Below, piece by piece: positions 1 through 64,000 of a stretch of 64,000 nucleotides of DNA. The translations under genes were made by a program, and so were the position numbers. Every line of letters starts with the position of its first letter. Positions within the stretch are counted from its first letter, which is position 1. The DNA is taken from NCBI RefSeq assembly GCF_020532625.1, contig NZ_JAJAUY010000010.1, positions 1 to 64,000 on the forward strand. The letters run 5' to 3'. The stretch comes from Streptomyces antimicrobicus. Its GTDB lineage: Bacteria; Actinomycetota; Actinomycetes; Streptomycetales; Streptomycetaceae. Below the pieces are notes generated by a model. The model was not told the DNA's origin. It made no database searches and saw nothing but the letters and a program-made list of their open reading frames with translations.

Positions 1-49
<49 letters not shown>

Positions 50-55
50 CCCCCG

Positions 56-82
56 GACCCGACCCCGACCCCGACCCCGACC
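56..82. repeat. GACCCC hexanucleotide tandem repeat
   Basis: About 4.5 copies of GACCCC follow the C tract in the spacer after acpS. On the acpS sense strand this reads as GGGGTC units, which together with the poly-G gives a long guanine-rich 3' flank. No gene is visible between position 1 and the acpS stop codon. Confidence 0.85.
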
Positions 83-119
83 AAGCCGAACCCACCCACC
101 CGGCCAGGGCCACCCCGCG

Positions 120-488
120 TCACCCCTCGGCGATCACCACCGCCGAAGCCACCCCGGCGTCATGGCTCAACGACACGTGCCACGACGCCACCCCCAGCTC
201 CGCCGCCCGCGCCGCCACCGACCCCGTCACCCGCAACCTCGGCTGCCCGCTCGCCTCGACGTACACCTCCGCGTCCGTCCACAGCAGGTTCCCCGGCGCG
301 CCCAGCGCCTTCGCCAGCGCCTCCTTGGCCGCGAACCGCGCGGCCAAGGAGGCCATGCCCCGGCGTTCGCCGCTCGGCAGGAGCAGCTCGGACTCCACGA
401 AGAGCCGGTCCGCCAGGTGCGGTGTGCGTTCCATCGCCGCCGCGAACCGGTCGATCTCCGCCACGTCGATCCCCACACCGATGATCAT
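120..488 (-). CDS. acpS: holo-[acyl-carrier-protein] synthase AcpS
   Basis: This 122-residue protein is a small phosphopantetheinyl transferase that moves 4'-phosphopantetheine from CoA to the serine of acyl carrier proteins in fatty acid synthesis. The N-terminus has the G-V-G-I-D-V motif with Mg-binding Asp8, and the second signature R-F-A-A-K-E places Glu56 and Lys55 as expected. The C-terminus V-S-L-S-H-D is also typical. The ATG at 488 is chosen because the family begins M-I-I-G-V-G-I-D; a start 15 nt upstream is possible but unlikely. It lies downstream of glmS, as in other Streptomyces, about 70 nt away. The length is normal for AcpS. Confidence 0.95.
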
Positions 489-558
489 CGAAAGCAACCC
501 CACAGCCAGTCACGGGCCGCCGGGCCGCAGGCCCTCGGCCCCCGGCCCGCCCTCGGCC

Positions 559-2406
<1,848 letters not shown>

Positions 2407-2460
2407 AGGGCGCAGCGTACGCCGAACCCGGGGTTCTGCCCCGTACCCGAACCAGACGAA

Positions 2461-2494
2461 AACCCCGCCCGGTGGAAGCCACCGGAGCGGGGTT
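2461..2494 (-). terminator. intrinsic terminator-like hairpin after the lipoprotein gene
   Basis: AACCCCGC pairs with GCGGGGTT around an inner GGTGG/CCACC stem with a short loop. On the minus strand the stem is followed by TTTTCG. It lies 57 nt after the lipoprotein stop and upstream of glmS, so it probably separates the two transcripts. Confidence 0.75.
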
Positions 2495-2550
2495 GACGTC
2501 GCGTCGGGTACGCGTGTTCGGCGGGCGCCGGGCCCGCGCTCGGCGGATCG

Positions 2551-3318
2551 TCAGCCGAGCTTCTTGGCCTGGGCGTCGATGACGGTCTTGGGCTGCGTGG
2601 CCGTCAGGCCGAAGGAGTAGAAGGTGGCCAGCGAGTTGCCCTTGCGCACCACGACGAAGTGGTTGGTGGACTTCTCGCCGCCGTCCAGGTCCATGGTCAT
2701 GGTGAAGGCCGCGGCCTCGTCGCCGGCGGTGACGGAGGCACCCGGCTTGACGTCGAGGAACTTGACCTTGTCGCCGCCCTCGTCGACGGTGTAGCCGCCC
2801 GCGCAGGCCCCCGCCGCCGTCTTGAGGGAGGCGAACGCCTCCTCGGCGCCCTTGCCGTCGTACGAGCCGACGCTGACCAGCGTCTGGGTGGCGCCGAGGG
2901 CCTCCAGGCCCGCCTTCAGCTTGTCCTCGGCCGAGGCGCCGGCGCTCGGCTCCTTCGGCTTGGCCTTGGCGACCGTACGGCCGCTGCCGGTCGCCGCGCC
3001 CACCTTCTGGGCGGACTGGGCCTGCATCAGCGGCTTGCACTCGGCCTTGTCGACGGTGGCCTTGGACCCCTCGGCGGCGGCCTTGGCGCCGCCCTCGGCG
3101 GAGACCAGCTGGTCGGGCACGTCGGCCTGGGTGACAACCAGGGCAGCGACCTCGGCGTCGGTCTTGCCCTTGGCCGCGGGCGCGGCGGCCGAGGACCCGG
3201 CCGGCTTCGGCTCGTCCTTCTTGTCGGCCGGCTTGTCCGAACCGCAGGCGGTGGCCAGCAGCGCGAGCGACAGCGCGGACGCGGTCATGACAGAACGACG
3301 GACGATGGTGTTACGCAC
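2551..3318 (-). CDS. putative secreted lipoprotein, function unknown
   Basis: This 255-residue protein has an N-terminal signal peptide with two arginines (R-R at 7-8), a hydrophobic core and a lipobox ending A-T-A-C with the lipid-bearing Cys at 25. A low-complexity Lys/Pro/Ala-rich linker follows, then a soluble domain of about 190 residues with no recognised catalytic motif. The GTG at 3318 is chosen because a G-rich ribosome-binding stretch lies about 10 nt upstream and the signal peptide starts there; an in-frame upstream extension lacks a signal sequence. The gene is divergent from coaA across 184 nt. It is a surface lipoprotein by inference; the ligand is unknown. Confidence 0.75.
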
Positions 3319-3502
3319 GGTGGAAATACCCCCCACGAACGGCATTGGCACGGCCAACCTACCGGGCGGCGCCGACACAAGATCGGGGAACCGCCCACGG
3401 CGTGCCCATCGTGACCGACACGAGATCCGCACGACACCCCGCCGTCGCCCACGTGACCGACCCCACCACCCACAAGCCGCCCGGAACGCCGACAATGACG
3501 GT

Positions 3503-4498
3503 GTGATCACTTCGCCGCCACGAAGCGCAAGCGCCCGTCCGCGTGCCGAGGGCTCGCCGTACGTCGACCTCACCCGCGCCGAGTGGAGCGCGCTGCGCGA
3601 CCGGACCCCGCTGCCGCTGACCGCGGAGGAGGTCGAGCGGCTGCGCGGCCTCGGGGACGTCATCGACCTCGACGAGGTGCGCGACGTCTACCTGCCGCTC
3701 TCCCGGCTGCTGAACCTCTACGTCGGGGCCACCAGCAACCTGCGCGGCGCCCTGAACACCTTCCTCGGCGACGCCGGCAACGGCCACGGCGCGCAGACCG
3801 GCACCCCGTTCGTGATAGGGGTCGCCGGCTCCGTCGCGGTCGGCAAGTCCACCGTCGCCCGCCTGCTGCAGGCACTGCTGGCCCGCTGGCCCGAGCACCC
3901 GCGGGTGGAGCTGGTGACCACCGACGGCTTCCTGTACCCGATGAAGGAGCTCCAGGAGCGCGGGCTGGTCTCCCGCAAGGGTTTCCCGGAGTCCTACGAC
4001 CGCCGGGCCCTGACCCGCTTCGTCGCCGACATCAAGGCGGGCAAGGAGGAGGTCAGCGCCCCGGTCTACTCCCACCTGATCTACGACATCGTCCCCGGCG
4101 AGCGGCTCGTCGTGCGCCGCCCGGACATCCTGATCGTGGAGGGGCTGAACGTGCTCCAGCCGGCCCTGCCGGGCAAGGACGGCCGCACCCGGGTCGGGCT
4201 CGCGGACTTCTTCGACTTCTCCGTCTACGTCGACGCGCGCCCGGAGGACATCGAGCGCTGGTACCTCAACCGGTTCCGCAAGCTGCGCGAGACCGCGTTC
4301 CAGAACCCTTTCTCCTACTTCCGCAAGTACACCCAGGTCTCCGAGGAGGAGGCCATGGAGTACGCCCGCACCACGTGGCGGACCATCAACCGGCCCAACC
4401 TGCTGGAGAACGTCGCGCCCACCCGCGGCCGGGCCAACCTGATCATCCGCAAGGGCCCCGACCACAAGGTGCAGCGGCTGAGCCTGCGCAAGCTCTGA
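3503..4498 (+). CDS. coaA: type I pantothenate kinase
   Basis: This 331-residue kinase phosphorylates pantothenate with ATP, the committed step of coenzyme A synthesis. The P-loop G-S-V-A-V-G-K-S-T is at 109-117, after a roughly 100-residue helical N-terminal part typical of prokaryotic type I PanK. The conserved T-T-D-G-F-L-Y-P and S-Y-D segments and the C-terminal [13 protein letters not shown] motif are present. The GTG at 3503 gives a protein of normal family length; a much longer upstream open frame is an artefact of high GC. It is followed after 32 nt by the DUF389 gene on the same strand, so the two may be cotranscribed. Confidence 0.95.
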
Positions 4499-4530
4499 GC
4501 CGTTCGGCCGGGCCTCCGTAAGCTTCGGGC

Positions 4531-5487
4531 ATGCTGCATCTGAGGCTCATCACCCCGCCCGACCGGACGGAAGCGGTGACCGAGGTCATCGAGGCGACCG
4601 TCGGCACCACCCATCTGGTGGTCCTGCCCGGCGCCGCCCGGGACCCGCAGGGCGACCTCGTGCTGTGCGACGTCGCCCGCGAGGCGGGGGACGAGCTGCT
4701 GCACGAGCTGCGGGCGCTGGGCATCGACCAGGACGGCTCGATCGCCGTGGAGAACATCGACCTGTCGCTGTCGAAGCGCGCCGAGCAGGCCGAGGAGGAG
4801 GCTCCGGGCGAGCCGGCGGACGCGGTGATCTGGGAGCAGCTCACCGAGGCCACCCACGAGGAGTCGACCCTCACCGTCACCTACACCGCGTTCATGATCC
4901 TCGCCACGATGATCGCGGCCTGCGGTGTGGTGCTCGACAGCGCGGTCCTGATCGTGGGCGCGATGGCCGTCGGCCCCGAGTTCGGGCCGCTGGCCGGGGT
5001 GTGCACCGGCCTGGTGCAGCGCAGGCCGGCGCTGGCCGCGCGGTCGCTGGCGGCCCTGCTCATCGGGTTCGCGGCGGCGATCGCGGCCACCACGGTGTTC
5101 AGCCTGCTGATGGACCAGGCCGGGCTGTTCAGCCGGCAGATGCTGGACAACGGGCGGCCGAACACCAGCTTCGTCTGGCAGCCGGACCCGTTCTCGCTCG
5201 TGGTGGCCGTCCTGGCCGGCGCCGCCGGCATGCTCTCGCTGACCTCGGCGAAGTCCGGCGCCCTGGTGGGCGTCGCCATCTCGGTGACCACCGTCCCGGC
5301 CGCCGCCAACGCGGCCGTGGCCCTCAGCTACGGCGAGTACGCCCAGATGTGGGGCTCCGCCGAGCAGCTGCTGCTGAACCTCGGCGGGATCATGCTCGCC
5401 GGGACACTGACCCTGATCGCCGGGAAGGCGCTGTGGCGCACCCAGCGCGGCCGCTGGAAGCGGCAGCGGCCCCTGTCCCGCAGCTGA
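4531..5487 (+). CDS. DUF389-family membrane protein
   Basis: This 318-residue protein has a cytoplasmic N-terminal domain of about 110 residues (M-L-H-L-R-L-I-T-P onward), then a membrane region with about six predicted helices. The membrane part contains the characteristic segment G-A-M-A-V-G-P-E-F-G-P-L near residues 145-160. These features match the DUF389 (TIGR00341-like) membrane family, whose biochemical role is not established. It directly follows coaA and converges on glmM, with 54 nt between the stop codons. Transport has been suggested for the family, but nothing in this sequence identifies a substrate. Confidence 0.85.
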   Translation: MLHLRLITPPDRTEAVTEVIEATVGTTHLVVLPGAARDPQGDLVLCDVAREAGDELLHELRALGIDQDGSIAVENIDLSLSKRAEQAEEEAPGEPADAVIWEQLTEATHEESTLTVTYTAFMILATMIAACGVVLDSAVLIVGAMAVGPEFGPLAGVCTGLVQRRPALAARSLAALLIGFAAAIAATTVFSLLMDQAGLFSRQMLDNGRPNTSFVWQPDPFSLVVAVLAGAAGMLSLTSAKSGALVGVAISVTTVPAAANAAVALSYGEYAQMWGSAEQLLLNLGGIMLAGTLTLIAGKALWRTQRGRWKRQRPLSRS

Positions 5488-5541
5488 AACCACAGCTGGT
5501 GTCCGGGACGGGGGCCGCGGGGCCGCAGCGCTGGCCGGCGA

Positions 5542-6900
5542 CTAGCCCAGCGCCGACTTGACGGCGTCCGCGAGCCGGCCGGCGACCGCGCGGGCCTGCT
5601 CGATGTCGGCGGCCTCCACCATCACCCGCACCAGCGGCTCCGTGCCGGAGGGCCGCAGCAGCACCCGTCCGGTGCTGCCCAGCTCCCGCTCGGCGTCCGC
5701 GACGGCGGCGGCCAGCTCCCCGGAGGTCCCGACCCGCGTCTTGTCGACGTCGGGCACGTTGATCAGGACCTGCGGCAGGCGCTGCATGACGCCCGCCAGG
5801 TCGGCCAGGCTCCGGCCGGTGGCCGCGACCCGGGCCGCCAGCATCAGGCCGGTCAGCGTGCCGTCGCCGGTGGTGGCGTGGTCGAGGATGATCACGTGGC
5901 CGGACTGCTCACCGCCGAGCGCGTAGCCGTGCTCCTTCATCGACTCCAGCACGTAGCGGTCGCCGACACCGGTCTGCACGACCTCGATGCCTTCGCGCTC
6001 CATCGCCAGCTTGAAGCCCAGGTTCGACATGACCGTGCCGACCACGGTGTTCTTGCGCAGCTGCCCGGCCTCGCGCAGGGCGAGCGCCAGCACGCACAGG
6101 ATCTGGTCGCCGTCGATCTCCGCGCCGGAGGCGTCCACGGCCAGGCACCGGTCGGCGTCACCGTCGTGGGCGATGCCCAGGTCCGCGCCGTGCTCGACGA
6201 CGGCCCGCTTGAGCTGGTCCAGGTGGGTGGAGCCGCAGCCGTCGTTGATGTTGAGGCCGTCCGGCTCGGCGCCGATGGTGACGATCTCGGCCCCGGCCCG
6301 CGCGAAGGCCTCGGGCGAGACCCGCGCGGCCGCGCCGTGCGCCTCGTCCAGGACGATCTTCAGGCCGTCCAGGCGGCTGGGGAGGACACCGATCAGGTGG
6401 GCGACGTACCGGTCGAAGCCCTCGTCGTAGTCGGTGACCCGGCCCACGCCCGCGCCGGTGGGACGGTCCCAGGGGGCGCCGGTGCGGTGCTCCTCGTAGA
6501 CGGACTCGATCCGGTCCTCCAGCTCGTCGGCCAGCTTGTGGCCGCCGCGCGCGAAGAACTTGATGCCGTTGTCCGGCATCGCGTTGTGGCTGGCGGAGAG
6601 CATGACGCCGAGGTCGGCGCCCAGGGCACCGGTGAGGTACGCCACCGCCGGGGTGGGCAGCACACCGACGCGCAGGACGTCCACGCCCGCGCTGGCCAGG
6701 CCGGCGACGACCGCGGCCTCCAGGAACTCGCCGGAGGCCCGGGGGTCGCGCCCGACCACGGCGGTCGGCCGGTGGCCCTCGAAGGTGCCCGCTTCGGCGA
6801 GCACATGGGCGGCCGCCACGGAGAGGCCGAGCGCCAGCTCGGCCGTCAGATCCGCGTTGGCGACACCGCGTACACCGTCCGTGCCGAAGAGTCGTCCCAC
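5542..6900 (-). CDS. glmM: phosphoglucosamine mutase
   Basis: This 452-residue alpha-D-phosphohexomutase converts glucosamine-6-phosphate (the GlmS product) to glucosamine-1-phosphate for UDP-GlcNAc synthesis. It begins with [11 protein letters not shown], carries the phosphoserine loop S-A-S-H-N with the active Ser at 104, the metal-binding D-G-D-A-D-R loop, the sugar-binding G-G-E-Q-S-G-H and the phosphate-binding R-P-S-G-T-E-P. The GTG at 6900 is chosen because GGAGG lies 8-9 nt upstream and the protein then begins as in orthologues; an extra 10 codons upstream are unsupported. It lies just downstream of rpsI-rplM, separated by a terminator. Confidence 0.97.
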
Positions 6901-6980
6901 TGTTGTCCTCCGAGTTCGCGCTGGGTACATCGTTGTACGTACCGCGTGACAGGTATGTGCCGCCTACAGCGGTAAACGAA

Positions 6981-7016
6981 CCGCCCCGGACAGCACAGAG
7001 TGTGCCGCCGGGGCGG
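6981..7016 (-). terminator. terminator after rpsI
   Basis: CCGCCCC pairs with GGGGCGG and an inner AGCACA/TGTGC stem extends it. It lies 26 nt after the rpsI stop, and the minus strand continues into GGTTCGTTT, giving an intrinsic terminator shape between rpsI and glmM. Confidence 0.8.
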
Positions 7017-7041
7017 ATTCGTGCAGAGCAGCAGGCGGAGA

Positions 7042-7557
7042 TTAGCGCTTGCTGTACTGCGGAGCCTTGCGGGCCTTCTTCAGACCGGCCTTCTTGCGCT
7101 CGACCGCACGGTCGTCGCGGGAGAGGAAGCCGGCCTTCTTCAGCGGGCCGCGGTTGTTGTCCACGTCCGCCTCGTTGAGGGCGCGGGCCACGCCGAGGCG
7201 CAGGGCGCCGGCCTGGCCGGAGACACCGCCACCCGCGATGCGGGCGATGACGTCGTAGCGGTTGTCGAGCTCGAGCACCTTGAAGGGCTCGTTGACTTCC
7301 TGCTGGTGCACCTTGTTCGGGAAGTAGTCCTCAAGGGTGCGACCGTTGATCTTCCACTTGCCGGTGCCCGGGACGATCCGGACGCGGGCGATGGCGTTCT
7401 TGCGACGGCCCAGGCCGGCAGCCGGCTGCGGGTCGCCGAAGCGGGAGGCCAGGGACTCGGAGGTGTAGTCACCCTCCGGGGCCTCGGACTCGAAGGTGGT
7501 CACAGCGTCGTAGGTCTCGTCGCCCTCGACGGGGGCTTCGAAGGTGGTCTCGGCCAC
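7042..7557 (-). CDS. rpsI: 30S ribosomal protein S9
   Basis: S9 (uS9) is 171 residues and belongs to the 30S head; its C-terminal tail reaches the P-site tRNA. The core begins around residue 48 with [11 protein letters not shown] and ends R-K-A-P-Q-Y-S-K-R, the family tail. The first 45 or so residues are an acidic, Thr-rich actinobacterial extension. The GTG at 7557 has GAGGAG 6 nt upstream. It follows rplM after 42 nt in the conserved L13-S9 operon and ends at a terminator. Confidence 0.97.
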
Positions 7558-7599
7558 GATTCTCCTCAGAATTCTCTGTGTCTTAGGGGGTGGCCGGGA

Positions 7600-8043
7600 T
7601 TACTGCGCGACCTGGCTGATCTCGAACGGCACCGGCTGCTGGGCAGCGTGCGGGTGCTGGTCGCCCGAGTAGACCTTCAGCTTCGAGAGCATCTGACGGC
7701 CCAGGGAGTTCTTCGGGAGCATGCCCTTGACCGCCTTCTCGACGGCCTTCTCCGGGTTGTTGGCGAGCAGGTCGTCGTAACGGACGCTGCGCAGACCACC
7801 CGGGTAGCCGGAGTGGCGGTAGGCCATCTTCTGCTCGCGCTTGTTGCCGGACAGGTGAACCTTGTCGGCGTTGATGACGATGACGAAGTCGCCCATGTCC
7901 ATGTGGGGGGCGTAGGTCGGCTTGTGCTTGCCCCGCAGGAGGGCAGCGGCCTGGGTCGCCAGACGGCCGAGGACAACGTCCTGGGCGTCAATGACGAGCC
8001 ACTGGCGCGAGATGTCGCCGGGCTTGGGGCTGTACGTACGCAC
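7600..8043 (-). CDS. rplM: 50S ribosomal protein L13
   Basis: L13 (uL13) is 147 residues, an early assembly protein of the large subunit. It shows the conserved [16 protein letters not shown] block and the H-S-G-Y-P-G-G-L motif near residue 80. The start is a GTG at 8043 with AAGG about 11 nt upstream. It is the first gene of the rplM-rpsI operon; the 254 nt upstream, toward the glycosyltransferase gene, hold no gene and should contain the promoter. Confidence 0.97.
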
Positions 8044-8297
8044 GGGTCGTATGCCTTCGCTTCTTCAGTGGTGGGGTATCCCCCGGGCTGACCCTGGGGA
8101 CGGGTCCTGACAAAGGTCACCACGGACGATCACGACAGCCCTGGTGCACTACGGGGACGCAACCCGTGTGTACCGCTGGTCATCGGCCCGGTGGACCGGC
8201 GTAAGGGCCCTTTCACGTGAGAATGAACAAGCCAATACGCATAACGAACCAGCAGGATACCCGCGCTGCCCCGGACGGGTCAAAACGACGGAGGGGA

Positions 8298-9533
8298 TCA
8301 AGCCGCAGGGGCCGTCTCCTCGTCGCGCACGGTTCCTGTTGTCCGTCCGTCCTCCAGGTTAACCCCGGGCGCGGCCAGGCACCGGCGCGCGAGCGCCACC
8401 GCCACCCCGCACAGCGCCCAGCAGTCCTCGAAGGCGCGCCGGTGGTTGTCCAGCGCCGACGGGCCCGGGACCCCGGCGATCTGCGGCGCCAGCCCCACCC
8501 AGAACCAGGGCGAGCGGGCCGCCGAGCGCTCCCGCACCGCCGAGGCGAGCAGCAGCGGCAGCACCACCAGGAGGTAGTGGTCGAACGAAGGACGGGACAC
8601 CAGGAACGCGGCGAGCATCACCATGCAGGCCGTCTCCGCCAGCCGCTGCGCCCCGCCGTCCCCGCCGTGCCCGCCGTCCGCGTCGGCCCCGCGCCAGCGC
8701 CGCCACGCGGCCCACAGCGCGCCCACCGCCCCCGCCCCGGCCAGCGCCACCGCCACCGGCTGCGGCACGCCCAGCCGCGGCAGCACCGCCACCGGGGACG
8801 CGTCCCAGACCAGCGCGTACGCGTCCTGGCCTTGCAGCAGGAACGGCAGGGTCTTGGTGAAGAACAGCGTCGGACTCGGCATCGCCAGGGCCCCCGCCAG
8901 CGACAGCGCCACCGGCACCCCCGCCGCCACCGCCAGCCCCCGCCACCTCCGGGCCAGCAGGAACACCAGCCCGACCGGCACCAGCATCGGCTTGGCGGCG
9001 ATCGCCACCCCCACCACCAGGCCGGCCCGCGTCCACCGGCCCCGGTGGGCCAGCAGCAGCGCCACCGGGAGCGCCGCCGCCGACACCGACGTCCAGTTCC
9101 CGATGAGCACCAGGTTCAGGTACGGGCTGTACGCCAGCGCCAGCGCGCCCCAGCCGCCCACCGCGAACCGGGACCGCACCGGCACCCCGAACAACCGCAG
9201 CGCCGCCCACCAGCCGGCCGCCAGCAGCGCCGACATCACCAGCGGCAGCGTCCAGCGCAGCAGCAGCGGCGGCAGCAGCGCCTCCGGCACCGCCAGCAGC
9301 ACCGCGCTCGGCAGGTACAGGAACCGCTTGTCCTCGTACGGCGAAACCCCGGCCAGCAACGCGTCCGCGGCCTTGACCACGAAGGCGTTGTCCGAGCCGC
9401 CGTTGTCCCGCAGGCTCGTCGAGACCGCGACGGTGAGCACCACCACGAGCGCCGCGGCCCACCAGGAGCGCGGCGCCGGAGTGAGCAGCCGGCCGAGCAC
9501 GCGGTCCCAGGCACCCGGCCTGACCCAGTTCAT
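8298..9533 (-). CDS. GT87-like polyprenyl-phosphate-dependent membrane glycosyltransferase (DUF2029)
   Basis: This 411-residue membrane protein has about ten predicted hydrophobic segments starting with residues 25-40. An early extracytoplasmic loop carries acidic and aromatic residues (D-N-A-F-V-V-K-A-A-D-A-L-L-A-G-V-S-P-Y-E-D-K near 50-70). This arrangement, with G-x-x-P-Y in the first loop, is typical of the GT87/DUF2029 family of mannosyltransferases that use polyprenyl-phosphate sugars. The acceptor is unknown. It starts 25 nt after the ABC-F gene stop, so the two are probably cotranscribed. The family call is from topology and loop motif, not from a search. Confidence 0.7.
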   Translation of the reverse strand: MNWVRPGAWDRVLGRLLTPAPRSWWAAALVVVLTVAVSTSLRDNGGSDNAFVVKAADALLAGVSPYEDKRFLYLPSAVLLAVPEALLPPLLLRWTLPLVMSALLAAGWWAALRLFGVPVRSRFAVGGWGALALAYSPYLNLVLIGNWTSVSAAALPVALLLAHRGRWTRAGLVVGVAIAAKPMLVPVGLVFLLARRWRGLAVAAGVPVALSLAGALAMPSPTLFFTKTLPFLLQGQDAYALVWDASPVAVLPRLGVPQPVAVALAGAGAVGALWAAWRRWRGADADGGHGGDGGAQRLAETACMVMLAAFLVSRPSFDHYLLVVLPLLLASAVRERSAARSPWFWVGLAPQIAGVPGPSALDNHRRAFEDCWALCGVAVALARRCLAAPGVNLEDGRTTGTVRDEETAPAA

Positions 9534-9558
9534 GGGGCCCGATGCTAGCGGCCGGGCG

Positions 9559-11187
9559 TCAGCGCACGCGTTCGACCCGGCGCTCGTCCCAGACCGGCTC
9601 CGCCGTCTCGCGGACCACCCCGTCCGACCCGAAGACCAGGAACCGGTCGAAGGACCGCGCGAACCAGCGGTCGTGCGTCACGCACAGCACCGTGCCCTCG
9701 TACGCCTCCAGGCCCTCCTGGAGCGCCTCGGCCGACTCCAGGTCCAGGTTGTCCGTCGGCTCGTCCAGCAGCAGCGCCGTGGTCCCCGCCAGCTCCAGCA
9801 GCAGGATCTGGAACCGCGCCTGCTGCCCTCCCGAGAGCCGGTCGAACGGCTGGTCGCCCTGCCGCTCCAGCTCGTAGCGGCGCAGCACGCTCATCGCCCC
9901 GCCCCGGTCCTTGGCGTGCTCCTTCCACAGGATGTCCACCAGGGTCCGGCCGAACAGCTCCGGATGCGCGTGCGTCTGGGCGAAGTGCCCGGGCACCACC
10001 CGCGCGCCCAGCTTCCACACGCCCTCGTGCGCCACCGGGTGCTCGGCGTCCCCGGCCAGCAGCCGCAGGAAGTGCGACTTGCCGGAGCCGTTCGAACCCA
10101 GCACCGCCACCCGCTCGCCGTAGAAGACCTCCAGGTCGAAGGGCTTCATCAGGCCCGTCAGCTCCAGCCGCTCGCAGGTCAGCGCGCGCACCCCGGTACG
10201 GCCGCCCCGCAGCCGCATCCTGATCTCCTGCTCCCGCGGCGGCTCCGGCGGCGGCCCGGCCTCCTCGAACTTCTGGAACCGGGTCTGCATCGCGCGGTAC
10301 CGCGACGCCATGTCCGGGCTGATCGCGGCCTGCTGGCGCAGCCGGTGCACCAGCGCCTTCAGCCGCGCGTGCTCCTCGTCCCAGCGGCGCTTGAGCTCCT
10401 CGAACCGCGCGAAGCGCTCCTTGCGCGCCGCGTGGTAGGTGTCGAAGCCGCCGCCGTGCACCCACACGTCCGTGCCCGCCGGGCTCGGCTCCAGGCTGAC
10501 GATCTTCTGCGCCGCCCGCGACAGCAGCTCCCGGTCGTGGCTGACGAACAGCACCGTCTTGCGGGTGGCCTTCAGCTGCTCCTCCAGCCACCGCTTGCCC
10601 GGCACGTCGAGGTAGTTGTCGGGCTCGTCGAGCAGCAGGCACTCGTCCGGCCCGCGCAGCAGCGCCTCCAGGACCAGCCGCTTCTGCTCACCGCCGGAGA
10701 GGGTGCGCACCTCGCGGAACTGCGCCCGCTCGTACGGGACCCCCAGCGCCGCCATGGTGCACACGTCCCACAGCGTCTCCGCCTCGTAGCCCTGGACGTC
10801 GGCCCAGTCGCTCAGCGCCTGCGCGTACGCCATCTGCGCGGCCTCGTCGTCGACCGTCATGATCAGGTGCTCGGCGCGGTCCACGGCCTTCGCGGCCTCG
10901 CGGATCCGCGGCTGCGCCACCGATACCAGCAGGTCACGGACGGTGCTCTCGTCCCGGACCGAGCCCACGAACTGCGACATCACGCCGAGCCCGCCGCTGA
11001 CCGTGACGGTGCCGCCGTGCGGCTGGAGCTCACCGGAGAGCAGCTTCAGCAGGGTGGTCTTGCCGGCGCCGTTCGCGCCCACCAGGGCGACCACGGAGCC
11101 CTCGCCGACCCGGAAGGACACATCGGGCAGCAGCACCCGCCCGTCGGGCAGGTAGTACTCCAGATGGCCGGCTTCGAGATGTCCCAT
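9559..11187 (-). CDS. ABC-F family ATP-binding protein
   Basis: This 542-residue protein has two ABC domains in tandem and no membrane segments, as in ABC-F proteins that act on ribosomes. Domain 1 has Walker A G-A-N-G-A-G-K-T-T, signature L-S-G-G-E-Q-K-R and Walker B L-L-L-D-E-P. Domain 2 has G-S-N-G-S-G-K-S, L-S-G-G-Q-Q-A-R and L-L-L-D-E-P-T-D-N-L-D. A charged helical linker of about 80 residues separates them. Start at 11187 is chosen because M-G-H-L-E-A-G leads directly into the first strand. It could be a translation factor of the EttA/Uup type or an antibiotic-protection protein; the sequence does not decide. Neighbours are truA upstream and the glycosyltransferase downstream. Confidence 0.9.
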   Translation of the reverse strand: MGHLEAGHLEYYLPDGRVLLPDVSFRVGEGSVVALVGANGAGKTTLLKLLSGELQPHGGTVTVSGGLGVMSQFVGSVRDESTVRDLLVSVAQPRIREAAKAVDRAEHLIMTVDDEAAQMAYAQALSDWADVQGYEAETLWDVCTMAALGVPYERAQFREVRTLSGGEQKRLVLEALLRGPDECLLLDEPDNYLDVPGKRWLEEQLKATRKTVLFVSHDRELLSRAAQKIVSLEPSPAGTDVWVHGGGFDTYHAARKERFARFEELKRRWDEEHARLKALVHRLRQQAAISPDMASRYRAMQTRFQKFEEAGPPPEPPREQEIRMRLRGGRTGVRALTCERLELTGLMKPFDLEVFYGERVAVLGSNGSGKSHFLRLLAGDAEHPVAHEGVWKLGARVVPGHFAQTHAHPELFGRTLVDILWKEHAKDRGGAMSVLRRYELERQGDQPFDRLSGGQQARFQILLLELAGTTALLLDEPTDNLDLESAEALQEGLEAYEGTVLCVTHDRWFARSFDRFLVFGSDGVVRETAEPVWDERRVERVR

Positions 11188-11247
11188 GCCGGGGATTGTC
11201 CCGGCCGGACCCGCGAGGGCCAAAACGGTTTTCCGGCCCCCTCGGGA

Positions 11248-12099
11248 TCAGCAGCAGCCGGCGCCCGGCAGGGTCCGGACGTTGCGGGCCAGCCGGTTGC
11301 GCTCGGCCAGCAGCTCGTCCGCCGGGTAGCCGACCTCTTCCAGGGTCAGCCCGTGCGGCCGTACGACGTGCACGGCGGAGTCCCGTACCCCGGCCGCCAG
11401 CACCTTGCCCGGCCAGTCCACGGCCCGGTGCCCGTCGCCGACGTGCAGCAGGGCGCCGACCAGCGAGCGGACCATGTTGTGGCAGAACGCGTCCGCCCGG
11501 ACCGTCGCCGTGACGATGCCGTCCGCGTCCCGCTCCCAGCTCAGCCGCTGGAGCGTCCGGATGGTCGTGGCGCCCTCGCGCTTCTTGCAGTACGCCGCGA
11601 AGTCGTGCTCGCCGAGCAGCGCCTGCGAGGCCTCGTTCATGGCGTCCACGTCCAGCGGCCAGTCGTGCCACAGCACGTGCCCGCGGCGCAGCGGGTCCAC
11701 CCCGCCCTTGTGGTCGCCCACCCGGTAGGCGTAGCGGCGCCAGATCGCGGAGAAGCGGGCGTTGAAGTGGGCCGGGGCCTCGGCGACCCGCCAGACCCGC
11801 ACGTCGTGCGGGAGCCGGCCCGCCAGGCGCCGCATGAGGACGTCCCGGTGCTCGGCCCAGACCGCCTCGGGCAGGTCCAGATGGGCCACCTGGCCGCGCG
11901 CGTGCACGCCCGCGTCGGTCCGCCCGGCCACGGTCAGCTCGACCGGCTCGCGCAGCCGCATCACGGTCTGCAGGCCCGATTCCAGCTCGCCCTGGACGGT
12001 CCGCCGCGCGGTCTGCTTCGCCCAGCCGGAGAAGTCCTTGCCGTCGTACGACAGGTCCAGCCGCACCCGGACGAAACCGGGCTCCACCTCGTCACTCAC
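11248..12099 (-). CDS. truA: tRNA pseudouridine(38-40) synthase TruA
   Basis: TruA isomerises uridines 38-40 in the tRNA anticodon stem. The catalytic Asp is in G-R-T-D-A-G-V-H-A at about residue 62, after the N-terminal motif Y-D-G-K-D-F-S-G-W. The protein is 283 residues from the GTG at 12099. That start is preferred because GAGAGG lies 9 nt upstream; the ATG at 12108 abuts GAGAGG and would leave no spacing. It lies downstream of rplQ, the usual rpoA-rplQ-truA order, but a hairpin at 12123-12158 separates them. The C-terminus ends with two cysteines. Confidence 0.93.
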
Positions 12100-12122
12100 G
12101 TGCCACATCCTCTCAAACGTGC

Positions 12123-12158
12123 GGAACGGGCCCGCCCCCGAAGGGACGGACCCGTTCC
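12123..12158 (-). terminator. hairpin between rplQ and truA
   Basis: GGAACGGG pairs perfectly with CCCGTTCC across a GC-rich loop. It lies about 35 nt after the rplQ stop and could end the alpha operon or attenuate read-through into truA. Confidence 0.65.
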
Positions 12159-12192
12159 AAGCCTGACGGCTGAAGGCGATCCGGGAACCGGA

Positions 12193-12687
12193 TCAGGCCT
12201 CCTTGGTCTCCTCGGCCGGGGCCTCGGCGGCCTCGGTCTCGGTGGCCTCGGTCTTGGCGGCCTCGTCGGCCTCCTTGACGGCGCGCTTGGTGGCGGCCTC
12301 GGCCTCGGCGACGGTCGCCTTCTTGGCGATCTCGCCCTCGACCAGCTCGATCACGGCCATCGGGGCGTTGTCGCCACGACGGTTGCCGATCTTGGTGATG
12401 CGGGTGTAGCCACCCGGGCGCTCGGAGTAGCGCGGGGCGATCTCGGTGAAGAGCGTGTGGACGACGCTCTTGTCCGTGATCGTCTGCAGCACCAGGCGAC
12501 GGTTGTGGATGTCGCCCTTCTTCGCCTTGGTGATCAGGCGCTCGGCGACCGGACGCAGGCGGCGGGCCTTGGCCTCGGTCGTGGTGATGCGGCCGTGCTC
12601 GAAGAGCGACTTCGCGAGGTTCGCGAGCAGCAGCTTCTCGTGCGCGGCGGAGCCGCCGAGGCGGGCGCCCTTGGTGGGACGCGGCAT
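12193..12687 (-). CDS. rplQ: 50S ribosomal protein L17
   Basis: L17 (bL17) is 164 residues. The core begins [18 protein letters not shown] and contains [14 protein letters not shown], the family hallmark. The last 45 residues or so form an Ala/Glu/Thr-rich acidic tail seen in high-GC actinobacteria. The ATG at 12687 has GGAG about 8 nt upstream. It follows rpoA by 108 nt and is the last gene of the alpha cluster. Confidence 0.97.
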
Positions 12688-12795
12688 GGTGTTTCTCCTC
12701 TGTGCTGCACCGGCCGTGTCAGGTACCGGTGTCAGTTCCCTCAAGCGGTCGCGAGAGGGGTGTGCGGGGGGCGTGGACCCCCCGCAGGTCTCTTA

Positions 12796-13818
12796 CTAGT
12801 ACTGCTCGGTCTCGACGAAACCGGCGTCCGCGTCGTCGTCGGCGCCGAAGGCGTCGGCGGCGGCGGTCGGGTCGAACCCGGGCGGGCTGTCCTTCAGGGC
12901 CAGGCCCATGCCGGCCAGCTTCGCCTTGACCTCGTCGATCGACTTCGCACCGAAGTTGCGGATGTCGAGCAGGTCGGCCTCGGAGCGGGCGACGAGCTCA
13001 CCCACGGAGTGGATGCCCTCGCGCTTGAGGCAGTTGTACGACCGAACGGTGAGCTCCAGCTCCTCGATCGGCAGCGCCAGGTCGGCGGCCAGGGCGGCGT
13101 CCGTCGGGGACGGGCCCATGTCGATGCCCTCGGCGTCGATGTTGAGCTCGCGCGCCAGACCGAACAGCTCGACCAGGGTCTTGCCGGCGGACGCCATGGC
13201 GTCGCGCGGGCGCATGGCCTGCTTGGTCTCGACGTCGACGATCAGCTTGTCGAAGTCGGTGCGCTGCTCGACTCGGGTCGCCTCGACCTTGTAGGTGACC
13301 TTGAGGACCGGGCTGTAGATGGAGTCGACCGGGATGCGGCCGATCTCCTGGCCCAGCTGCTTGTTCTGGACGGCGGAGACGTAGCCGCGACCGCGCTCGA
13401 CGGTCAGCTCCATCTCCAGCTTGCCCTTGCCGTTCAGCGTGGCGAGGACGAGGTCCGGGTTGTGCACCTCGACACCGGCCGGCGGCGCGATGTCGGCGGC
13501 GGTGACCAGGCCGGGGCCCTGCTTGCGCAGGTACATCACGACGGGCTCGTCGTGCTCCGAGGAGACGACCAGCTGCTTGATGTTGAGGATGAGGTCGGTG
13601 ACGTCCTCCTTGACGCCCGGCACGGTGGTGAACTCGTGCAGGACACCGTCGATGCGGATGCTGGTGACAGCGGCACCCGGGATCGAGGAGAGGAGCGTAC
13701 GGCGCAGGGAGTTGCCGAGGGTGTAGCCGAAGCCCGGCTCCAGCGGCTCGATCACGAACCGCGAGCGGTACTCGTCGACGACCTCTTCGGTCAGCGAAGG
13801 ACGCTGAGCGATAAGCAT
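12796..13818 (-). CDS. rpoA: DNA-directed RNA polymerase subunit alpha
   Basis: The 340-residue alpha subunit nucleates core polymerase assembly through its N-terminal domain ([16 protein letters not shown] motif near 28-45). It contacts UP elements and activators through the C-terminal domain (about 250-310, with [17 protein letters not shown]). AAGGA precedes the ATG at 13818. It lies between rpsK and rplQ; no rpsD (S4) gene is present in this cluster, as is usual in Streptomyces. A hairpin upstream at 13880-13911 may modulate its expression relative to rpsK. Confidence 0.98.
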
Positions 13819-13879
13819 GTCTTTTTCCTTCAGTCGTGGACGCCCACTATTTGACGTCCTCGGGGTACTGCAAGGGTAC

Positions 13880-13911
13880 GGGCGGCACGCCCCGAAGGGG
13901 GCGTACCGCCC
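13880..13911 (-). terminator. hairpin between rpsK and rpoA
   Basis: GGGCGGCACGCCCC pairs with a near-complementary downstream arm (one mismatch) around a GAAG-type loop. It lies 26 nt after rpsK and 62 nt before rpoA. It may act as a partial terminator or as a processing and stability element. Confidence 0.6.
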
Positions 13912-13936
13912 GAAAAGCCCAGGTCAACGCCAGGCG

Positions 13937-14341
13937 TCAGACGCGACGGCGCTTCGGCGGACGGCAGCCGTTGTGCGGCGTGGGGGTGACGTCCTGGATC
14001 GAGCCGACCTCGAGGCCGGTGGCCTGGAGGGAGCGGATCGCAGTCTCACGGCCGGAGCCGGGACCCTTGACGAAGACGTCGACCTTGCGCATGCCGTGCT
14101 CCTGCGCGCGGCGGGCGGCCGACTCGGCGGCCATCTGCGCGGCGAAGGGGGTGGACTTGCGCGAGCCCTTGAAGCCGACGTGGCCGGCGGAGGCCCAGGA
14201 GATCACGTTGCCGGACGGGTCCGTGATCGAGACGATGGTGTTGTTGAACGTGCTCTTGATGTGCGCGTGGCCGTGAGCGACGTTCTTCTTTTCCTTGCGG
14301 CGCACCTTCTTGGCAGCGCCCTGACGACCCTTGGGGGGCAT
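13937..14341 (-). CDS. rpsK: 30S ribosomal protein S11
   Basis: S11 (uS11) is 134 residues and lines the mRNA exit platform. It has [11 protein letters not shown] near residue 28 and the C-terminal [13 protein letters not shown] tail. The first 20 residues are Lys/Arg-rich as usual. GGAG lies 7 nt upstream of the ATG. It follows rpsM by 54 nt. Confidence 0.98.
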
Positions 14342-14395
14342 GTCGTACTCCTACGGGAGGTGGTCGGTCCTACAGCGCAAGACCGCTGAACAGGA

Positions 14396-14776
14396 CTACT
14401 TCTTGCCCGGCTTCTTCTTGCCGGCGATGGCGCGACGCGGGCCCTTGCGGGTACGAGCGTTCGTGCTGGTGCGCTGACCGCGGACCGGCAGGCCACGGCG
14501 GTGACGCAGACCCTGGTAGCAGCCGATCTCCACCTTGCGGCGGATGTCGGCCTGGATCTCGCGGCGGAGGTCACCCTCGGTGCGGAGGTTGGCGTCCACG
14601 TACTCGCGGATCTTGACCAGGTCCTCTTCGGCCAGGTCACGAACGCGGGTGCTCGGGTTCACGCCGGTCGCGGCGAGGATCTCCTTGGACCGGGTGCGCC
14701 CGATACCGAAGACGTAGGTGAGTGCGATCTCCACGCGCTTTTCGCGCGGGATGTCAACACCGGAAACGCGTGCCAT
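14396..14776 (-). CDS. rpsM: 30S ribosomal protein S13
   Basis: S13 (uS13) is 126 residues and sits in the 30S head, where it contacts the large subunit and P-site tRNA. It begins [10 protein letters not shown] and contains the [13 protein letters not shown] motif near 90, with a lysine-rich C-terminus. It follows rpmJ across about 185 nt that hold no other gene. Confidence 0.98.
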
Positions 14777-14961
14777 TCAATGGCTCCTGTGTTAGTCGGG
14801 GGTCTTCCGCAAAGCCGCTCCCGACCGCCGTATGAGGTACGGATCGGGTCCCCGGCCCCCGCCGGAGGTGCCGCCGACCCTGTCCGGGCTGGGCGGGCTC
14901 TGCGTATTTACGTGTGTTGCGTCGCGCGAAGAACTGCGAGGTGCAGGTCGGTCGGCGTGCG

Positions 14962-15075
14962 TCAGCCCTGGCGCTGCTTGTGGCGCAGGTTGTCGCAGAT
15001 GACCATGACCCGGCCGTGACGGCGGATCACCTTGCACTTGTCGCAGATCTTCTTGACGCTCGGCTTGACCTTCAT
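14962..15075 (-). CDS. rpmJ: 50S ribosomal protein L36 (zinc-binding form)
   Basis: This 37-residue protein starts [11 protein letters not shown] and has the zinc ligands Cys11, Cys14, Cys27 and His32, so it is the C+ form of bL36. It lies between infA and rpsM, the conserved place. Streptomyces often carry a second zinc-free paralogue elsewhere under zinc control; none is in this window. Confidence 0.97.
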
Positions 15076-15146
15076 GTTCTTAAGGTTCTCCGGGTCAGTG
15101 CCACCACCCGCGCCGGGAAGACCCCAGGCGGGAGCAGGAGCAAGAT

Positions 15147-15368
15147 CTACTTGTATCGGTAGACGATCCGGCCACGCGTCAGGTCGTACGGAGAGAGCTC
15201 CACCACGACCCGGTCATCCGGGAGGATACGGATGTAGTGCATCCGCATCTTTCCGCTGATGTGCGCGAGGACCTTGTGACCGTTCTGGAGTTCCACCTTG
15301 AACATGGCGTTCGGGAGGGACTCGATCACGGTGCCCTCGATCTCGATGGCACCTTGCTTCTTGGCCAC
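15147..15368 (-). CDS. infA: translation initiation factor IF-1
   Basis: IF-1 is 73 residues, an OB-fold protein that occupies the 30S A site during initiation. The sequence [13 protein letters not shown] and the C-terminal [11 protein letters not shown] are diagnostic. The GTG at 15368 has AAAGG 6 nt upstream and yields the standard length; an upstream in-frame extension is spurious. It is followed by rpmJ and preceded by map at about 140 nt. Confidence 0.97.
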
Positions 15369-15506
15369 GCTTCGCCTTTCGAATCGGCTACCTTGATCAG
15401 CTCGCTGCACCATGCGGACATGGAGATGCACGCGAGCCGACGAGTCAGTCTACGTCAGGGCACCCAGAAAGACGAATCCGGAAAGTTTGCCCACGAGTCT
15501 AGATCA

Positions 15507-16367
15507 TTACGCCGACAGGTCGAGGGGGTCGGGGGCGGTCGTGACGCCGTACTGCGCCAGCTTCGCCTTGCCGCAGTCCGGGGCGGTCAGCACGAGGGGG
15601 CCCTCCTCGGTCAGGGCGACCGAGTGCTCCCAGTGCGAGGACCACGTGCCGTCGGTGGTGACGACCGTCCAGTCGTCGGAGAGCACCTCGGTCTGGGCGG
15701 TGCCCAGCGACACCATCGGCTCGATGGCCAGGCAGACACCCGGCACCAGCTTGATCCCCTTGCCGCGCTTGCGCGAGACGTAGTTCAGCAGGTGCGGGTC
15801 CATGTGCATCTCCGAGCCGATGCCGTGGCCGCCGTAGTCCTCGATGATCCCGAAGCGCCCGAGGCTGTGGTCACCGGTGGCCGGGCGCGGCTGGCGCTTG
15901 ATGAAGGTCTCGATGGCGCGCGAGATGTCCACCAGGCGGTTGCCGAGCTTCATGGCCGCGATACCGGCCCACATGGACTCCTCGGTCACCCGGGAGAGCT
16001 CGATCAGCTCCGGGGCGTGACCGGTGCCGACGAAGGCGGTGTAGGCCGCGTCGCCGTGCCAGCCGTCGACGATGGCGCCGGCGTCGATCGAGATGACGTC
16101 ACCGTCCTTGAGGACCGTCTTCTCGTCCGGGATGCCGTGGACGACGACCTCGTTGACCGAGGTGCAGATGGTCGCCGGGAAGCCGCCGTAGCCGAGGAAG
16201 TTCGACTTCGCCCCGTGGTCGGCGATGACCTTGCGGGCCACCATGTCCAGGTCGCGCGTGGTGGCACCCGGCACGGCCGCCTCCCGGGTCGCCTCGTGGA
16301 TCGCTGCGACGACCAGGCCGGCCTCCCGCATCTTCGCGATCTGCTCGGGGGTCTTCAGCTGGACCAT
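15507..16367 (-). CDS. map: type I methionine aminopeptidase
   Basis: This 286-residue enzyme removes the initiator methionine from nascent proteins. The five metal ligands of the pita-bread fold can be placed in D-A-G-A-I-V-D-G-W-H-G-D (two Asp), the G-H-G-I-G-S-E-M-H segment (His), L-A-I-E-P-M (Glu) and the later S-x-x-W-E-H-S-V-A-L-T-E (Glu). The ATG at 16367 begins M-V-Q-L-K-T-P-E-Q-I-A-K-M-R-E-A-G, the normal N-terminus. AAGG lies about 9 nt upstream. It follows adk in the secY-adk-map-infA order. Confidence 0.96.
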   Translation of the reverse strand: MVQLKTPEQIAKMREAGLVVAAIHEATREAAVPGATTRDLDMVARKVIADHGAKSNFLGYGGFPATICTSVNEVVVHGIPDEKTVLKDGDVISIDAGAIVDGWHGDAAYTAFVGTGHAPELIELSRVTEESMWAGIAAMKLGNRLVDISRAIETFIKRQPRPATGDHSLGRFGIIEDYGGHGIGSEMHMDPHLLNYVSRKRGKGIKLVPGVCLAIEPMVSLGTAQTEVLSDDWTVVTTDGTWSSHWEHSVALTEEGPLVLTAPDCGKAKLAQYGVTTAPDPLDLSA

Positions 16368-16458
16368 GGGGGTGTGCCTTCCACCTTCGAATCGGGACTT
16401 CTCAACAGTACGGCCGCGGCGTCCGGTGGACACCGCGGCCGTACGGAGGTACTGCGGA

Positions 16459-17106
16459 CTACTTCTTCAGCGCGTCCATCGCACGCCGGGTGACGTCCTT
16501 GACCTCGCCGAGGGCGGAGATCGTCACCAGCAGGCCCTGGGCCTTGTAGTAGTCGATGATCGGCTCGGTCTGCGTGTGGTAGACCTCCAGCCGGGTGCGC
16601 ACGGTCGCCTCGGAGTCGTCGCTGCGCTGGTAGAGCTCGCCACCGCAGGTGTCGCAGACGCCCGGCACCTTCGGCGGGGTGTACGTCTCGTGGAAGACGT
16701 GCGCCGAGTCGTTGCGGCAGATCCGGCGGCCCGCGATGCGCTTGACGACCTCGTCCTCCGCGACCTCCAGGTCGAGGACGGCGTCCAGCTTCATGCCGGC
16801 GTCCTTGAGCATCGCGTCGAGCGCCTCGGCCTGCGAGACGTTGCGCGGGAAGCCGTCGAGGAGGAAGCCGCCGGCCGCGTCGGGCTGCTGCATCCGGTCC
16901 TTGGCCATGCCGACGGTGATCTCGTCGGGCACGAGCTTGCCGTCGTCCATGAAGGACTTGGCGCGCAGGCCCAGCTCCGTGTTCTGGCTGATGTTGGCGC
17001 GGAACAGGTCACCCGTGGAGATGTGCGGGATCGACAGGTTCTTGGCAAGGAACGCGGCCTGCGTTCCCTTGCCCGCACCGGGAGGCCCGACGAGGACGAT
17101 ACGCAT
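16459..17106 (-). CDS. adk: adenylate kinase
   Basis: This 215-residue enzyme interconverts ATP, ADP and AMP. It has the P-loop G-P-P-G-A-G-K-G-T at residues 7-15 and the D-G-F-P-R-N motif near 84. The LID domain contains C-D-T-C-G-G-E but only a partial first cysteine pair (C-R-N-D-S-A-H), so a zinc site would have to use a mixed ligand set. The ATG overlaps the secY stop by one base (TGATG), implying translational coupling. Confidence 0.97.
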   Translation of the reverse strand: MRIVLVGPPGAGKGTQAAFLAKNLSIPHISTGDLFRANISQNTELGLRAKSFMDDGKLVPDEITVGMAKDRMQQPDAAGGFLLDGFPRNVSQAEALDAMLKDAGMKLDAVLDLEVAEDEVVKRIAGRRICRNDSAHVFHETYTPPKVPGVCDTCGGELYQRSDDSEATVRTRLEVYHTQTEPIIDYYKAQGLLVTISALGEVKDVTRRAMDALKK

Positions 17107-18419
17107 CAGCGGAGGAACCCTTCGTAATTGCGCTGCTGGAGCTGGCTCTCGATCTGCTTCACGGTTTCCAGACCCACACCCACGATGATGAGGATGCTCG
17201 TCCCGCCGAACGGGAAGTTCTGGTTCGCTCCGAAGCCGGCCAACGCCATCGTCGGCACAAGAGCGATGAGACCCAGGTACAGCGACCCCGGCCAGGTGAT
17301 CCGGTTGAGCACGTAGCTCAGGTACTCGGCAGTAGGACGGCCCGCCCGGATACCCGGGATGAAGCCACCATACTTCTTCATGTTGTCCGCGACTTCCTCC
17401 GGGTTGAACGAAATCGCCACGTAGAAGAAGGCGAAGAAGACGATCAGGAGGAAGTAGGCGGCGATGTAGTAGGGGTGGTCACCCTTGACGAAGTGCTTCT
17501 GGATCCAGGTGGCCCAGCCCGCGGTGGACCCGCTGAACTGGACGATCAAGGCCGGGATGTAGAGCAGCGACGAGGCGAAGATGACGGGAATCACACCCGC
17601 CTGGTTCACCTTGAGCGGGATGTAGGTGGACGTTCCGCCGTACGCGCGGCGGCCGATCATGCGCTTCGCGTACTGGACGGGGATCCGGCGCTGGGCCTGC
17701 TCGACGAAGACGACGAGGGCGACCATCGCGAGACCGACCAGGATGACGACGCCGAACTCCACCCAGCCGTCGGCGATCTTGCCCTGGAGCTTGATCTGCC
17801 ACAGCGCGCTGACGAAGCCGGCGGCGATCGAGATGAACATCAGGATCGACATGCCGTTGCCGATGCCGCGGTCGGTGATGAGCTCGCCGAGCCACATGAC
17901 GACACAGGTACCGGCGGTCATGGTGACGACCATGACGACGGTGGCGAAGATCGAGCGGTCGGGCACGATCTGGCCGGCGACCGTGCAGCCCTGGAACAGG
18001 GCGCCGGAGCGGGCGGTGGCGACGAGGCCGGTCCCCTGGAGGATGGCGAGCGCGACCGTCAGATAACGCGTGTACTGCGTGATCTTCGCCGTGCCGCTCT
18101 GGCCCTCCTTCTTGAGGTTCTCCAGCTTGGGGATGACCACGGTCAGCAGCTGGAGGATGATGCTCGCCGTGATGTACGGCATGATGCCGAGCGCGAAGAT
18201 CGTGATCTGCAGCAGCGCGCCGCCACTGAACATGTTGACCAGCCCGAACAGGCTGTTGCTGGTGCCAGCCTGGTCCACACACTGCTGGACGAACTTGTAG
18301 CTCACGCCGGGTACCGGGATGTGGGACCCGAGCCGGAACAGCACGATGATGCCGAGCGTGAAGAGCAGCTTCTTGCGCAGGTCGGGCGTCTTGAACGCCC
18401 GGGCGAACGCGGTGAGCAC
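17106..18419 (-). CDS. secY: preprotein translocase subunit SecY
   Basis: SecY is the 437-residue pore subunit of the Sec translocon with ten transmembrane helices. It begins M-L-T-A-F-A-R-A-F-K-T-P-D-L-R-K-K-L-L and contains the P-G-I-R-x-G-x-P-T motif in the C4-C5 cytoplasmic region. The start is a GTG at 18419 with GGAGG immediately upstream. It begins the secY-adk-map group, 187 nt after rplO with a strong hairpin in between. Its partner secE is at 57.1 kb in this window. Confidence 0.98.
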   Translation of the reverse strand: MLTAFARAFKTPDLRKKLLFTLGIIVLFRLGSHIPVPGVSYKFVQQCVDQAGTSNSLFGLVNMFSGGALLQITIFALGIMPYITASIILQLLTVVIPKLENLKKEGQSGTAKITQYTRYLTVALAILQGTGLVATARSGALFQGCTVAGQIVPDRSIFATVVMVVTMTAGTCVVMWLGELITDRGIGNGMSILMFISIAAGFVSALWQIKLQGKIADGWVEFGVVILVGLAMVALVVFVEQAQRRIPVQYAKRMIGRRAYGGTSTYIPLKVNQAGVIPVIFASSLLYIPALIVQFSGSTAGWATWIQKHFVKGDHPYYIAAYFLLIVFFAFFYVAISFNPEEVADNMKKYGGFIPGIRAGRPTAEYLSYVLNRITWPGSLYLGLIALVPTMALAGFGANQNFPFGGTSILIIVGVGLETVKQIESQLQQRNYEGFLR

Positions 18420-18540
18420 GGTGCCTCCTGCGACCCCCGCGCTACTGCGTCAGAGGTGACGGTCTGAGGAATCGATGTGTACGACAAAGCAAAGGTGCAG
18501 GCCACCTTACCGGCGTCTGCGCCCCCCGTGGAACGACCAA

Positions 18541-18572
18541 CCGGGGATGCCCCATTTGTGAGGCATCCCCGG
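18541..18572 (-). terminator. hairpin between rplO and secY
   Basis: CCGGGGATGCC and GGCATCCCCGG form a perfect 11-bp stem with a 10-nt loop, 35 nt downstream of rplO. The minus strand continues TTGGTCG, without a long U tract. It probably attenuates or separates the spc ribosomal genes from secY. Confidence 0.75.
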
Positions 18573-18606
18573 TCGGTTTCACTCGCTATGAGTCACTGGA
18601 CTCGTC

Positions 18607-19062
18607 TCAGACGAGCTCGGTGACCGTGCCGCCGGCGGCGGCAATCTTCTCCTTGGCGGAGGCGGAGACGGCGTCGACCGTCACCTGCAGCGCCACGGAG
18701 ATCTCGCCCTGGCCCAGGACCTTGACGAGCTGGTTCTTGCGCACGGCACCCTTGGCGACCAGGTCGGCCACGGTGACCTCGCCACCCTGCGGGTACAGGG
18801 CGGCCAGCTTGTCCAGGTTGACGACCTGGAACTCGGTGCGGAACGGGTTCTTGAAGCCCTTCAGCTTCGGGAGGCGCATGTGGAGCGGCATCTGGCCACC
18901 CTCGAAGCGCTCCGGAACCTGGTAGCGGGCCTTGGTGCCCTTGGTACCACGACCGGCCGTCTTACCCTTCGACGCCTCACCACGACCGACACGGGTCTTG
19001 GCGGTCTTGGCGCCCGGGGCGGGACGGAGGTTGTGGATCTTGAGCGGGTTGTTCTCCGCCAT
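18607..19062 (-). CDS. rplO: 50S ribosomal protein L15
   Basis: L15 (uL15) is 151 residues. The basic Gly-rich N-terminus ([19 protein letters not shown]) and G-F-K-N-P-F-R near 78 identify it. GGAGG lies about 10 nt before the ATG, inside the rpmD end; only 2 nt separate the genes. Confidence 0.98.
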
Positions 19063-19064
19063 GA

Positions 19065-19247
19065 TCAGTCGACCTCCTCAACCGTCACGAGGTGGCGGAC
19101 GGTGTGCACCATGCCGCGGAACTCGGGGCGGTCCTCCTTGACGACCACGTCGTTGACCCGCTTGAGGCCAAGCGAACGCAGGGTGTCGCGGTGGTTCTGC
19201 TTGCTGCCGATGTACGACTTCGTCTGCGTGATCTTGAGGCGGGCCAT
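19065..19247 (-). CDS. rpmD: 50S ribosomal protein L30
   Basis: L30 (uL30) is 60 residues, starting [14 protein letters not shown] with L-R-S-L-G-L-K-R-V and M-V-H-T-V-R-H-L-V motifs. Its ATG overlaps the rpsE stop by one base (TGATG). Confidence 0.97.
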
Positions 19248-19852
19248 CAGACACCCGCCCCAGCGCGCGCACGAAGGAGAGCCGCGGGAGCGACGTCCTC
19301 GAGCGGCAGACCGCGGCGGGCCGCGATCTCCTCGGGACGCTGCAGGCCCTTCAGGGCCTCCACGGTCGCGTGCACGATGTTGATCGCGTTGTCGGAGCCG
19401 AGCGACTTCGACAGGATGTCGTGAACGCCGGCGCACTCCAGGACGGCGCGCACCGGGCCACCGGCGATCACACCGGTACCGGGGGAAGCAGGCTTCAGCA
19501 GGACGACGCCCGCAGCCTTCTCACCCTGGACGGGGTGCGGGATGGTGCCCTGGATACGGGGGACCTTGAAGAAGTGCTTCTTGGCCTCCTCCACACCCTT
19601 GGCGATGGCGGCCGGCACCTCCTTGGCCTTGCCGTAACCGACACCCACGGTGCCGTCACCGTCACCCACCACGACGAGCGCGGTGAAGGAGAAACGACGA
19701 CCACCCTTGACAACCTTGGCGACGCGGTTGATCGCGACTACGCGCTCAACGTACGCGGTCTTCTCGGCGGCAGCAGCGCCACCGTCGCGACCCTTCCGGT
19801 CCCGCCGCTCGCCGCCACCGGCACCGCTGCCGCGGCGCTGGGGTCCAGCCAT
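19247..19852 (-). CDS. rpsE: 30S ribosomal protein S5
   Basis: S5 (uS5) is 201 residues, part of the mRNA entry and decoding-accuracy region. The double-stranded RNA-binding-like domain begins near [19 protein letters not shown], and the V-G-Y-G-K-A-x-E-V-P motif follows. The first 35 residues are a Gly/Arg-rich extension common in Streptomyces. It is followed by rpmD with a one-base overlap. Confidence 0.98.
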
Positions 19853-19897
19853 TGGATTACCTCTCTCTGTTACGTCCGTTAGTCCCGGAACCGGGGC

Positions 19898-20281
19898 CTA
19901 GAACTTCAGCCCGGCTTCGCGGGCGGCGTCAGCCAGAGCGGCAATGCGCCCGGCGTACCTGTTGCCACCACGGTCGAACACGACGGCCTCGACACCGGCG
20001 GCCTTGGCGCGCTCGGCGACCAGGGCGCCGACCTGCTTGGCCGCCGCGGACTTGTCACCCTCGCCACCACGGATCGACGCGTCCAGGTGGGACGCCGACG
20101 CCAGGGTGTGACCCTTGAGGTCGTCGATGACCTGGGCGGTGATACCGCGGTTGCTGCGGGTCACGACGAGGCGCGGACGCTCCGCCGTACCCGAGATGCT
20201 CTTGCGGATGCGGATGTGGCGGCGGGCCTTGGCGGCCCGCTTGTAAGCGTCGCCCTTGGCGATCTTCACACCGTATGCCAT
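19898..20281 (-). CDS. rplR: 50S ribosomal protein L18
   Basis: L18 (uL18) is 127 residues and binds 5S rRNA. It starts [11 protein letters not shown] and contains R-R-H-I-R-I-R-K and the C-terminal [25 protein letters not shown] block. It begins 4 nt after the rplF stop, so the two are coupled. Confidence 0.97.
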
Positions 20282-20285
20282 GGCT

Positions 20286-20825
20286 TTACTTACCAGCCTT
20301 TCCGACCTTGCGGCGGATGACCTCGCCCGCGTACTTGACGCCCTTGGCCTTGTACGGGTCGGGCTTCCGCAGCTTGCGGATGTTCGCGGCGACCTCGCCG
20401 ACCTTCTGCTTGTCGATGCCCTCGACCGAGAACTTGGTCGGCGACTCGACCTTGAAGGAGATGCCCTCGGGGGCCTCCACCAGGATCGGGTGGCTGTAGC
20501 CGAGCTGGAACTCCAGAGCGGAGCCCTTCGCGGCAACGCGGTAACCGACACCGCTGATCTCGAGCGCCTTGGTGTATCCCGTGGTCACACCGGTGATCAT
20601 GTTGGCCACCAGCGTGCGGGACAGGCCGTGCAGGGCCTTGTTCTGACGCTCGTCGTTCGGACGGGTGACGTTCAGAACGCCGTCCTCGCCCTTAACGATC
20701 TCGATGGGGGCGGCGACGGTGTGCGTCAGGGAGCCCTTCGAGCCCTTGACGGTGACCGTACGGCCATCGATGGTGACGTCCACGCCGGCGGGAACCGGGA
20801 TGGGGAGCTTGCCGATACGAGACAT
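20286..20825 (-). CDS. rplF: 50S ribosomal protein L6
   Basis: L6 (uL6) is 179 residues with two related domains near the factor-binding site. It begins [12 protein letters not shown] and ends with the [16 protein letters not shown] segment. It lies 20 nt downstream of rpsH. Confidence 0.98.
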
Positions 20826-20845
20826 AGCTTTTCCTCCGTTCCCGA

Positions 20846-21244
20846 CTACCAGACGTAGGCGAGGACTTCCCCACCCACGCCCTTCTTCTGCGCCTGCTGG
20901 CCGGTCAGGAGACCGTGGGACGTGGAGATGATCGCCACGCCCAGGCCGCCGAGGACCTTCGGCAGGTTGGTGGACTTCGCGTAGACACGCAGACCCGGCT
21001 TCGAGATCCGCTTGATGCCGGCGATCGAGCGCTCGCGGTTCGGACCGAACTTCAGCTCGAGGACGAGGTTCTTGCCGACCTCGGCGTCCTCGACCTTCCA
21101 GCCGGTGATGAAACCCTCCTGCTTGAGGATTTCCGCGATGTGCGACTTGATCTTGCTGTGCGGCATCACGACGGTGTCGTGGTACGCCGAGTTAGCGTTA
21201 CGCAGACGCGTGAGCATGTCTGCGATCGGGTCAGTCATGGTCAT
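20846..21244 (-). CDS. rpsH: 30S ribosomal protein S8
   Basis: S8 (uS8) is 132 residues, binds the central domain of 16S rRNA and in many bacteria represses the spc operon. It starts [16 protein letters not shown] and has the C-terminal [10 protein letters not shown] motif. A second in-frame ATG lies two codons in; the first has AAGG 7 nt upstream. A 214-nt spacer separates it from rpsZ, unusually long for this cluster, and could hold a processing or promoter site. Confidence 0.97.
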
Positions 21245-21464
21245 GAATTGGCCTTCGGCCTCTCTCGCCGGGGTTTCCTGTATGCGCCATCCCTCTCCCC
21301 GTACTCAGACGGGACGGGTGCGGCGCGGGGACCTACGGCGTAGTAAGTCGTACGGGCGGCGGACGCCCAACCCCACTAGCCTACGCCATGGGGGCCGGGC
21401 CTCCGCCGACCCAGATGCTTACCGAGAGTTACCGGCAAACCCAACTGTCCGAGGACAGAAGGAT

Positions 21465-21650
21465 TTACCAGGAGCTCTTGGTCACGCCCGGCAGCTCGCC
21501 ACGGTGAGCCATCTCACGGAGGCACACGCGGCACAGGCCGAACTTGCGGTACACGGAGTGCGGGCGGCCGCAGCGCTGGCAGCGGGTGTACGCACGCACA
21601 CCGAACTTGGGCTTACGAGCAGCCTTGGCAATCAGAGCCTTCTTCGCCAT
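21465..21650 (-). CDS. rpsZ: 30S ribosomal protein S14 type Z (zinc-binding)
   Basis: This 61-residue S14 (uS14) has the four zinc cysteines at 24, 27, 40 and 43 (C-x-x-C ... C-x-x-C). It is the short zinc-dependent form rather than the long S14. It begins [16 protein letters not shown] and lies 5 nt downstream of rplE. Confidence 0.96.
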
Positions 21651-21655
21651 CTCGC

Positions 21656-22207
21656 TTACGCCTCCTTGAACGGGAAGCCGAGGTGACGAAGGAGGGCCCG
21701 GCCCTCGTCGTCGTTGGTCGCCGTGGTCACCACGGTGATGTCCATACCCCGGACGCGGTCGATCTTGTCCTGGTCGATCTCGTGGAACATGACCTGCTCC
21801 GTGAGACCGAAGGTGTAGTTGCCACGGCCGTCGAACTGCTTCGGGGACAGGCCGCGGAAGTCGCGGATGCGCGGCAGCGCGAGCGACAGGGTGCGGTCCA
21901 GGAACTCCCACATGCGGTCGCCACGGAGGGTGACGTGGGCACCGATCGGCTGACCCTCGCGCAGCTTGAACTGCGCGATGGACTTGCGGGCCTTGGTGAC
22001 GGCCGGCTTCTGACCGGTGATCGTGGTGAGGTCACGGACAGCGCCGTCGATCAGCTTCGAGTCACGGGCGGCGTCGCCGACACCCATGTTCACGACGATC
22101 TTGACGAGGCCGGGGATCTGCATGACGTTCTCGTACTTGAACTCGTCACGCAGCTTGCCCGCGATCTCCTCGCGGTACTTCGTCTTCAGACGCGGAGTGG
22201 TAGCCAT
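21656..22207 (-). CDS. rplE: 50S ribosomal protein L5
   Basis: L5 (uL5) is 183 residues and contacts 5S rRNA and P-site tRNA. It shows [14 protein letters not shown] near 29 and the R-D-F-R-G-L motif. Its ATG overlaps the rplX stop by one base (TGATG). Confidence 0.98.
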
Positions 22208-22518
22208 CAGATGTCCTCACCCGTGCGCTTGGCAACGCGGATCTTGTTGCCCTCTTCGTCGAAGCGGTAACCGACGCGGGTGACGACCTTCTTGCCGTCC
22301 TTCTCCACGACCAGCTGAACGTTCGAAACGTGGACGGGGGCCTCGGTGATCACGATGCCGCCGGCCTGGTTCGGACCAGCCTTGGTGTGCTTCTTGACCC
22401 GGTTGACACCCTCGACGAGGACGCGGTTCTCAGCCGGCAGGGCCTGGATGACCTTGCCCTGCTTGCCCTTGTCCTTGCCGGTGATGACCTGGACCAGGTC
22501 GCCCTTCTTGATCTTCAT
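22207..22518 (-). CDS. rplX: 50S ribosomal protein L24
   Basis: L24 (uL24) is 103 residues. The KOW motif lies at the N-terminus ([19 protein letters not shown]), followed by [10 protein letters not shown]. It starts 2 nt after the rplN stop. Confidence 0.97.
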
Positions 22519-22520
22519 GC

Positions 22521-22889
22521 TTACAGCACCTCCGGCGCGAGCGAGATGATCTTCATGAACTTCTTCTCGCGCAGCTCACGGCCGACCGGGCCGAAGATGC
22601 GGGTGCCGCGAGGGTCGCCGTCGTTCTTCAGAATGACGGCGGCGTTCTCGTCGAAGCGGATGTACGAGCCGTCCTGGCGGCGGCGCTCCTTGACGGTGCG
22701 AACGATGACCGCCTTGACGACGTCACCCTTCTTCACGTTGCCACCGGGGATCGCATCCTTGACGGTGGCGACGATGACGTCACCGATGCCCGCGTAGCGG
22801 CGACCCGAACCACCGAGAACACGGATGCAAAGGATCTCCTTGGCACCAGTGTTGTCGGCGACGCGAAGTCGCGACTCCTGCTGGATCAC
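22521..22889 (-). CDS. rplN: 50S ribosomal protein L14
   Basis: L14 (uL14) is 122 residues at the subunit interface, starting [16 protein letters not shown] and ending with [15 protein letters not shown]. It opens a new translational group after a strong hairpin at 22918-22955. Confidence 0.98.
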
Positions 22890-22917
22890 GTCTATCTCCT
22901 GTTTGTCTGCCGGTTCC

Positions 22918-22955
22918 CGGCAGGGGCTTCACCCTTTCAGGTGAGGCCCCTGCCG
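22918..22955 (-). terminator. strong hairpin between rpsQ and rplN inside the S10/spc cluster
   Basis: CGGCAGGGGCTTCACC pairs with GGTGAGGCCCCTGCCG (16 bp with a single G-U-type pair) around a 6-nt loop. It is 42 nt after rpsQ and 29 nt before rplN, the classical S10/spc boundary. The minus strand continues GGAACCGGCAGAC rather than a U tract, so attenuation or RNA processing is as likely as full termination. Confidence 0.75.
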
Positions 22956-22996
22956 AGCCTGGCGGAACGAATCCGAGGGAAGGCCCCTCGAACTAA

Positions 22997-23278
22997 TTAC
23001 TTGGCCTTCTCGAGGATCTCGACGACGCGCCACCGCTTCGTGGCGGACAGCGGCCGGGTCTCCATCAGGAGGACGCGGTCGCCGATGCCGGCGGCGTTCT
23101 GCTCGTCGTGCGCCTTGAGCTTGTTGGTACGGCGGATGACCTTGCCGTACAGCGCGTGCTTGACACGGTCCTCGACGGCGACGACGACGGTCTTGTCCAT
23201 CTTGTCGCTGACGACCAGACCCTCACGGGTCTTGCGGAAACCGCGCTCGATCTTCTCAGTCACGTTCTTCTCGCTCAT
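22997..23278 (-). CDS. rpsQ: 30S ribosomal protein S17
   Basis: S17 (uS17) is 93 residues, an OB-fold protein. It contains [14 protein letters not shown], and [19 protein letters not shown]. Its start overlaps the rpmC stop by one base. It is the last gene of the S10 transcript before the hairpin. Confidence 0.97.
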
Positions 23279-23502
23279 CAGGCGTTCTCCACCGTCTCGA
23301 TGCCGAGCTCGCGCTCGTGCATCAGGGTGTAGATCCGGGCGATGTCCTTGCGGACGGCCTTGAGCCGGCCGTTGTTCTCGAGCTGTCCGGTCGCCGCCTG
23401 GAAGCGGAGCTTGAACAGCTCTTCCTTGGCCTCACGCAGCTTGGCAACGAGCTCCTCGTTGCCCAGCTCACGCAGCTCCGACGCCTTGGTACCGGCCGCC
23501 AT
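23278..23502 (-). CDS. rpmC: 50S ribosomal protein L29
   Basis: L29 (uL29) is 74 residues, located at the peptide exit tunnel. It contains [22 protein letters not shown]. The ATG at 23502 is chosen over the preceding GTG because it forms the same one-base TGATG overlap with the rplP stop that recurs through this cluster. Confidence 0.96.
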
Positions 23503-23921
23503 CACGACTCACCTGCCTCGCGCTTGACGATCCGGCACTTCATCGGCAGCTTGTGGGCCGCACGAGTCAGAGCCTCACGCGCAATCTTCTCGTTCGGGTA
23601 GGACAGCTCGAACATGACCCGACCCGGGTGCACGTTCGCGACCCACCACTCCGGGGAACCCTTACCGGAACCCATGCGGGTCTCGGCGGGCTTCTTCGTG
23701 AGCGGGCGGTCCGGGTAGATGTTGATCCAGACCTTGCCGCCACGCTTGATGTGACGGGTCATCGCGATACGAGCGGACTCGATCTGGCGGTTGGTGACGT
23801 ACGCCGGCGTCAGGGCCTGGATGCCGTACTCGCCGAATGCCACCTCAGTGCCACCCTTGGCCATGCCGCGGCGCTTGGGGTGGTGCTGCTTGCGGTGCTT
23901 GACCCTACGAGGGATCAGCAT
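23502..23921 (-). CDS. rplP: 50S ribosomal protein L16
   Basis: L16 (uL16) is 139 residues and lies near the peptidyl transferase centre. It begins [15 protein letters not shown], and has [12 protein letters not shown] and W-V-A-N-V-H-P-G-R. It is 5 nt after rpsC. Confidence 0.98.
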
Positions 23922-23926
23922 GTCGG

Positions 23927-24760
23927 TCAGGCCTCCGTTCCGGTGCTCTCGGCCGGAGCAGCGGCAGCGGCCTCGGCCTTGGGGGCCTCGGCAGCAGCGG
24001 TCTGCTGCGGCTTGCGGCCGCCACGGCCGCCACGCTCGCCACCGCGGCCACCACGACCGGCGGGGCGGTCAGCGCCACCACGGGCCGGGCGGTTACCCGC
24101 ACGGGCCGCAGCGTTCTCGGCGCGGACCTCGGCGATGTTCTTGACGTCGCCCTTGTAGATCCAGACCTTCACGCCGATGCGGCCGAAGGTGGTCTTGGCC
24201 TCGAAGAAGCCGTACTCGACGTTCGCGCGCAGCGTGTGCAGCGGCACACGACCCTCGCGGTAGAACTCCGAGCGGGACATCTCGGCGCCGCCGAGACGGC
24301 CACCACACTGGATCTTGATGCCCTTGGCGCCGGCCTTCATGGCGGACTGCATGCTCTTGCGCATGGCCCGACGGAAGGAGACGCGGGAGGAGAGCTGCTC
24401 GGCAACGGCCTGGGCCACGAGCTGAGCGTCGACCTCGGGGTTCTTGACCTCGAGGATGTTCAGCTGGACCTGCTTGCCGGTGAGCTTCTCGAGGTCGCCG
24501 CGGATGCGGTCGGCCTCGGCGCCACGGCGGCCGATGACGATGCCCGGGCGGGCGGTGTGGATGTCCACGCGGACACGGTCACGGGTGCGCTCGATCTCAA
24601 CCTTCGAGATGCCGGCGCGCTCCATGCCGGACGTCATCATCCGACGGATGGCGACGTCTTCCTTGACGTAGTCCTTGTACAGCTTGTCGGCGTACCAGCG
24701 CGACTTGAAGTCGGTGGTGATGCCGAGCCGGAACCCGTGCGGGTTTACCTTCTGGCCCAT
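23927..24760 (-). CDS. rpsC: 30S ribosomal protein S3
   Basis: S3 (uS3) is 277 residues and forms part of the mRNA entry tunnel. It starts [13 protein letters not shown] and has the KH motif I-G-R-R-G-A-E-A near 77-84. Beyond about residue 215 there is a Gly/Arg/Ala-rich low-complexity tail ([13 protein letters not shown]) typical of actinobacteria. It overlaps rplV by one base. Confidence 0.98.
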
Positions 24761-25107
24761 TACCGGGTTCCTTCCTTGCTGCTGACGACCACGGTGATGT
24801 GGGAGGTCCGCTTGCGGATCCGGTAGGCACGGCCCTGGGCGCGCGGACGGAACCGCTTCAGGGTCGGGCCCTCGTCAACAAACGCCTCGCTGATGAAGAG
24901 CGAGGAGGCGTCCGTGTGGTTGTAGTTGTGCGCGGCGTTGGCGATGGCGCTGTCGAGCACCTTGCCGACCGGCACAGACGCGGCCTGCGGGGCGAAACGC
25001 AGGACCGCCTGGGCCTCCGTGGCGTCCATGCCACGGATGAGGTCCACCACACGGCGGGCCTTCATGGGCGTGACGCGGATGTACCGCGCCTGGGCCCTGG
25101 CTTCCAT
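24760..25107 (-). CDS. rplV: 50S ribosomal protein L22
   Basis: L22 (uL22) is 115 residues; its beta hairpin lines the nascent-peptide exit tunnel. It has [12 protein letters not shown] and the [19 protein letters not shown] hairpin with no visible macrolide-resistance alteration. The ATG at 25107 gives [12 protein letters not shown]; an in-frame upstream extension is spurious. Confidence 0.97.
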
Positions 25108-25150
25108 GGTTGTCCCTTCGGTGTAAGTCATAGTCGTTCCCACCCCGCGA

Positions 25151-25432
25151 TTAGCGGCGCTTCGACTTCCGGTCGTCCTTGACGTGGCCGCGGAAGGTGC
25201 GAGTCGGCGAGAACTCGCCGAGCTTGTGGCCGACCATGGACTCGGTGACGAACACCGGGACATGGGTCTTGCCGTTGTGCACCGCGATCGTGTGGCCCAG
25301 CATGGCCGGGACGATCATCGAGCGACGGGACCAGGTCTTGATGACGTTCTTGGTGCCGGCTTCGTTCTGGGCGTCCACCTTCTTGATGAGGTGGTCGTCG
25401 ACGAAGGGCCCCTTCTTGAGACTGCGCGGCAT
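25151..25432 (-). CDS. rpsS: 30S ribosomal protein S19
   Basis: S19 (uS19) is 93 residues in the 30S head. It begins [15 protein letters not shown] and contains [16 protein letters not shown]. It follows rplB by 12 nt. Confidence 0.98.
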
Positions 25433-25444
25433 CTAAACCCGCTC

Positions 25445-26281
25445 CTAGCGCTTCTTGTTCGTCTTGCGGCGGCGGACGATGTACTTGTTCGACGCCTTCT
25501 TGGGCGAACGAGTACGGCCTTCCTTCTGACCCCACGGGGACACCGGGTGGCGACCACCGGAGGTCTTGCCCTCACCACCACCGTGCGGGTGGTCGACCGG
25601 GTTCATGGCGACACCGCGAACGGTCGGGCGGACGCCCTTCCAGCGCATGCGGCCGGCCTTGCCCCAGTTGATGTTCGACTGCTCGGCGTTGCCGACCTCG
25701 CCGACGGTGGCGCGGCAGCGCACGTCGACCAGGCGGATCTCACCGGACGGCATACGGAGGTGCGCCATGGCACCTTCCTTCGCCAGCAGCTGCACGGAGG
25801 CACCCGCGGAACGGGCGAACTTGGCGCCACCACCGGGACGGAGCTCGATCGCGTGGATCGTGGTACCGACCGGGATGTTGCGCAGCGCCAGGTTGTTGCC
25901 GGGCTTGATGTCGGCCGTCGGGCCGTTCTCGATCCGGTCGCCCTGGTTCAGGCCGCGCGGAGCGATGATGTAGCGCTTCTCGCCGTCCGCGTAGTGCAGG
26001 AGGGCGATGCGCGCGGTGCGGTTGGGGTCGTACTCGATGTGCGCGACCTTGGCCGGCACGCCGTCCTTGTCGTGACGACGGAAGTCGATGACACGGTAGG
26101 CGCGCTTGTGTCCGCCACCCTGGTGGCGAACGGTCACACGACCGGCGTTGTTACGGCCGCCCTTGCTGTGCAGGGGACGGACCAGCGACTTCTCCGGCGT
26201 GGACCGCGTGATCTCGACAAAGTCGGCGACGCTGGAGCCACGACGGCCCGGAGTCGTCGGCTTGTACTTGCGGATACCCAT
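25445..26281 (-). CDS. rplB: 50S ribosomal protein L2
   Basis: L2 (uL2) is 278 residues and is required for subunit association and peptidyl transferase activity. It has the conserved [17 protein letters not shown] block with the functional His near 230, and begins [14 protein letters not shown]. It follows rplW by 39 nt. Confidence 0.98.
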
Positions 26282-26320
26282 TTCTCAGTCCTCGTCCGAT
26301 ATTCGGACCAGGGCGCTCCG

Positions 26321-26641
26321 TTAGGAGGCCTGGCCGAAGATGTCGATACGGTCGCCCTCGGCAAGGGTCACGATGGCGCGCTTGGTGTTGGCGCGCTTAC
26401 CGAAACCGGTGCGGGTGCGCTTGCGCTTGCCCTGGCGGTTGATCGTGTTCACCCCGGCGACCTTGACCGAGAAGACCGCCTCGACGGCCTGCTTGATCTG
26501 GGTCTTGTTGGCGCGGGGGTCGACGATGAACGTGTACTTGTTCTCGTCCAGCAGCGCGTAGCTCTTCTCGGAGACAACCGGGCGGACAAGGATGTCGCGC
26601 GGGTCCGTGAAGGTCTTGCTGGTGATCGTGGCGTCAGACAT
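26321..26641 (-). CDS. rplW: 50S ribosomal protein L23
   Basis: L23 (uL23) is 106 residues and sits at the tunnel exit, the docking site for trigger factor and SRP. It has [13 protein letters not shown] and [17 protein letters not shown]. Its ATG at 26641 overlaps the rplD stop by one base, which also fixes the start. Confidence 0.97.
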
Positions 26642-27291
26642 CAGCCCTCGTTCCCTTCGGTCTCGGCGGCCTTGGGGCCAGACACGAAGGACTCGAAAGC
26701 GGCCTGGGTGAAGACCACGTCGTCGGAGACGAGCACGTCGTACGTGTTCAGCTGGCCCGGCTCCAGGATGTGCACCTGGGGCAGGTTGCGGGCGGACAGC
26801 CACGCCAGCTCGTCAGAGCGCTCGGCGACCAGGAGCAGGTTCTTGCGCTCCGAGATCTTGCCGAACAGCGTCTTGGCGGCCTTGGTGGAGGCGGCACCCT
26901 CGACCACGCCGGAGACGACGTGGATGCGGGAGTGACGGGCCCGGTCGGTGAGGGCGCCACGCAGGGCGGCGGCCTTCATCTTCTTGGGGGTCCGCTGCGA
27001 GTAGTCACGCGGCACGGGACCGTGGACGACGCCACCGCCGGCGAACTGCGGAGCGCGGGTCGAACCCTGACGGGCGCGGCCGGTGCCCTTCTGGCGGTAC
27101 GGCTTCTTGCCACCACCACGGACCTCGCCACGCGTCTTGACCTTGTGCGTGCCCTGACGGGCGGCGGCCAGCTGCGCGACGACGACCTGGTGGATCAGCG
27201 GAACGCTGACCTTGGCGTCGAAGATCTCGGCCGGGAGCTCGACGGTCCCGGTCTTGTCGCCGGCAGGCGACAGAATGTCAATGGTGCTCAT
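26641..27291 (-). CDS. rplD: 50S ribosomal protein L4
   Basis: L4 (uL4) is 216 residues. Its extended loop ([15 protein letters not shown] near 68-82) reaches the exit tunnel, and in E. coli L4 represses the S10 operon. The N-terminus carries a short Thr/Val segment before the core. It follows rplC by 5 nt. Confidence 0.98.
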
Positions 27292-27296
27292 AGTCC

Positions 27297-27941
27297 TCAG
27301 GCCCCCTTGGCCGCGGTGCGGACCAGGACGAGGCCGCCGTTCGGACCAGGAACCGCGCCCTTGATGAGCAGCAGGCCCTTCTCCGCGTCAACGGCGTGAA
27401 CGGTCAGGTTCTGGGTGGTGACCCGCTCGTTGCCCATGCGGCCAGCCATGCGGAGGCCCTTGAACACACGGCCCGGGGTGGCGCAGCCACCGATGGAACC
27501 GGGAGAGCGGTGCTTGCGCTGCGTGCCGTGTCCGGCGCCCAGACCACGGAAGTTGTGGCGCTTCATGACACCGGCGAAGCCCTTGCCCTTGCTCTTGCCG
27601 GTGACGTCGACCTTGACGCCGGCCTCGAACACCTGGGCGGTGATCTCCTGGCCGAGCGTGTACTCGCTGGCGTCGGAGGTGCGGATCTCCACCAGGTGGC
27701 GGCGCGGGGTGACGTCGGCCTTGGCGAAGTGGCCCTTGAGGGGCTTGTTCACCTTGCGCGGGTCGATCTCGCCGAAGGCGATCTGGACCGACTCGTAGCC
27801 GTCGATGTCATTGGTACGGACCTGGGTGACGACGCAGGGCCCGGCCTTGACGACGGTGACCGGGACGACACGGTTGTTCTCGTCCCAGACCTGGGTCATG
27901 CCGAGCTTCTCGCCCAGGACGCCCTTGATCTGCTTAGCCAT
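27297..27941 (-). CDS. rplC: 50S ribosomal protein L3
   Basis: L3 (uL3) is 214 residues and initiates 50S assembly. It begins [17 protein letters not shown] and contains the [14 protein letters not shown] loop that approaches the peptidyl transferase centre. It follows rpsJ by 14 nt. Confidence 0.98.
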
Positions 27942-27955
27942 CTTCTCCGCGCCTC

Positions 27956-28264
27956 TCAGAGCTTGATCTCGATGTCGACGCCGGCCGGAAGGTCCAGGCG
28001 CATCAGCGAGTCAACGGTCTTGGGCGTCGGGTCGAGGATGTCGATCAGGCGCTTGTGCGTGCGCATCTCGAAGTGCTCGCGCGAGTCCTTGTACTTGTGC
28101 GGCGACTTGATGACGCAGTACACGTTCTTCTCAGTGGGCAGCGGCACCGGGCCCGCGACCGACGCACCAGTGCGGGTCACCGTCTCGACGATCTTCTTCG
28201 CCGAGGAGTCGATGACCTCGTGGTCGTAGGCCTTGAGCCGGATGCGGATCTTCTGTCCCGCCAT
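27956..28264 (-). CDS. rpsJ: 30S ribosomal protein S10
   Basis: S10 (uS10) is 102 residues. It contributes to the 30S head and also pairs with NusB in antitermination and links NusG to the ribosome. It begins [15 protein letters not shown] and has the I[14 protein letters not shown] loop. It is the first gene of the S10 operon, behind a leader of several hundred bases with a good promoter at 28658-28685 and the 26-nt element shared with rpsL. Confidence 0.98.
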
Positions 28265-28335
28265 GGCTACTCAGTAGTCCTTTGTCTAGTGAAACGCTCT
28301 GGAACTCGGTCGGCTGCGCTTCCGCGCCGCCTCCC

Positions 28336-28361
28336 TCCGACCCACGCGGTCGGGCGTGTCG
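28336..28361 (-). promoter_or_regulatory. 26-nt leader element shared with the rpsL leader (copy 1)
   Basis: This stretch is identical over 26 nt to 34538-34563 upstream of rpsL. On the transcribed sense strand it contains CCGACC-GCGTG-GGTCGG, a 6-bp stem with a 5-nt loop. In both leaders AGTTCCAG follows a little further downstream (about 40 nt here, about 5 nt at rpsL), so a common RNA or DNA signal for ribosomal protein genes is likely. Confidence 0.7.
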
Positions 28362-28657
28362 CACTCCCGCTCAGAAAATTCCCATACGGAAACTCCCTGC
28401 ATCAGGGGTTGCGGCCCGCCAGGGCCACGCTTCGGGGGAGAGACACCCACCGAGTGCCTGGTCGGCACCCCGCCCACGCTTCCCGGAAGATTCCCGTACG
28501 TCCGCCCCAGTGCTGCCCCGAGGGGCAGGTAAAGGCGACGAGTACTGTGGGACTCGCTTCCGGTCCTCCCGGCGGGAGGCGCGCAGCATCGGCACTCAAC
28601 CGAGCAACCCCGACAGTCTGCCATACGAGACATGTAGTGCGCCAATCGGGGCCGAAG

Positions 28658-28685
28658 AGAATACCCCGCGCGGTGATGAGGTCAA
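28658..28685 (-). promoter_or_regulatory. probable housekeeping promoter of the S10 operon
   Basis: On the minus strand TTGACC (28685 to 28680) and TATTCT (28663 to 28658) are separated by 16 nt. Both are close to the HrdB/sigma-70 consensus TTGACA/TATAAT. The site lies just after the terminator of the upstream gene and about 390 nt before rpsJ. Confidence 0.65.
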
Positions 28686-28707
28686 ACCACGGCGCGCGGG
28701 TCGCCCC

Positions 28708-28736
28708 CCAGGGGCCGGCGGTCCGGCGGCCCCTGG
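28708..28736 (-). terminator. hairpin after the unknown membrane-protein gene
   Basis: CCAGGGGCC pairs perfectly with GGCCCCTGG around an 11-nt loop, 17 nt after the stop codon. It insulates the unknown gene from the S10 promoter. Confidence 0.65.
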
Positions 28737-28752
28737 AGGACCGGGGGCACCC

Positions 28753-29961
28753 CTAGGTGCGGCTCACCACGCCGCAGCCGTCCATCCCGTTCCGGTCCAG
28801 CGTCCTGCTGCGGTCGTACGGGTCGACCGGCGGGCCGGAGGGCGTCGGGCCGCCGGTGGGCGCCGCACCCCGCCGCAGCGGCGGGTGCAGGAACCCGTCG
28901 GAGGTGTCGCAGGAGCCGTTGGCGTGCTCGTACTGGACGCTCCCCACCCAGAGCTTGCCGGCCGTGCCCTCCCACTTGCGGCTGTCGGCGACGGTGAAGG
29001 TGATCTGCCGCCGCACGACCGTCCGCTCCACCGCGGTGCCGCCCGGCTCGACCACGGGGTACACGAACGTGTAGTCCGCCACCACCTGGGCCTGGCCGTG
29101 GGTCTCCCCGGGCCTCAGCTCTATGTGCCCGCGCACCTTCACCACCGGGCCGGCCGGCTGCGCCTCGGTGGGCTTGAACCGGGTGAACAGCGTCAGCGCG
29201 TTGTCGGTGGCCGTCGGCTGCTCCAGCCCCTTCTCGACCTCGCTCTTGAACTCCTTGTTCAGCGGGTCCAGCAGCGCCAGCGCGGCCCCGGGCCGCTCAC
29301 CGCGCAGCGTGGCGGGGTCCAGGTTGGCCGCGACGAGGAACTCCTTGACCCGGGCCAGCTGGGCGGCGATCGCCTCCTGGGAGACCCCGCCCACGGCCTT
29401 GGCCTCGGGCAGCTCGATCCCGGCGGCCCCGTCGGCCCACTGGAGGGCCGGGGAGCCGCGGAAGGGGTCCGACGGGGTGCCCCGGTCCGGCGCGGTCTGC
29501 TCGGGCGCCCGGCTGGGCCGTGCGGTCTCGGCGGGCAGCGGCGTACGGTCTCCCCCGCCCTTGCCCACCAGTCGGTCGATCAGCAGCTCCGGCCGCAGGG
29601 CGATCAGCGCCAGCCCGGCGATCAGCAGCAGGATCAGGACGGTGCGGACCGGACCGGGCCTGCGCCGGCCCTCCAGCTCCTGCCAGGCCGGCCCGGTGCG
29701 CCACCCCTCGGGCTCGCTCCGTACGGCCTTCGGCGTGCGCCGCCACCGGCCGCGGCGTGCGGCGCGGGCGCGCTCCTCGTCCTCGCGCCGCAGCCGCTCG
29801 GTCACCATCCGCGCCCGCGCCGACGGCTCCTTGGGCGCGCTCCCCTGCTCCGACTCGGCCCGCGCCACGAACGCGGCCCACTCCTCGTCGCTCACGGACG
29901 GCCGCCCGTCGTTCGTTCCCACCGCTGTGCGTCCCCACCCTTGTCTGTCATGGTCATGCAT
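28753..29961 (-). CDS. conserved single-pass membrane protein of unknown function
   Basis: This protein is 402 residues from the ATG at 29961. It has a cytoplasmic Arg/Glu-rich segment with predicted helix (about residues 20-95), one hydrophobic segment (about 102-125, [15 protein letters not shown]) and a large extracytoplasmic domain of about 270 residues ending in a Pro/Gly-rich tail. The domain contains a [10 protein letters not shown] segment and two cysteines near the C-terminus (C-D-T-S-D-G and G-C-G-V). No enzyme motif is recognised. It sits alone between tuf1 and rpsJ with hairpins on both sides, so it is a separate transcription unit. An envelope role is only inferred from topology. 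Confidence 0.7.
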
Positions 29962-30044
29962 CGCGGAGCATCTCACGCCGTGACCGAGGGGCCCTCCCCC
30001 GCCCCGGTGGCCGCCCCCCGCCCCGGTGCCGGCCCCGGCAACGC

Positions 30045-30090
30045 GAAGGGGCCCCGTCCCGCCGCCGAAGCGGTGGGACGGGGCCCCTTC
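30045..30090 (-). terminator. strong terminator after tuf1
   Basis: GAAGGGGCCCCGTCCC and GGGACGGGGCCCCTTC form a perfect 16-bp stem around a 14-nt loop. It lies 45 nt after the tuf1 stop and marks the end of the str operon. Confidence 0.9.
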
Positions 30091-30134
30091 AGGAGCTCTG
30101 GAGAGCTACCAGGTCAGACCTGCAAGCAAGGAAC

Positions 30135-31328
<1,194 letters not shown>

Positions 31329-31400
31329 TGGGGTCCTCCTGTGGAGTGGTTCTGTACGCCTTACTCATCGGCGCCAGGTGATCTTTGCTGGAATGCCGGC

Positions 31401-31441
31401 CCTCCGGGGCAACGAAAGTGTTGCTCCCGTTGCCCCAGAGG
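31401..31441 (-). terminator. hairpin between fusA and tuf1
   Basis: CCTC-GGGGCAACG pairs with CGTTGCCCC-AGAGG across a 13-nt loop. It lies 36 nt after fusA and may give partial termination, with a separate tuf1 promoter in the 70 nt that follow. Confidence 0.7.
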
Positions 31442-31477
31442 CTCCGGTGACAAGCCTAAAGCGTGTACTCGGGAGAG

Positions 31478-33604
<2,127 letters not shown>

Positions 33605-33643
33605 GTCGGCTCAGTCTTCTCTCGGTCTCGATGGGGGTTGCGA

Positions 33644-34114
33644 CTACCAGCGGTAGTGCGCGAAGGCCTTGTTGGACTCGGCCATCTTGTGCGTGTCCTC
33701 ACGCTTCTTGACCGAAGCGCCGAGGCCGTTCGAGGCGTCCAGCAGCTCGTTCATGAGGCGCTCGGTCATGGTCTTCTCGCGGCGGGCGCGGGAGTACCCG
33801 ACCAGCCAGCGCAGCGCGAGGGTGGACTGACGGCCGGGCTTGACCTCGACCGGGACCTGGTAGGTCGCGCCACCGACACGGCGGGACTTGACCTCGAGGG
33901 ACGGCTTGACGTTCTCCAGCGCGCGCTTCAGCGTGATGACCGGGTCGTTGCCGGTCTTCTCGCGGAGGCCTTCCATGGCGCCGTAGACGATGCGCTCGGC
34001 GGTGGAGCGCTTGCCGTTCAGGAGGATCTTGTTGATGAGCGAGGTCACCAGAGGAGAACCGTAGACCGGGTCGATGATGACCGGGCGCTTCGGGGCGGGG
34101 CCCTTACGAGGCAT
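33644..34114 (-). CDS. rpsG: 30S ribosomal protein S7
   Basis: S7 (uS7) is 156 residues and organises the 30S head at the E site. It begins [11 protein letters not shown] and contains [14 protein letters not shown] and [15 protein letters not shown]. Two nucleotides separate it from the rpsL stop. Confidence 0.98.
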
Positions 34115-34116
34115 TC

Positions 34117-34488
34117 TTACTTCTCCTTCTTGGCGCCGTAGCGGCTGCGGGCCTGCTTGCGGTTCTTGACAGCCTGCGTGTCAAGCGCACCGCGGATGAT
34201 CTTGTAACGAACACCCGGCAGGTCCTTCACACGGCCACCTCGCACGAGCACGATGGAGTGCTCCTGCAGGTTGTGCCCCTCACCCGGGATGTAGGCCGTG
34301 ACCTCGATGCCCGAGGTCAGACGCACACGCGCGACCTTACGGAGGGCCGAGTTCGGCTTCTTCGGGGTGGTGGTGAACACACGCGTGCAGACACCACGAC
34401 GCTGAGGGGAAGAGTTCAGCGCGGGCGTCTTCGTCTTCTCGACCTTGTCCTGCCGGCCCTTTCGGACCAGCTGCTGGATCGTAGGCAC
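34117..34488 (-). CDS. rpsL: 30S ribosomal protein S12
   Basis: S12 (uS12) is 123 residues and controls decoding accuracy. The start is a GTG at 34488 with GGAGAAG just upstream, giving [11 protein letters not shown]. The streptomycin-critical lysines in T-P-K-K-P-N-S-A and R-V-K-D-L-P-G-V-R are both present, so the allele looks wild type. It is the first gene of the str operon, about 180 nt behind a consensus-like promoter that overlaps the end of rfbB. Confidence 0.98.
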
Positions 34489-34537
34489 TACTTCTCCGGT
34501 TTCTGTGTGCCGTTCAGTAAAGCTAACCTGGAACTTT

Positions 34538-34563
34538 TCCGACCCACGCGGTCGGGCGTGTCG
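34538..34563 (-). promoter_or_regulatory. 26-nt leader element shared with the rpsJ leader (copy 2)
   Basis: This stretch is identical to 28336-28361, 50-75 nt upstream of the rpsL GTG. The sense strand can form a 6-bp CCGACC/GGTCGG stem. AGTTCCAG follows within about 5 nt, then a T-rich stretch. Its position downstream of the predicted rpsL promoter places it in the 5' untranslated RNA. Confidence 0.7.
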
Positions 34564-34676
34564 GACCCGGACACTTCCGCGAAGTGCGGAAACGTACAAG
34601 GATCGCGGTGGCTGATACGGTCACGGGCGGTTCATGGACACGCTCGTGACGGGGCACACCCCAGGCACAAGGTCTG

Positions 34677-34705
34677 AGCGTACCTACCGCACTCACTCCG
34701 GTCAA
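34677..34705 (-). promoter_or_regulatory. probable rpsL (str operon) promoter overlapping the rfbB stop codon
   Basis: On the minus strand TTGACC (34705 to 34700) and TACGCT (34682 to 34677) are separated by 17 nt. The -35 box includes the rfbB stop codon region, so the str promoter is embedded at the 3' end of the preceding gene. This predicts a leader of about 185 nt on the rpsL mRNA. Confidence 0.65.
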
Positions 34706-35742
34706 AACAAAAGCCGCGCCGCCGGGCGGCCCGACGGGGCCCGCAAAGGCCCAGCACAGGCCTCGCCGGAGGCCCTCAGCAGCGGCCTCCACCAGTCCGG
34801 GTTGTCCCGGTACCAGCGGACGGTGCGGGCCAGTCCGGTGGCCAGGTCGTGGCGCGGTGCGTAGCCGAGTTCGGCGCGGGCCTTGCCCCAGTCGACGCTG
34901 TAGCGCACGTCGTGGCCCTTGCGGTCCTCGACCAGGCGGACGGAGTCCCAGCTCGCGCCGCAGGCGTCGAGCAGCAGGGCGGTGAGCTCGCGGTTGGTGA
35001 GCTCGGTGCCGCCGCCGATGTTGTAGACCTCGCCCGGGCGGCCCTTGGTCCGTACGAGCTCGATGCCGCGGCAGTGGTCCTCGACGTGCAGCCAGTCGCG
35101 GACGTGCCGGCCGTCGCCGTACAGGGGGACGGTCAGCCCGTCGATCAGCCGGGTGACGAACAGCGGGACGATCTTCTCGGGGTACTGCATCGGGCCGTAG
35201 TTGTTGGAGCAGCGGGTGACGCGCACGTCCAGGCCGTGCGTGCGGTGGCAGGCCAGCGCCAGCAGGTCGGACGACGCCTTGGAGGCGGCGTACGGGGAAC
35301 TGGGCCGCAGCGGGTCGGTCTCCGGCCAGGAGCCGTGCTCGACGGAGCCGTACACCTCGTCGGTGGAGACGTGCACGAACGTACGGACGCCGTGGCGCAC
35401 GGCGGCGTCCAGCAGCGCCTGGGTACCGAGCACGTTGGTGCGGACGAAGGCGCCGCCGTCCTCGATGGAGCGGTCCACGTGCGACTCGGCGGCGAGGTGG
35501 ACCACGGTGTCCACACCGGGGAGGAGCGCGTCGAGCAGGGCGTGGTCGGTGATGTCGCCGCGGCGGAAGCGCAGGCGCGGATGATCGGCCAGGTCCGCGA
35601 GATTGGCGCGGTTGCCGGCGTACGTCAGCTTGTCGAGCACCGTGACGGTCAGGTCCGCGCGGGAGTCGGCGCCGGTCAGCAGCATGCGGGTGTAGTGCGA
35701 GCCGACGAAGCCGGCTCCCCCGGTCACGAGGACGTGCGGCAC
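34702..35742 (-). CDS. rfbB: dTDP-glucose 4,6-dehydratase
   Basis: This 346-residue extended SDR enzyme converts dTDP-glucose to dTDP-4-keto-6-deoxyglucose, the precursor of rhamnose and many deoxysugars. It has the NAD-binding T-G-G-A-G-F-V-G-S at 7-15, the catalytic S-T-D-E-V-Y-G at 126-132 (Asp128, Glu129) and Y-A-A-S-K at 151-155. The GTG at 35742 is preferred because GGAAAGG lies upstream and the Rossmann strand begins immediately; an ATG 13 codons further upstream is possible. No rfbA, C or D genes are near, so it must draw its substrate from elsewhere. It is divergent from the YfhO-like gene. Confidence 0.93.
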   Translation of the reverse strand: MPHVLVTGGAGFVGSHYTRMLLTGADSRADLTVTVLDKLTYAGNRANLADLADHPRLRFRRGDITDHALLDALLPGVDTVVHLAAESHVDRSIEDGGAFVRTNVLGTQALLDAAVRHGVRTFVHVSTDEVYGSVEHGSWPETDPLRPSSPYAASKASSDLLALACHRTHGLDVRVTRCSNNYGPMQYPEKIVPLFVTRLIDGLTVPLYGDGRHVRDWLHVEDHCRGIELVRTKGRPGEVYNIGGGTELTNRELTALLLDACGASWDSVRLVEDRKGHDVRYSVDWGKARAELGYAPRHDLATGLARTVRWYRDNPDWWRPLLRASGEACAGPLRAPSGRPAARLLF

Positions 35743-35847
35743 GGTCGGGCCTGCCTTTCCCTTGCTGAGCGGCCGGTCCATCCCGGCGAACTACACTTCC
35801 GGAGCGATCCCGCCCGAAGCGACCGAGCACGATCACAGGAGCAGCCA

Positions 35848-38415
35848 GTGGCGACCCCGTCCAGCCGACCCCGTACGTCCCGGTGGCTGACGGGCCTCGA
35901 CGGCCGTTCCCGTCTCGTGCGCCTCTCCCGCCCCTCCCGCCCCTCCAGTGTGGCGGGTCCTGGCGGTCCCGCGGGCCCTCTGCTCGCCTTCGCCGTCACC
36001 GTGACGGCGTTCTGCGCGGCCTGGGTGGCCCGGGGCTCGTTCCCCTTCGGCGCCACGGGCCGTGCGATCAACGACCAGGCCAACCAGTACGTGCCCTTCC
36101 ACCGCGCGCTGTGGGACCTGGCGCACGGCCAGGCGGCCGGCGACCTGCTGTTCACCTGGCGGGGCGGCTTCGGCCAGCAGTTCCTCTCCGACTACTACAC
36201 CTACCTGGGCAACCCGCTGTCCTGGCTGGCCGTCGTGGTCCCCCGCGCGCACGTGGACCTCGCCGTCTTCGTCGTCACCCCCCTGACCATGGGGCTCGCC
36301 GCCGCCGTGATGACGGTCTACCTCGGCAAGCTCGTGCCGGGCCCCTGGTGGCAGCGGGGCGTGCTCGGGGCGGCGTACGGCCTGTGCGGCTGGGCCCTGT
36401 CCGACGCCTCGTACATCCCGATGTGGCTGTGGGGCCTGGTGGCGCTGCCGATGCTCGGCATCGCGGTCGAGTGGTGCCTGGAGCGGCGGCGCTGGCCGGC
36501 CGCGACCGTCCTCGTCGCGCTCGCCTGGCTGGGCAACTTCTACACGGCGATGATGGCCACGATGGCGGCCTGCGTGCTGCTGCTGATCCGGCTGGTCGTC
36601 CTCGACCTGACCGGGCGGCAGCGCCTGCGCGCGCTGGGGCGGGCGGCCGGCGCCGCGGCCACCGGCATCCTGCTGAACCTTCCGCTGCTCCTGCCGTCCT
36701 TCCTGTCCAGCGGGGCGGCGCAGCCGACGAAGGCGGGGGCGTTCGACCCGGTCCGGCTGGAGATCTTCCTGACCGGCATGCTGCCGGCCACGCACCTGTG
36801 GGGCGGCCGGCCGCGGCTGTACATCGCCTCGCTGGGGATGGTCCTGGCCGGGACGTTCGTCCTCAACACGGCCGTCGCCCGGCGCACCCGGCTGGTGTGG
36901 ACGGTGGCGGTCGTGCTGGTCGCGGCCTCGTTCCAGTTCCCGCCCACCCAGTACGTCTGGCACGGTCTGGCGGTCCCGAACGGCAACCCGTACCGGGAGG
37001 CCTTCGTGTTCTCCGGGATGCTGGTGATCGTCGCCTGGATGTGCCTGGCCCACCGGCCGCGCCCGCTGCACCTGGCGGTGACCGCGGCCCTGATGGTGGC
37101 GGCCGCCTTCGTGCTGCGGCACACCGACGACTTCGGCGGGGCCACCTGGTACGCCGTCCTGGGCGGCGGCGCGGTCTCGCTGCTGGCCCTGTGCCTGCTC
37201 GCGCGCGCCGAGCGGCACCCCCGGCTGGTCCCGGTCGCCGCGGTCCTCATGGTCGCGGTGGTGCTGGGCGAGTCCGCGCTGGCCGCCCTGAACGCCGACC
37301 AGCGCCGGTCCCGCGAGGGCTGGGCGACACCGGCCGTCACCTCCAGCGGGTCGATCACCCGGCACTTCGAGGCGGTCCGCTCCGCCGACGGCTGGCCGGC
37401 CTACCGCACCGACTCCGGCTCGCCCCAGACCTCGTACAACGACGCCCTGGCCCTGCGCGCGGAGGGCCCGCAGTACTACAGCAGCTACCTGCCGGCCGCC
37501 ACCTTCGAGGCCCTGGAGCCCCTCGGGTACGGCTACAAGAACGACGGGCGCACGATCTTCGGCGCCGACAACCCGGTCCTGGACGCGATCTTCGCCATCG
37601 GCGCCCGGGTCCGCCCGGACGCCACCGGCGACGGCTGGCACGCCGACCGCTTCCCGGCCCCGCCCCTGGTCACGCTCCGCCCCACCCTGGCGTTCACCTC
37701 GCCGGCCCCGGCCGACAGCGTCTACGCCCGCCAGGAGAACGTCCTCGGCGCCGCGGTCCACGAGGTTCCGACCCCCACCCGCACCGGCGCCACCTGGACG
37801 GCGCGCTGCACCCCGGGCACGGAGGCCTTCTGGTACTCCCCCGACACCACGGGCACCCTGCGGACCGCCACGGGCACCTCGCTCCCCCTGGAGGCCAGGA
37901 TGACCGGCGTGGTGCGCCTGGGCCCGGTCCCCGCCTCGGGCGAGGTGAGGGCGACGGTCGACTCCGCCACGACCGGGCCGTCGGTCCCCGCCCACCCGAT
38001 CGGCTGCCTGGACCGCGCCCGCCTCGACGCCGCGATCGCGCACCTGCGCGCGACGGGCGCCACCCGCGTCCAGCCGGACGGCCACACCCTGAAGGCCACC
38101 TTCCCGGCCGGCTCCACCGGCACGGCCGTCATCGCCACCACGGCCACCCCCGGCTGGCAGTGCTCCCGCCCCACGACGCCCTTCCACGGCCTCCTGGCCG
38201 TCCCCCTCACGGGCGACACCACCACGATCACCTGCACCTACACCCCCAAGGGCCTCCTCCCCGGCCTCGCCGCGGGCGCAGCGGCCCTGGTGACCCTCCT
38301 GACGGCCTGCGCCACCACCCTCCACCGCAACCGCCGCACCCGCAGCACCCCCGAGCCCCCGGCAGGGCCTCACGGGGGAACCCAGGACGCGGCGGATCTT
38401 CGATCAGTACATTGA
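35848..38415 (+). CDS. YfhO-family integral membrane protein (putative glycosyltransferase)
   Basis: This 855-residue protein has about a dozen membrane helices from residue 45 to about 490 and an extracytoplasmic C-terminal domain, then a final helix near 815-835. The first loop carries N-D-Q-A-N-Q-Y-V-P-F and G-G-F-G-Q-Q-F-L-S-D-Y-Y-T-Y-L-G-N-P-L-S, typical of YfhO proteins, GT-C-like enzymes proposed to glycosylate lipoteichoic-acid-type or other surface polymers. The GTG at 35848 has AGGAG 7 nt upstream. An in-frame opening that extends 333 codons upstream is antisense to rfbB and is rejected. Its divergent neighbour rfbB suggests a link to surface sugars. Confidence 0.8.
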   Translation: MATPSSRPRTSRWLTGLDGRSRLVRLSRPSRPSSVAGPGGPAGPLLAFAVTVTAFCAAWVARGSFPFGATGRAINDQANQYVPFHRALWDLAHGQAAGDLLFTWRGGFGQQFLSDYYTYLGNPLSWLAVVVPRAHVDLAVFVVTPLTMGLAAAVMTVYLGKLVPGPWWQRGVLGAAYGLCGWALSDASYIPMWLWGLVALPMLGIAVEWCLERRRWPAATVLVALAWLGNFYTAMMATMAACVLLLIRLVVLDLTGRQRLRALGRAAGAAATGILLNLPLLLPSFLSSGAAQPTKAGAFDPVRLEIFLTGMLPATHLWGGRPRLYIASLGMVLAGTFVLNTAVARRTRLVWTVAVVLVAASFQFPPTQYVWHGLAVPNGNPYREAFVFSGMLVIVAWMCLAHRPRPLHLAVTAALMVAAAFVLRHTDDFGGATWYAVLGGGAVSLLALCLLARAERHPRLVPVAAVLMVAVVLGESALAALNADQRRSREGWATPAVTSSGSITRHFEAVRSADGWPAYRTDSGSPQTSYNDALALRAEGPQYYSSYLPAATFEALEPLGYGYKNDGRTIFGADNPVLDAIFAIGARVRPDATGDGWHADRFPAPPLVTLRPTLAFTSPAPADSVYARQENVLGAAVHEVPTPTRTGATWTARCTPGTEAFWYSPDTTGTLRTATGTSLPLEARMTGVVRLGPVPASGEVRATVDSATTGPSVPAHPIGCLDRARLDAAIAHLRATGATRVQPDGHTLKATFPAGSTGTAVIATTATPGWQCSRPTTPFHGLLAVPLTGDTTTITCTYTPKGLLPGLAAGAAALVTLLTACATTLHRNRRTRSTPEPPAGPHGGTQDAADLRSVH

Positions 38416-38441
38416 CCACCCGGACGATCGGGGGGGCTGCC

Positions 38442-39149
38442 ATGGATTCCGCTGTTCTGCCTGGTGACGGCGGTCTCGGTGACCGGGTGCCGTTCCTGGC
38501 GCGGCTGGAGGCCGAGGACGCCTCCGCGTTACGGGGCCTCGGCCGCCCGATCACTTTCGCCGCCCGTTCCCCGCTCATGCAACAGCACGAGCCGTCCACC
38601 CATGTGCTGCTGATCCTCACCGGCTGGACCAAGGTCACCGTCGCCGGCGCCGGCGGCTACCACGCTCTGCTGGCCCTACGCGGCCCCGGCGACATCGTCG
38701 GCGAATCCGCCGGTGTCACCGGTCGGCCGCGCTCGGCCACCGTGACCGCACTCGAACCCGTCCAGGCCGTGGCCATCGATCAGCACGGCTTCCACACCTT
38801 TCTGGCGCACCGCCCCAGGGTCGCCCTCACCCTGCTCGGCCTCACCGCGGACCGGATCCGCGCAGCGGACCAGCGGCAGCTGGAGTTCGCGTCCATGAGC
38901 GTGCGCGAGCGCCTGGCCGCGCTGCTCATCGACCTCAGCCGGACCCATGGCCGGCGCACCGAGGACGGCGTCGAGATCACCGTCCCGCTGACGAAGCAGG
39001 AGCTCGCGGGTGCCGTCGGCGCCTCGCGCGAGATGGTGCAGCGCCAGCTCCGGGAGCTCCGCGCCCGCGGGGTCGTGAGCACCGGGCGGCGCGCGCTGGT
39101 GATCGTACGGCCGGACGTCCTGCACCGGATCGGTCGCCCGCACGCCTGA
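38442..39149 (+). CDS. Crp/Fnr-family transcriptional regulator with cNMP-binding signature
   Basis: This 235-residue regulator has a cyclic-nucleotide-binding beta barrel (about 15-130), a dimerisation helix (about 130-165) and a winged helix-turn-helix (about 180-220, L-T-K-Q-E-L-A-G-A-V-G-A-S-R-E-M-V-Q-R). The phosphate-binding cassette keeps Gly87, Glu88, Arg97, Ser98 and Ala99, the residues that hold cAMP in E. coli CRP, so ligand binding is plausible. There is no Fnr-type cysteine cluster. Codon 30 is TTA (38529-38531), rare in Streptomyces and read by the bldA tRNA. It begins 26 nt after the YfhO-like gene and lies 178 nt before the cyclase operon, to which it is probably functionally linked. 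It is probably not the principal housekeeping Crp, but that is uncertain. Confidence 0.88.
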   Translation: MDSAVLPGDGGLGDRVPFLARLEAEDASALRGLGRPITFAARSPLMQQHEPSTHVLLILTGWTKVTVAGAGGYHALLALRGPGDIVGESAGVTGRPRSATVTALEPVQAVAIDQHGFHTFLAHRPRVALTLLGLTADRIRAADQRQLEFASMSVRERLAALLIDLSRTHGRRTEDGVEITVPLTKQELAGAVGASREMVQRQLRELRARGVVSTGRRALVIVRPDVLHRIGRPHA

Positions 39150-39221
39150 GCCCGGCGCGCCAGCCGCGCCCGCCGCGCGCGCCGCTTCGCCGGCAGGACC
39201 GGGCGGGTCGGGCCCCCGCTC

Positions 39222-39237
39222 AGTGCACTCCGTCACA
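39222..39237 (+). promoter_or_regulatory. Crp-type operator match upstream of the cyclase operon
   Basis: GTG at 39223-39225, six bases, then GTCAC at 39232-39236 fits GTG-N6-GNCAC, the motif described for Streptomyces Crp. The right half TCACA is a perfect E. coli CRP half-site and the left half is AGTGC. It lies about 90 nt before the cyclase ATG, in the only sizeable spacer between the Crp-like gene and the operon. Confidence 0.55.
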
Positions 39238-39327
39238 GTCCGAGTGCGTCATCTGCCCTCACACCGGTGCGGCGTACGGCGCCACTCTGGTCGCGCTCGG
39301 ACCACGTGACGCCTGGGAGGCACCGCC

Positions 39328-40101
39328 ATGACCGGCCCGCTCTACCGCACCCTGCTCCTGTTCGACATCGAGAGGTTCAGCGACCGCGACGACGTGGAAC
39401 AGGCGTTCCTGCGCCGGATGCTCTACGACGTCGTGGACCGGATCCTCCAGGCGGCCGGCATCGACCGGACCCGCCACTTGCGGGAGGACCGCGGCGACGG
39501 CCTGCTCGTGGTGATCGACGCCAACGTCCCCGTGACGGGCCTGCTCAAGGTCCTGCTGACCGAGGGCCCCGGTCAGCTGCACGCGATGAACCGCATGGCC
39601 TCCAGCGCCGCCCAGATCCGGCTCCGTACGGTGCTCGCCACCGGATTCGTCACGCAGGACGCGGACGGGCCGGTGGGCACCGACGTCAACCTCGCGTTCC
39701 GGCTCCTGGACGCCGAGGCCCTGCGGGAGGCGCTGCGCACGGCGACGACGGACATCGCCCTGTGCGTGTCCGAGTCGGTCCACCGCGGCATCGTGCAGCA
39801 CGACCACCCCGGTATCCCGGCGGCCTCCTTCCACGAGATCACCGTGCACAGCAAGAACGGCCCGCTCCATGCCTGGCTCTACGGCTCTCCCCCGACGCCG
39901 GCCACCGCCCCGGCGGAAGCCGCCCAGGCCGCAGCCGTTCCCGCGCCCCCCGGCCCCGCCCCCTCGCCCTCCCCCGCCCTGCGTCCCCACGGCGGCCTCC
40001 ACTTCCGTGGTCGCAACACGGGTGTCGTCGCCCAGCAGATCACCGGCTCCGTGTTCCTGGGCGGCGGCGCCGGTGGGGCGGACCGGGGTGACCAGGCATG
40101 A
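39328..40101 (+). CDS. small class III nucleotide-cyclase-like protein with C-terminal Gly/Asn motif
   Basis: This 257-residue protein has a class III cyclase homology domain at about 5-187. Candidate catalytic residues are metal ligands Asp13 (L-L-F-D-I-E-R-F) and Asp57 (R-E-D-R-G-D-G), and the transition-state pair Asn121 and Arg125 (D-V-N-L-A-F-R-L). Glu53 takes the place of the adenine-selecting lysine, as in guanylate cyclases, so the base is uncertain. A Pro/Ala linker (about 188-220) leads to a C-terminal motif at 224-244 (L-H-F-R-G-R-N-T-G-V ... G-S-V) shared with the next protein. Its stop overlaps the next start (ATGA). It could make cGMP, cAMP or a pyrimidine cNMP as in Pycsar cyclases. 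An inactive sensor role is also possible. Confidence 0.7.
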   Translation: MTGPLYRTLLLFDIERFSDRDDVEQAFLRRMLYDVVDRILQAAGIDRTRHLREDRGDGLLVVIDANVPVTGLLKVLLTEGPGQLHAMNRMASSAAQIRLRTVLATGFVTQDADGPVGTDVNLAFRLLDAEALREALRTATTDIALCVSESVHRGIVQHDHPGIPAASFHEITVHSKNGPLHAWLYGSPPTPATAPAEAAQAAAVPAPPGPAPSPSPALRPHGGLHFRGRNTGVVAQQITGSVFLGGGAGGADRGDQA

Positions 40102-42254
40102 CGGCGGACCCCGTCGACGTCCGGCAGGGCGGGCCGGGTTCCCCGCAGCCCGCGGCCACGGCCGACGACAAGGAGCACCCCAAGGACAAGGCGGAGGAGA
40201 AGGGACGGGACAAGGGAGAAGCGGACGGGACCGAGGAGGCGGCGCAGGAGCAGCAGAAGCCGCAGGACGCCTGGGACACGCAGCGTGACCTGCACCGGCA
40301 CGCGCCTCGAAGCCTGCGTTTCCGCGGCACCAACCACGGAGTGTTCGCGGGCAGCGTCGCCGGCGGCGTCACGATCAACAACTTCGGCCCCAGCGGCCCT
40401 TTACGCACCTCGGGCGAGATGCCGCCGGCGGACCTCGCCGCCGAGACCGAGGGCTTCGTCCGCGACGGGACCCGCTTCGATGTGCTCCTCGACCGCCTGC
40501 GGCGGGACCCGCTGCTGGTGCTCGACGGTGCCCGTGCCACCGGACGGCGCACCGCCGCGCTCATGCTGCTGCGCGAGCTCGGCGCCACCCCCGTGCACGT
40601 GATCGACCGCAAGACCGCTCCTCAGGACATCGCCGGTCACGTGCGGGACGGCAAGGCCGGCGGGTACGTCCTGTGCGACCTGGTCACCAGCCCCGACAAG
40701 CCGCTGCGCGAGAGTCATGTGCTCGCCCTGCGGGACGCCCTCCGGGACCACGGCGCCTTCCTGGTCGTCACCACGGGGCTCCGACCGTGGGTGGAGGAGG
40801 ACGTGCCCACCAGCACCTGGCACCCGCCCGCCGCCGGCCCGCTGTTGCGCCGGCGTCTCGACGGACCGTTGGCCAGCTCCGAGGTGGACCGGCTCATGGC
40901 GCGGCCCGTCGTCACCGACTTCGTCGCCCGCGAACCGCAGCCGCGCGAAGTGGTCGCGTACGCCGGGCAGCTCGTCCGGTACGCCCGTGGCGAGGTCGAC
41001 GAGAACACGCTGGAGCAGACCTCGCTGGAGGCGCTGGAGCGCCAGGTCCAGGAGTGGTTCGAGGCGGACGAGACCACGGTCCACCTGCGGGAGAAGGCCT
41101 TCCTGATCGCCCAGGCCGTCTTCGACGACGGACCGTATGCGCTGACGGCCGAGCTCAGCGATCTGCTGTTCCTCGCCCTGCAGAAGACGGTGAACTCGGA
41201 GCTGCCGAGCAAGGTCCCCGTCTTCGGCACCAACATCGGCAAGCGGCTGCAACTCGGCCGGGTCCGCGGGTACGAGGCCGAAGAACCCACCGAGTGGGGA
41301 CCGGTGGTGCAGCGGAAGACCGCGTTCCATGACAACCGGACCGCGCCGGTGCTGCTGCAGGAGGTGTGGATCGGCCACCCGTCGGCGCGCCCGGCGCTCG
41401 TCGCGTGGCTCGACCGGCTCGTCGAGGACCGGCGCCCCTTCGTGCGCACCCGGGCGGCGGCGACCGTGGCCGCGCTCGCCTCCGCCGACCTGCCCTCCGC
41501 CATGGCCCTGATCGTCGAGCGCTGGGCGGTGTCACGGAACGCCCAGCGGCGTACCGGGGCCGTCAGTTCCCTGGTCCTCGCCCACGAGGCAGGCGCTCCC
41601 AACGTCCTGCGCATCGTCGACGACTGGACCACCGGGGAGGACCCGCAGCGGTGCTGGGTGGGGGTCCGGGCGCAGGGCCTGCTCGGCAAGGACCGGCCGG
41701 AGGCCGCCTTCGCGCAACTACGCATCCAGGCCCGCCGGCAGTACGGGAAGACGCCGGACCCTCTGCTGGCCGGCGAACTCGCCCAGTCCGTCGAGGTGCT
41801 CCTGCTCTCCGAGGCGGCCCCCCGCGTCCTCGCCGAGGTGCTGCGCACCCTCGACGACCACAAGGCCGTCCGCCGGCTCAGCATGGACGGATTCCTCAGG
41901 GCCTGCGGCCACACCGCGGACGGCCCGGGCTCCTGTCCACTGGTCCTCGGGCAGTTCGCGCAGGCCCGTGCCGCAGGGGGTCCCGCGGCCGAGGCGGTTC
42001 CGCGGCTGTGGCGGTACGCGCTCGGCGACCGCGCGCTCACCTCGGACGCCCTGGACAGGCTGACCGCCTGGGTCCGCGCCGCCGACACCGATCCGCGGAC
42101 CGAGAGCGCGTTGGCCGACCTGCTGCCCACCCTGATCGGGGACACCACCGACCTCCACCGCGTCCAGCACCTCCTCGCGACCGTCCGCGGTGAGGACGGC
42201 GGCCCCCGCCCCGCCGTCGCCGACCGGCTGTCGGCCCTGCTGCCCCGGCCCTGA
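40098..42254 (+). CDS. STAND-like degenerate P-loop protein with alpha-solenoid C-terminus
   Basis: This 718-residue protein begins with a charged disordered segment (about 22-56). A motif at 73-93 (L-R-F-R-G-T-N-H-G-V ... G-G-V) aligns without gaps to residues 224-244 of the preceding cyclase-like protein. A nucleotide-binding-like domain follows: Walker A G-A-R-A-T-G-R-R-T at 144-152 with Arg150 in place of Lys, a Walker B-like Y-V-L-C-D-L at 190-195 and a sensor-like F-L-V-V-T-T-G at 221-227. The rest, from about 260, is helical with HEAT/ARM-like character (for example 445-640). Codon 102 is TTA (40401-40403). It overlaps the cyclase by 4 nt. I infer a signalling NTPase or scaffold; no family search was possible. 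Confidence 0.6.
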   Translation: MTADPVDVRQGGPGSPQPAATADDKEHPKDKAEEKGRDKGEADGTEEAAQEQQKPQDAWDTQRDLHRHAPRSLRFRGTNHGVFAGSVAGGVTINNFGPSGPLRTSGEMPPADLAAETEGFVRDGTRFDVLLDRLRRDPLLVLDGARATGRRTAALMLLRELGATPVHVIDRKTAPQDIAGHVRDGKAGGYVLCDLVTSPDKPLRESHVLALRDALRDHGAFLVVTTGLRPWVEEDVPTSTWHPPAAGPLLRRRLDGPLASSEVDRLMARPVVTDFVAREPQPREVVAYAGQLVRYARGEVDENTLEQTSLEALERQVQEWFEADETTVHLREKAFLIAQAVFDDGPYALTAELSDLLFLALQKTVNSELPSKVPVFGTNIGKRLQLGRVRGYEAEEPTEWGPVVQRKTAFHDNRTAPVLLQEVWIGHPSARPALVAWLDRLVEDRRPFVRTRAAATVAALASADLPSAMALIVERWAVSRNAQRRTGAVSSLVLAHEAGAPNVLRIVDDWTTGEDPQRCWVGVRAQGLLGKDRPEAAFAQLRIQARRQYGKTPDPLLAGELAQSVEVLLLSEAAPRVLAEVLRTLDDHKAVRRLSMDGFLRACGHTADGPGSCPLVLGQFAQARAAGGPAAEAVPRLWRYALGDRALTSDALDRLTAWVRAADTDPRTESALADLLPTLIGDTTDLHRVQHLLATVRGEDGGPRPAVADRLSALLPRP

Positions 42255-42269
42255 GCACAAGGGAGACCC

Positions 42270-43229
42270 ATGTCCGCACCGAGGTTCGACTGGTTGCAGA
42301 CCGCCGACCGGCACACGGAGCTCAAGGACCCCGTGATCAGCGTCCGCCAGCTCGCCCTGCTGGACCTGCGCCGCACCCGGCTGACCCGCTTCGACCACTG
42401 CCTGGTCTACGCGACCAAGCACGGGGGGTACGAGACCTTCGTCCCGCCGGACCGTCCCAGAGGCACGAGCCGGTACCGCGCCGTGTACGAGGTGGACACC
42501 GGTCGGCACCCCGTCACCGTCGATCTGAAACTGCCCAGTGAGAACGACGCCCTCGAATTCCAGGCGAGCGTGGAGATCGAGTGGCAGGTGGCCGACGCGG
42601 TGGCGTACGTACGCAGCGGCTGCCGCGACGTGCCCCGCCTGCTGGCCGGCGAGCTGGAGAAGGCGGCCCGCCCGGTGGCCCGCCGGTTCGCCGTCACCGA
42701 CAGCGCGGGGGCCGAGGCCCGGTTGCTCGACGAGGCGGCCGGCTGGCCGCCGCTGGGCGCCACGGCCGGACTGACGACGAGCTGGACGCTGCGCCTTCGG
42801 CGCAACGACCAGGCCATCGCGCACCAGCTGCGCCTCCAGGAGATCGACCAGACCATGGACGAGAAGATCCACCACGAATGGCGCGGCGAGCAGCTCGACG
42901 CCGCGATCGACAGCAGGCGCGCGGCGCTCCTGCGGCTGCAGGCGGAGAGCGCCAAGCTCTACGAGGTCTTCCTGGAGCAGGGCGCCGTGCGCGCCTGGTC
43001 CTGGTACCTGGCGCAGTACCCCGACAGGGCCCACGAGATCGTGCAGAACATGCGGGCCGACCAGCAGGAGCTGGCACGGACGCAGCTCGCCTTGGTCAAG
43101 AGCCTCTTCGAGGCGGAGACCGCCGAGAACCACGAGCTCGCCGAACCCCGGCGGCACGCCCTCCAGACGCTGACCAAGGTGCTCGCCCAGCCGCTCGCGG
43201 GTGACCCGAATCCGCCGGAGGAGGGGTGA
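42270..43229 (+). CDS. SPFH/Band-7-like domain protein
   Basis: This 319-residue protein has no signal peptide or clear membrane helix. Residues about 65-180 (Y-R-A-V-Y-E-V-D-T-G-R-H-P-V-T-V-D-L-K-L-P-S, then beta strands and V-A-Y-V-R-S-G-C-R-D-V-P-R-L-L-A-G-E-L-E) look like the SPFH/Band-7 fold of prohibitin and stomatin proteins. A coiled-coil-like region follows (about 181-290, rich in Gln, Glu, Leu and Arg). It starts 15 nt after the STAND-like gene and overlaps the peptidase gene by 4 nt. SPFH proteins often scaffold membrane proteases, which fits the neighbour. The family assignment is by eye and moderate. Confidence 0.55.
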   Translation: MSAPRFDWLQTADRHTELKDPVISVRQLALLDLRRTRLTRFDHCLVYATKHGGYETFVPPDRPRGTSRYRAVYEVDTGRHPVTVDLKLPSENDALEFQASVEIEWQVADAVAYVRSGCRDVPRLLAGELEKAARPVARRFAVTDSAGAEARLLDEAAGWPPLGATAGLTTSWTLRLRRNDQAIAHQLRLQEIDQTMDEKIHHEWRGEQLDAAIDSRRAALLRLQAESAKLYEVFLEQGAVRAWSWYLAQYPDRAHEIVQNMRADQQELARTQLALVKSLFEAETAENHELAEPRRHALQTLTKVLAQPLAGDPNPPEEG

Positions 43230-44170
43230 CCGCCGTGGACATGCCGCCCGAGCATCCGGCCCGGCCCCAGGACGACCTGGACTACCGGCACGCCCCCGGC
43301 ACCCGCGCCGAGTACGTCGCCCACCAGCGTGGCGCCGGGCTGACGGCCCTCGGCCGGCTGCTCCTCCACCTGCCCGTGCTGCTGATCAACCTCGGCCTGG
43401 TGCTGCTGGCCGGCTGGGGTCTCCAGCAGTGGTGCGGACTTCCGTACGGGATCCTGCCCTGCCTGTGGCTGGCCGCGGGGCTGCTCACCTTCCACCGGCC
43501 GACCGAGGGTCTGCTGGCCCGCTACCTGCTCGGACTGCACCGGCCGCTGCCCCGGGAGCTGGCCGTTCTCGGGCCGGTCTGGCGCGAGGTCACCCTGCGC
43601 GCGGGGGTGGACGGCAGCCGCTACGAGCTGTGGATCGAGGACAGCGCGGACCTGACGGCTGCCGCGGCCGGCGGACACCTGGTGATCGTCACACGGCACG
43701 CGCTGGAGACGCTGTCCACCGCCCGGCTCGCCGCGGTCCTCGCGCACGAGCTGGGCCACCACACTGCGGGACACACCTGGGCCCGGCTCGTCAGCTGGTG
43801 GTACGCCCTGCCCGGCCGGCTGCTGTGGCTGGTGTTCCGCCCCGTCGGCCGGGCGGCGCGGCAGACCGCGCGGCAGCTGCCGGGCCCGGTCGCCGCGCTG
43901 CTGCTGATCAGCGCGCTCTGGGCGGCGCACGGTGCCCTGACCAGCCCTTACGGGCTGCTGCTGGGGTTCGGCCTGCTGCCCTTCCTCACCGCCTGGGTGG
44001 ACCGGCGCGACGAGCTGCGGGCGGACCGGCATGCCGCTGCCCTCGGCTTCGGCCCGGTGCTGGCGGAGCTGCTCGCCGAGGAGCCGGAGCCCGAGGAGAG
44101 CGGCACCCTGAGGCTGCTGCTCTCGTCCCGGCCTCCTGCGCGCACCCGCCTGCACCGCCTCGTGCGCTAG
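43226..44170 (+). CDS. M48-family integral membrane metallopeptidase (HtpX-like)
   Basis: This 314-residue protein has a zinc protease motif H-E-L-G-H at 174-178 and the third ligand Glu263 in D-E-L-R-A-D (262-267), the arrangement of M48 peptidases. Membrane segments are predicted at about 43-65, 73-89 and 222-256. The start is a GTG forming a GTGA overlap with the SPFH-like gene, so production is coupled. HtpX-type proteases act in membrane protein quality control and stress; here it is probably the membrane-acting arm of the four-gene operon. A bidirectional terminator lies just beyond. Confidence 0.85.
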   Translation: MTAVDMPPEHPARPQDDLDYRHAPGTRAEYVAHQRGAGLTALGRLLLHLPVLLINLGLVLLAGWGLQQWCGLPYGILPCLWLAAGLLTFHRPTEGLLARYLLGLHRPLPRELAVLGPVWREVTLRAGVDGSRYELWIEDSADLTAAAAGGHLVIVTRHALETLSTARLAAVLAHELGHHTAGHTWARLVSWWYALPGRLLWLVFRPVGRAARQTARQLPGPVAALLLISALWAAHGALTSPYGLLLGFGLLPFLTAWVDRRDELRADRHAAALGFGPVLAELLAEEPEPEESGTLRLLLSSRPPARTRLHRLVR

Positions 44171-44192
44171 CCGGACCCGGCCCCCCGCCCAC

Positions 44193-44237
44193 GGAAAAGC
44201 CCCCGCCCGCTCCTCCCGGAGCCGGCGGGGGCTTCCC
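44193..44237. terminator. bidirectional terminator between the M48 gene and rpoC
   Basis: GGAA-AAGCCCCCGCC pairs with GGCGGGGGCTT-CC around a 16-nt loop. It lies between two convergent genes, 22 nt from the peptidase stop and 33 nt from the rpoC stop, with A/T-containing flanks on both sides. Confidence 0.85.
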
Positions 44238-44269
44238 CGTGACTGGCTACTGCCTACTGCCTACCGACG

Positions 44270-48169
<3,900 letters not shown>

Positions 48170-48233
48170 TGTGCGTCAATCCCTCTTTCGGGGTCGTGTC
48201 TCTTGATCAGTGGTCTGAAACGGTCCCGGGGAC

Positions 48234-48260
48234 GGCGGGGGCTCTTGTGGAGCCCCCGCC
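48234..48260 (-). terminator. intercistronic hairpin between rpoB and rpoC
   Basis: GGCGGGGGCT and AGCCCCCGCC form a perfect 10-bp stem with a 7-nt loop, only 7 nt after the rpoB stop. Because rpoC needs to be coexpressed, this is more likely an mRNA-processing or attenuation element than a full terminator. Confidence 0.7.
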
Positions 48261-48267
48261 GGGCCCG

Positions 48268-51750
<3,483 letters not shown>

Positions 51751-52323
51751 GAGGGGGTCCTTCCGAGGGCTCGGACTCACTACGCGCGTACCGGTCCCAG
51801 CCGACACAGAAGACAGACGACGCCTGATCGGACCAAAAGGCCAGGTCAGAGACTTCGGTCTGGTGTGCTCTAGCGTGGGCATGCCCCTGGCGACGGGCAG
51901 GAGGCAGCTAACAGGCAGCGCAAAGGGTCAGTGTAGCCACTTGGCTCACTGATGTCCAGACCAGGTTTCCGGAGTCCGGCAACAGGCCTTCCCCACTGTT
52001 GTTCAAACCAACCCTGCGATCAACGCTGCGCGGCCCTCGTGCACAGAGCGCGTATCGATACTGCCCTCTTCGTAGCCGATCCATGCCTCGGATCCGGATC
52101 GACCTGGCTGACCTCGTGACGGGTCTGAGAATTGCGCGCCGCGTGCCGTTCGTCAAGGCCCCCTGCTCCGTGCGGATCATCACCGGACCCGGAGTGCAGG
52201 CAACGAAGATCACCATACTCCCCAACGAGAGCAGGGCAAGCCAGGCACTGCGAATACGCCAAAGGGCGACCACCCGATCGGGTGGTCGCCCTTCGCAGAG
52301 GCCGTGGGACGGCCTCAGAGGTG
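51751..52323 (-). other. rplL-rpoB intergenic region (no gene seen)
   Basis: These 573 nt hold a perfect 32-nt palindrome close to rplL and otherwise no convincing open frame. Composition drops in GC relative to the genes around it. It is the expected place for attenuation of rplJL transcripts and for an rpoB promoter or RNase processing site; I could not single out a promoter. Confidence 0.6.
52262..52293 (-). terminator. perfect 32-nt palindrome between rplL and rpoB (attenuator)
   Basis: The arm AAGGGCGACCACCCGA is followed directly by its exact reverse complement. It lies 30 nt after the rplL stop. On the minus strand TTTGGCGTATTC follows, so it has the form of an intrinsic terminator that can set the lower ratio of RNA polymerase to L7/L12 message. 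Confidence 0.85.
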
Positions 52324-52710
52324 TTACTTGACCTCGACGGACGCGCCAGCGGCCTTGAGGGACTCGGCGGCCTTGTCAGCGGCCTCCTTGTTGACCTTCT
52401 CCAGGACCGGCTTCGGGGTGCCGTCGACGAGGTCCTTGGCCTCCTTCAGACCCAGGGAGGTCAGCTCACGCACGACCTTGATGACCTGGATCTTCTTGTC
52501 GCCGGCGCCGGTGAGGATGACGTCGAACTCGTCCTTCTCCTCGACCTGGGCAGCCTCGCCGCCGCCGACACCGCCGGCCACGACGACCGGGGCGGCCGCA
52601 GCAGCGGTGACGTCGAACTTCTCCTCGAAGGCCTTCACGAACTCGGCGAGCTCGATGAGGGTCATCTCCTCGAACTGGGCCAGCAGGTCGTCCTGAGACA
52701 GCTTCGCCAT
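52324..52710 (-). CDS. rplL: 50S ribosomal protein L7/L12
   Basis: L7/L12 (bL12) is 128 residues, the multicopy stalk protein that recruits translation factors. It has an N-terminal dimerisation domain (1-35), an Ala/Gly/Val hinge and a C-terminal domain with [23 protein letters not shown]. The ATG at 52710 gives [10 protein letters not shown]. It follows rplJ by 111 nt. Confidence 0.98.
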
Positions 52711-52821
52711 GATGGGCGATCCTTCCACTAATTCGGCTGGTGCCGAGATGTATCGAAAGGCGGGCGTATCGGCCCGCTACGACCCGCGCACTAGGCGGCG
52801 CGGATCAATGCGCGAGCCGAA

Positions 52822-53352
52822 TTACTCGGCACCGCCCTGCTCGGCCTGCTTGGCACGGAGCGCGTCCACGGTGCGGACGAGCTTCGACGGCAGCGCCTGG
52901 AAGAGCGAGGCAGCCTGAGACTGCTTGCCCTTGAGCGCGCCGGCCAGCTTGGCGAGCAGAACCTCGCGGGACTCGAGGTCCGCAAGCTTCTTGATGTCGT
53001 CGGCGGAGAGAGCCTTGCCATCAAGGACACCGGCCTTGATGATCAGGTTCGGGTTCTCCTTGGCGAAGTCACGCAGAGCCTTCGCCGACTCCACCGGGTC
53101 ACCGGTGACGAAGGCGACCGCGGTCGGACCAGCGAAGTGGTCGTCCAGCGCGGTGATGCCAGCCTGGTTGGCCGCAATCTTGGTCAGCGTGTTCTTCACC
53201 ACGGCGTACTGGGCGTTCTCACCGAGAGCACGGCGCAGCGTCTTGAGCTGAGCGACGGTGAGACCCCGGTACTCGGTCAGCACGGCGGCGTTGGAGCTCT
53301 GGAACGCGTCCGTGAGCTCGGCCACCGATGCAGCCTTGTTGGGCGTCGGCAT
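52822..53352 (-). CDS. rplJ: 50S ribosomal protein L10
   Basis: L10 (uL10) is 176 residues and anchors L7/L12 dimers to 23S rRNA. It begins [13 protein letters not shown] and has the [15 protein letters not shown] motif. The C-terminal helix binds L12. In many bacteria the L10-L12 complex represses its own leader, and a candidate leader lies just upstream. Confidence 0.98.
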
Positions 53353-53616
53353 GGTGCGTCAGCCTCCTTCCGGGTGATGAGGACCGCTCAGAAGGGGCTG
53401 TACAAAACAAAGCGCCCCGGCGCAGGCGCACGGGGCAAGGCTCGACCGGACGAACGTCCGGGAACATTTCCACAGTCACCTGCGCGGGTCGCCCGCTTTC
53501 AGCGGATCCTTCGGTCACCGCACCCTTACGAGCACGGCAACGACCAGCGGTCTTTGGCTTCTGTGGAACTGTACGCGAACCCTTCCCAGGAGAGCAAATC
53601 GCCCTCCGGGGCGCCC
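53353..53616 (-). promoter_or_regulatory. rplJ leader region with terminator-like hairpin (candidate L10 leader)
   Basis: These 264 nt separate rplJ from the lipoprotein gene. At 53414-53436 GCCCCG-GCGC pairs with GCGC-CGGGGC and on the minus strand is followed by GCTTTGTTTTG, an intrinsic-terminator shape about 60 nt before the rplJ ATG. GGAAGGAGG precedes the start. The position suits an L10 autoregulatory leader or attenuator, but I did not verify the consensus L10-leader structure; it could instead be the distal terminator of the lipoprotein gene. Confidence 0.5.
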
Positions 53617-54483
53617 TCAGCCCTGCTGCTTGCCCAGCTCGGCGAGGTCGAGGACCTGGTCGGCCGGCGGGGCGGTGACGTCGACCGGCTTGTTGACGTC
53701 CAGGAACTTGATCGTCACGTCCATCGGGCCCGAGGTGCCCTGGCCGCGGGTGCGGAACTGCTTGGTCTGGTCGTTGTCGTCGATCCAGATGTCCATGACC
53801 AGTTCCTTGATGCCCTGGGCCTCCATCTGCTTCACGCTCCTGGCGTGGCGCTCCTTGGCCTCGGGCGTGGCGGTGGCCGACTCGGCCTTGAGCTGGTCCA
53901 GCGTGACCGTGCCGGTCAGGTGCGTGGTCCTCTGGCCGTCGACGGTCTCCTCACCGACCTTCTTCAGGTCCTTGGCGGCGCTGAGGTCCCCGGCCTTGTC
54001 CCCCGGGTTCTCCCCCTGCTGGCCGCCACCGAGGGCGTCCAGCTGCTTCGCCTGGTCGGGCGCCAGGGTCTTGATGTCGAACTTCAGCCACTTGCCCTCG
54101 CCGCCGAGGTAGAGGGCCCCGTCGAGGAGCCGGATCTCGACGCTCTCGCCGGGCGTCTCCGGGCTGGCCATCTTCATGGCCATGGCCACGGTGGGCTTCA
54201 GCCGCAGGGACGCGTCGCCGTTGACGGGCTGCCCCGCGGACGTGCCCGACATGGTGTACCGGACGGAAGTGATCTCCTGCGACTTCTTCTTCGTCTTCTC
54301 CAGGTACGCGGCCGGCGCCACCTCCGCCGGCTTCTGGGCGGCCTGCGAGGGCGCCGCGGCGCCGCTGTCGGCGGCCTTGCCGCTCTTGCCGTCCTTGCCG
54401 CCGTCGCACGCCGTGGCGCCGCCTGCGAGCAGCACGGCCGCGAGCACGGCCCCGGCCGTCTTCGTACGGTACGTCGCGTTCAT
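53617..54483 (-). CDS. putative lipoprotein, LppX/LprG-like
   Basis: This 288-residue protein has a signal peptide with lipobox A-T-A-C and Cys26, a Gly/Lys/Ala linker, then a domain of about 230 residues (Y-L-E-K-T-K-K-K-S-Q-E-I-T-S-V-R-Y-T-M-S-G, later M-K-M-A-S-P and D-G-A-L-Y-L-G-G). This resembles the LppX/LprAFG lipid-binding lipoprotein fold of actinobacteria. The ATG at 54483 starts the signal sequence; an in-frame extension upstream lacks one. It lies between rplA and rplJ, as an unrelated-looking gene does in other Streptomyces. A role in lipid or envelope handling is inferred. Confidence 0.75.
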   Translation of the reverse strand: MNATYRTKTAGAVLAAVLLAGGATACDGGKDGKSGKAADSGAAAPSQAAQKPAEVAPAAYLEKTKKKSQEITSVRYTMSGTSAGQPVNGDASLRLKPTVAMAMKMASPETPGESVEIRLLDGALYLGGEGKWLKFDIKTLAPDQAKQLDALGGGQQGENPGDKAGDLSAAKDLKKVGEETVDGQRTTHLTGTVTLDQLKAESATATPEAKERHARSVKQMEAQGIKELVMDIWIDDNDQTKQFRTRGQGTSGPMDVTIKFLDVNKPVDVTAPPADQVLDLAELGKQQG

Positions 54484-54651
54484 CGGGTCCCCCCACTGTC
54501 CTGTGTCTTGTGCGCACGCGCGTGCGTCTGGTGCGCCGTGCGCGCTCTGCCCACCGCGGCGGCGGTCATGCGCCCCGGTGCCCCCCACCCGCGACTCTAC
54601 GTCGCCCCACTGACACGATGCGCACAGGGGTTCGCACAGCGCACCCGAAAA

Positions 54652-54695
54652 CGAACGGGCCCCCCGCCCCGGGAAGGGGGCGAAGGGCCCGTTCG
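54652..54695 (-). terminator. terminator after rplA
   Basis: CGAACGGGCCC pairs perfectly with GGGCCCGTTCG; the loop is G/C-rich. On the minus strand TTTTCGGGT follows. It lies 27 nt after the rplA stop and ends the rplK-rplA unit. Confidence 0.85.
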
Positions 54696-54721
54696 AGCCA
54701 CTCGAAGAGCCGTCAGGGGGC

Positions 54722-55450
54722 TCAGACCGCGGCCGGGTCCTCCTCGACGAGGAGGTTGCGGGTGCGGTTCGGGTCCAGCTGGATGCCGGGGCCCATGGTG
54801 GTGGTCAGGGCGGCCTTCTTCAGGTAGCGGCCCTTCGCGGCGGACGGCTTCAGACGGAGGATCTCCTCCAGGGCCGCGCCGTAGTTCTCGACCAGCTGCT
54901 CATCGGTGAAGGAGACCTTGCCGATGATGAAGTGCAGGTTCGAGTGCTTGTCGACGCGGAACTCGATCTTGCCGCCCTTGATGTCCGTGACGGCCTTGGC
55001 CACGTCCATGGTGACGGTGCCGGTCTTCGGGTTCGGCATCAGGCCACGGGGACCGAGCACGCGGCCGAGGCGGCCGACCTTGCCCATGAGGTCCGGGGTG
55101 GCGACGACCGCGTCGAACTCGTTCAGGCGGTTGCCCTTGGCGATCTCGTCGATCAGCTCGTCGTTGCCGACGATGTCGGCGCCGGCGGCTTCCGCGGCCG
55201 CAGCACGGTCACCGGTCGCGAAGACCAGGACCCGGGCGGTCTTACCGGTGCCGTGCGGGAGGTTCACGGTGCCACGGACCATCTGGTCGGCCTTGCGCGG
55301 GTCAACACCCAGGCGGAAGGCGACCTCGACGGTGGCGTCGAACTTGACCGAGGAGGTCTCCTTGGCGAGACGGACGGCCTCGAGCGGGGCGTACAGCTTC
55401 TCCCGGTCGATCTTGGCGTCCGCAGCGCGGAGAGTCTTGCTGCGCTTCAC
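54722..55450 (-). CDS. rplA: 50S ribosomal protein L1
   Basis: L1 (uL1) is 242 residues and forms the mobile E-site stalk. It starts from a GTG (K-R-S-K-T-L-R-A-A), with [11 protein letters not shown] near 80 and [10 protein letters not shown]-x-G-T-V near 133. In many bacteria it represses its own operon. It follows rplK by 88 nt. Confidence 0.98.
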
Positions 55451-55538
55451 TTCTGCTCCTGTGTTTTTTGCTTCAGGTGTGGAGTTGTGGTGCGGGCCAG
55501 CGCCGGCCCTACCACGGGGTACTGCTGGGAGGCTGAAC

Positions 55539-55973
55539 TCAGCCCTCGACCGTGATGCCCATGGAGCGGGCGGTGCCGGCGATGATCTTCTCGGCGGCGT
55601 CGAGGTCGTTGGCGTTCAGGTCGGGCATCTTGGTGGTGGCGATCTCCCGGACCTGGTCGCGCGTCAGCTTGGCGACCTTGGTCTTGTGGGGCTCGCCGGA
55701 GCCCTTGTCCACACCCGCAGCCTTGAGGATCAGCTTGGCGGCCGGCGGAGTCTTGGTCACGAAGGTGAAGGAACGGTCCTCGTAGACCGTGATCTCCACC
55801 GGCACGACCATGCCACGCTGCGACTCGGTCGCGGCGTTGTAGGCCTTGCAGAACTCCATGATGTTGACGCCGTGCTGACCCAGCGCGGGGCCGACCGGCG
55901 GAGCCGGGTTGGCGGCACCGGCCTGGATCTGGAGCTTGATAAGCCCCGTGACCTTCTTCTTCTTGGGAGGCAT
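55539..55973 (-). CDS. rplK: 50S ribosomal protein L11
   Basis: L11 (uL11) is 144 residues and forms the GTPase-associated centre with 23S rRNA, where it is also needed for RelA activation and thiostrepton binding. It has the N-terminal Pro-rich [19 protein letters not shown] motif. It begins a unit behind the nusG terminator; on the minus strand TTAAGC and TATCGT separated by 17 nt upstream (near 56050-56075) are a weak promoter candidate. Confidence 0.98.
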
Positions 55974-56077
55974 TGCTCTCTCCGGGTCCTAGTGAGAGTT
56001 TTCCAGCCACCACCCGGTCATCCGGATGGAGGCATACCGCACCACGATAACGGGTATCGGTGCGGGGCTTAAAACCG

Positions 56078-56119
56078 AGCAGGTCAGACCGCCCTCAACG
56101 GGGCGGTCCGACCTGTTCG
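56078..56119 (-). terminator. terminator after nusG
   Basis: GCAGGTC-GACCGCC pairs with GGCGGTC-GACCTGT around a short loop, with one internal mismatch. The minus strand continues CTCGGTTTTAAG, a T-rich end. It lies 22 nt after the nusG stop. Confidence 0.85.
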
Positions 56120-56140
56120 GACAGCTGTGGAACCAGAAGA

Positions 56141-57052
56141 TCAGTTCTTCTGGATCTGGTCGAAGCTCAGCTCGACCGGGGTCTCGCGGCCGAAGATCTC
56201 GACGAGGCCCTTGACCTTCTTCGAGTCGGCGTTGATCTCGTTGATGGTCGCCTGCAGCGTGGCGAACGGGCCGTCGGTGACGGTGACCGAGTCGCCGACC
56301 TCGAAGTCCAGCACCTGGACCTCGCGCTTGACGGCGGGCGCCGGCAGGCCGGCCTCCTCCGCGGCGGCCTTGGCGGCCTTCTCCTGGGCCTCCGGGGCGA
56401 GCATCTTGACGATCTCGTCCAGGGTCAGCGGGTACGGGTCGTACGCGTTGCCGACGAAGCCGGTGACACCGGGGGTGTTGCGGACGACGCCCCAGGACTC
56501 GTTCGTCAGATCCATCCGGACGAGCACGTAGCCGGGCAGCTTGTTCTGCCGGACGTTCTTGCGCTCGCCGTTCTTGATCTGGACGATCTCCTCCTCGGGC
56601 ACCTCGGCCTGGTAGATGAACTCCTCGACGTTCAGCGAGACGGCACGCTGCTCGAGGTTGGCCTTCACGCGCTTCTCGTAACCGGCGTAGGTGTGGATCA
56701 CGTACCACTCGCCGGGCAGCCCGCGGAGCTCCTCGCGCAGCGCCTCGATCGGGTCGGCGGGCGCGGCCGGCTCCTCGGGAGCCTCCTCCGCCTCGGCCTC
56801 GGCCTCGACGGCGGCGTCCGCGACGCCCTCGTCCTCGTCGGCGTCCTCGTCCTCGTCGGCGTCGACGTCCTCGTCGGACTCCGCACCCTCGTCCTCGACG
56901 TGCAGGGCGGCGTCCTCGGCAGCCGTACCGGCCTCGGCGGCGTCGGCGATCTCGATCTCGTCAGGGTCCACAGCGTCCGCCGCCTCGACGATGTCGAGCT
57001 CGTCCTCGATGGACTCGACGGAGTCGGGGCCGTTCAGGTTCGGGTCAGACAC
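56141..57052 (-). CDS. nusG: transcription termination/antitermination factor NusG
   Basis: NusG is 303 residues here, versus about 180 in E. coli. The extra length is an N-terminal extension of about 115 residues, very rich in Asp, Glu and Ala, as in other Streptomyces. The NGN domain starts at [15 protein letters not shown], and the C-terminal KOW domain at [15 protein letters not shown] binds S10 or Rho. The GTG at 57052 begins S-D-P-N-L-N-G. It follows secE after 83 nt in the conserved secE-nusG pair. Confidence 0.97.
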
Positions 57053-57135
57053 GGTGGCTGCTTCTTCCTGGATACAAAAATGGGTGGAACATGCGAAAAC
57101 GGGCGGCACCATCAAGGCGCCGCCCTCCGCGGGGA

Positions 57136-57417
57136 TCAGCCGAAGACGAACTTGATGGCTTCCTGGAACCCATAGTCAATCACGGTAACGAGACCGATCA
57201 TGATGAGCACGAAGACAATCACCACAGTGGTGTACGTCGTCAGCTGGCTGCGCGTGGGCCAGACGACCTTGCGGAGTTCCGCGACGATCTGGCGGTAGAA
57301 CAGCGCAAGGCGCCCGAGAGGGCCCTTCTTCCCGCGCTTGCCACCCTTGCGGGCCTTCTTCTCGCGGGTCTCGTCCTCGGCGTCAGGCATGTCGATGGAG
57401 CCCAGGGCGTCCGTCAC
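57136..57417 (-). CDS. secE: preprotein translocase subunit SecE
   Basis: SecE is 93 residues with one transmembrane helix (about 62-82) after the conserved amphipathic helix [17 protein letters not shown]. The N-terminus is charged and Lys-rich. The GTG at 57417 has AGGTGAG 4-10 nt upstream and begins T-D-A-L-G-S-I-D-M. It lies directly downstream of tRNA-Trp, with which it may be cotranscribed. Confidence 0.97.
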
Positions 57418-57522
57418 GTCTCTCACCTGAATCCGGGTCATGGCCGTGCCGCGCCCGGTTGAGCCGCACGGCGGTGCATCGAAGTACGTACCTGCGCACA
57501 CATCCGGCGAAGGAGTGTGGAG

Positions 57523-57595
57523 CAGGGCCGGAGGGACTCGAACCCCCAACCGCTGGTTTTGGAGACCAGTGCTCTACCAATTGAGCTACGACCCT
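57523..57595 (-). tRNA. tRNA-Trp (anticodon CCA)
   Basis: The minus strand folds into a standard cloverleaf. The acceptor arms AGGGTCG and CGGCCCT pair, the D arm contains GCTC...GAGC, the anticodon stem is CTGGT/ACCAG with CCA at 57562 to 57560, and the T arm contains GGTTCGAGTCCC. The discriminator base is G and CCA is not encoded. The tRNA-Trp, secE, nusG order is conserved in Streptomyces. Confidence 0.97.
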
Positions 57596-57798
57596 TTGCG
57601 TCCCCCAACCTACCGCATCCGAGCGAGTGCACGGAGTGCGCGCGCTTTCCTGCGGCTGGCGAGGTCCAACGACAGGTGAGTGTACGTGGTCCCGGCCCCG
57701 ACGTCGAACAGGAATGATCCGGACGGCTTGCGGACGCCCGTCGTCCGGTCTCTGGAACGGTGCCCCGCCGCCCTGCCCGGTCTGGGACGATGGGCCGC

Positions 57799-59025
57799 AT
57801 GACCTCTGCAACGCCTTCCTCCGAGCGCCGGGTGTCCGCCCGTATCGGCGCCATTTCCGAGTCCGCCACCCTCGCCGTGGACGCCAAGGCCAAGGCCCTG
57901 AAGGCCGCCGGACGGCCGGTCATCGGCTTCGGCGCGGGCGAGCCCGACTTCCCGACCCCGGACTACATCGTCGAGGCCGCGGTCGAGGCCTGCCGTGACC
58001 CGAAGTACCACCGCTACACCCCGGCGGGCGGTCTGCCGGAGCTGAAGAAGGCCATCGCCGCGAAGACCCTGCGCGACTCGGGCTACGAGGTGGACGCGTC
58101 GCAGATCCTGGTCACCAACGGCGGCAAGCAGGCCATCTACGAGGCGTTCGCCGCGATCCTCGACCCGGGTGACGAGGTCATCGTCCCGGCGCCGTACTGG
58201 ACCACCTACCCGGAGTCGATCCGGCTCGCCGGCGGTGTCCCGGTGGAGGTCGTCGCCGACGAGACCACCGGCTACCGGGTCTCGGTCGAGCAGCTGGAGG
58301 CGGCGCGCACCGAGCGCACCAAGGTCGTCCTCTTCGTCTCCCCCTCGAACCCGACCGGCGCCGTCTACGCCGAGGACGAGGCCCGCGCGATCGGCGAGTG
58401 GGCCGCCGAGCACGGCCTGTGGGTGCTGACCGACGAGATCTACGAGCACCTGGTCTACGGCGACGCGAAGTTCACCTCGCTGCCCGTGCTGGTCCCGGCG
58501 CTGCGCGACAAGTGCATCGTGGTCAACGGCGTCGCCAAGACGTACGCGATGACCGGCTGGCGCGTCGGGTGGGTCATCGGCCCGCAGGACGTGATCAAGG
58601 CCGCGACGAACCTGCAGTCGCACGCCACGTCCAACGTCTCCAACGTGGCTCAGGCGGCCGCGATCGCCGCCGTCTCGGGCGACCTGGACGCCGTCGCGGA
58701 GATGCGCAAGGCCTTCGACCGCCGCCGCCGCACGATCGTCAAGATGCTCAACGAGATCGACGGCGTGGTCTGCCCGACCCCCGAGGGCGCGTTCTACGCG
58801 TACCCGTCGGTCAAGGCGCTCCTGGGCAAGGAGATCCGCGGCAAGCGCCCGCAGACCTCCGTGGAGCTCGCCGCCCTGATCCTGGACGAGGTCGAGGTCG
58901 CCGTCGTCCCGGGTGAGGCCTTCGGGACCCCCGGCTACCTGCGCCTGTCCTACGCGCTCGGCGACGAGGACCTCGTCGAGGGCGTGTCCCGGATCCAGAA
59001 GCTGCTGGGTGAGGCCAAGGCCTGA
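57799..59025 (+). CDS. aspC: pyridoxal-phosphate-dependent aminotransferase (aspartate aminotransferase type)
   Basis: This 408-residue fold-type I class I aminotransferase probably interconverts aspartate and oxaloacetate. It has [10 protein letters not shown] at the N-terminus, the S-P-S-N-P-T-G-A motif, D-E-I-Y-E, the PLP lysine in [13 protein letters not shown] and the substrate-carboxylate arginine in Y-L-R-L-S. The ATG at 57799 is preferred because orthologues begin close to [10 protein letters not shown]. It is divergent from tRNA-Trp-secE and followed by a terminator. Confidence 0.93.
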
Positions 59026-59040
59026 GCCAGGCCCGGCCCG

Positions 59041-59085
59041 GAACGGGCGTCCGGCGACGACGGGGTTGTCGCCGGGCGCCCGTTC
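59041..59085 (+). terminator. terminator after aspC
   Basis: GAACGGGCG pairs with CGCCCGTTC, and an inner CCGGCGAC/GTCGCCGG stem extends it. It starts 15 nt after the aspC stop codon, followed by GTGCGTTGGG. Confidence 0.85.
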
Positions 59086-59208
59086 GTGCGTTGGGGCGTT
59101 CGGGCGGGCCTTCGTCCCCTCCCTCCGCCCTTCGTTTCTGCGTTCGGGCAAGCTCTCGTTCAGGGAATCCGGCTGCCGAACGGGTGACGGATGGGGCAGG
59201 ATCACCGG

Positions 59209-60228
59209 ATGGAGCACGCACGCGATCTCACGCTTCTGCCGAAGGCCCATCTGCACCTGCACTTCACCGGGTCGATGCGCCCCTCGACCCTGCTGGAGCT
59301 GGCCGACAAGTACGGCATCCGGCTCCCGGACGCCCTCACCGCCGGTGAGCCGCCCAAGCTCCGGGCCACCGACGAGCGCGGCTGGTTCCGCTTCCAGCGC
59401 CTCTACGACGCCGCCCGCAGCTGCCTGCGGGAGCCGGACGACATCCGGCGCCTGGTGCGCGAGGCCGCCGAGGAGGACGTCCGCGACGGCAGCGGCTGGC
59501 TGGAGATCCAGGTGGACCCCACCTCGTACGCGCCGCGCCTGGGTGGGCTGATCCCGGCCGTGGAGATCATCCTCGACGCCGTCGAGGCCGCCTCCCGCGA
59601 CACCGGGCTCGGCATCCGCGTCCTGGTCGCCGCCAACCGGTTGAAGCACCCGCTGGACGCCCGGACCCTGGCCCGGCTCGCCGTCCGCTACGCCGACCGC
59701 GGCATCGTCGGCTTCGGCCTGTCCAACGACGAGCGGCGCGGCATGGCCCGTGACTTCGACCGGGCCTTCGCCATCGCCCGCGAGGGCGGGCTGCTCGCGG
59801 CCCCGCACGGCGGTGAGCTGACCGGGCCGGCCTCGGTCCGCGACTGCCTCGACGACCTGCACGCCGCCCGGATCGGGCACGGGGTGCGCGCGGCGGAGGA
59901 CCCCCGGCTGCTGCAGCGGCTGGCCGACCGGCAGATCACCTGCGAGGTCTGCCCGGCCTCCAACGTGGCCCTCGGCGTCTACAAGCGCCCCGAGGACGTG
60001 CCGCTGCGCACCCTGTTCGAGGCGGGCGTGCCGATGGCGCTGGGCGCCGACGACCCGCTGCTGTTCGGCTCGCGGCTGGCCGCCCAGTACGAGATCGCCC
60101 GCCGCCACCACGGCTTCACCGACGCGGAGCTCGCGGAGCTGGCCCGGCAGTCGGTGCGCGGCTCGGCGGCCCCGGAGGAGATCAAGGCGAAGCTGCTGGC
60201 GGGCGTGGACCACTGGCTGGAGGGCTGA
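59209..60228 (+). CDS. add: adenosine deaminase family protein
   Basis: This 339-residue TIM-barrel metallohydrolase has the zinc-binding H-L-H-L-H motif at about 13-17, the later H-G-G-E-L (His and catalytic Glu), G-H-G-V-R and a D-D-P motif (G-A-D-D-P-L-L-F) near the C-terminal part. These residues define the adenosine/adenine deaminase family. The usual S-x-N-T-D-D-P is altered to A-L-G-A-D-D-P and H-L-H-L-D-G to H-L-H-F-T-G, so the substrate may not be adenosine; adenine or 6-aminodeoxyfutalosine of menaquinone synthesis are alternatives. The ATG at 59209 gives a normal family start. The stop codon is followed at once by a G21 tract. Confidence 0.85.
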   Translation: MEHARDLTLLPKAHLHLHFTGSMRPSTLLELADKYGIRLPDALTAGEPPKLRATDERGWFRFQRLYDAARSCLREPDDIRRLVREAAEEDVRDGSGWLEIQVDPTSYAPRLGGLIPAVEIILDAVEAASRDTGLGIRVLVAANRLKHPLDARTLARLAVRYADRGIVGFGLSNDERRGMARDFDRAFAIAREGGLLAAPHGGELTGPASVRDCLDDLHAARIGHGVRAAEDPRLLQRLADRQITCEVCPASNVALGVYKRPEDVPLRTLFEAGVPMALGADDPLLFGSRLAAQYEIARRHHGFTDAELAELARQSVRGSAAPEEIKAKLLAGVDHWLEG

Positions 60229-60249
60229 GGGGGGGGGGGGGGGGGGGGG
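60229..60249. repeat. poly-G tract of 21 nt directly after the add-like stop codon
   Basis: Twenty-one consecutive G begin on the base after the TGA. The orientation relative to the gene matches the tract after acpS. It can form stacked G-quadruplexes in DNA or RNA and is prone to slippage; the exact length may be unreliable. Confidence 0.9.
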
Positions 60250-60317
60250 CGCCGGAGGCGGGCGTGGGCCGGGCAGGCGGGCGGCCGCGGGCCGGGGGGC
60301 GCCGGAGGCTGGCGTAC

Positions 60318-60374
60318 GGGAGCGCGAGCGGGAGCGCGAGCGGGAGCGCGAGCGGGAGCGCGAGCGGGAGCGCG
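60318..60374. repeat. 12-nt tandem repeat (GGGAGCGCGAGC, about 4.75 copies)
   Basis: The unit GGGAGCGCGAGC starts at 60318, 60330, 60342, 60354 and partially at 60366. Related GCGCGAGGAGGC-type sequence continues to about 60420. The repeat lies in the roughly 190-nt spacer between two convergent genes, beside the G tract, and no gene is seen there. Confidence 0.9.
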
Positions 60375-60421
60375 TACCGGCGCGAGGAGGCGCGCGAGAG
60401 GGCGCGCGAGGAGGCGCACGC

Positions 60422-60838
60422 TCAGCGCATCAGGCGCAGGTCGCCCTCGTAGCAGTCGGCGCGGACCAGGCCGCCTTCGGGGAAGCCGATCTCCAGGTGC
60501 GTGCGGCCCTGCTCGGGCAGCGCGTACTCGGCGACCGAGGCCACCGTCTCGCCGACGTGCCGCAGGAACGGATGGTCCCCGAGGTCCTCGCCGACCTCGA
60601 CCCGGCCCCACTCCCCCAGGTCGTACGGCTCGTGGGGCGGGGTGGACTCGACGATCAGGCATCCGTCGGACCCGGTGGTGATCCGCGTGCAGTCGCCGAC
60701 GGTGTCGATCAGCCAGACGTCGAGCGGCGCCTCGGACCGCTCGCCCTCGCAGACGTGCCAGGACGCGACGACCCGGCTGATCGTGCGTCCCACAAGACGG
60801 GTGGGGTCAGTGCCGGCCCCGTGACGGGGACACAGCAT
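60422..60838 (-). CDS. hypothetical protein
   Basis: This 138-residue protein is not recognised. It is acidic and soluble-looking, without signal peptide or membrane segment. Segments include V-W-L-I-D-T-V-G-D-C-T-R-I-T-T-G and V-E-S-T-P-P-H-E-P-Y-D-L-G-E-W-G-R-V, suggesting a mostly beta fold. The ATG at 60838 follows the murB TGA with no gap, so it is probably expressed with murB. A GTG at codon 16 is an alternative start. Tandem repeats lie just beyond its stop. Confidence 0.6.
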   Translation of the reverse strand: MLCPRHGAGTDPTRLVGRTISRVVASWHVCEGERSEAPLDVWLIDTVGDCTRITTGSDGCLIVESTPPHEPYDLGEWGRVEVGEDLGDHPFLRHVGETVASVAEYALPEQGRTHLEIGFPEGGLVRADCYEGDLRLMR

Positions 60839-61894
60839 TCAGAGGGTGACGCCGACCGTCACCGGCTCGTTGACGAGGGTGATCCCGAACGCCTCGTGCA
60901 CACCCGCCACGACCTCCCGCGCCAGGGCGAGCAGGTCCTCGGTGGTGGCGTGGCCGCGGTTGGTCAGGGCGAGGGTGTGCTTGGTCGAGATGCGGGCCGG
61001 GCCGGTGCCGTAGCCCTTGGTGAAGCCGGCCTTGTCGATCAGCCAGGCCGCGCTGGTCTTCGTACGGCCCTCCCCGGCGGGGTACGCGGGCGGGCGGACG
61101 TCGGCGCCGAGGCGGTCCTGGACGCGGGCGAGGAACGCGGCGTACGCCTCGTCGGCCAGGATCGGGTTGTGGAAGAAGGAGCCGGCCGACCAGGTGTCGT
61201 GGTCGGCGGGGTCCAGGACCATGCCCTTGCCGGCGCGCAGCTTCAGCACGGTCTCGCGGGCGGTGGCGGCCGGGACCCGCTCGCCGGCCTCGACGCCGAG
61301 GGCGCGGGCGGTCTCGGGGTACTTGATCGGCGCGGAGAGGCCGCCGGCGTCCTCCAGCCGGAAGCGGACGCGGAGCACGACGTAGCGGTCGGGCCGGTCC
61401 TTGAAGAGGCTGTGGCGGTAGCGGAAGGCGCACTCGGCGTTGGTCAGAGTGACCGTTTCACCGGTCGTGCGGTCGTACGCGACCACCTCGGTGATCGTGT
61501 CGGAGACCTCCTGGCCGTACGCGCCGACGTTCTGGATCGGCGTCGCGCCGGCCGAGCCGGGGATACCGGCCAGGCACTCGATGCCGGCGAGCCCCGCCTC
61601 GACGGTGCGCGCCACGGCGTCGGACCAGTTCTCGCCGGCGGCGAGCTCCAGGGTCGTGCCGTCCAGGGCGAAACCGGTGGTGGCGATGCGCAGGGCGGTG
61701 CCGTCGAAGCCCTTGTCCCCGATGACCAGGTTGCTGCCGCCGCCGATGACGAGCAGCGGGGTCCCGCTCTCGTCGGCCGCGCGGACGGCGGCGACGACCT
61801 CGGCGTCGGTGGTCGCGGTGACCAGCCGGGTCGCGGGGCCGCCGAGGCGGAAGGTGGTCAGCGGGGCCAGGGGGGCGTCGTGGAGTTCCTGCAC
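60839..61894 (-). CDS. murB: UDP-N-acetylmuramate dehydrogenase
   Basis: MurB (351 residues) reduces UDP-GlcNAc-enolpyruvate to UDP-MurNAc in peptidoglycan synthesis. It has the FAD-binding G-G-G-S-N-L, the G-I-P-G-S-A-G-A-T-P-I-Q-N-V-G-A-Y-G block and the catalytic Ser in A-G-S-F-F-H-N-P. Two GTG codons (61900 and 61894) can start it. TACTCT ends at 61902, so a leaderless message starting at the second GTG is plausible; no Shine-Dalgarno is visible. A strong hairpin at 61907-61947 precedes it and the hypothetical gene follows without a gap. Confidence 0.94.
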   Translation of the reverse strand: MQELHDAPLAPLTTFRLGGPATRLVTATTDAEVVAAVRAADESGTPLLVIGGGSNLVIGDKGFDGTALRIATTGFALDGTTLELAAGENWSDAVARTVEAGLAGIECLAGIPGSAGATPIQNVGAYGQEVSDTITEVVAYDRTTGETVTLTNAECAFRYRHSLFKDRPDRYVVLRVRFRLEDAGGLSAPIKYPETARALGVEAGERVPAATARETVLKLRAGKGMVLDPADHDTWSAGSFFHNPILADEAYAAFLARVQDRLGADVRPPAYPAGEGRTKTSAAWLIDKAGFTKGYGTGPARISTKHTLALTNRGHATTEDLLALAREVVAGVHEAFGITLVNEPVTVGVTL

Positions 61895-61906
61895 GTGCAC
61901 AAGAGT

Positions 61907-61947
61907 ACGGTCCGTGGCCCCGGGATCCCGGCGGGGCCACGGACCGT
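61907..61947 (-). terminator. perfect 15-bp hairpin immediately upstream of murB
   Basis: ACGGTCCGTGGCCCC and GGGGCCACGGACCGT form a perfect 15-bp stem around an 11-nt loop. It can terminate transcription from the ABM-like gene. It ends only 6 nt before the first murB GTG, so it leaves almost no room for a murB leader. Confidence 0.8.
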
Positions 61948-61989
61948 GCCGTCGTACGGGGGGGCGGGGCCCGGGCCGGTACGGTCTGC

Positions 61990-62064
61990 GGTTCCGGTTC
62001 CGGTTCCGGTCAGCGGTTCCGCTCGGCTTCGGCTTCGGCGTCGGCGTCGGCGTCGGCGTCGGCG
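61990..62064. repeat. simple-sequence repeats at the 3' end of the ABM-like gene (GGTTCC, then GGCTTC/GGCGTC)
   Basis: GGTTCC is repeated about 3.5 times up to the stop codon at 62010. Inside the coding end, GGCTTC twice and GGCGTC about five times (62025-62064) encode an alternating Asp/Ala and Glu/Ala tail. These hexamers keep frame, so length change would alter tail length without frameshift. Confidence 0.85.
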
Positions 62065-62438
62065 AGGCGGCGTACGGCCTCGGGCCAGGTGATCGGGAGG
62101 GCGGCGGCCGGAGCGGTCCAGAAGGTGAAGGTGGAGTCCTTCATGGACGCGGCGAGCGCGCGGGAGCTGGAGCGGTGCGGCTCGCTGCGGGCGAAGCGGT
62201 AGAGCGCGTCGCGGTCCTGCCAGGCCGAGAGGGTGTAGAAGGTCCGGCCGAACACCCGGGCGCGCAGCGCCGCGCCGTGGGCGCCGGGGGCCTTGCGGAT
62301 CTGGCGGACGATGCCGGGTGCCTTGAGGAAGAACCGGACGGCGTCGAGCAGGGTGCGGGTCTCGAAGCGGGACGCCATCAGGTAGACCTCGGCGTCGGGC
62401 GCGGGGGCGGTGGGGGTGGTCCAGGGGATGTCGGGCAT
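62010..62438 (-). CDS. small ABM/DUF3291-like protein (monooxygenase-like fold)
   Basis: This 142-residue protein has the pattern of a dimeric ferredoxin-like barrel: V-Y-L-M-A-S-R-F at the first strand, F-Y-T-L-S-A-W-Q-D-R-D-A-L-Y-R-F in the middle and a strand with F-T-F-W near the end. This matches DUF3291 or spheroidene-monooxygenase-like/ABM proteins, some of which bind haem or quinone-like substrates. The ATG at 62438 has AGGAG 8 nt upstream. The C-terminus is a repetitive Asp-Ala/Glu-Ala tail from simple-sequence repeats. It lies 47 nt downstream of the MFS gene, suggesting joint transcription. Confidence 0.6.
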   Translation of the reverse strand: MPDIPWTTPTAPAPDAEVYLMASRFETRTLLDAVRFFLKAPGIVRQIRKAPGAHGAALRARVFGRTFYTLSAWQDRDALYRFARSEPHRSSSRALAASMKDSTFTFWTAPAAALPITWPEAVRRLADADADADAEAEAERNR

Positions 62439-62485
62439 GACGTGTGCTCCTGCCTGGGTCGGTGGCGTCAGGTCGGTGGGTGGCG

Positions 62486-64000
62486 TCAGAGGGTGGCGGG
62501 GGCCGGGTCCGCGGTCGTGGCCGAGGTCGGGGTGGAGGTCGGGGTGGAGGTCGAGGTGGAGGCGGACGTCGAGGTCGTGGCCGGCGTCGAGAGGGAGGCC
62601 GTGGTGGTGGCCGCGGTCGGGGCGCTCCGGCGGCGCGGGGCGAGCAGGGCCAGGACGGCGGCCAGGGCGACCGCGCCGGCGCCGATCCACAGGGCGGGCA
62701 CGGTGCCGTCGGCGAAGGCCTGCGGGGACTCGTAGCCGCCCTGGGCCGCGAACACCGAGGCCATGACCGCGACGCCGAGGGCCCCGCCGACCTCGCGCAG
62801 GGCGTTGTTGGCGCCCGAGGCCTTGCCCTGGTCGGCCGTGGCGACGGTGGACATGAGGACGTGCGCGGCCGGGGCGAAGTACAGGGCCATGCCGATGCCG
62901 CTGAGGATCAGGGCGGGCAGCTGGGTGGCGTAGCTCACCCCGGGGTCGAGGACGACCGCGAACCAGCCGAGGCCGACGGCCTGCAGGGCGAGGCCCGCGG
63001 CGACGACCGGGCGGCCGCCGATGCGGTCGGCGAGGGCGCCGGCCAGCGGGGCGACGAGCATCGGCATGCCGGTCCAGGGCAGCATCCGCAGTCCGGCCTC
63101 GGCGGGCGAGTAGCCGGCGACGCCCTGGAGGAACTGGGCGAGCAGGAAGATCGAGCCGAACATGCCGAGGAACATCAGCAGGCTGGCCATGTTGATCCCG
63201 AGGAAGCCCCGGTGGCGGAAGAGGCGCATGGGGAGCATGGGGTTCTTGGCGCGGAAGCCGTGGACCACGAACGCGCCGACGAGCGCTCCGCCCGCGATCA
63301 GACCGGTCAGCACGGGTCCGCTGGTCCAGCCGTGGGCGTTGGCGTTGACCAGGCCGTAGACGACGCCGAACAGGCCCGCGCTGATCAGGAGCGTGCCGGG
63401 GACGTCGAGCCGGGCGCCGGGGGCGGTGGACTCGGCGAGCTTGAACCGGCTGAGCGGGATCAGGACGAGGCCGATGGGCACGTTCAGCCAGAAGATCCAC
63501 TGCCAGGACAGGTGCTCGGTCAGGCTGCCGCCGATGACGGGGCCGCTGGCGACGGCGAGGCCGGTGACGGCGCCGTAGATGCCGAGCGCCGCGCCGCGGC
63601 GGGCGGCCGGGACGGCGGCCGTGAGCAGCGTGAGGGTGAGCGGCATCATCACGGCCGCGCCGGCGCCCTGCACGGCGCGGGCGGCGATCAGGGCGTCGAT
63701 GTCGGGCGAGAGGGCGACCGCGGCGGAGGCGCCGGTGAAGACGGCGAGGCCGGCGACGAAGAGGCGGCGGCAGCCGAAGCGGTCACCGAGGGCGGCGCCG
63801 AGCATGAGGAGGACGGCGAAGGTGAGCGTGTAGGCGTTCACCGTCCATTCGAGGTCCTCCAGCTTGCCGCCGAGGTCCGCGCGGATGGCGGGGAGGGCGG
63901 TGGTGACGACGAGGTTGTCGAGGGCGGCCATGAAGCTGGCGGCGCCGGTGAGGACGAGGGCCCAGAGGGCGGGCCCCTTCAGAGCGGTGCTTGCGGTGCT
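62486..64000 (-). CDS. DHA2-type MFS drug transporter (5' end beyond the window)
   Basis: The reading frame is open to the right edge, so the N-terminus is missing; within the window 504 codons are visible. It has 14 predicted membrane helices, the family motif D-x-x-x-V-N-x-A-L-P-like segment (L-D-N-L-V-V-T-T-A-L-P-A-I) in helix 1, motif A G-D-R-F-G-C-R-R and motif C-like G-P-V-I-G-G-S-L-T, all typical of EmrB/QacA proton-driven efflux pumps. The C-terminal 50 residues are a Ser/Thr/Pro/Ala low-complexity tail encoded by GGTC-rich repeats (about 62516-62620). The substrate is unknown. It precedes the ABM-like gene. Confidence 0.9.
   Translation of the reverse strand, partial: STASTALKGPALWALVLTGAASFMAALDNLVVTTALPAIRADLGGKLEDLEWTVNAYTLTFAVLLMLGAALGDRFGCRRLFVAGLAVFTGASAAVALSPDIDALIAARAVQGAGAAVMMPLTLTLLTAAVPAARRGAALGIYGAVTGLAVASGPVIGGSLTEHLSWQWIFWLNVPIGLVLIPLSRFKLAESTAPGARLDVPGTLLISAGLFGVVYGLVNANAHGWTSGPVLTGLIAGGALVGAFVVHGFRAKNPMLPMRLFRHRGFLGINMASLLMFLGMFGSIFLLAQFLQGVAGYSPAEAGLRMLPWTGMPMLVAPLAGALADRIGGRPVVAAGLALQAVGLGWFAVVLDPGVSYATQLPALILSGIGMALYFAPAAHVLMSTVATADQGKASGANNALREVGGALGVAVMASVFAAQGGYESPQAFADGTVPALWIGAGAVALAAVLALLAPRRRSAPTAATTTASLSTPATTSTSASTSTSTPTSTPTSATTADPAPATL

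What the first reader, a model, noticed from the sequence alone, without database searches (positions are those of the whole stretch)
38442..44170. Candidate new signalling or conflict module: Crp-like regulator plus cyclase, STAND-like, SPFH-like and M48 operon
Five plus-strand genes interrupt the otherwise minus-strand rpoBC-str region. Four of them are tightly coupled: cyclase and STAND-like overlap by 4 nt, there is a 15-nt gap, then SPFH-like and M48 overlap by 4 nt. Seen directly: a cyclase-like domain with Asp13, Asp57, Asn121 and Arg125; a degenerate P-loop plus solenoid; an SPFH-like domain; an HELGH membrane peptidase; and a Crp regulator that keeps the cAMP-cassette residues. Inference: a sensor NTPase controls cyclase output, the Crp-like protein reads the nucleotide, and SPFH/M48 act at the membrane. 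I know of no described system with this exact composition, though Pycsar (cyclase plus effector) and NLR-type conflict systems are relatives in logic.
Basis: partly seen in the sequence, partly recalled or inferred. Interest (0 to 1): 0.85.

Follow-up and report, generated by a model that had tools for sequence, protein, structure and literature searches.

The report
Receptor-gated cyclic-nucleotide alarm operon
Many Streptomyces carry, beside an RNA-polymerase gene, an operon in which an immune-receptor-like protein and a cyclic-nucleotide-making enzyme share a matching short tag, suggesting that the receptor switches the enzyme on; a regulator of the kind that reads such nucleotides appears to control the operon, and most relatives add a membrane effector known from an anti-phage system.

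Summary
Crp, cyclase, STAND-like, SPFH-like and M48 genes keep one order in Streptomyces; 76 of 80 named loci show rpsL and/or rpoC beside them (four short contigs show neither). Predicted structures give a class III cyclase and a STAND/NLR-like NTPase with HEAT repeats.

(1) The cyclase C-terminus and the STAND N-terminus carry a matching motif of about 25 residues (71 of 74 pairs, shuffle p<=0.005) that co-varies within pairs: the layout of bacterial amyloid signalling sequences (BASS), with a cyclase as effector. (2) A CRP-type operator lies before the cyclase, about 100 nt upstream in most loci, in 77 of 77; none is enriched before crp. (3) In 53 of 59 named loci the Pycsar effector PycTM sits between SPFH and M48; the window's clade lacks it, as does its genome.

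Proposed mechanism: STAND receptor nucleates cyclase through the motif; the cNMP drives Crp and membrane outputs. Nucleotide, activation and anti-phage function are untested. Variable location was predicted and mostly not found; PADLOC's Pycsar cyclase models miss the family. Verdict: new variant of known kinds; I found no description in eight paper searches.

The parts
38442..39149 (+). Crp/Fnr-type regulator (P0001, 235 aa): cNMP cassette E88, R97, S98; base-contact position D143; CRP-type recognition helix ASREMVQR
   Evidence: HTH_Crp_2 6.1e-17, cNMP_binding 1.7e-15; residue conservation in 77 orthologues; alignment to Mycobacterium CRP structures
39222..39237 (+). predicted Crp operator AGTGCACTCCGTCACA, 106 nt before the cyclase start codon
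   Evidence: 16-mer scoring 8 or more of 10 against TGTGAN6TCACA in 77 of 77 crp-cyclase intergenic regions; GTG-N8-CAC in 73 of 77 against a shuffled mean of 5.0; upstream of crp 2 of 77 against 4.0; only exact match in the genome to GTGCACNCNGTCACA
39242..39260 (+). second conserved block GAGTGCGTCATCTGCCCTC downstream of the operator, function unknown
   Evidence: column consensus of 77 loci; position
39328..40101 (+). divergent class III nucleotide cyclase (P0002, 257 aa), core residues 1-187, D13, D57, N121, R125
   Evidence: AF2 pLDDT 85.0; VIA Z 17.1 to Ma1120, 156 residues at 2.5 A; profile hits to class III cyclases in PDB; no Pfam, NCBIfam or PADLOC family at E<=1
39997..40065 (+). 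C-terminal pairing motif of the cyclase, LHFRGRNTGVVAQQITGSVFLGG
   Evidence: matches the STAND N-terminal motif; window pair score 48, shuffle p 0.005; coordinates
40098..42254 (+). STAND/NLR-like protein (P0003, 718 aa): disordered head, NTPase module about 105-420, HEAT solenoid about 430-718
   Evidence: AF2 pLDDT 88.3, pTM 0.85; VIA 2qen Z 12.8, plant NLR WRR4A Z 11.7, CED-4 Z 11.0, HEAT proteins; distant homologues hit nSTAND3 and HEAT_2
40314..40388 (+). N-terminal pairing motif of the STAND protein, LRFRGTNHGVFAGSVAGGVTINNFG
   Evidence: residues 77-101 have pLDDT under 50 in the monomer model
40527..40553 (+). degenerate Walker A (GARATGRRT); a distant homologue in L053 keeps GAPGYGKT
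42270..43229 (+). SPFH/Band-7-like protein (P0004, 319 aa)
   Evidence: Band_7 0.058; 4 of 20 orthologues match, best 2.4e-4; no PDB sequence hit at E<=1
43226..44170 (+). membrane M48 metallopeptidase (P0005, 314 aa), HELGH at 43745-43759 and ELRAD at 44012-44026; in relatives a PycTM gene stands between SPFH and this gene
   Evidence: Peptidase_M48 4e-12; HELGH in 57 of 57 orthologues; PycTM in between in 53 of 59 named loci

Best explanation
A receptor-gated second-messenger module. Shown by comparison: a class III cyclase and an NLR-like STAND-HEAT protein are translated from overlapping genes and carry matching short motifs at the cyclase C-terminus and the STAND N-terminus; a Crp-type regulator with an intact phosphate-binding cassette has a conserved operator in front of the cyclase operon and not in front of itself; the operon ends in membrane proteins (SPFH-like, usually PycTM, M48). 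Inferred: the HEAT solenoid senses an invader or internal damage, the NTPase module oligomerises, the exposed motifs nucleate a homotypic, probably amyloid-like assembly that recruits and dimerises the cyclase, and the cyclic nucleotide (base unknown, probably not plain cAMP) switches Crp to amplify the operon and switches membrane effectors: PycTM where it is present, and in this lineage, which lost PycTM, an output that runs through SPFH/M48 or other Crp targets. The likely purpose is altruistic or dormancy-type defence of a multicellular mycelium.
For: Cyclase fold and residues: profile hits E about 1e-4 to class III cyclases, Foldseek 4.5e-9, VIA Z 17.1, D13/D57/R125 invariant in 35. STAND fold: and nSTAND3/HEAT_2 hits in distant homologues. 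Motif: 71 of 74 pairs with shuffle p<=0.005; motif-bearing head scores above the 605-aa rest of the same protein in 73 of 74; cognate pair beats the nearest relative of under 70% core identity in 66 of 74 and of under 90% in 55 against 17 with 2 ties. The same layout with different motif letters appears in three non-Streptomyces loci, L193, L195 and L197, all p 0.001. Overlap of 4 nt in 71 of 73. Operator 77 of 77. PycTM in the operon in 53 of 59, and 42 of 94 PycTM matches in 101 same-genus genomes within 8 kb of a P0002-family cyclase, against about 0.23 expected under uniform placement. After PycTM loss the five genes stay under purifying selection, dN/dS 0.21-0.32 between S. katrae and S. 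lavendulae.
Against: No enzyme assay, no nucleotide, no phenotype. The window's own motif pair is weak (score 48 against a median of 107; rank 9 and 5 of 31), and one pair (L113) shows no match (p 0.968). In distant loci only 6 of 13 pairs reach p<=0.01, and one of these (L053) aligns mainly low-complexity sequence. The Walker A lysine is lost, so ATP-driven switching is doubtful. The locus is mostly fixed beside rpoC, unlike typical mobile defence islands. Amyloid formation was not tested. PADLOC Pycsar cyclase models give no hit to five family members. The window genome has no PycTM, so its output is unknown. Foldseek alone gave only repeat proteins for the STAND model at E<=0.001.
Confidence: 0.5

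Rival explanations
1. Same wiring, but not immunity: a stress or developmental cNMP circuit, in which STAND-HEAT senses an internal state such as envelope or proteostasis stress and Crp, SPFH and M48 carry out a membrane-quality response.
For: Largely fixed chromosomal position beside rpoC; SPFH and M48 are common membrane quality-control families (recalled); PycTM is dispensable (four changes on the tree); five genes under purifying selection without PycTM.
Against: Patchy: close orthologues in 19 of 101 same-genus genomes and absent from the site in the 20 lacking genomes checked, which is odd for housekeeping; recurrent link with the anti-phage effector PycTM; receptor evolving faster than the Crp (dN/dS 0.50 against 0.19, window against S. 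lavendulae).
Confidence: 0.27
2. The shared motif is a static tether: STAND holds the cyclase inactive in a complex through beta-solenoid pairing and releases it on sensing, with no amyloid-like templating.
For: 4-nt gene overlap suggests co-translational assembly; motif co-variation fits any specific pairing.
Against: Layout (effector C-terminus, receptor N-terminus) is the one described for BASS and fungal amyloid signalosomes (PMC7889193, passages); class III cyclases are generally active as dimers (PMC4886424, parts 1-2), so clustering is a simple way to switch on.
Confidence: 0.18
3. A Pycsar system that has lost its effector and is decaying in this lineage.
For: PycTM missing in the window, S. 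katrae and S. lavendulae, one clade with support 100, and in the whole window genome.
Against: All five ORFs, catalytic residues, operator and motif are kept, with dN/dS 0.21-0.32 between two PycTM-less species.
Confidence: 0.08
4. The cyclase-like protein is a nucleotide-binding adaptor without catalysis, and Crp reads a ligand made elsewhere.
For: Base-selecting position 53 is E in the window but A in 90% or more of orthologues, so the substrate cannot be predicted; inactive cNMP-cyclase domains are reported in other conflict systems (PMC7159879, passages).
Against: Both metal aspartates and the transition-state Asn/Arg are kept in orthologues; Crp and cyclase stay together even in distant loci (Crp match in 15 of 20 loci).
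Confidence: 0.1

Closest known systems
BASS NLR-amyloid signalosomes (Dyrka 2020, known to me through the review PMC7889193, passages)
   Same: Adjacent or overlapping gene pair; short motif at the effector C-terminus and at the N-terminus of an NLR-like protein; abundant in filamentous actinobacteria.
   Different: The effector is a class III cyclase, not Bell, CHAT or TIR; the motif was not assigned to BASS1-10 (profiles not at hand); operon adds Crp, SPFH, PycTM and M48. The word cyclase occurs 0 times in the main text of PMC7889193, PMC8086366 and PMC12261475.
Pycsar (PycC plus PycTM or PycTIR; PMC11224242, passages)
   Same: Class III cyclase; metal aspartates 44 residues apart as in EaPycC D102/D146; PycTM effector in most relatives; cNMP-binding receptor.
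   Different: Cyclase outside PADLOC PycC models; linked to a STAND receptor by a motif; Crp transcription factor instead of PycTIR; SPFH and M48; window lacks PycTM.
iSTAND/VMAP conflict systems with cNMP cyclases, EADs and Band-7 domains (Kaur 2020 PMC7159879 and 2021 PMC8195603, passages)
   Same: STAND or NTPase core recruiting effectors, rarely cNMP cyclases, by homotypic adaptors; cNMP cyclase coupled to Band 7; CRP-like factors linked to some systems.
   Different: Those adaptors are mostly alpha-helical EAD or Death-like domains; here a short Gly-rich motif; no trypsin, caspase or vWA core in the orthologue group (a vWA occurs in distant L051/L053/L060 loci); PycTM and M48 not mentioned in the passages seen.
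DUF2652 cyclase-like proteins (PMC4886424, parts 1-2 of 6)
   Same: Previously unrecognised soluble class III cyclases with two metal aspartates.
   Different: P0002 does not hit that Pfam family or any other at E<=1.

Membership tests
Pycsar | class III cyclase fold with metal-binding aspartates | tested here: met
Pycsar | cyclase recognised by PycC models | tested here: not met
   no PADLOC family at E<=1 for P0002 or four further family cyclases
Pycsar | PycTM or PycTIR effector in the operon | tested here: not met
   none in the window operon or genome; met in most relatives (53 of 59; PF18967 4.5e-23)
Pycsar | product is cUMP or cCMP | not testable with these tools
   base-selecting residues differ and vary
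BASS signalosome | adjacent or overlapping effector and NLR genes | tested here: met
   4-nt overlap in the window and in 71 of 73 named loci
BASS signalosome | matching motif of 20-40 aa at effector C-terminus and NLR N-terminus | tested here: met
   71 of 74 pairs
BASS signalosome | motif belongs to a described BASS family | not testable with these tools
   BASS1-10 profiles not at hand
BASS signalosome | motif forms templating amyloid | not testable with these tools
   needs peptides
BASS signalosome | effector is a Bell, CHAT or TIR domain | tested here: not met
   class III cyclase instead
STAND/NLR NTPase | NTPase module of STAND/AP-ATPase fold | tested here: met
   2qen Z 12.8 over 263 residues at 4.1 A, WRR4A Z 11.7, CED-4 Z 11.0; Foldseek list was dominated by repeat proteins
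STAND/NLR NTPase | intact Walker A lysine | tested here: not met
   GARATGRRT; intact GKT in distant homologue L053
STAND/NLR NTPase | C-terminal superstructure-forming repeats | tested here: met
   HEAT-like solenoid about 430-718
CRP family | cNMP-binding domain plus Crp-type HTH | tested here: met
CRP family | cAMP base contacts (Thr127/Ser128 in E. coli; Thr/Asn in Mycobacterium) | tested here: not met
   A142/D143; D143 in 77 of 77 orthologues
SPFH/Band 7 | Band_7 profile match over the curated cut-off | tested here: inconclusive
   window 0.058; 4 of 20 orthologues, best 2.4e-4
M48 peptidase | HExxH and profile match | tested here: met
   4e-12, HELGH 57 of 57
mobile defence island | variable genomic location of the same module | tested here: not met
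   rpsL and/or rpoC beside 76 of 80 named loci; one probable exception, L049; distant family members do occur elsewhere

The most novel reading that the evidence does not exclude
A bacterial NLR activates a second-messenger cyclase through a pair-specific, amyloid-like homotypic motif, and the messenger drives both a dedicated CRP-type transcription switch and membrane killers of the Pycsar type. This would join two separately described immune principles (NLR amyloid signalosomes and cyclic-nucleotide anti-phage signalling), show how at least one kind of PycTM-linked cyclase is switched on, and add a transcriptional memory arm.
Probability: 0.4. Interest if true: 0.88.

Novelty: new variant of a known kind. 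Interest (0 to 1): 0.74.

Why it matters
How cyclic-mononucleotide anti-phage cyclases sense infection is, to my knowledge, open. This family offers a testable answer: an NLR-like receptor that nucleates the cyclase through a short matching motif. It also gives a natural set of about 74 co-varying motif pairs for specificity tests, a single conserved operator that reports when the Crp is loaded with the (unknown) nucleotide, and natural lineages with and without the PycTM effector for separating alarm from killing. In 101 same-genus genomes 42 of 94 PycTM matches sit near this cyclase family, which the PADLOC models tried here do not detect, so such systems are probably undercounted in Streptomyces.

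Tried and rejected
Mobile island: rejected for the orthologue group because of the largely fixed rpsL-rpoC site; 14 of 20 same-genus genomes without the orthologue have an rpoC-rpsL gap of 343-4968 nt, and none of the 20 shows a module gene there (in six no rpoC was found within 11 kb). Phage origin: P0002 gives no match in the phage collection. Plasmid spread: five plasmid records carry only a solitary homologue. GGDEF or unrelated fold for the cyclase: rejected. Predicting the nucleotide: tried through residues and given up, since position 53 varies and the Crp has Asp at the base-contact site; cGMP is only a guess by analogy with the acidic residue of XC_0249 told in PMC11224242.

First motif test (31 pairs) used wrongly extended STAND N-termini and low-complexity linkers; it gave 0 of 20,000 permutations as high but placed the window pair only 9th and 5th of 31; it was replaced with corrected starts. 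In one search the sign test against the nearest relative held at six identity limits, with 49 to 66 wins and 8 to 22 losses of 74, so cognate pairing is a tendency, not a rule. Foldseek on the whole STAND model gave mainly repeat proteins (two matches at E<=0.001), and the NTPase fold rests on VIA-align. Gene calling failed on loci L194 and L196 because the codon table was trained on this window. Three of the six named PycTM-less loci (L116, L118, L132) have 0.6-0.8 kb between SPFH and M48 that no ORF or PycTM profile explains. Nothing on PycTM absence depends on a single search: profile, tblastn and genome search agree for the window. The paper searches cover open-licence PMC only and cannot exclude a description elsewhere. 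The A1 search over the class failed; the class-wide spread of the cyclase is therefore known only for 20 PycTM-bearing genomes of other genera (14 of 20 match; 5 of 20 within 8 kb of PycTM by the coordinates).
Full report
Observation. The five plus-strand genes are present at the stated places with the stated overlaps. A sixth plus-strand gene, YfhO-type (PF09586, 4e-60), ends 26 nt upstream of crp. Pfam finds only the Crp (HTH_Crp_2 6.1e-17, cNMP_binding 1.7e-15) and the M48 peptidase (4e-12) above cut-off; the cyclase-like protein matches no Pfam, PADLOC or NCBIfam family at E<=1.

Conservation and place. Of 101 same-genus genomes 61 hold a P0002 homologue (E<=0.001) and 19, the window's included, a close one (E<1e-40). 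Eighteen regions around close homologues and 20 around distant ones were fetched. A scan of named genomes found 190 relatives, of which the best 80 were kept, all Streptomyces, so the named set leans to close orthologues. In it the order is rpsL, crp, cyclase, STAND, SPFH, PycTM, M48, rpoC; 58 of 80 loci show both rpsL and rpoC, 76 show at least one, and four short contigs show neither. One fetched same-genus copy, L049, shows no rpoC match and no rpsL/rpsG-sized gene pair, so it probably lies elsewhere. In 20 same-genus genomes without the close orthologue none has module genes beside rpsL; in 14 the rpoC-rpsL gap is 343-4968 nt, in six rpoC was not found within 11 kb. The module is therefore present or absent at one site rather than roaming.

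A sixth gene. Between SPFH and M48 most relatives have a 2-TM protein that is PycTM, the Pycsar effector (PF18967 4.5e-23 in L033, 3.2e-22 in L036; PADLOC PycTM 5.1e-14). It is present in 53 of 59 named loci that have all the flanking genes complete, and in 65 of 76 loci when the partly overlapping unnamed set is added. It is absent in the window, S. katrae and S. lavendulae, which form one clade (support 100); the 66-row tree needs at least four changes, best read as four losses (quick method). The window genome has no PycTM at all. The five remaining genes stay under purifying selection: dN/dS S. katrae against S. lavendulae 0.206 crp, 0.266 cyclase, 0.322 STAND, 0.283 SPFH, 0.273 M48. In the 101 same-genus genomes 42 of 94 PycTM matches lie within 8 kb of a P0002-family cyclase; uniform placement would give about 0.23. 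By group, PycTM lies within 8 kb of 11 of 19 close, 15 of 35 intermediate and 16 of 31 distant cyclases.

The cyclase. The family profile meets class III cyclases in the PDB by sequence (3et6 9.3e-5, 5d0g 9.4e-5, 3mr7 1.6e-4). The AF2 model (pLDDT 85.0; core above 90 over most blocks, tail low) matches class III cyclases (Foldseek 2w01 4.5e-9, 145 matches at E<=0.001; VIA 5d0g Z 17.1, 156 residues at 2.5 A). D13, D57 and R125 are invariant in 35 family members. The metal aspartates lie 44 apart, as D102 and D146 of EaPycC (PMC11224242, passages). The base-selecting residues cannot be read: position 53 is Glu in the window and Ala in 90% or more of orthologues.

The receptor. The STAND model (pLDDT 88.3, pTM 0.85) has a disordered head, an NTPase module and a helical solenoid. 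VIA gives 2qen Z 12.8 (263 residues, 4.1 A), TIR-NLR WRR4A Z 11.7, CED-4 Z 11.0 over 105-465, and HEAT proteins over the C-terminal part. The Z values are middling by the tool's own yardstick, and Foldseek alone gave mainly repeat proteins, but distant homologues hit nSTAND3 (6.8e-6 in L051, 0.9 bits under the cut-off) and HEAT_2 (1.2e-6, over the cut-off). Walker A is degenerate in the window and intact in distant L053.

The pairing motif. In each locus the cyclase tail and the STAND head carry a similar Gly-rich motif, for example L037 GGVFGGTNHGIGGGTFSGDIHLG and GGVFGGINHGIGGGTFSGDIHLG. In 74 pairs, 71 reach p<=0.005 against shuffled heads, 73 score higher in the head than in the other 605 residues, and the cognate head beats that of the nearest relative (core identity under 0.90) in 55 against 17 with 2 ties (sign p 8e-6), and at under 0.70 in 66 against 8. 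The window pair is one of the weaker (score 48, p 0.005; median 107). L113 shows no match (p 0.968). L126 has its own variant in both proteins (DQNNVTGNSVGGDF). In 13 distant pairs, 6 reach p<=0.01, among them three from other genera (L193, L195, L197) with unrelated letters that again match within the locus; L053 passes on low-complexity sequence. This is the arrangement described for BASS (PMC7889193, passages).

The regulator. Crp keeps E88 (77 of 77), R97 (77 of 77) and S98 (72 of 77); the base-contact position is D143 in 77 of 77 where E. coli CRP has Ser and Mycobacterium CRP Asn, which suggests a base other than adenine. The recognition helix keeps S195, R196, E197 and V199 in 77 of 77 and R201 in 76. 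Matching this, the crp-cyclase intergenic region holds a 16-mer of 8 or more matches to TGTGAN6TCACA in 77 of 77 loci, mostly 98-108 nt before the cyclase; GTG-N8-CAC occurs in 73 of 77 against 5.0 in shuffles, and upstream of crp in 2 of 77 against 4.0. The window genome has this one exact site and seven with one mismatch; the reversed control pattern has one. A second conserved block follows the operator.

Wider family. A Crp match lies in 15 of the 20 distant same-genus loci. L057, L061, L065, L066 and L069 repeat Crp, cyclase, STAND, SPFH and PycTM with very different sequences; L051, L053 and L060 pair the cyclase with a STAND and an SPFH-like protein, and in L051 and L053 a vWA-like gene follows (the vWA label of L051 is by eye). 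Among 20 PycTM-bearing genomes of other genera 14 have the cyclase family and 5 have it within 8 kb of PycTM.

Mechanism. Shown: fold, residues, co-inheritance, gene overlap, motif pairing, operator, PycTM association. Inferred: receptor oligomerisation, motif-driven clustering and activation of the cyclase, cNMP loading of Crp, membrane output. I put 0.5 on the whole chain with an immune purpose, with stress signalling (0.27) and a static tether (0.18) as the main rivals.

Comparison and verdict. It is not filed as Pycsar, because the window lacks the effector and the cyclase is missed by the PADLOC models; nor as a BASS member, because the effector type differs and the motif profiles and amyloid formation could not be tested; it works like both. 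Kaur and colleagues (PMC7159879 and PMC8195603, passages) predicted cNMP cyclases joined to STAND proteins by helical adaptors, so the principle has precedent; the short motif, the dedicated Crp switch and the PycTM-SPFH-M48 set I did not find described in eight searches of open-licence PMC papers.

Noticed in passing
L170:7614-8558, L171:7710-8567, L172:7812-8549 (Streptomyces plasmids): Solitary P0002-type cyclase cores (46-54% identity) without the C-terminal motif and without annotated Crp, STAND or M48 neighbours, with an N-terminal extension; in L172 the first metal aspartate is Asn. They might be decoys or dominant negatives.
   Followed up: partly
window 39242-39260: A second conserved block (GAGTGCGTCATC.GCCCTC, an imperfect inverted repeat) just downstream of the Crp operator in the 77 aligned loci; could be a promoter element or a second operator.
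   Followed up: partly
window 34702-38415: In the window's clade an NAD-dependent epimerase-type gene (minus strand) and a YfhO-type membrane gene lie between rpsL and crp; a YfhO-like match occurs in 7 of 80 named loci.
   Followed up: no
L116, L118, L132 between SPFH and M48: 0.6-0.8 kb without a called ORF or PycTM match.
   Followed up: partly
L051, L053, L060: Related loci in which the cyclase sits with a STAND protein and an SPFH-like protein followed by a vWA-like gene; in L053 the SPFH-like protein carries a weak C-terminal vWA match, 0.0015.
   Followed up: no
G000:C263:60089-60454: The window genome has one ordinary Guanylate_cyc (PF00211) match, elsewhere, so canonical class III signalling may coexist.
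   Followed up: no
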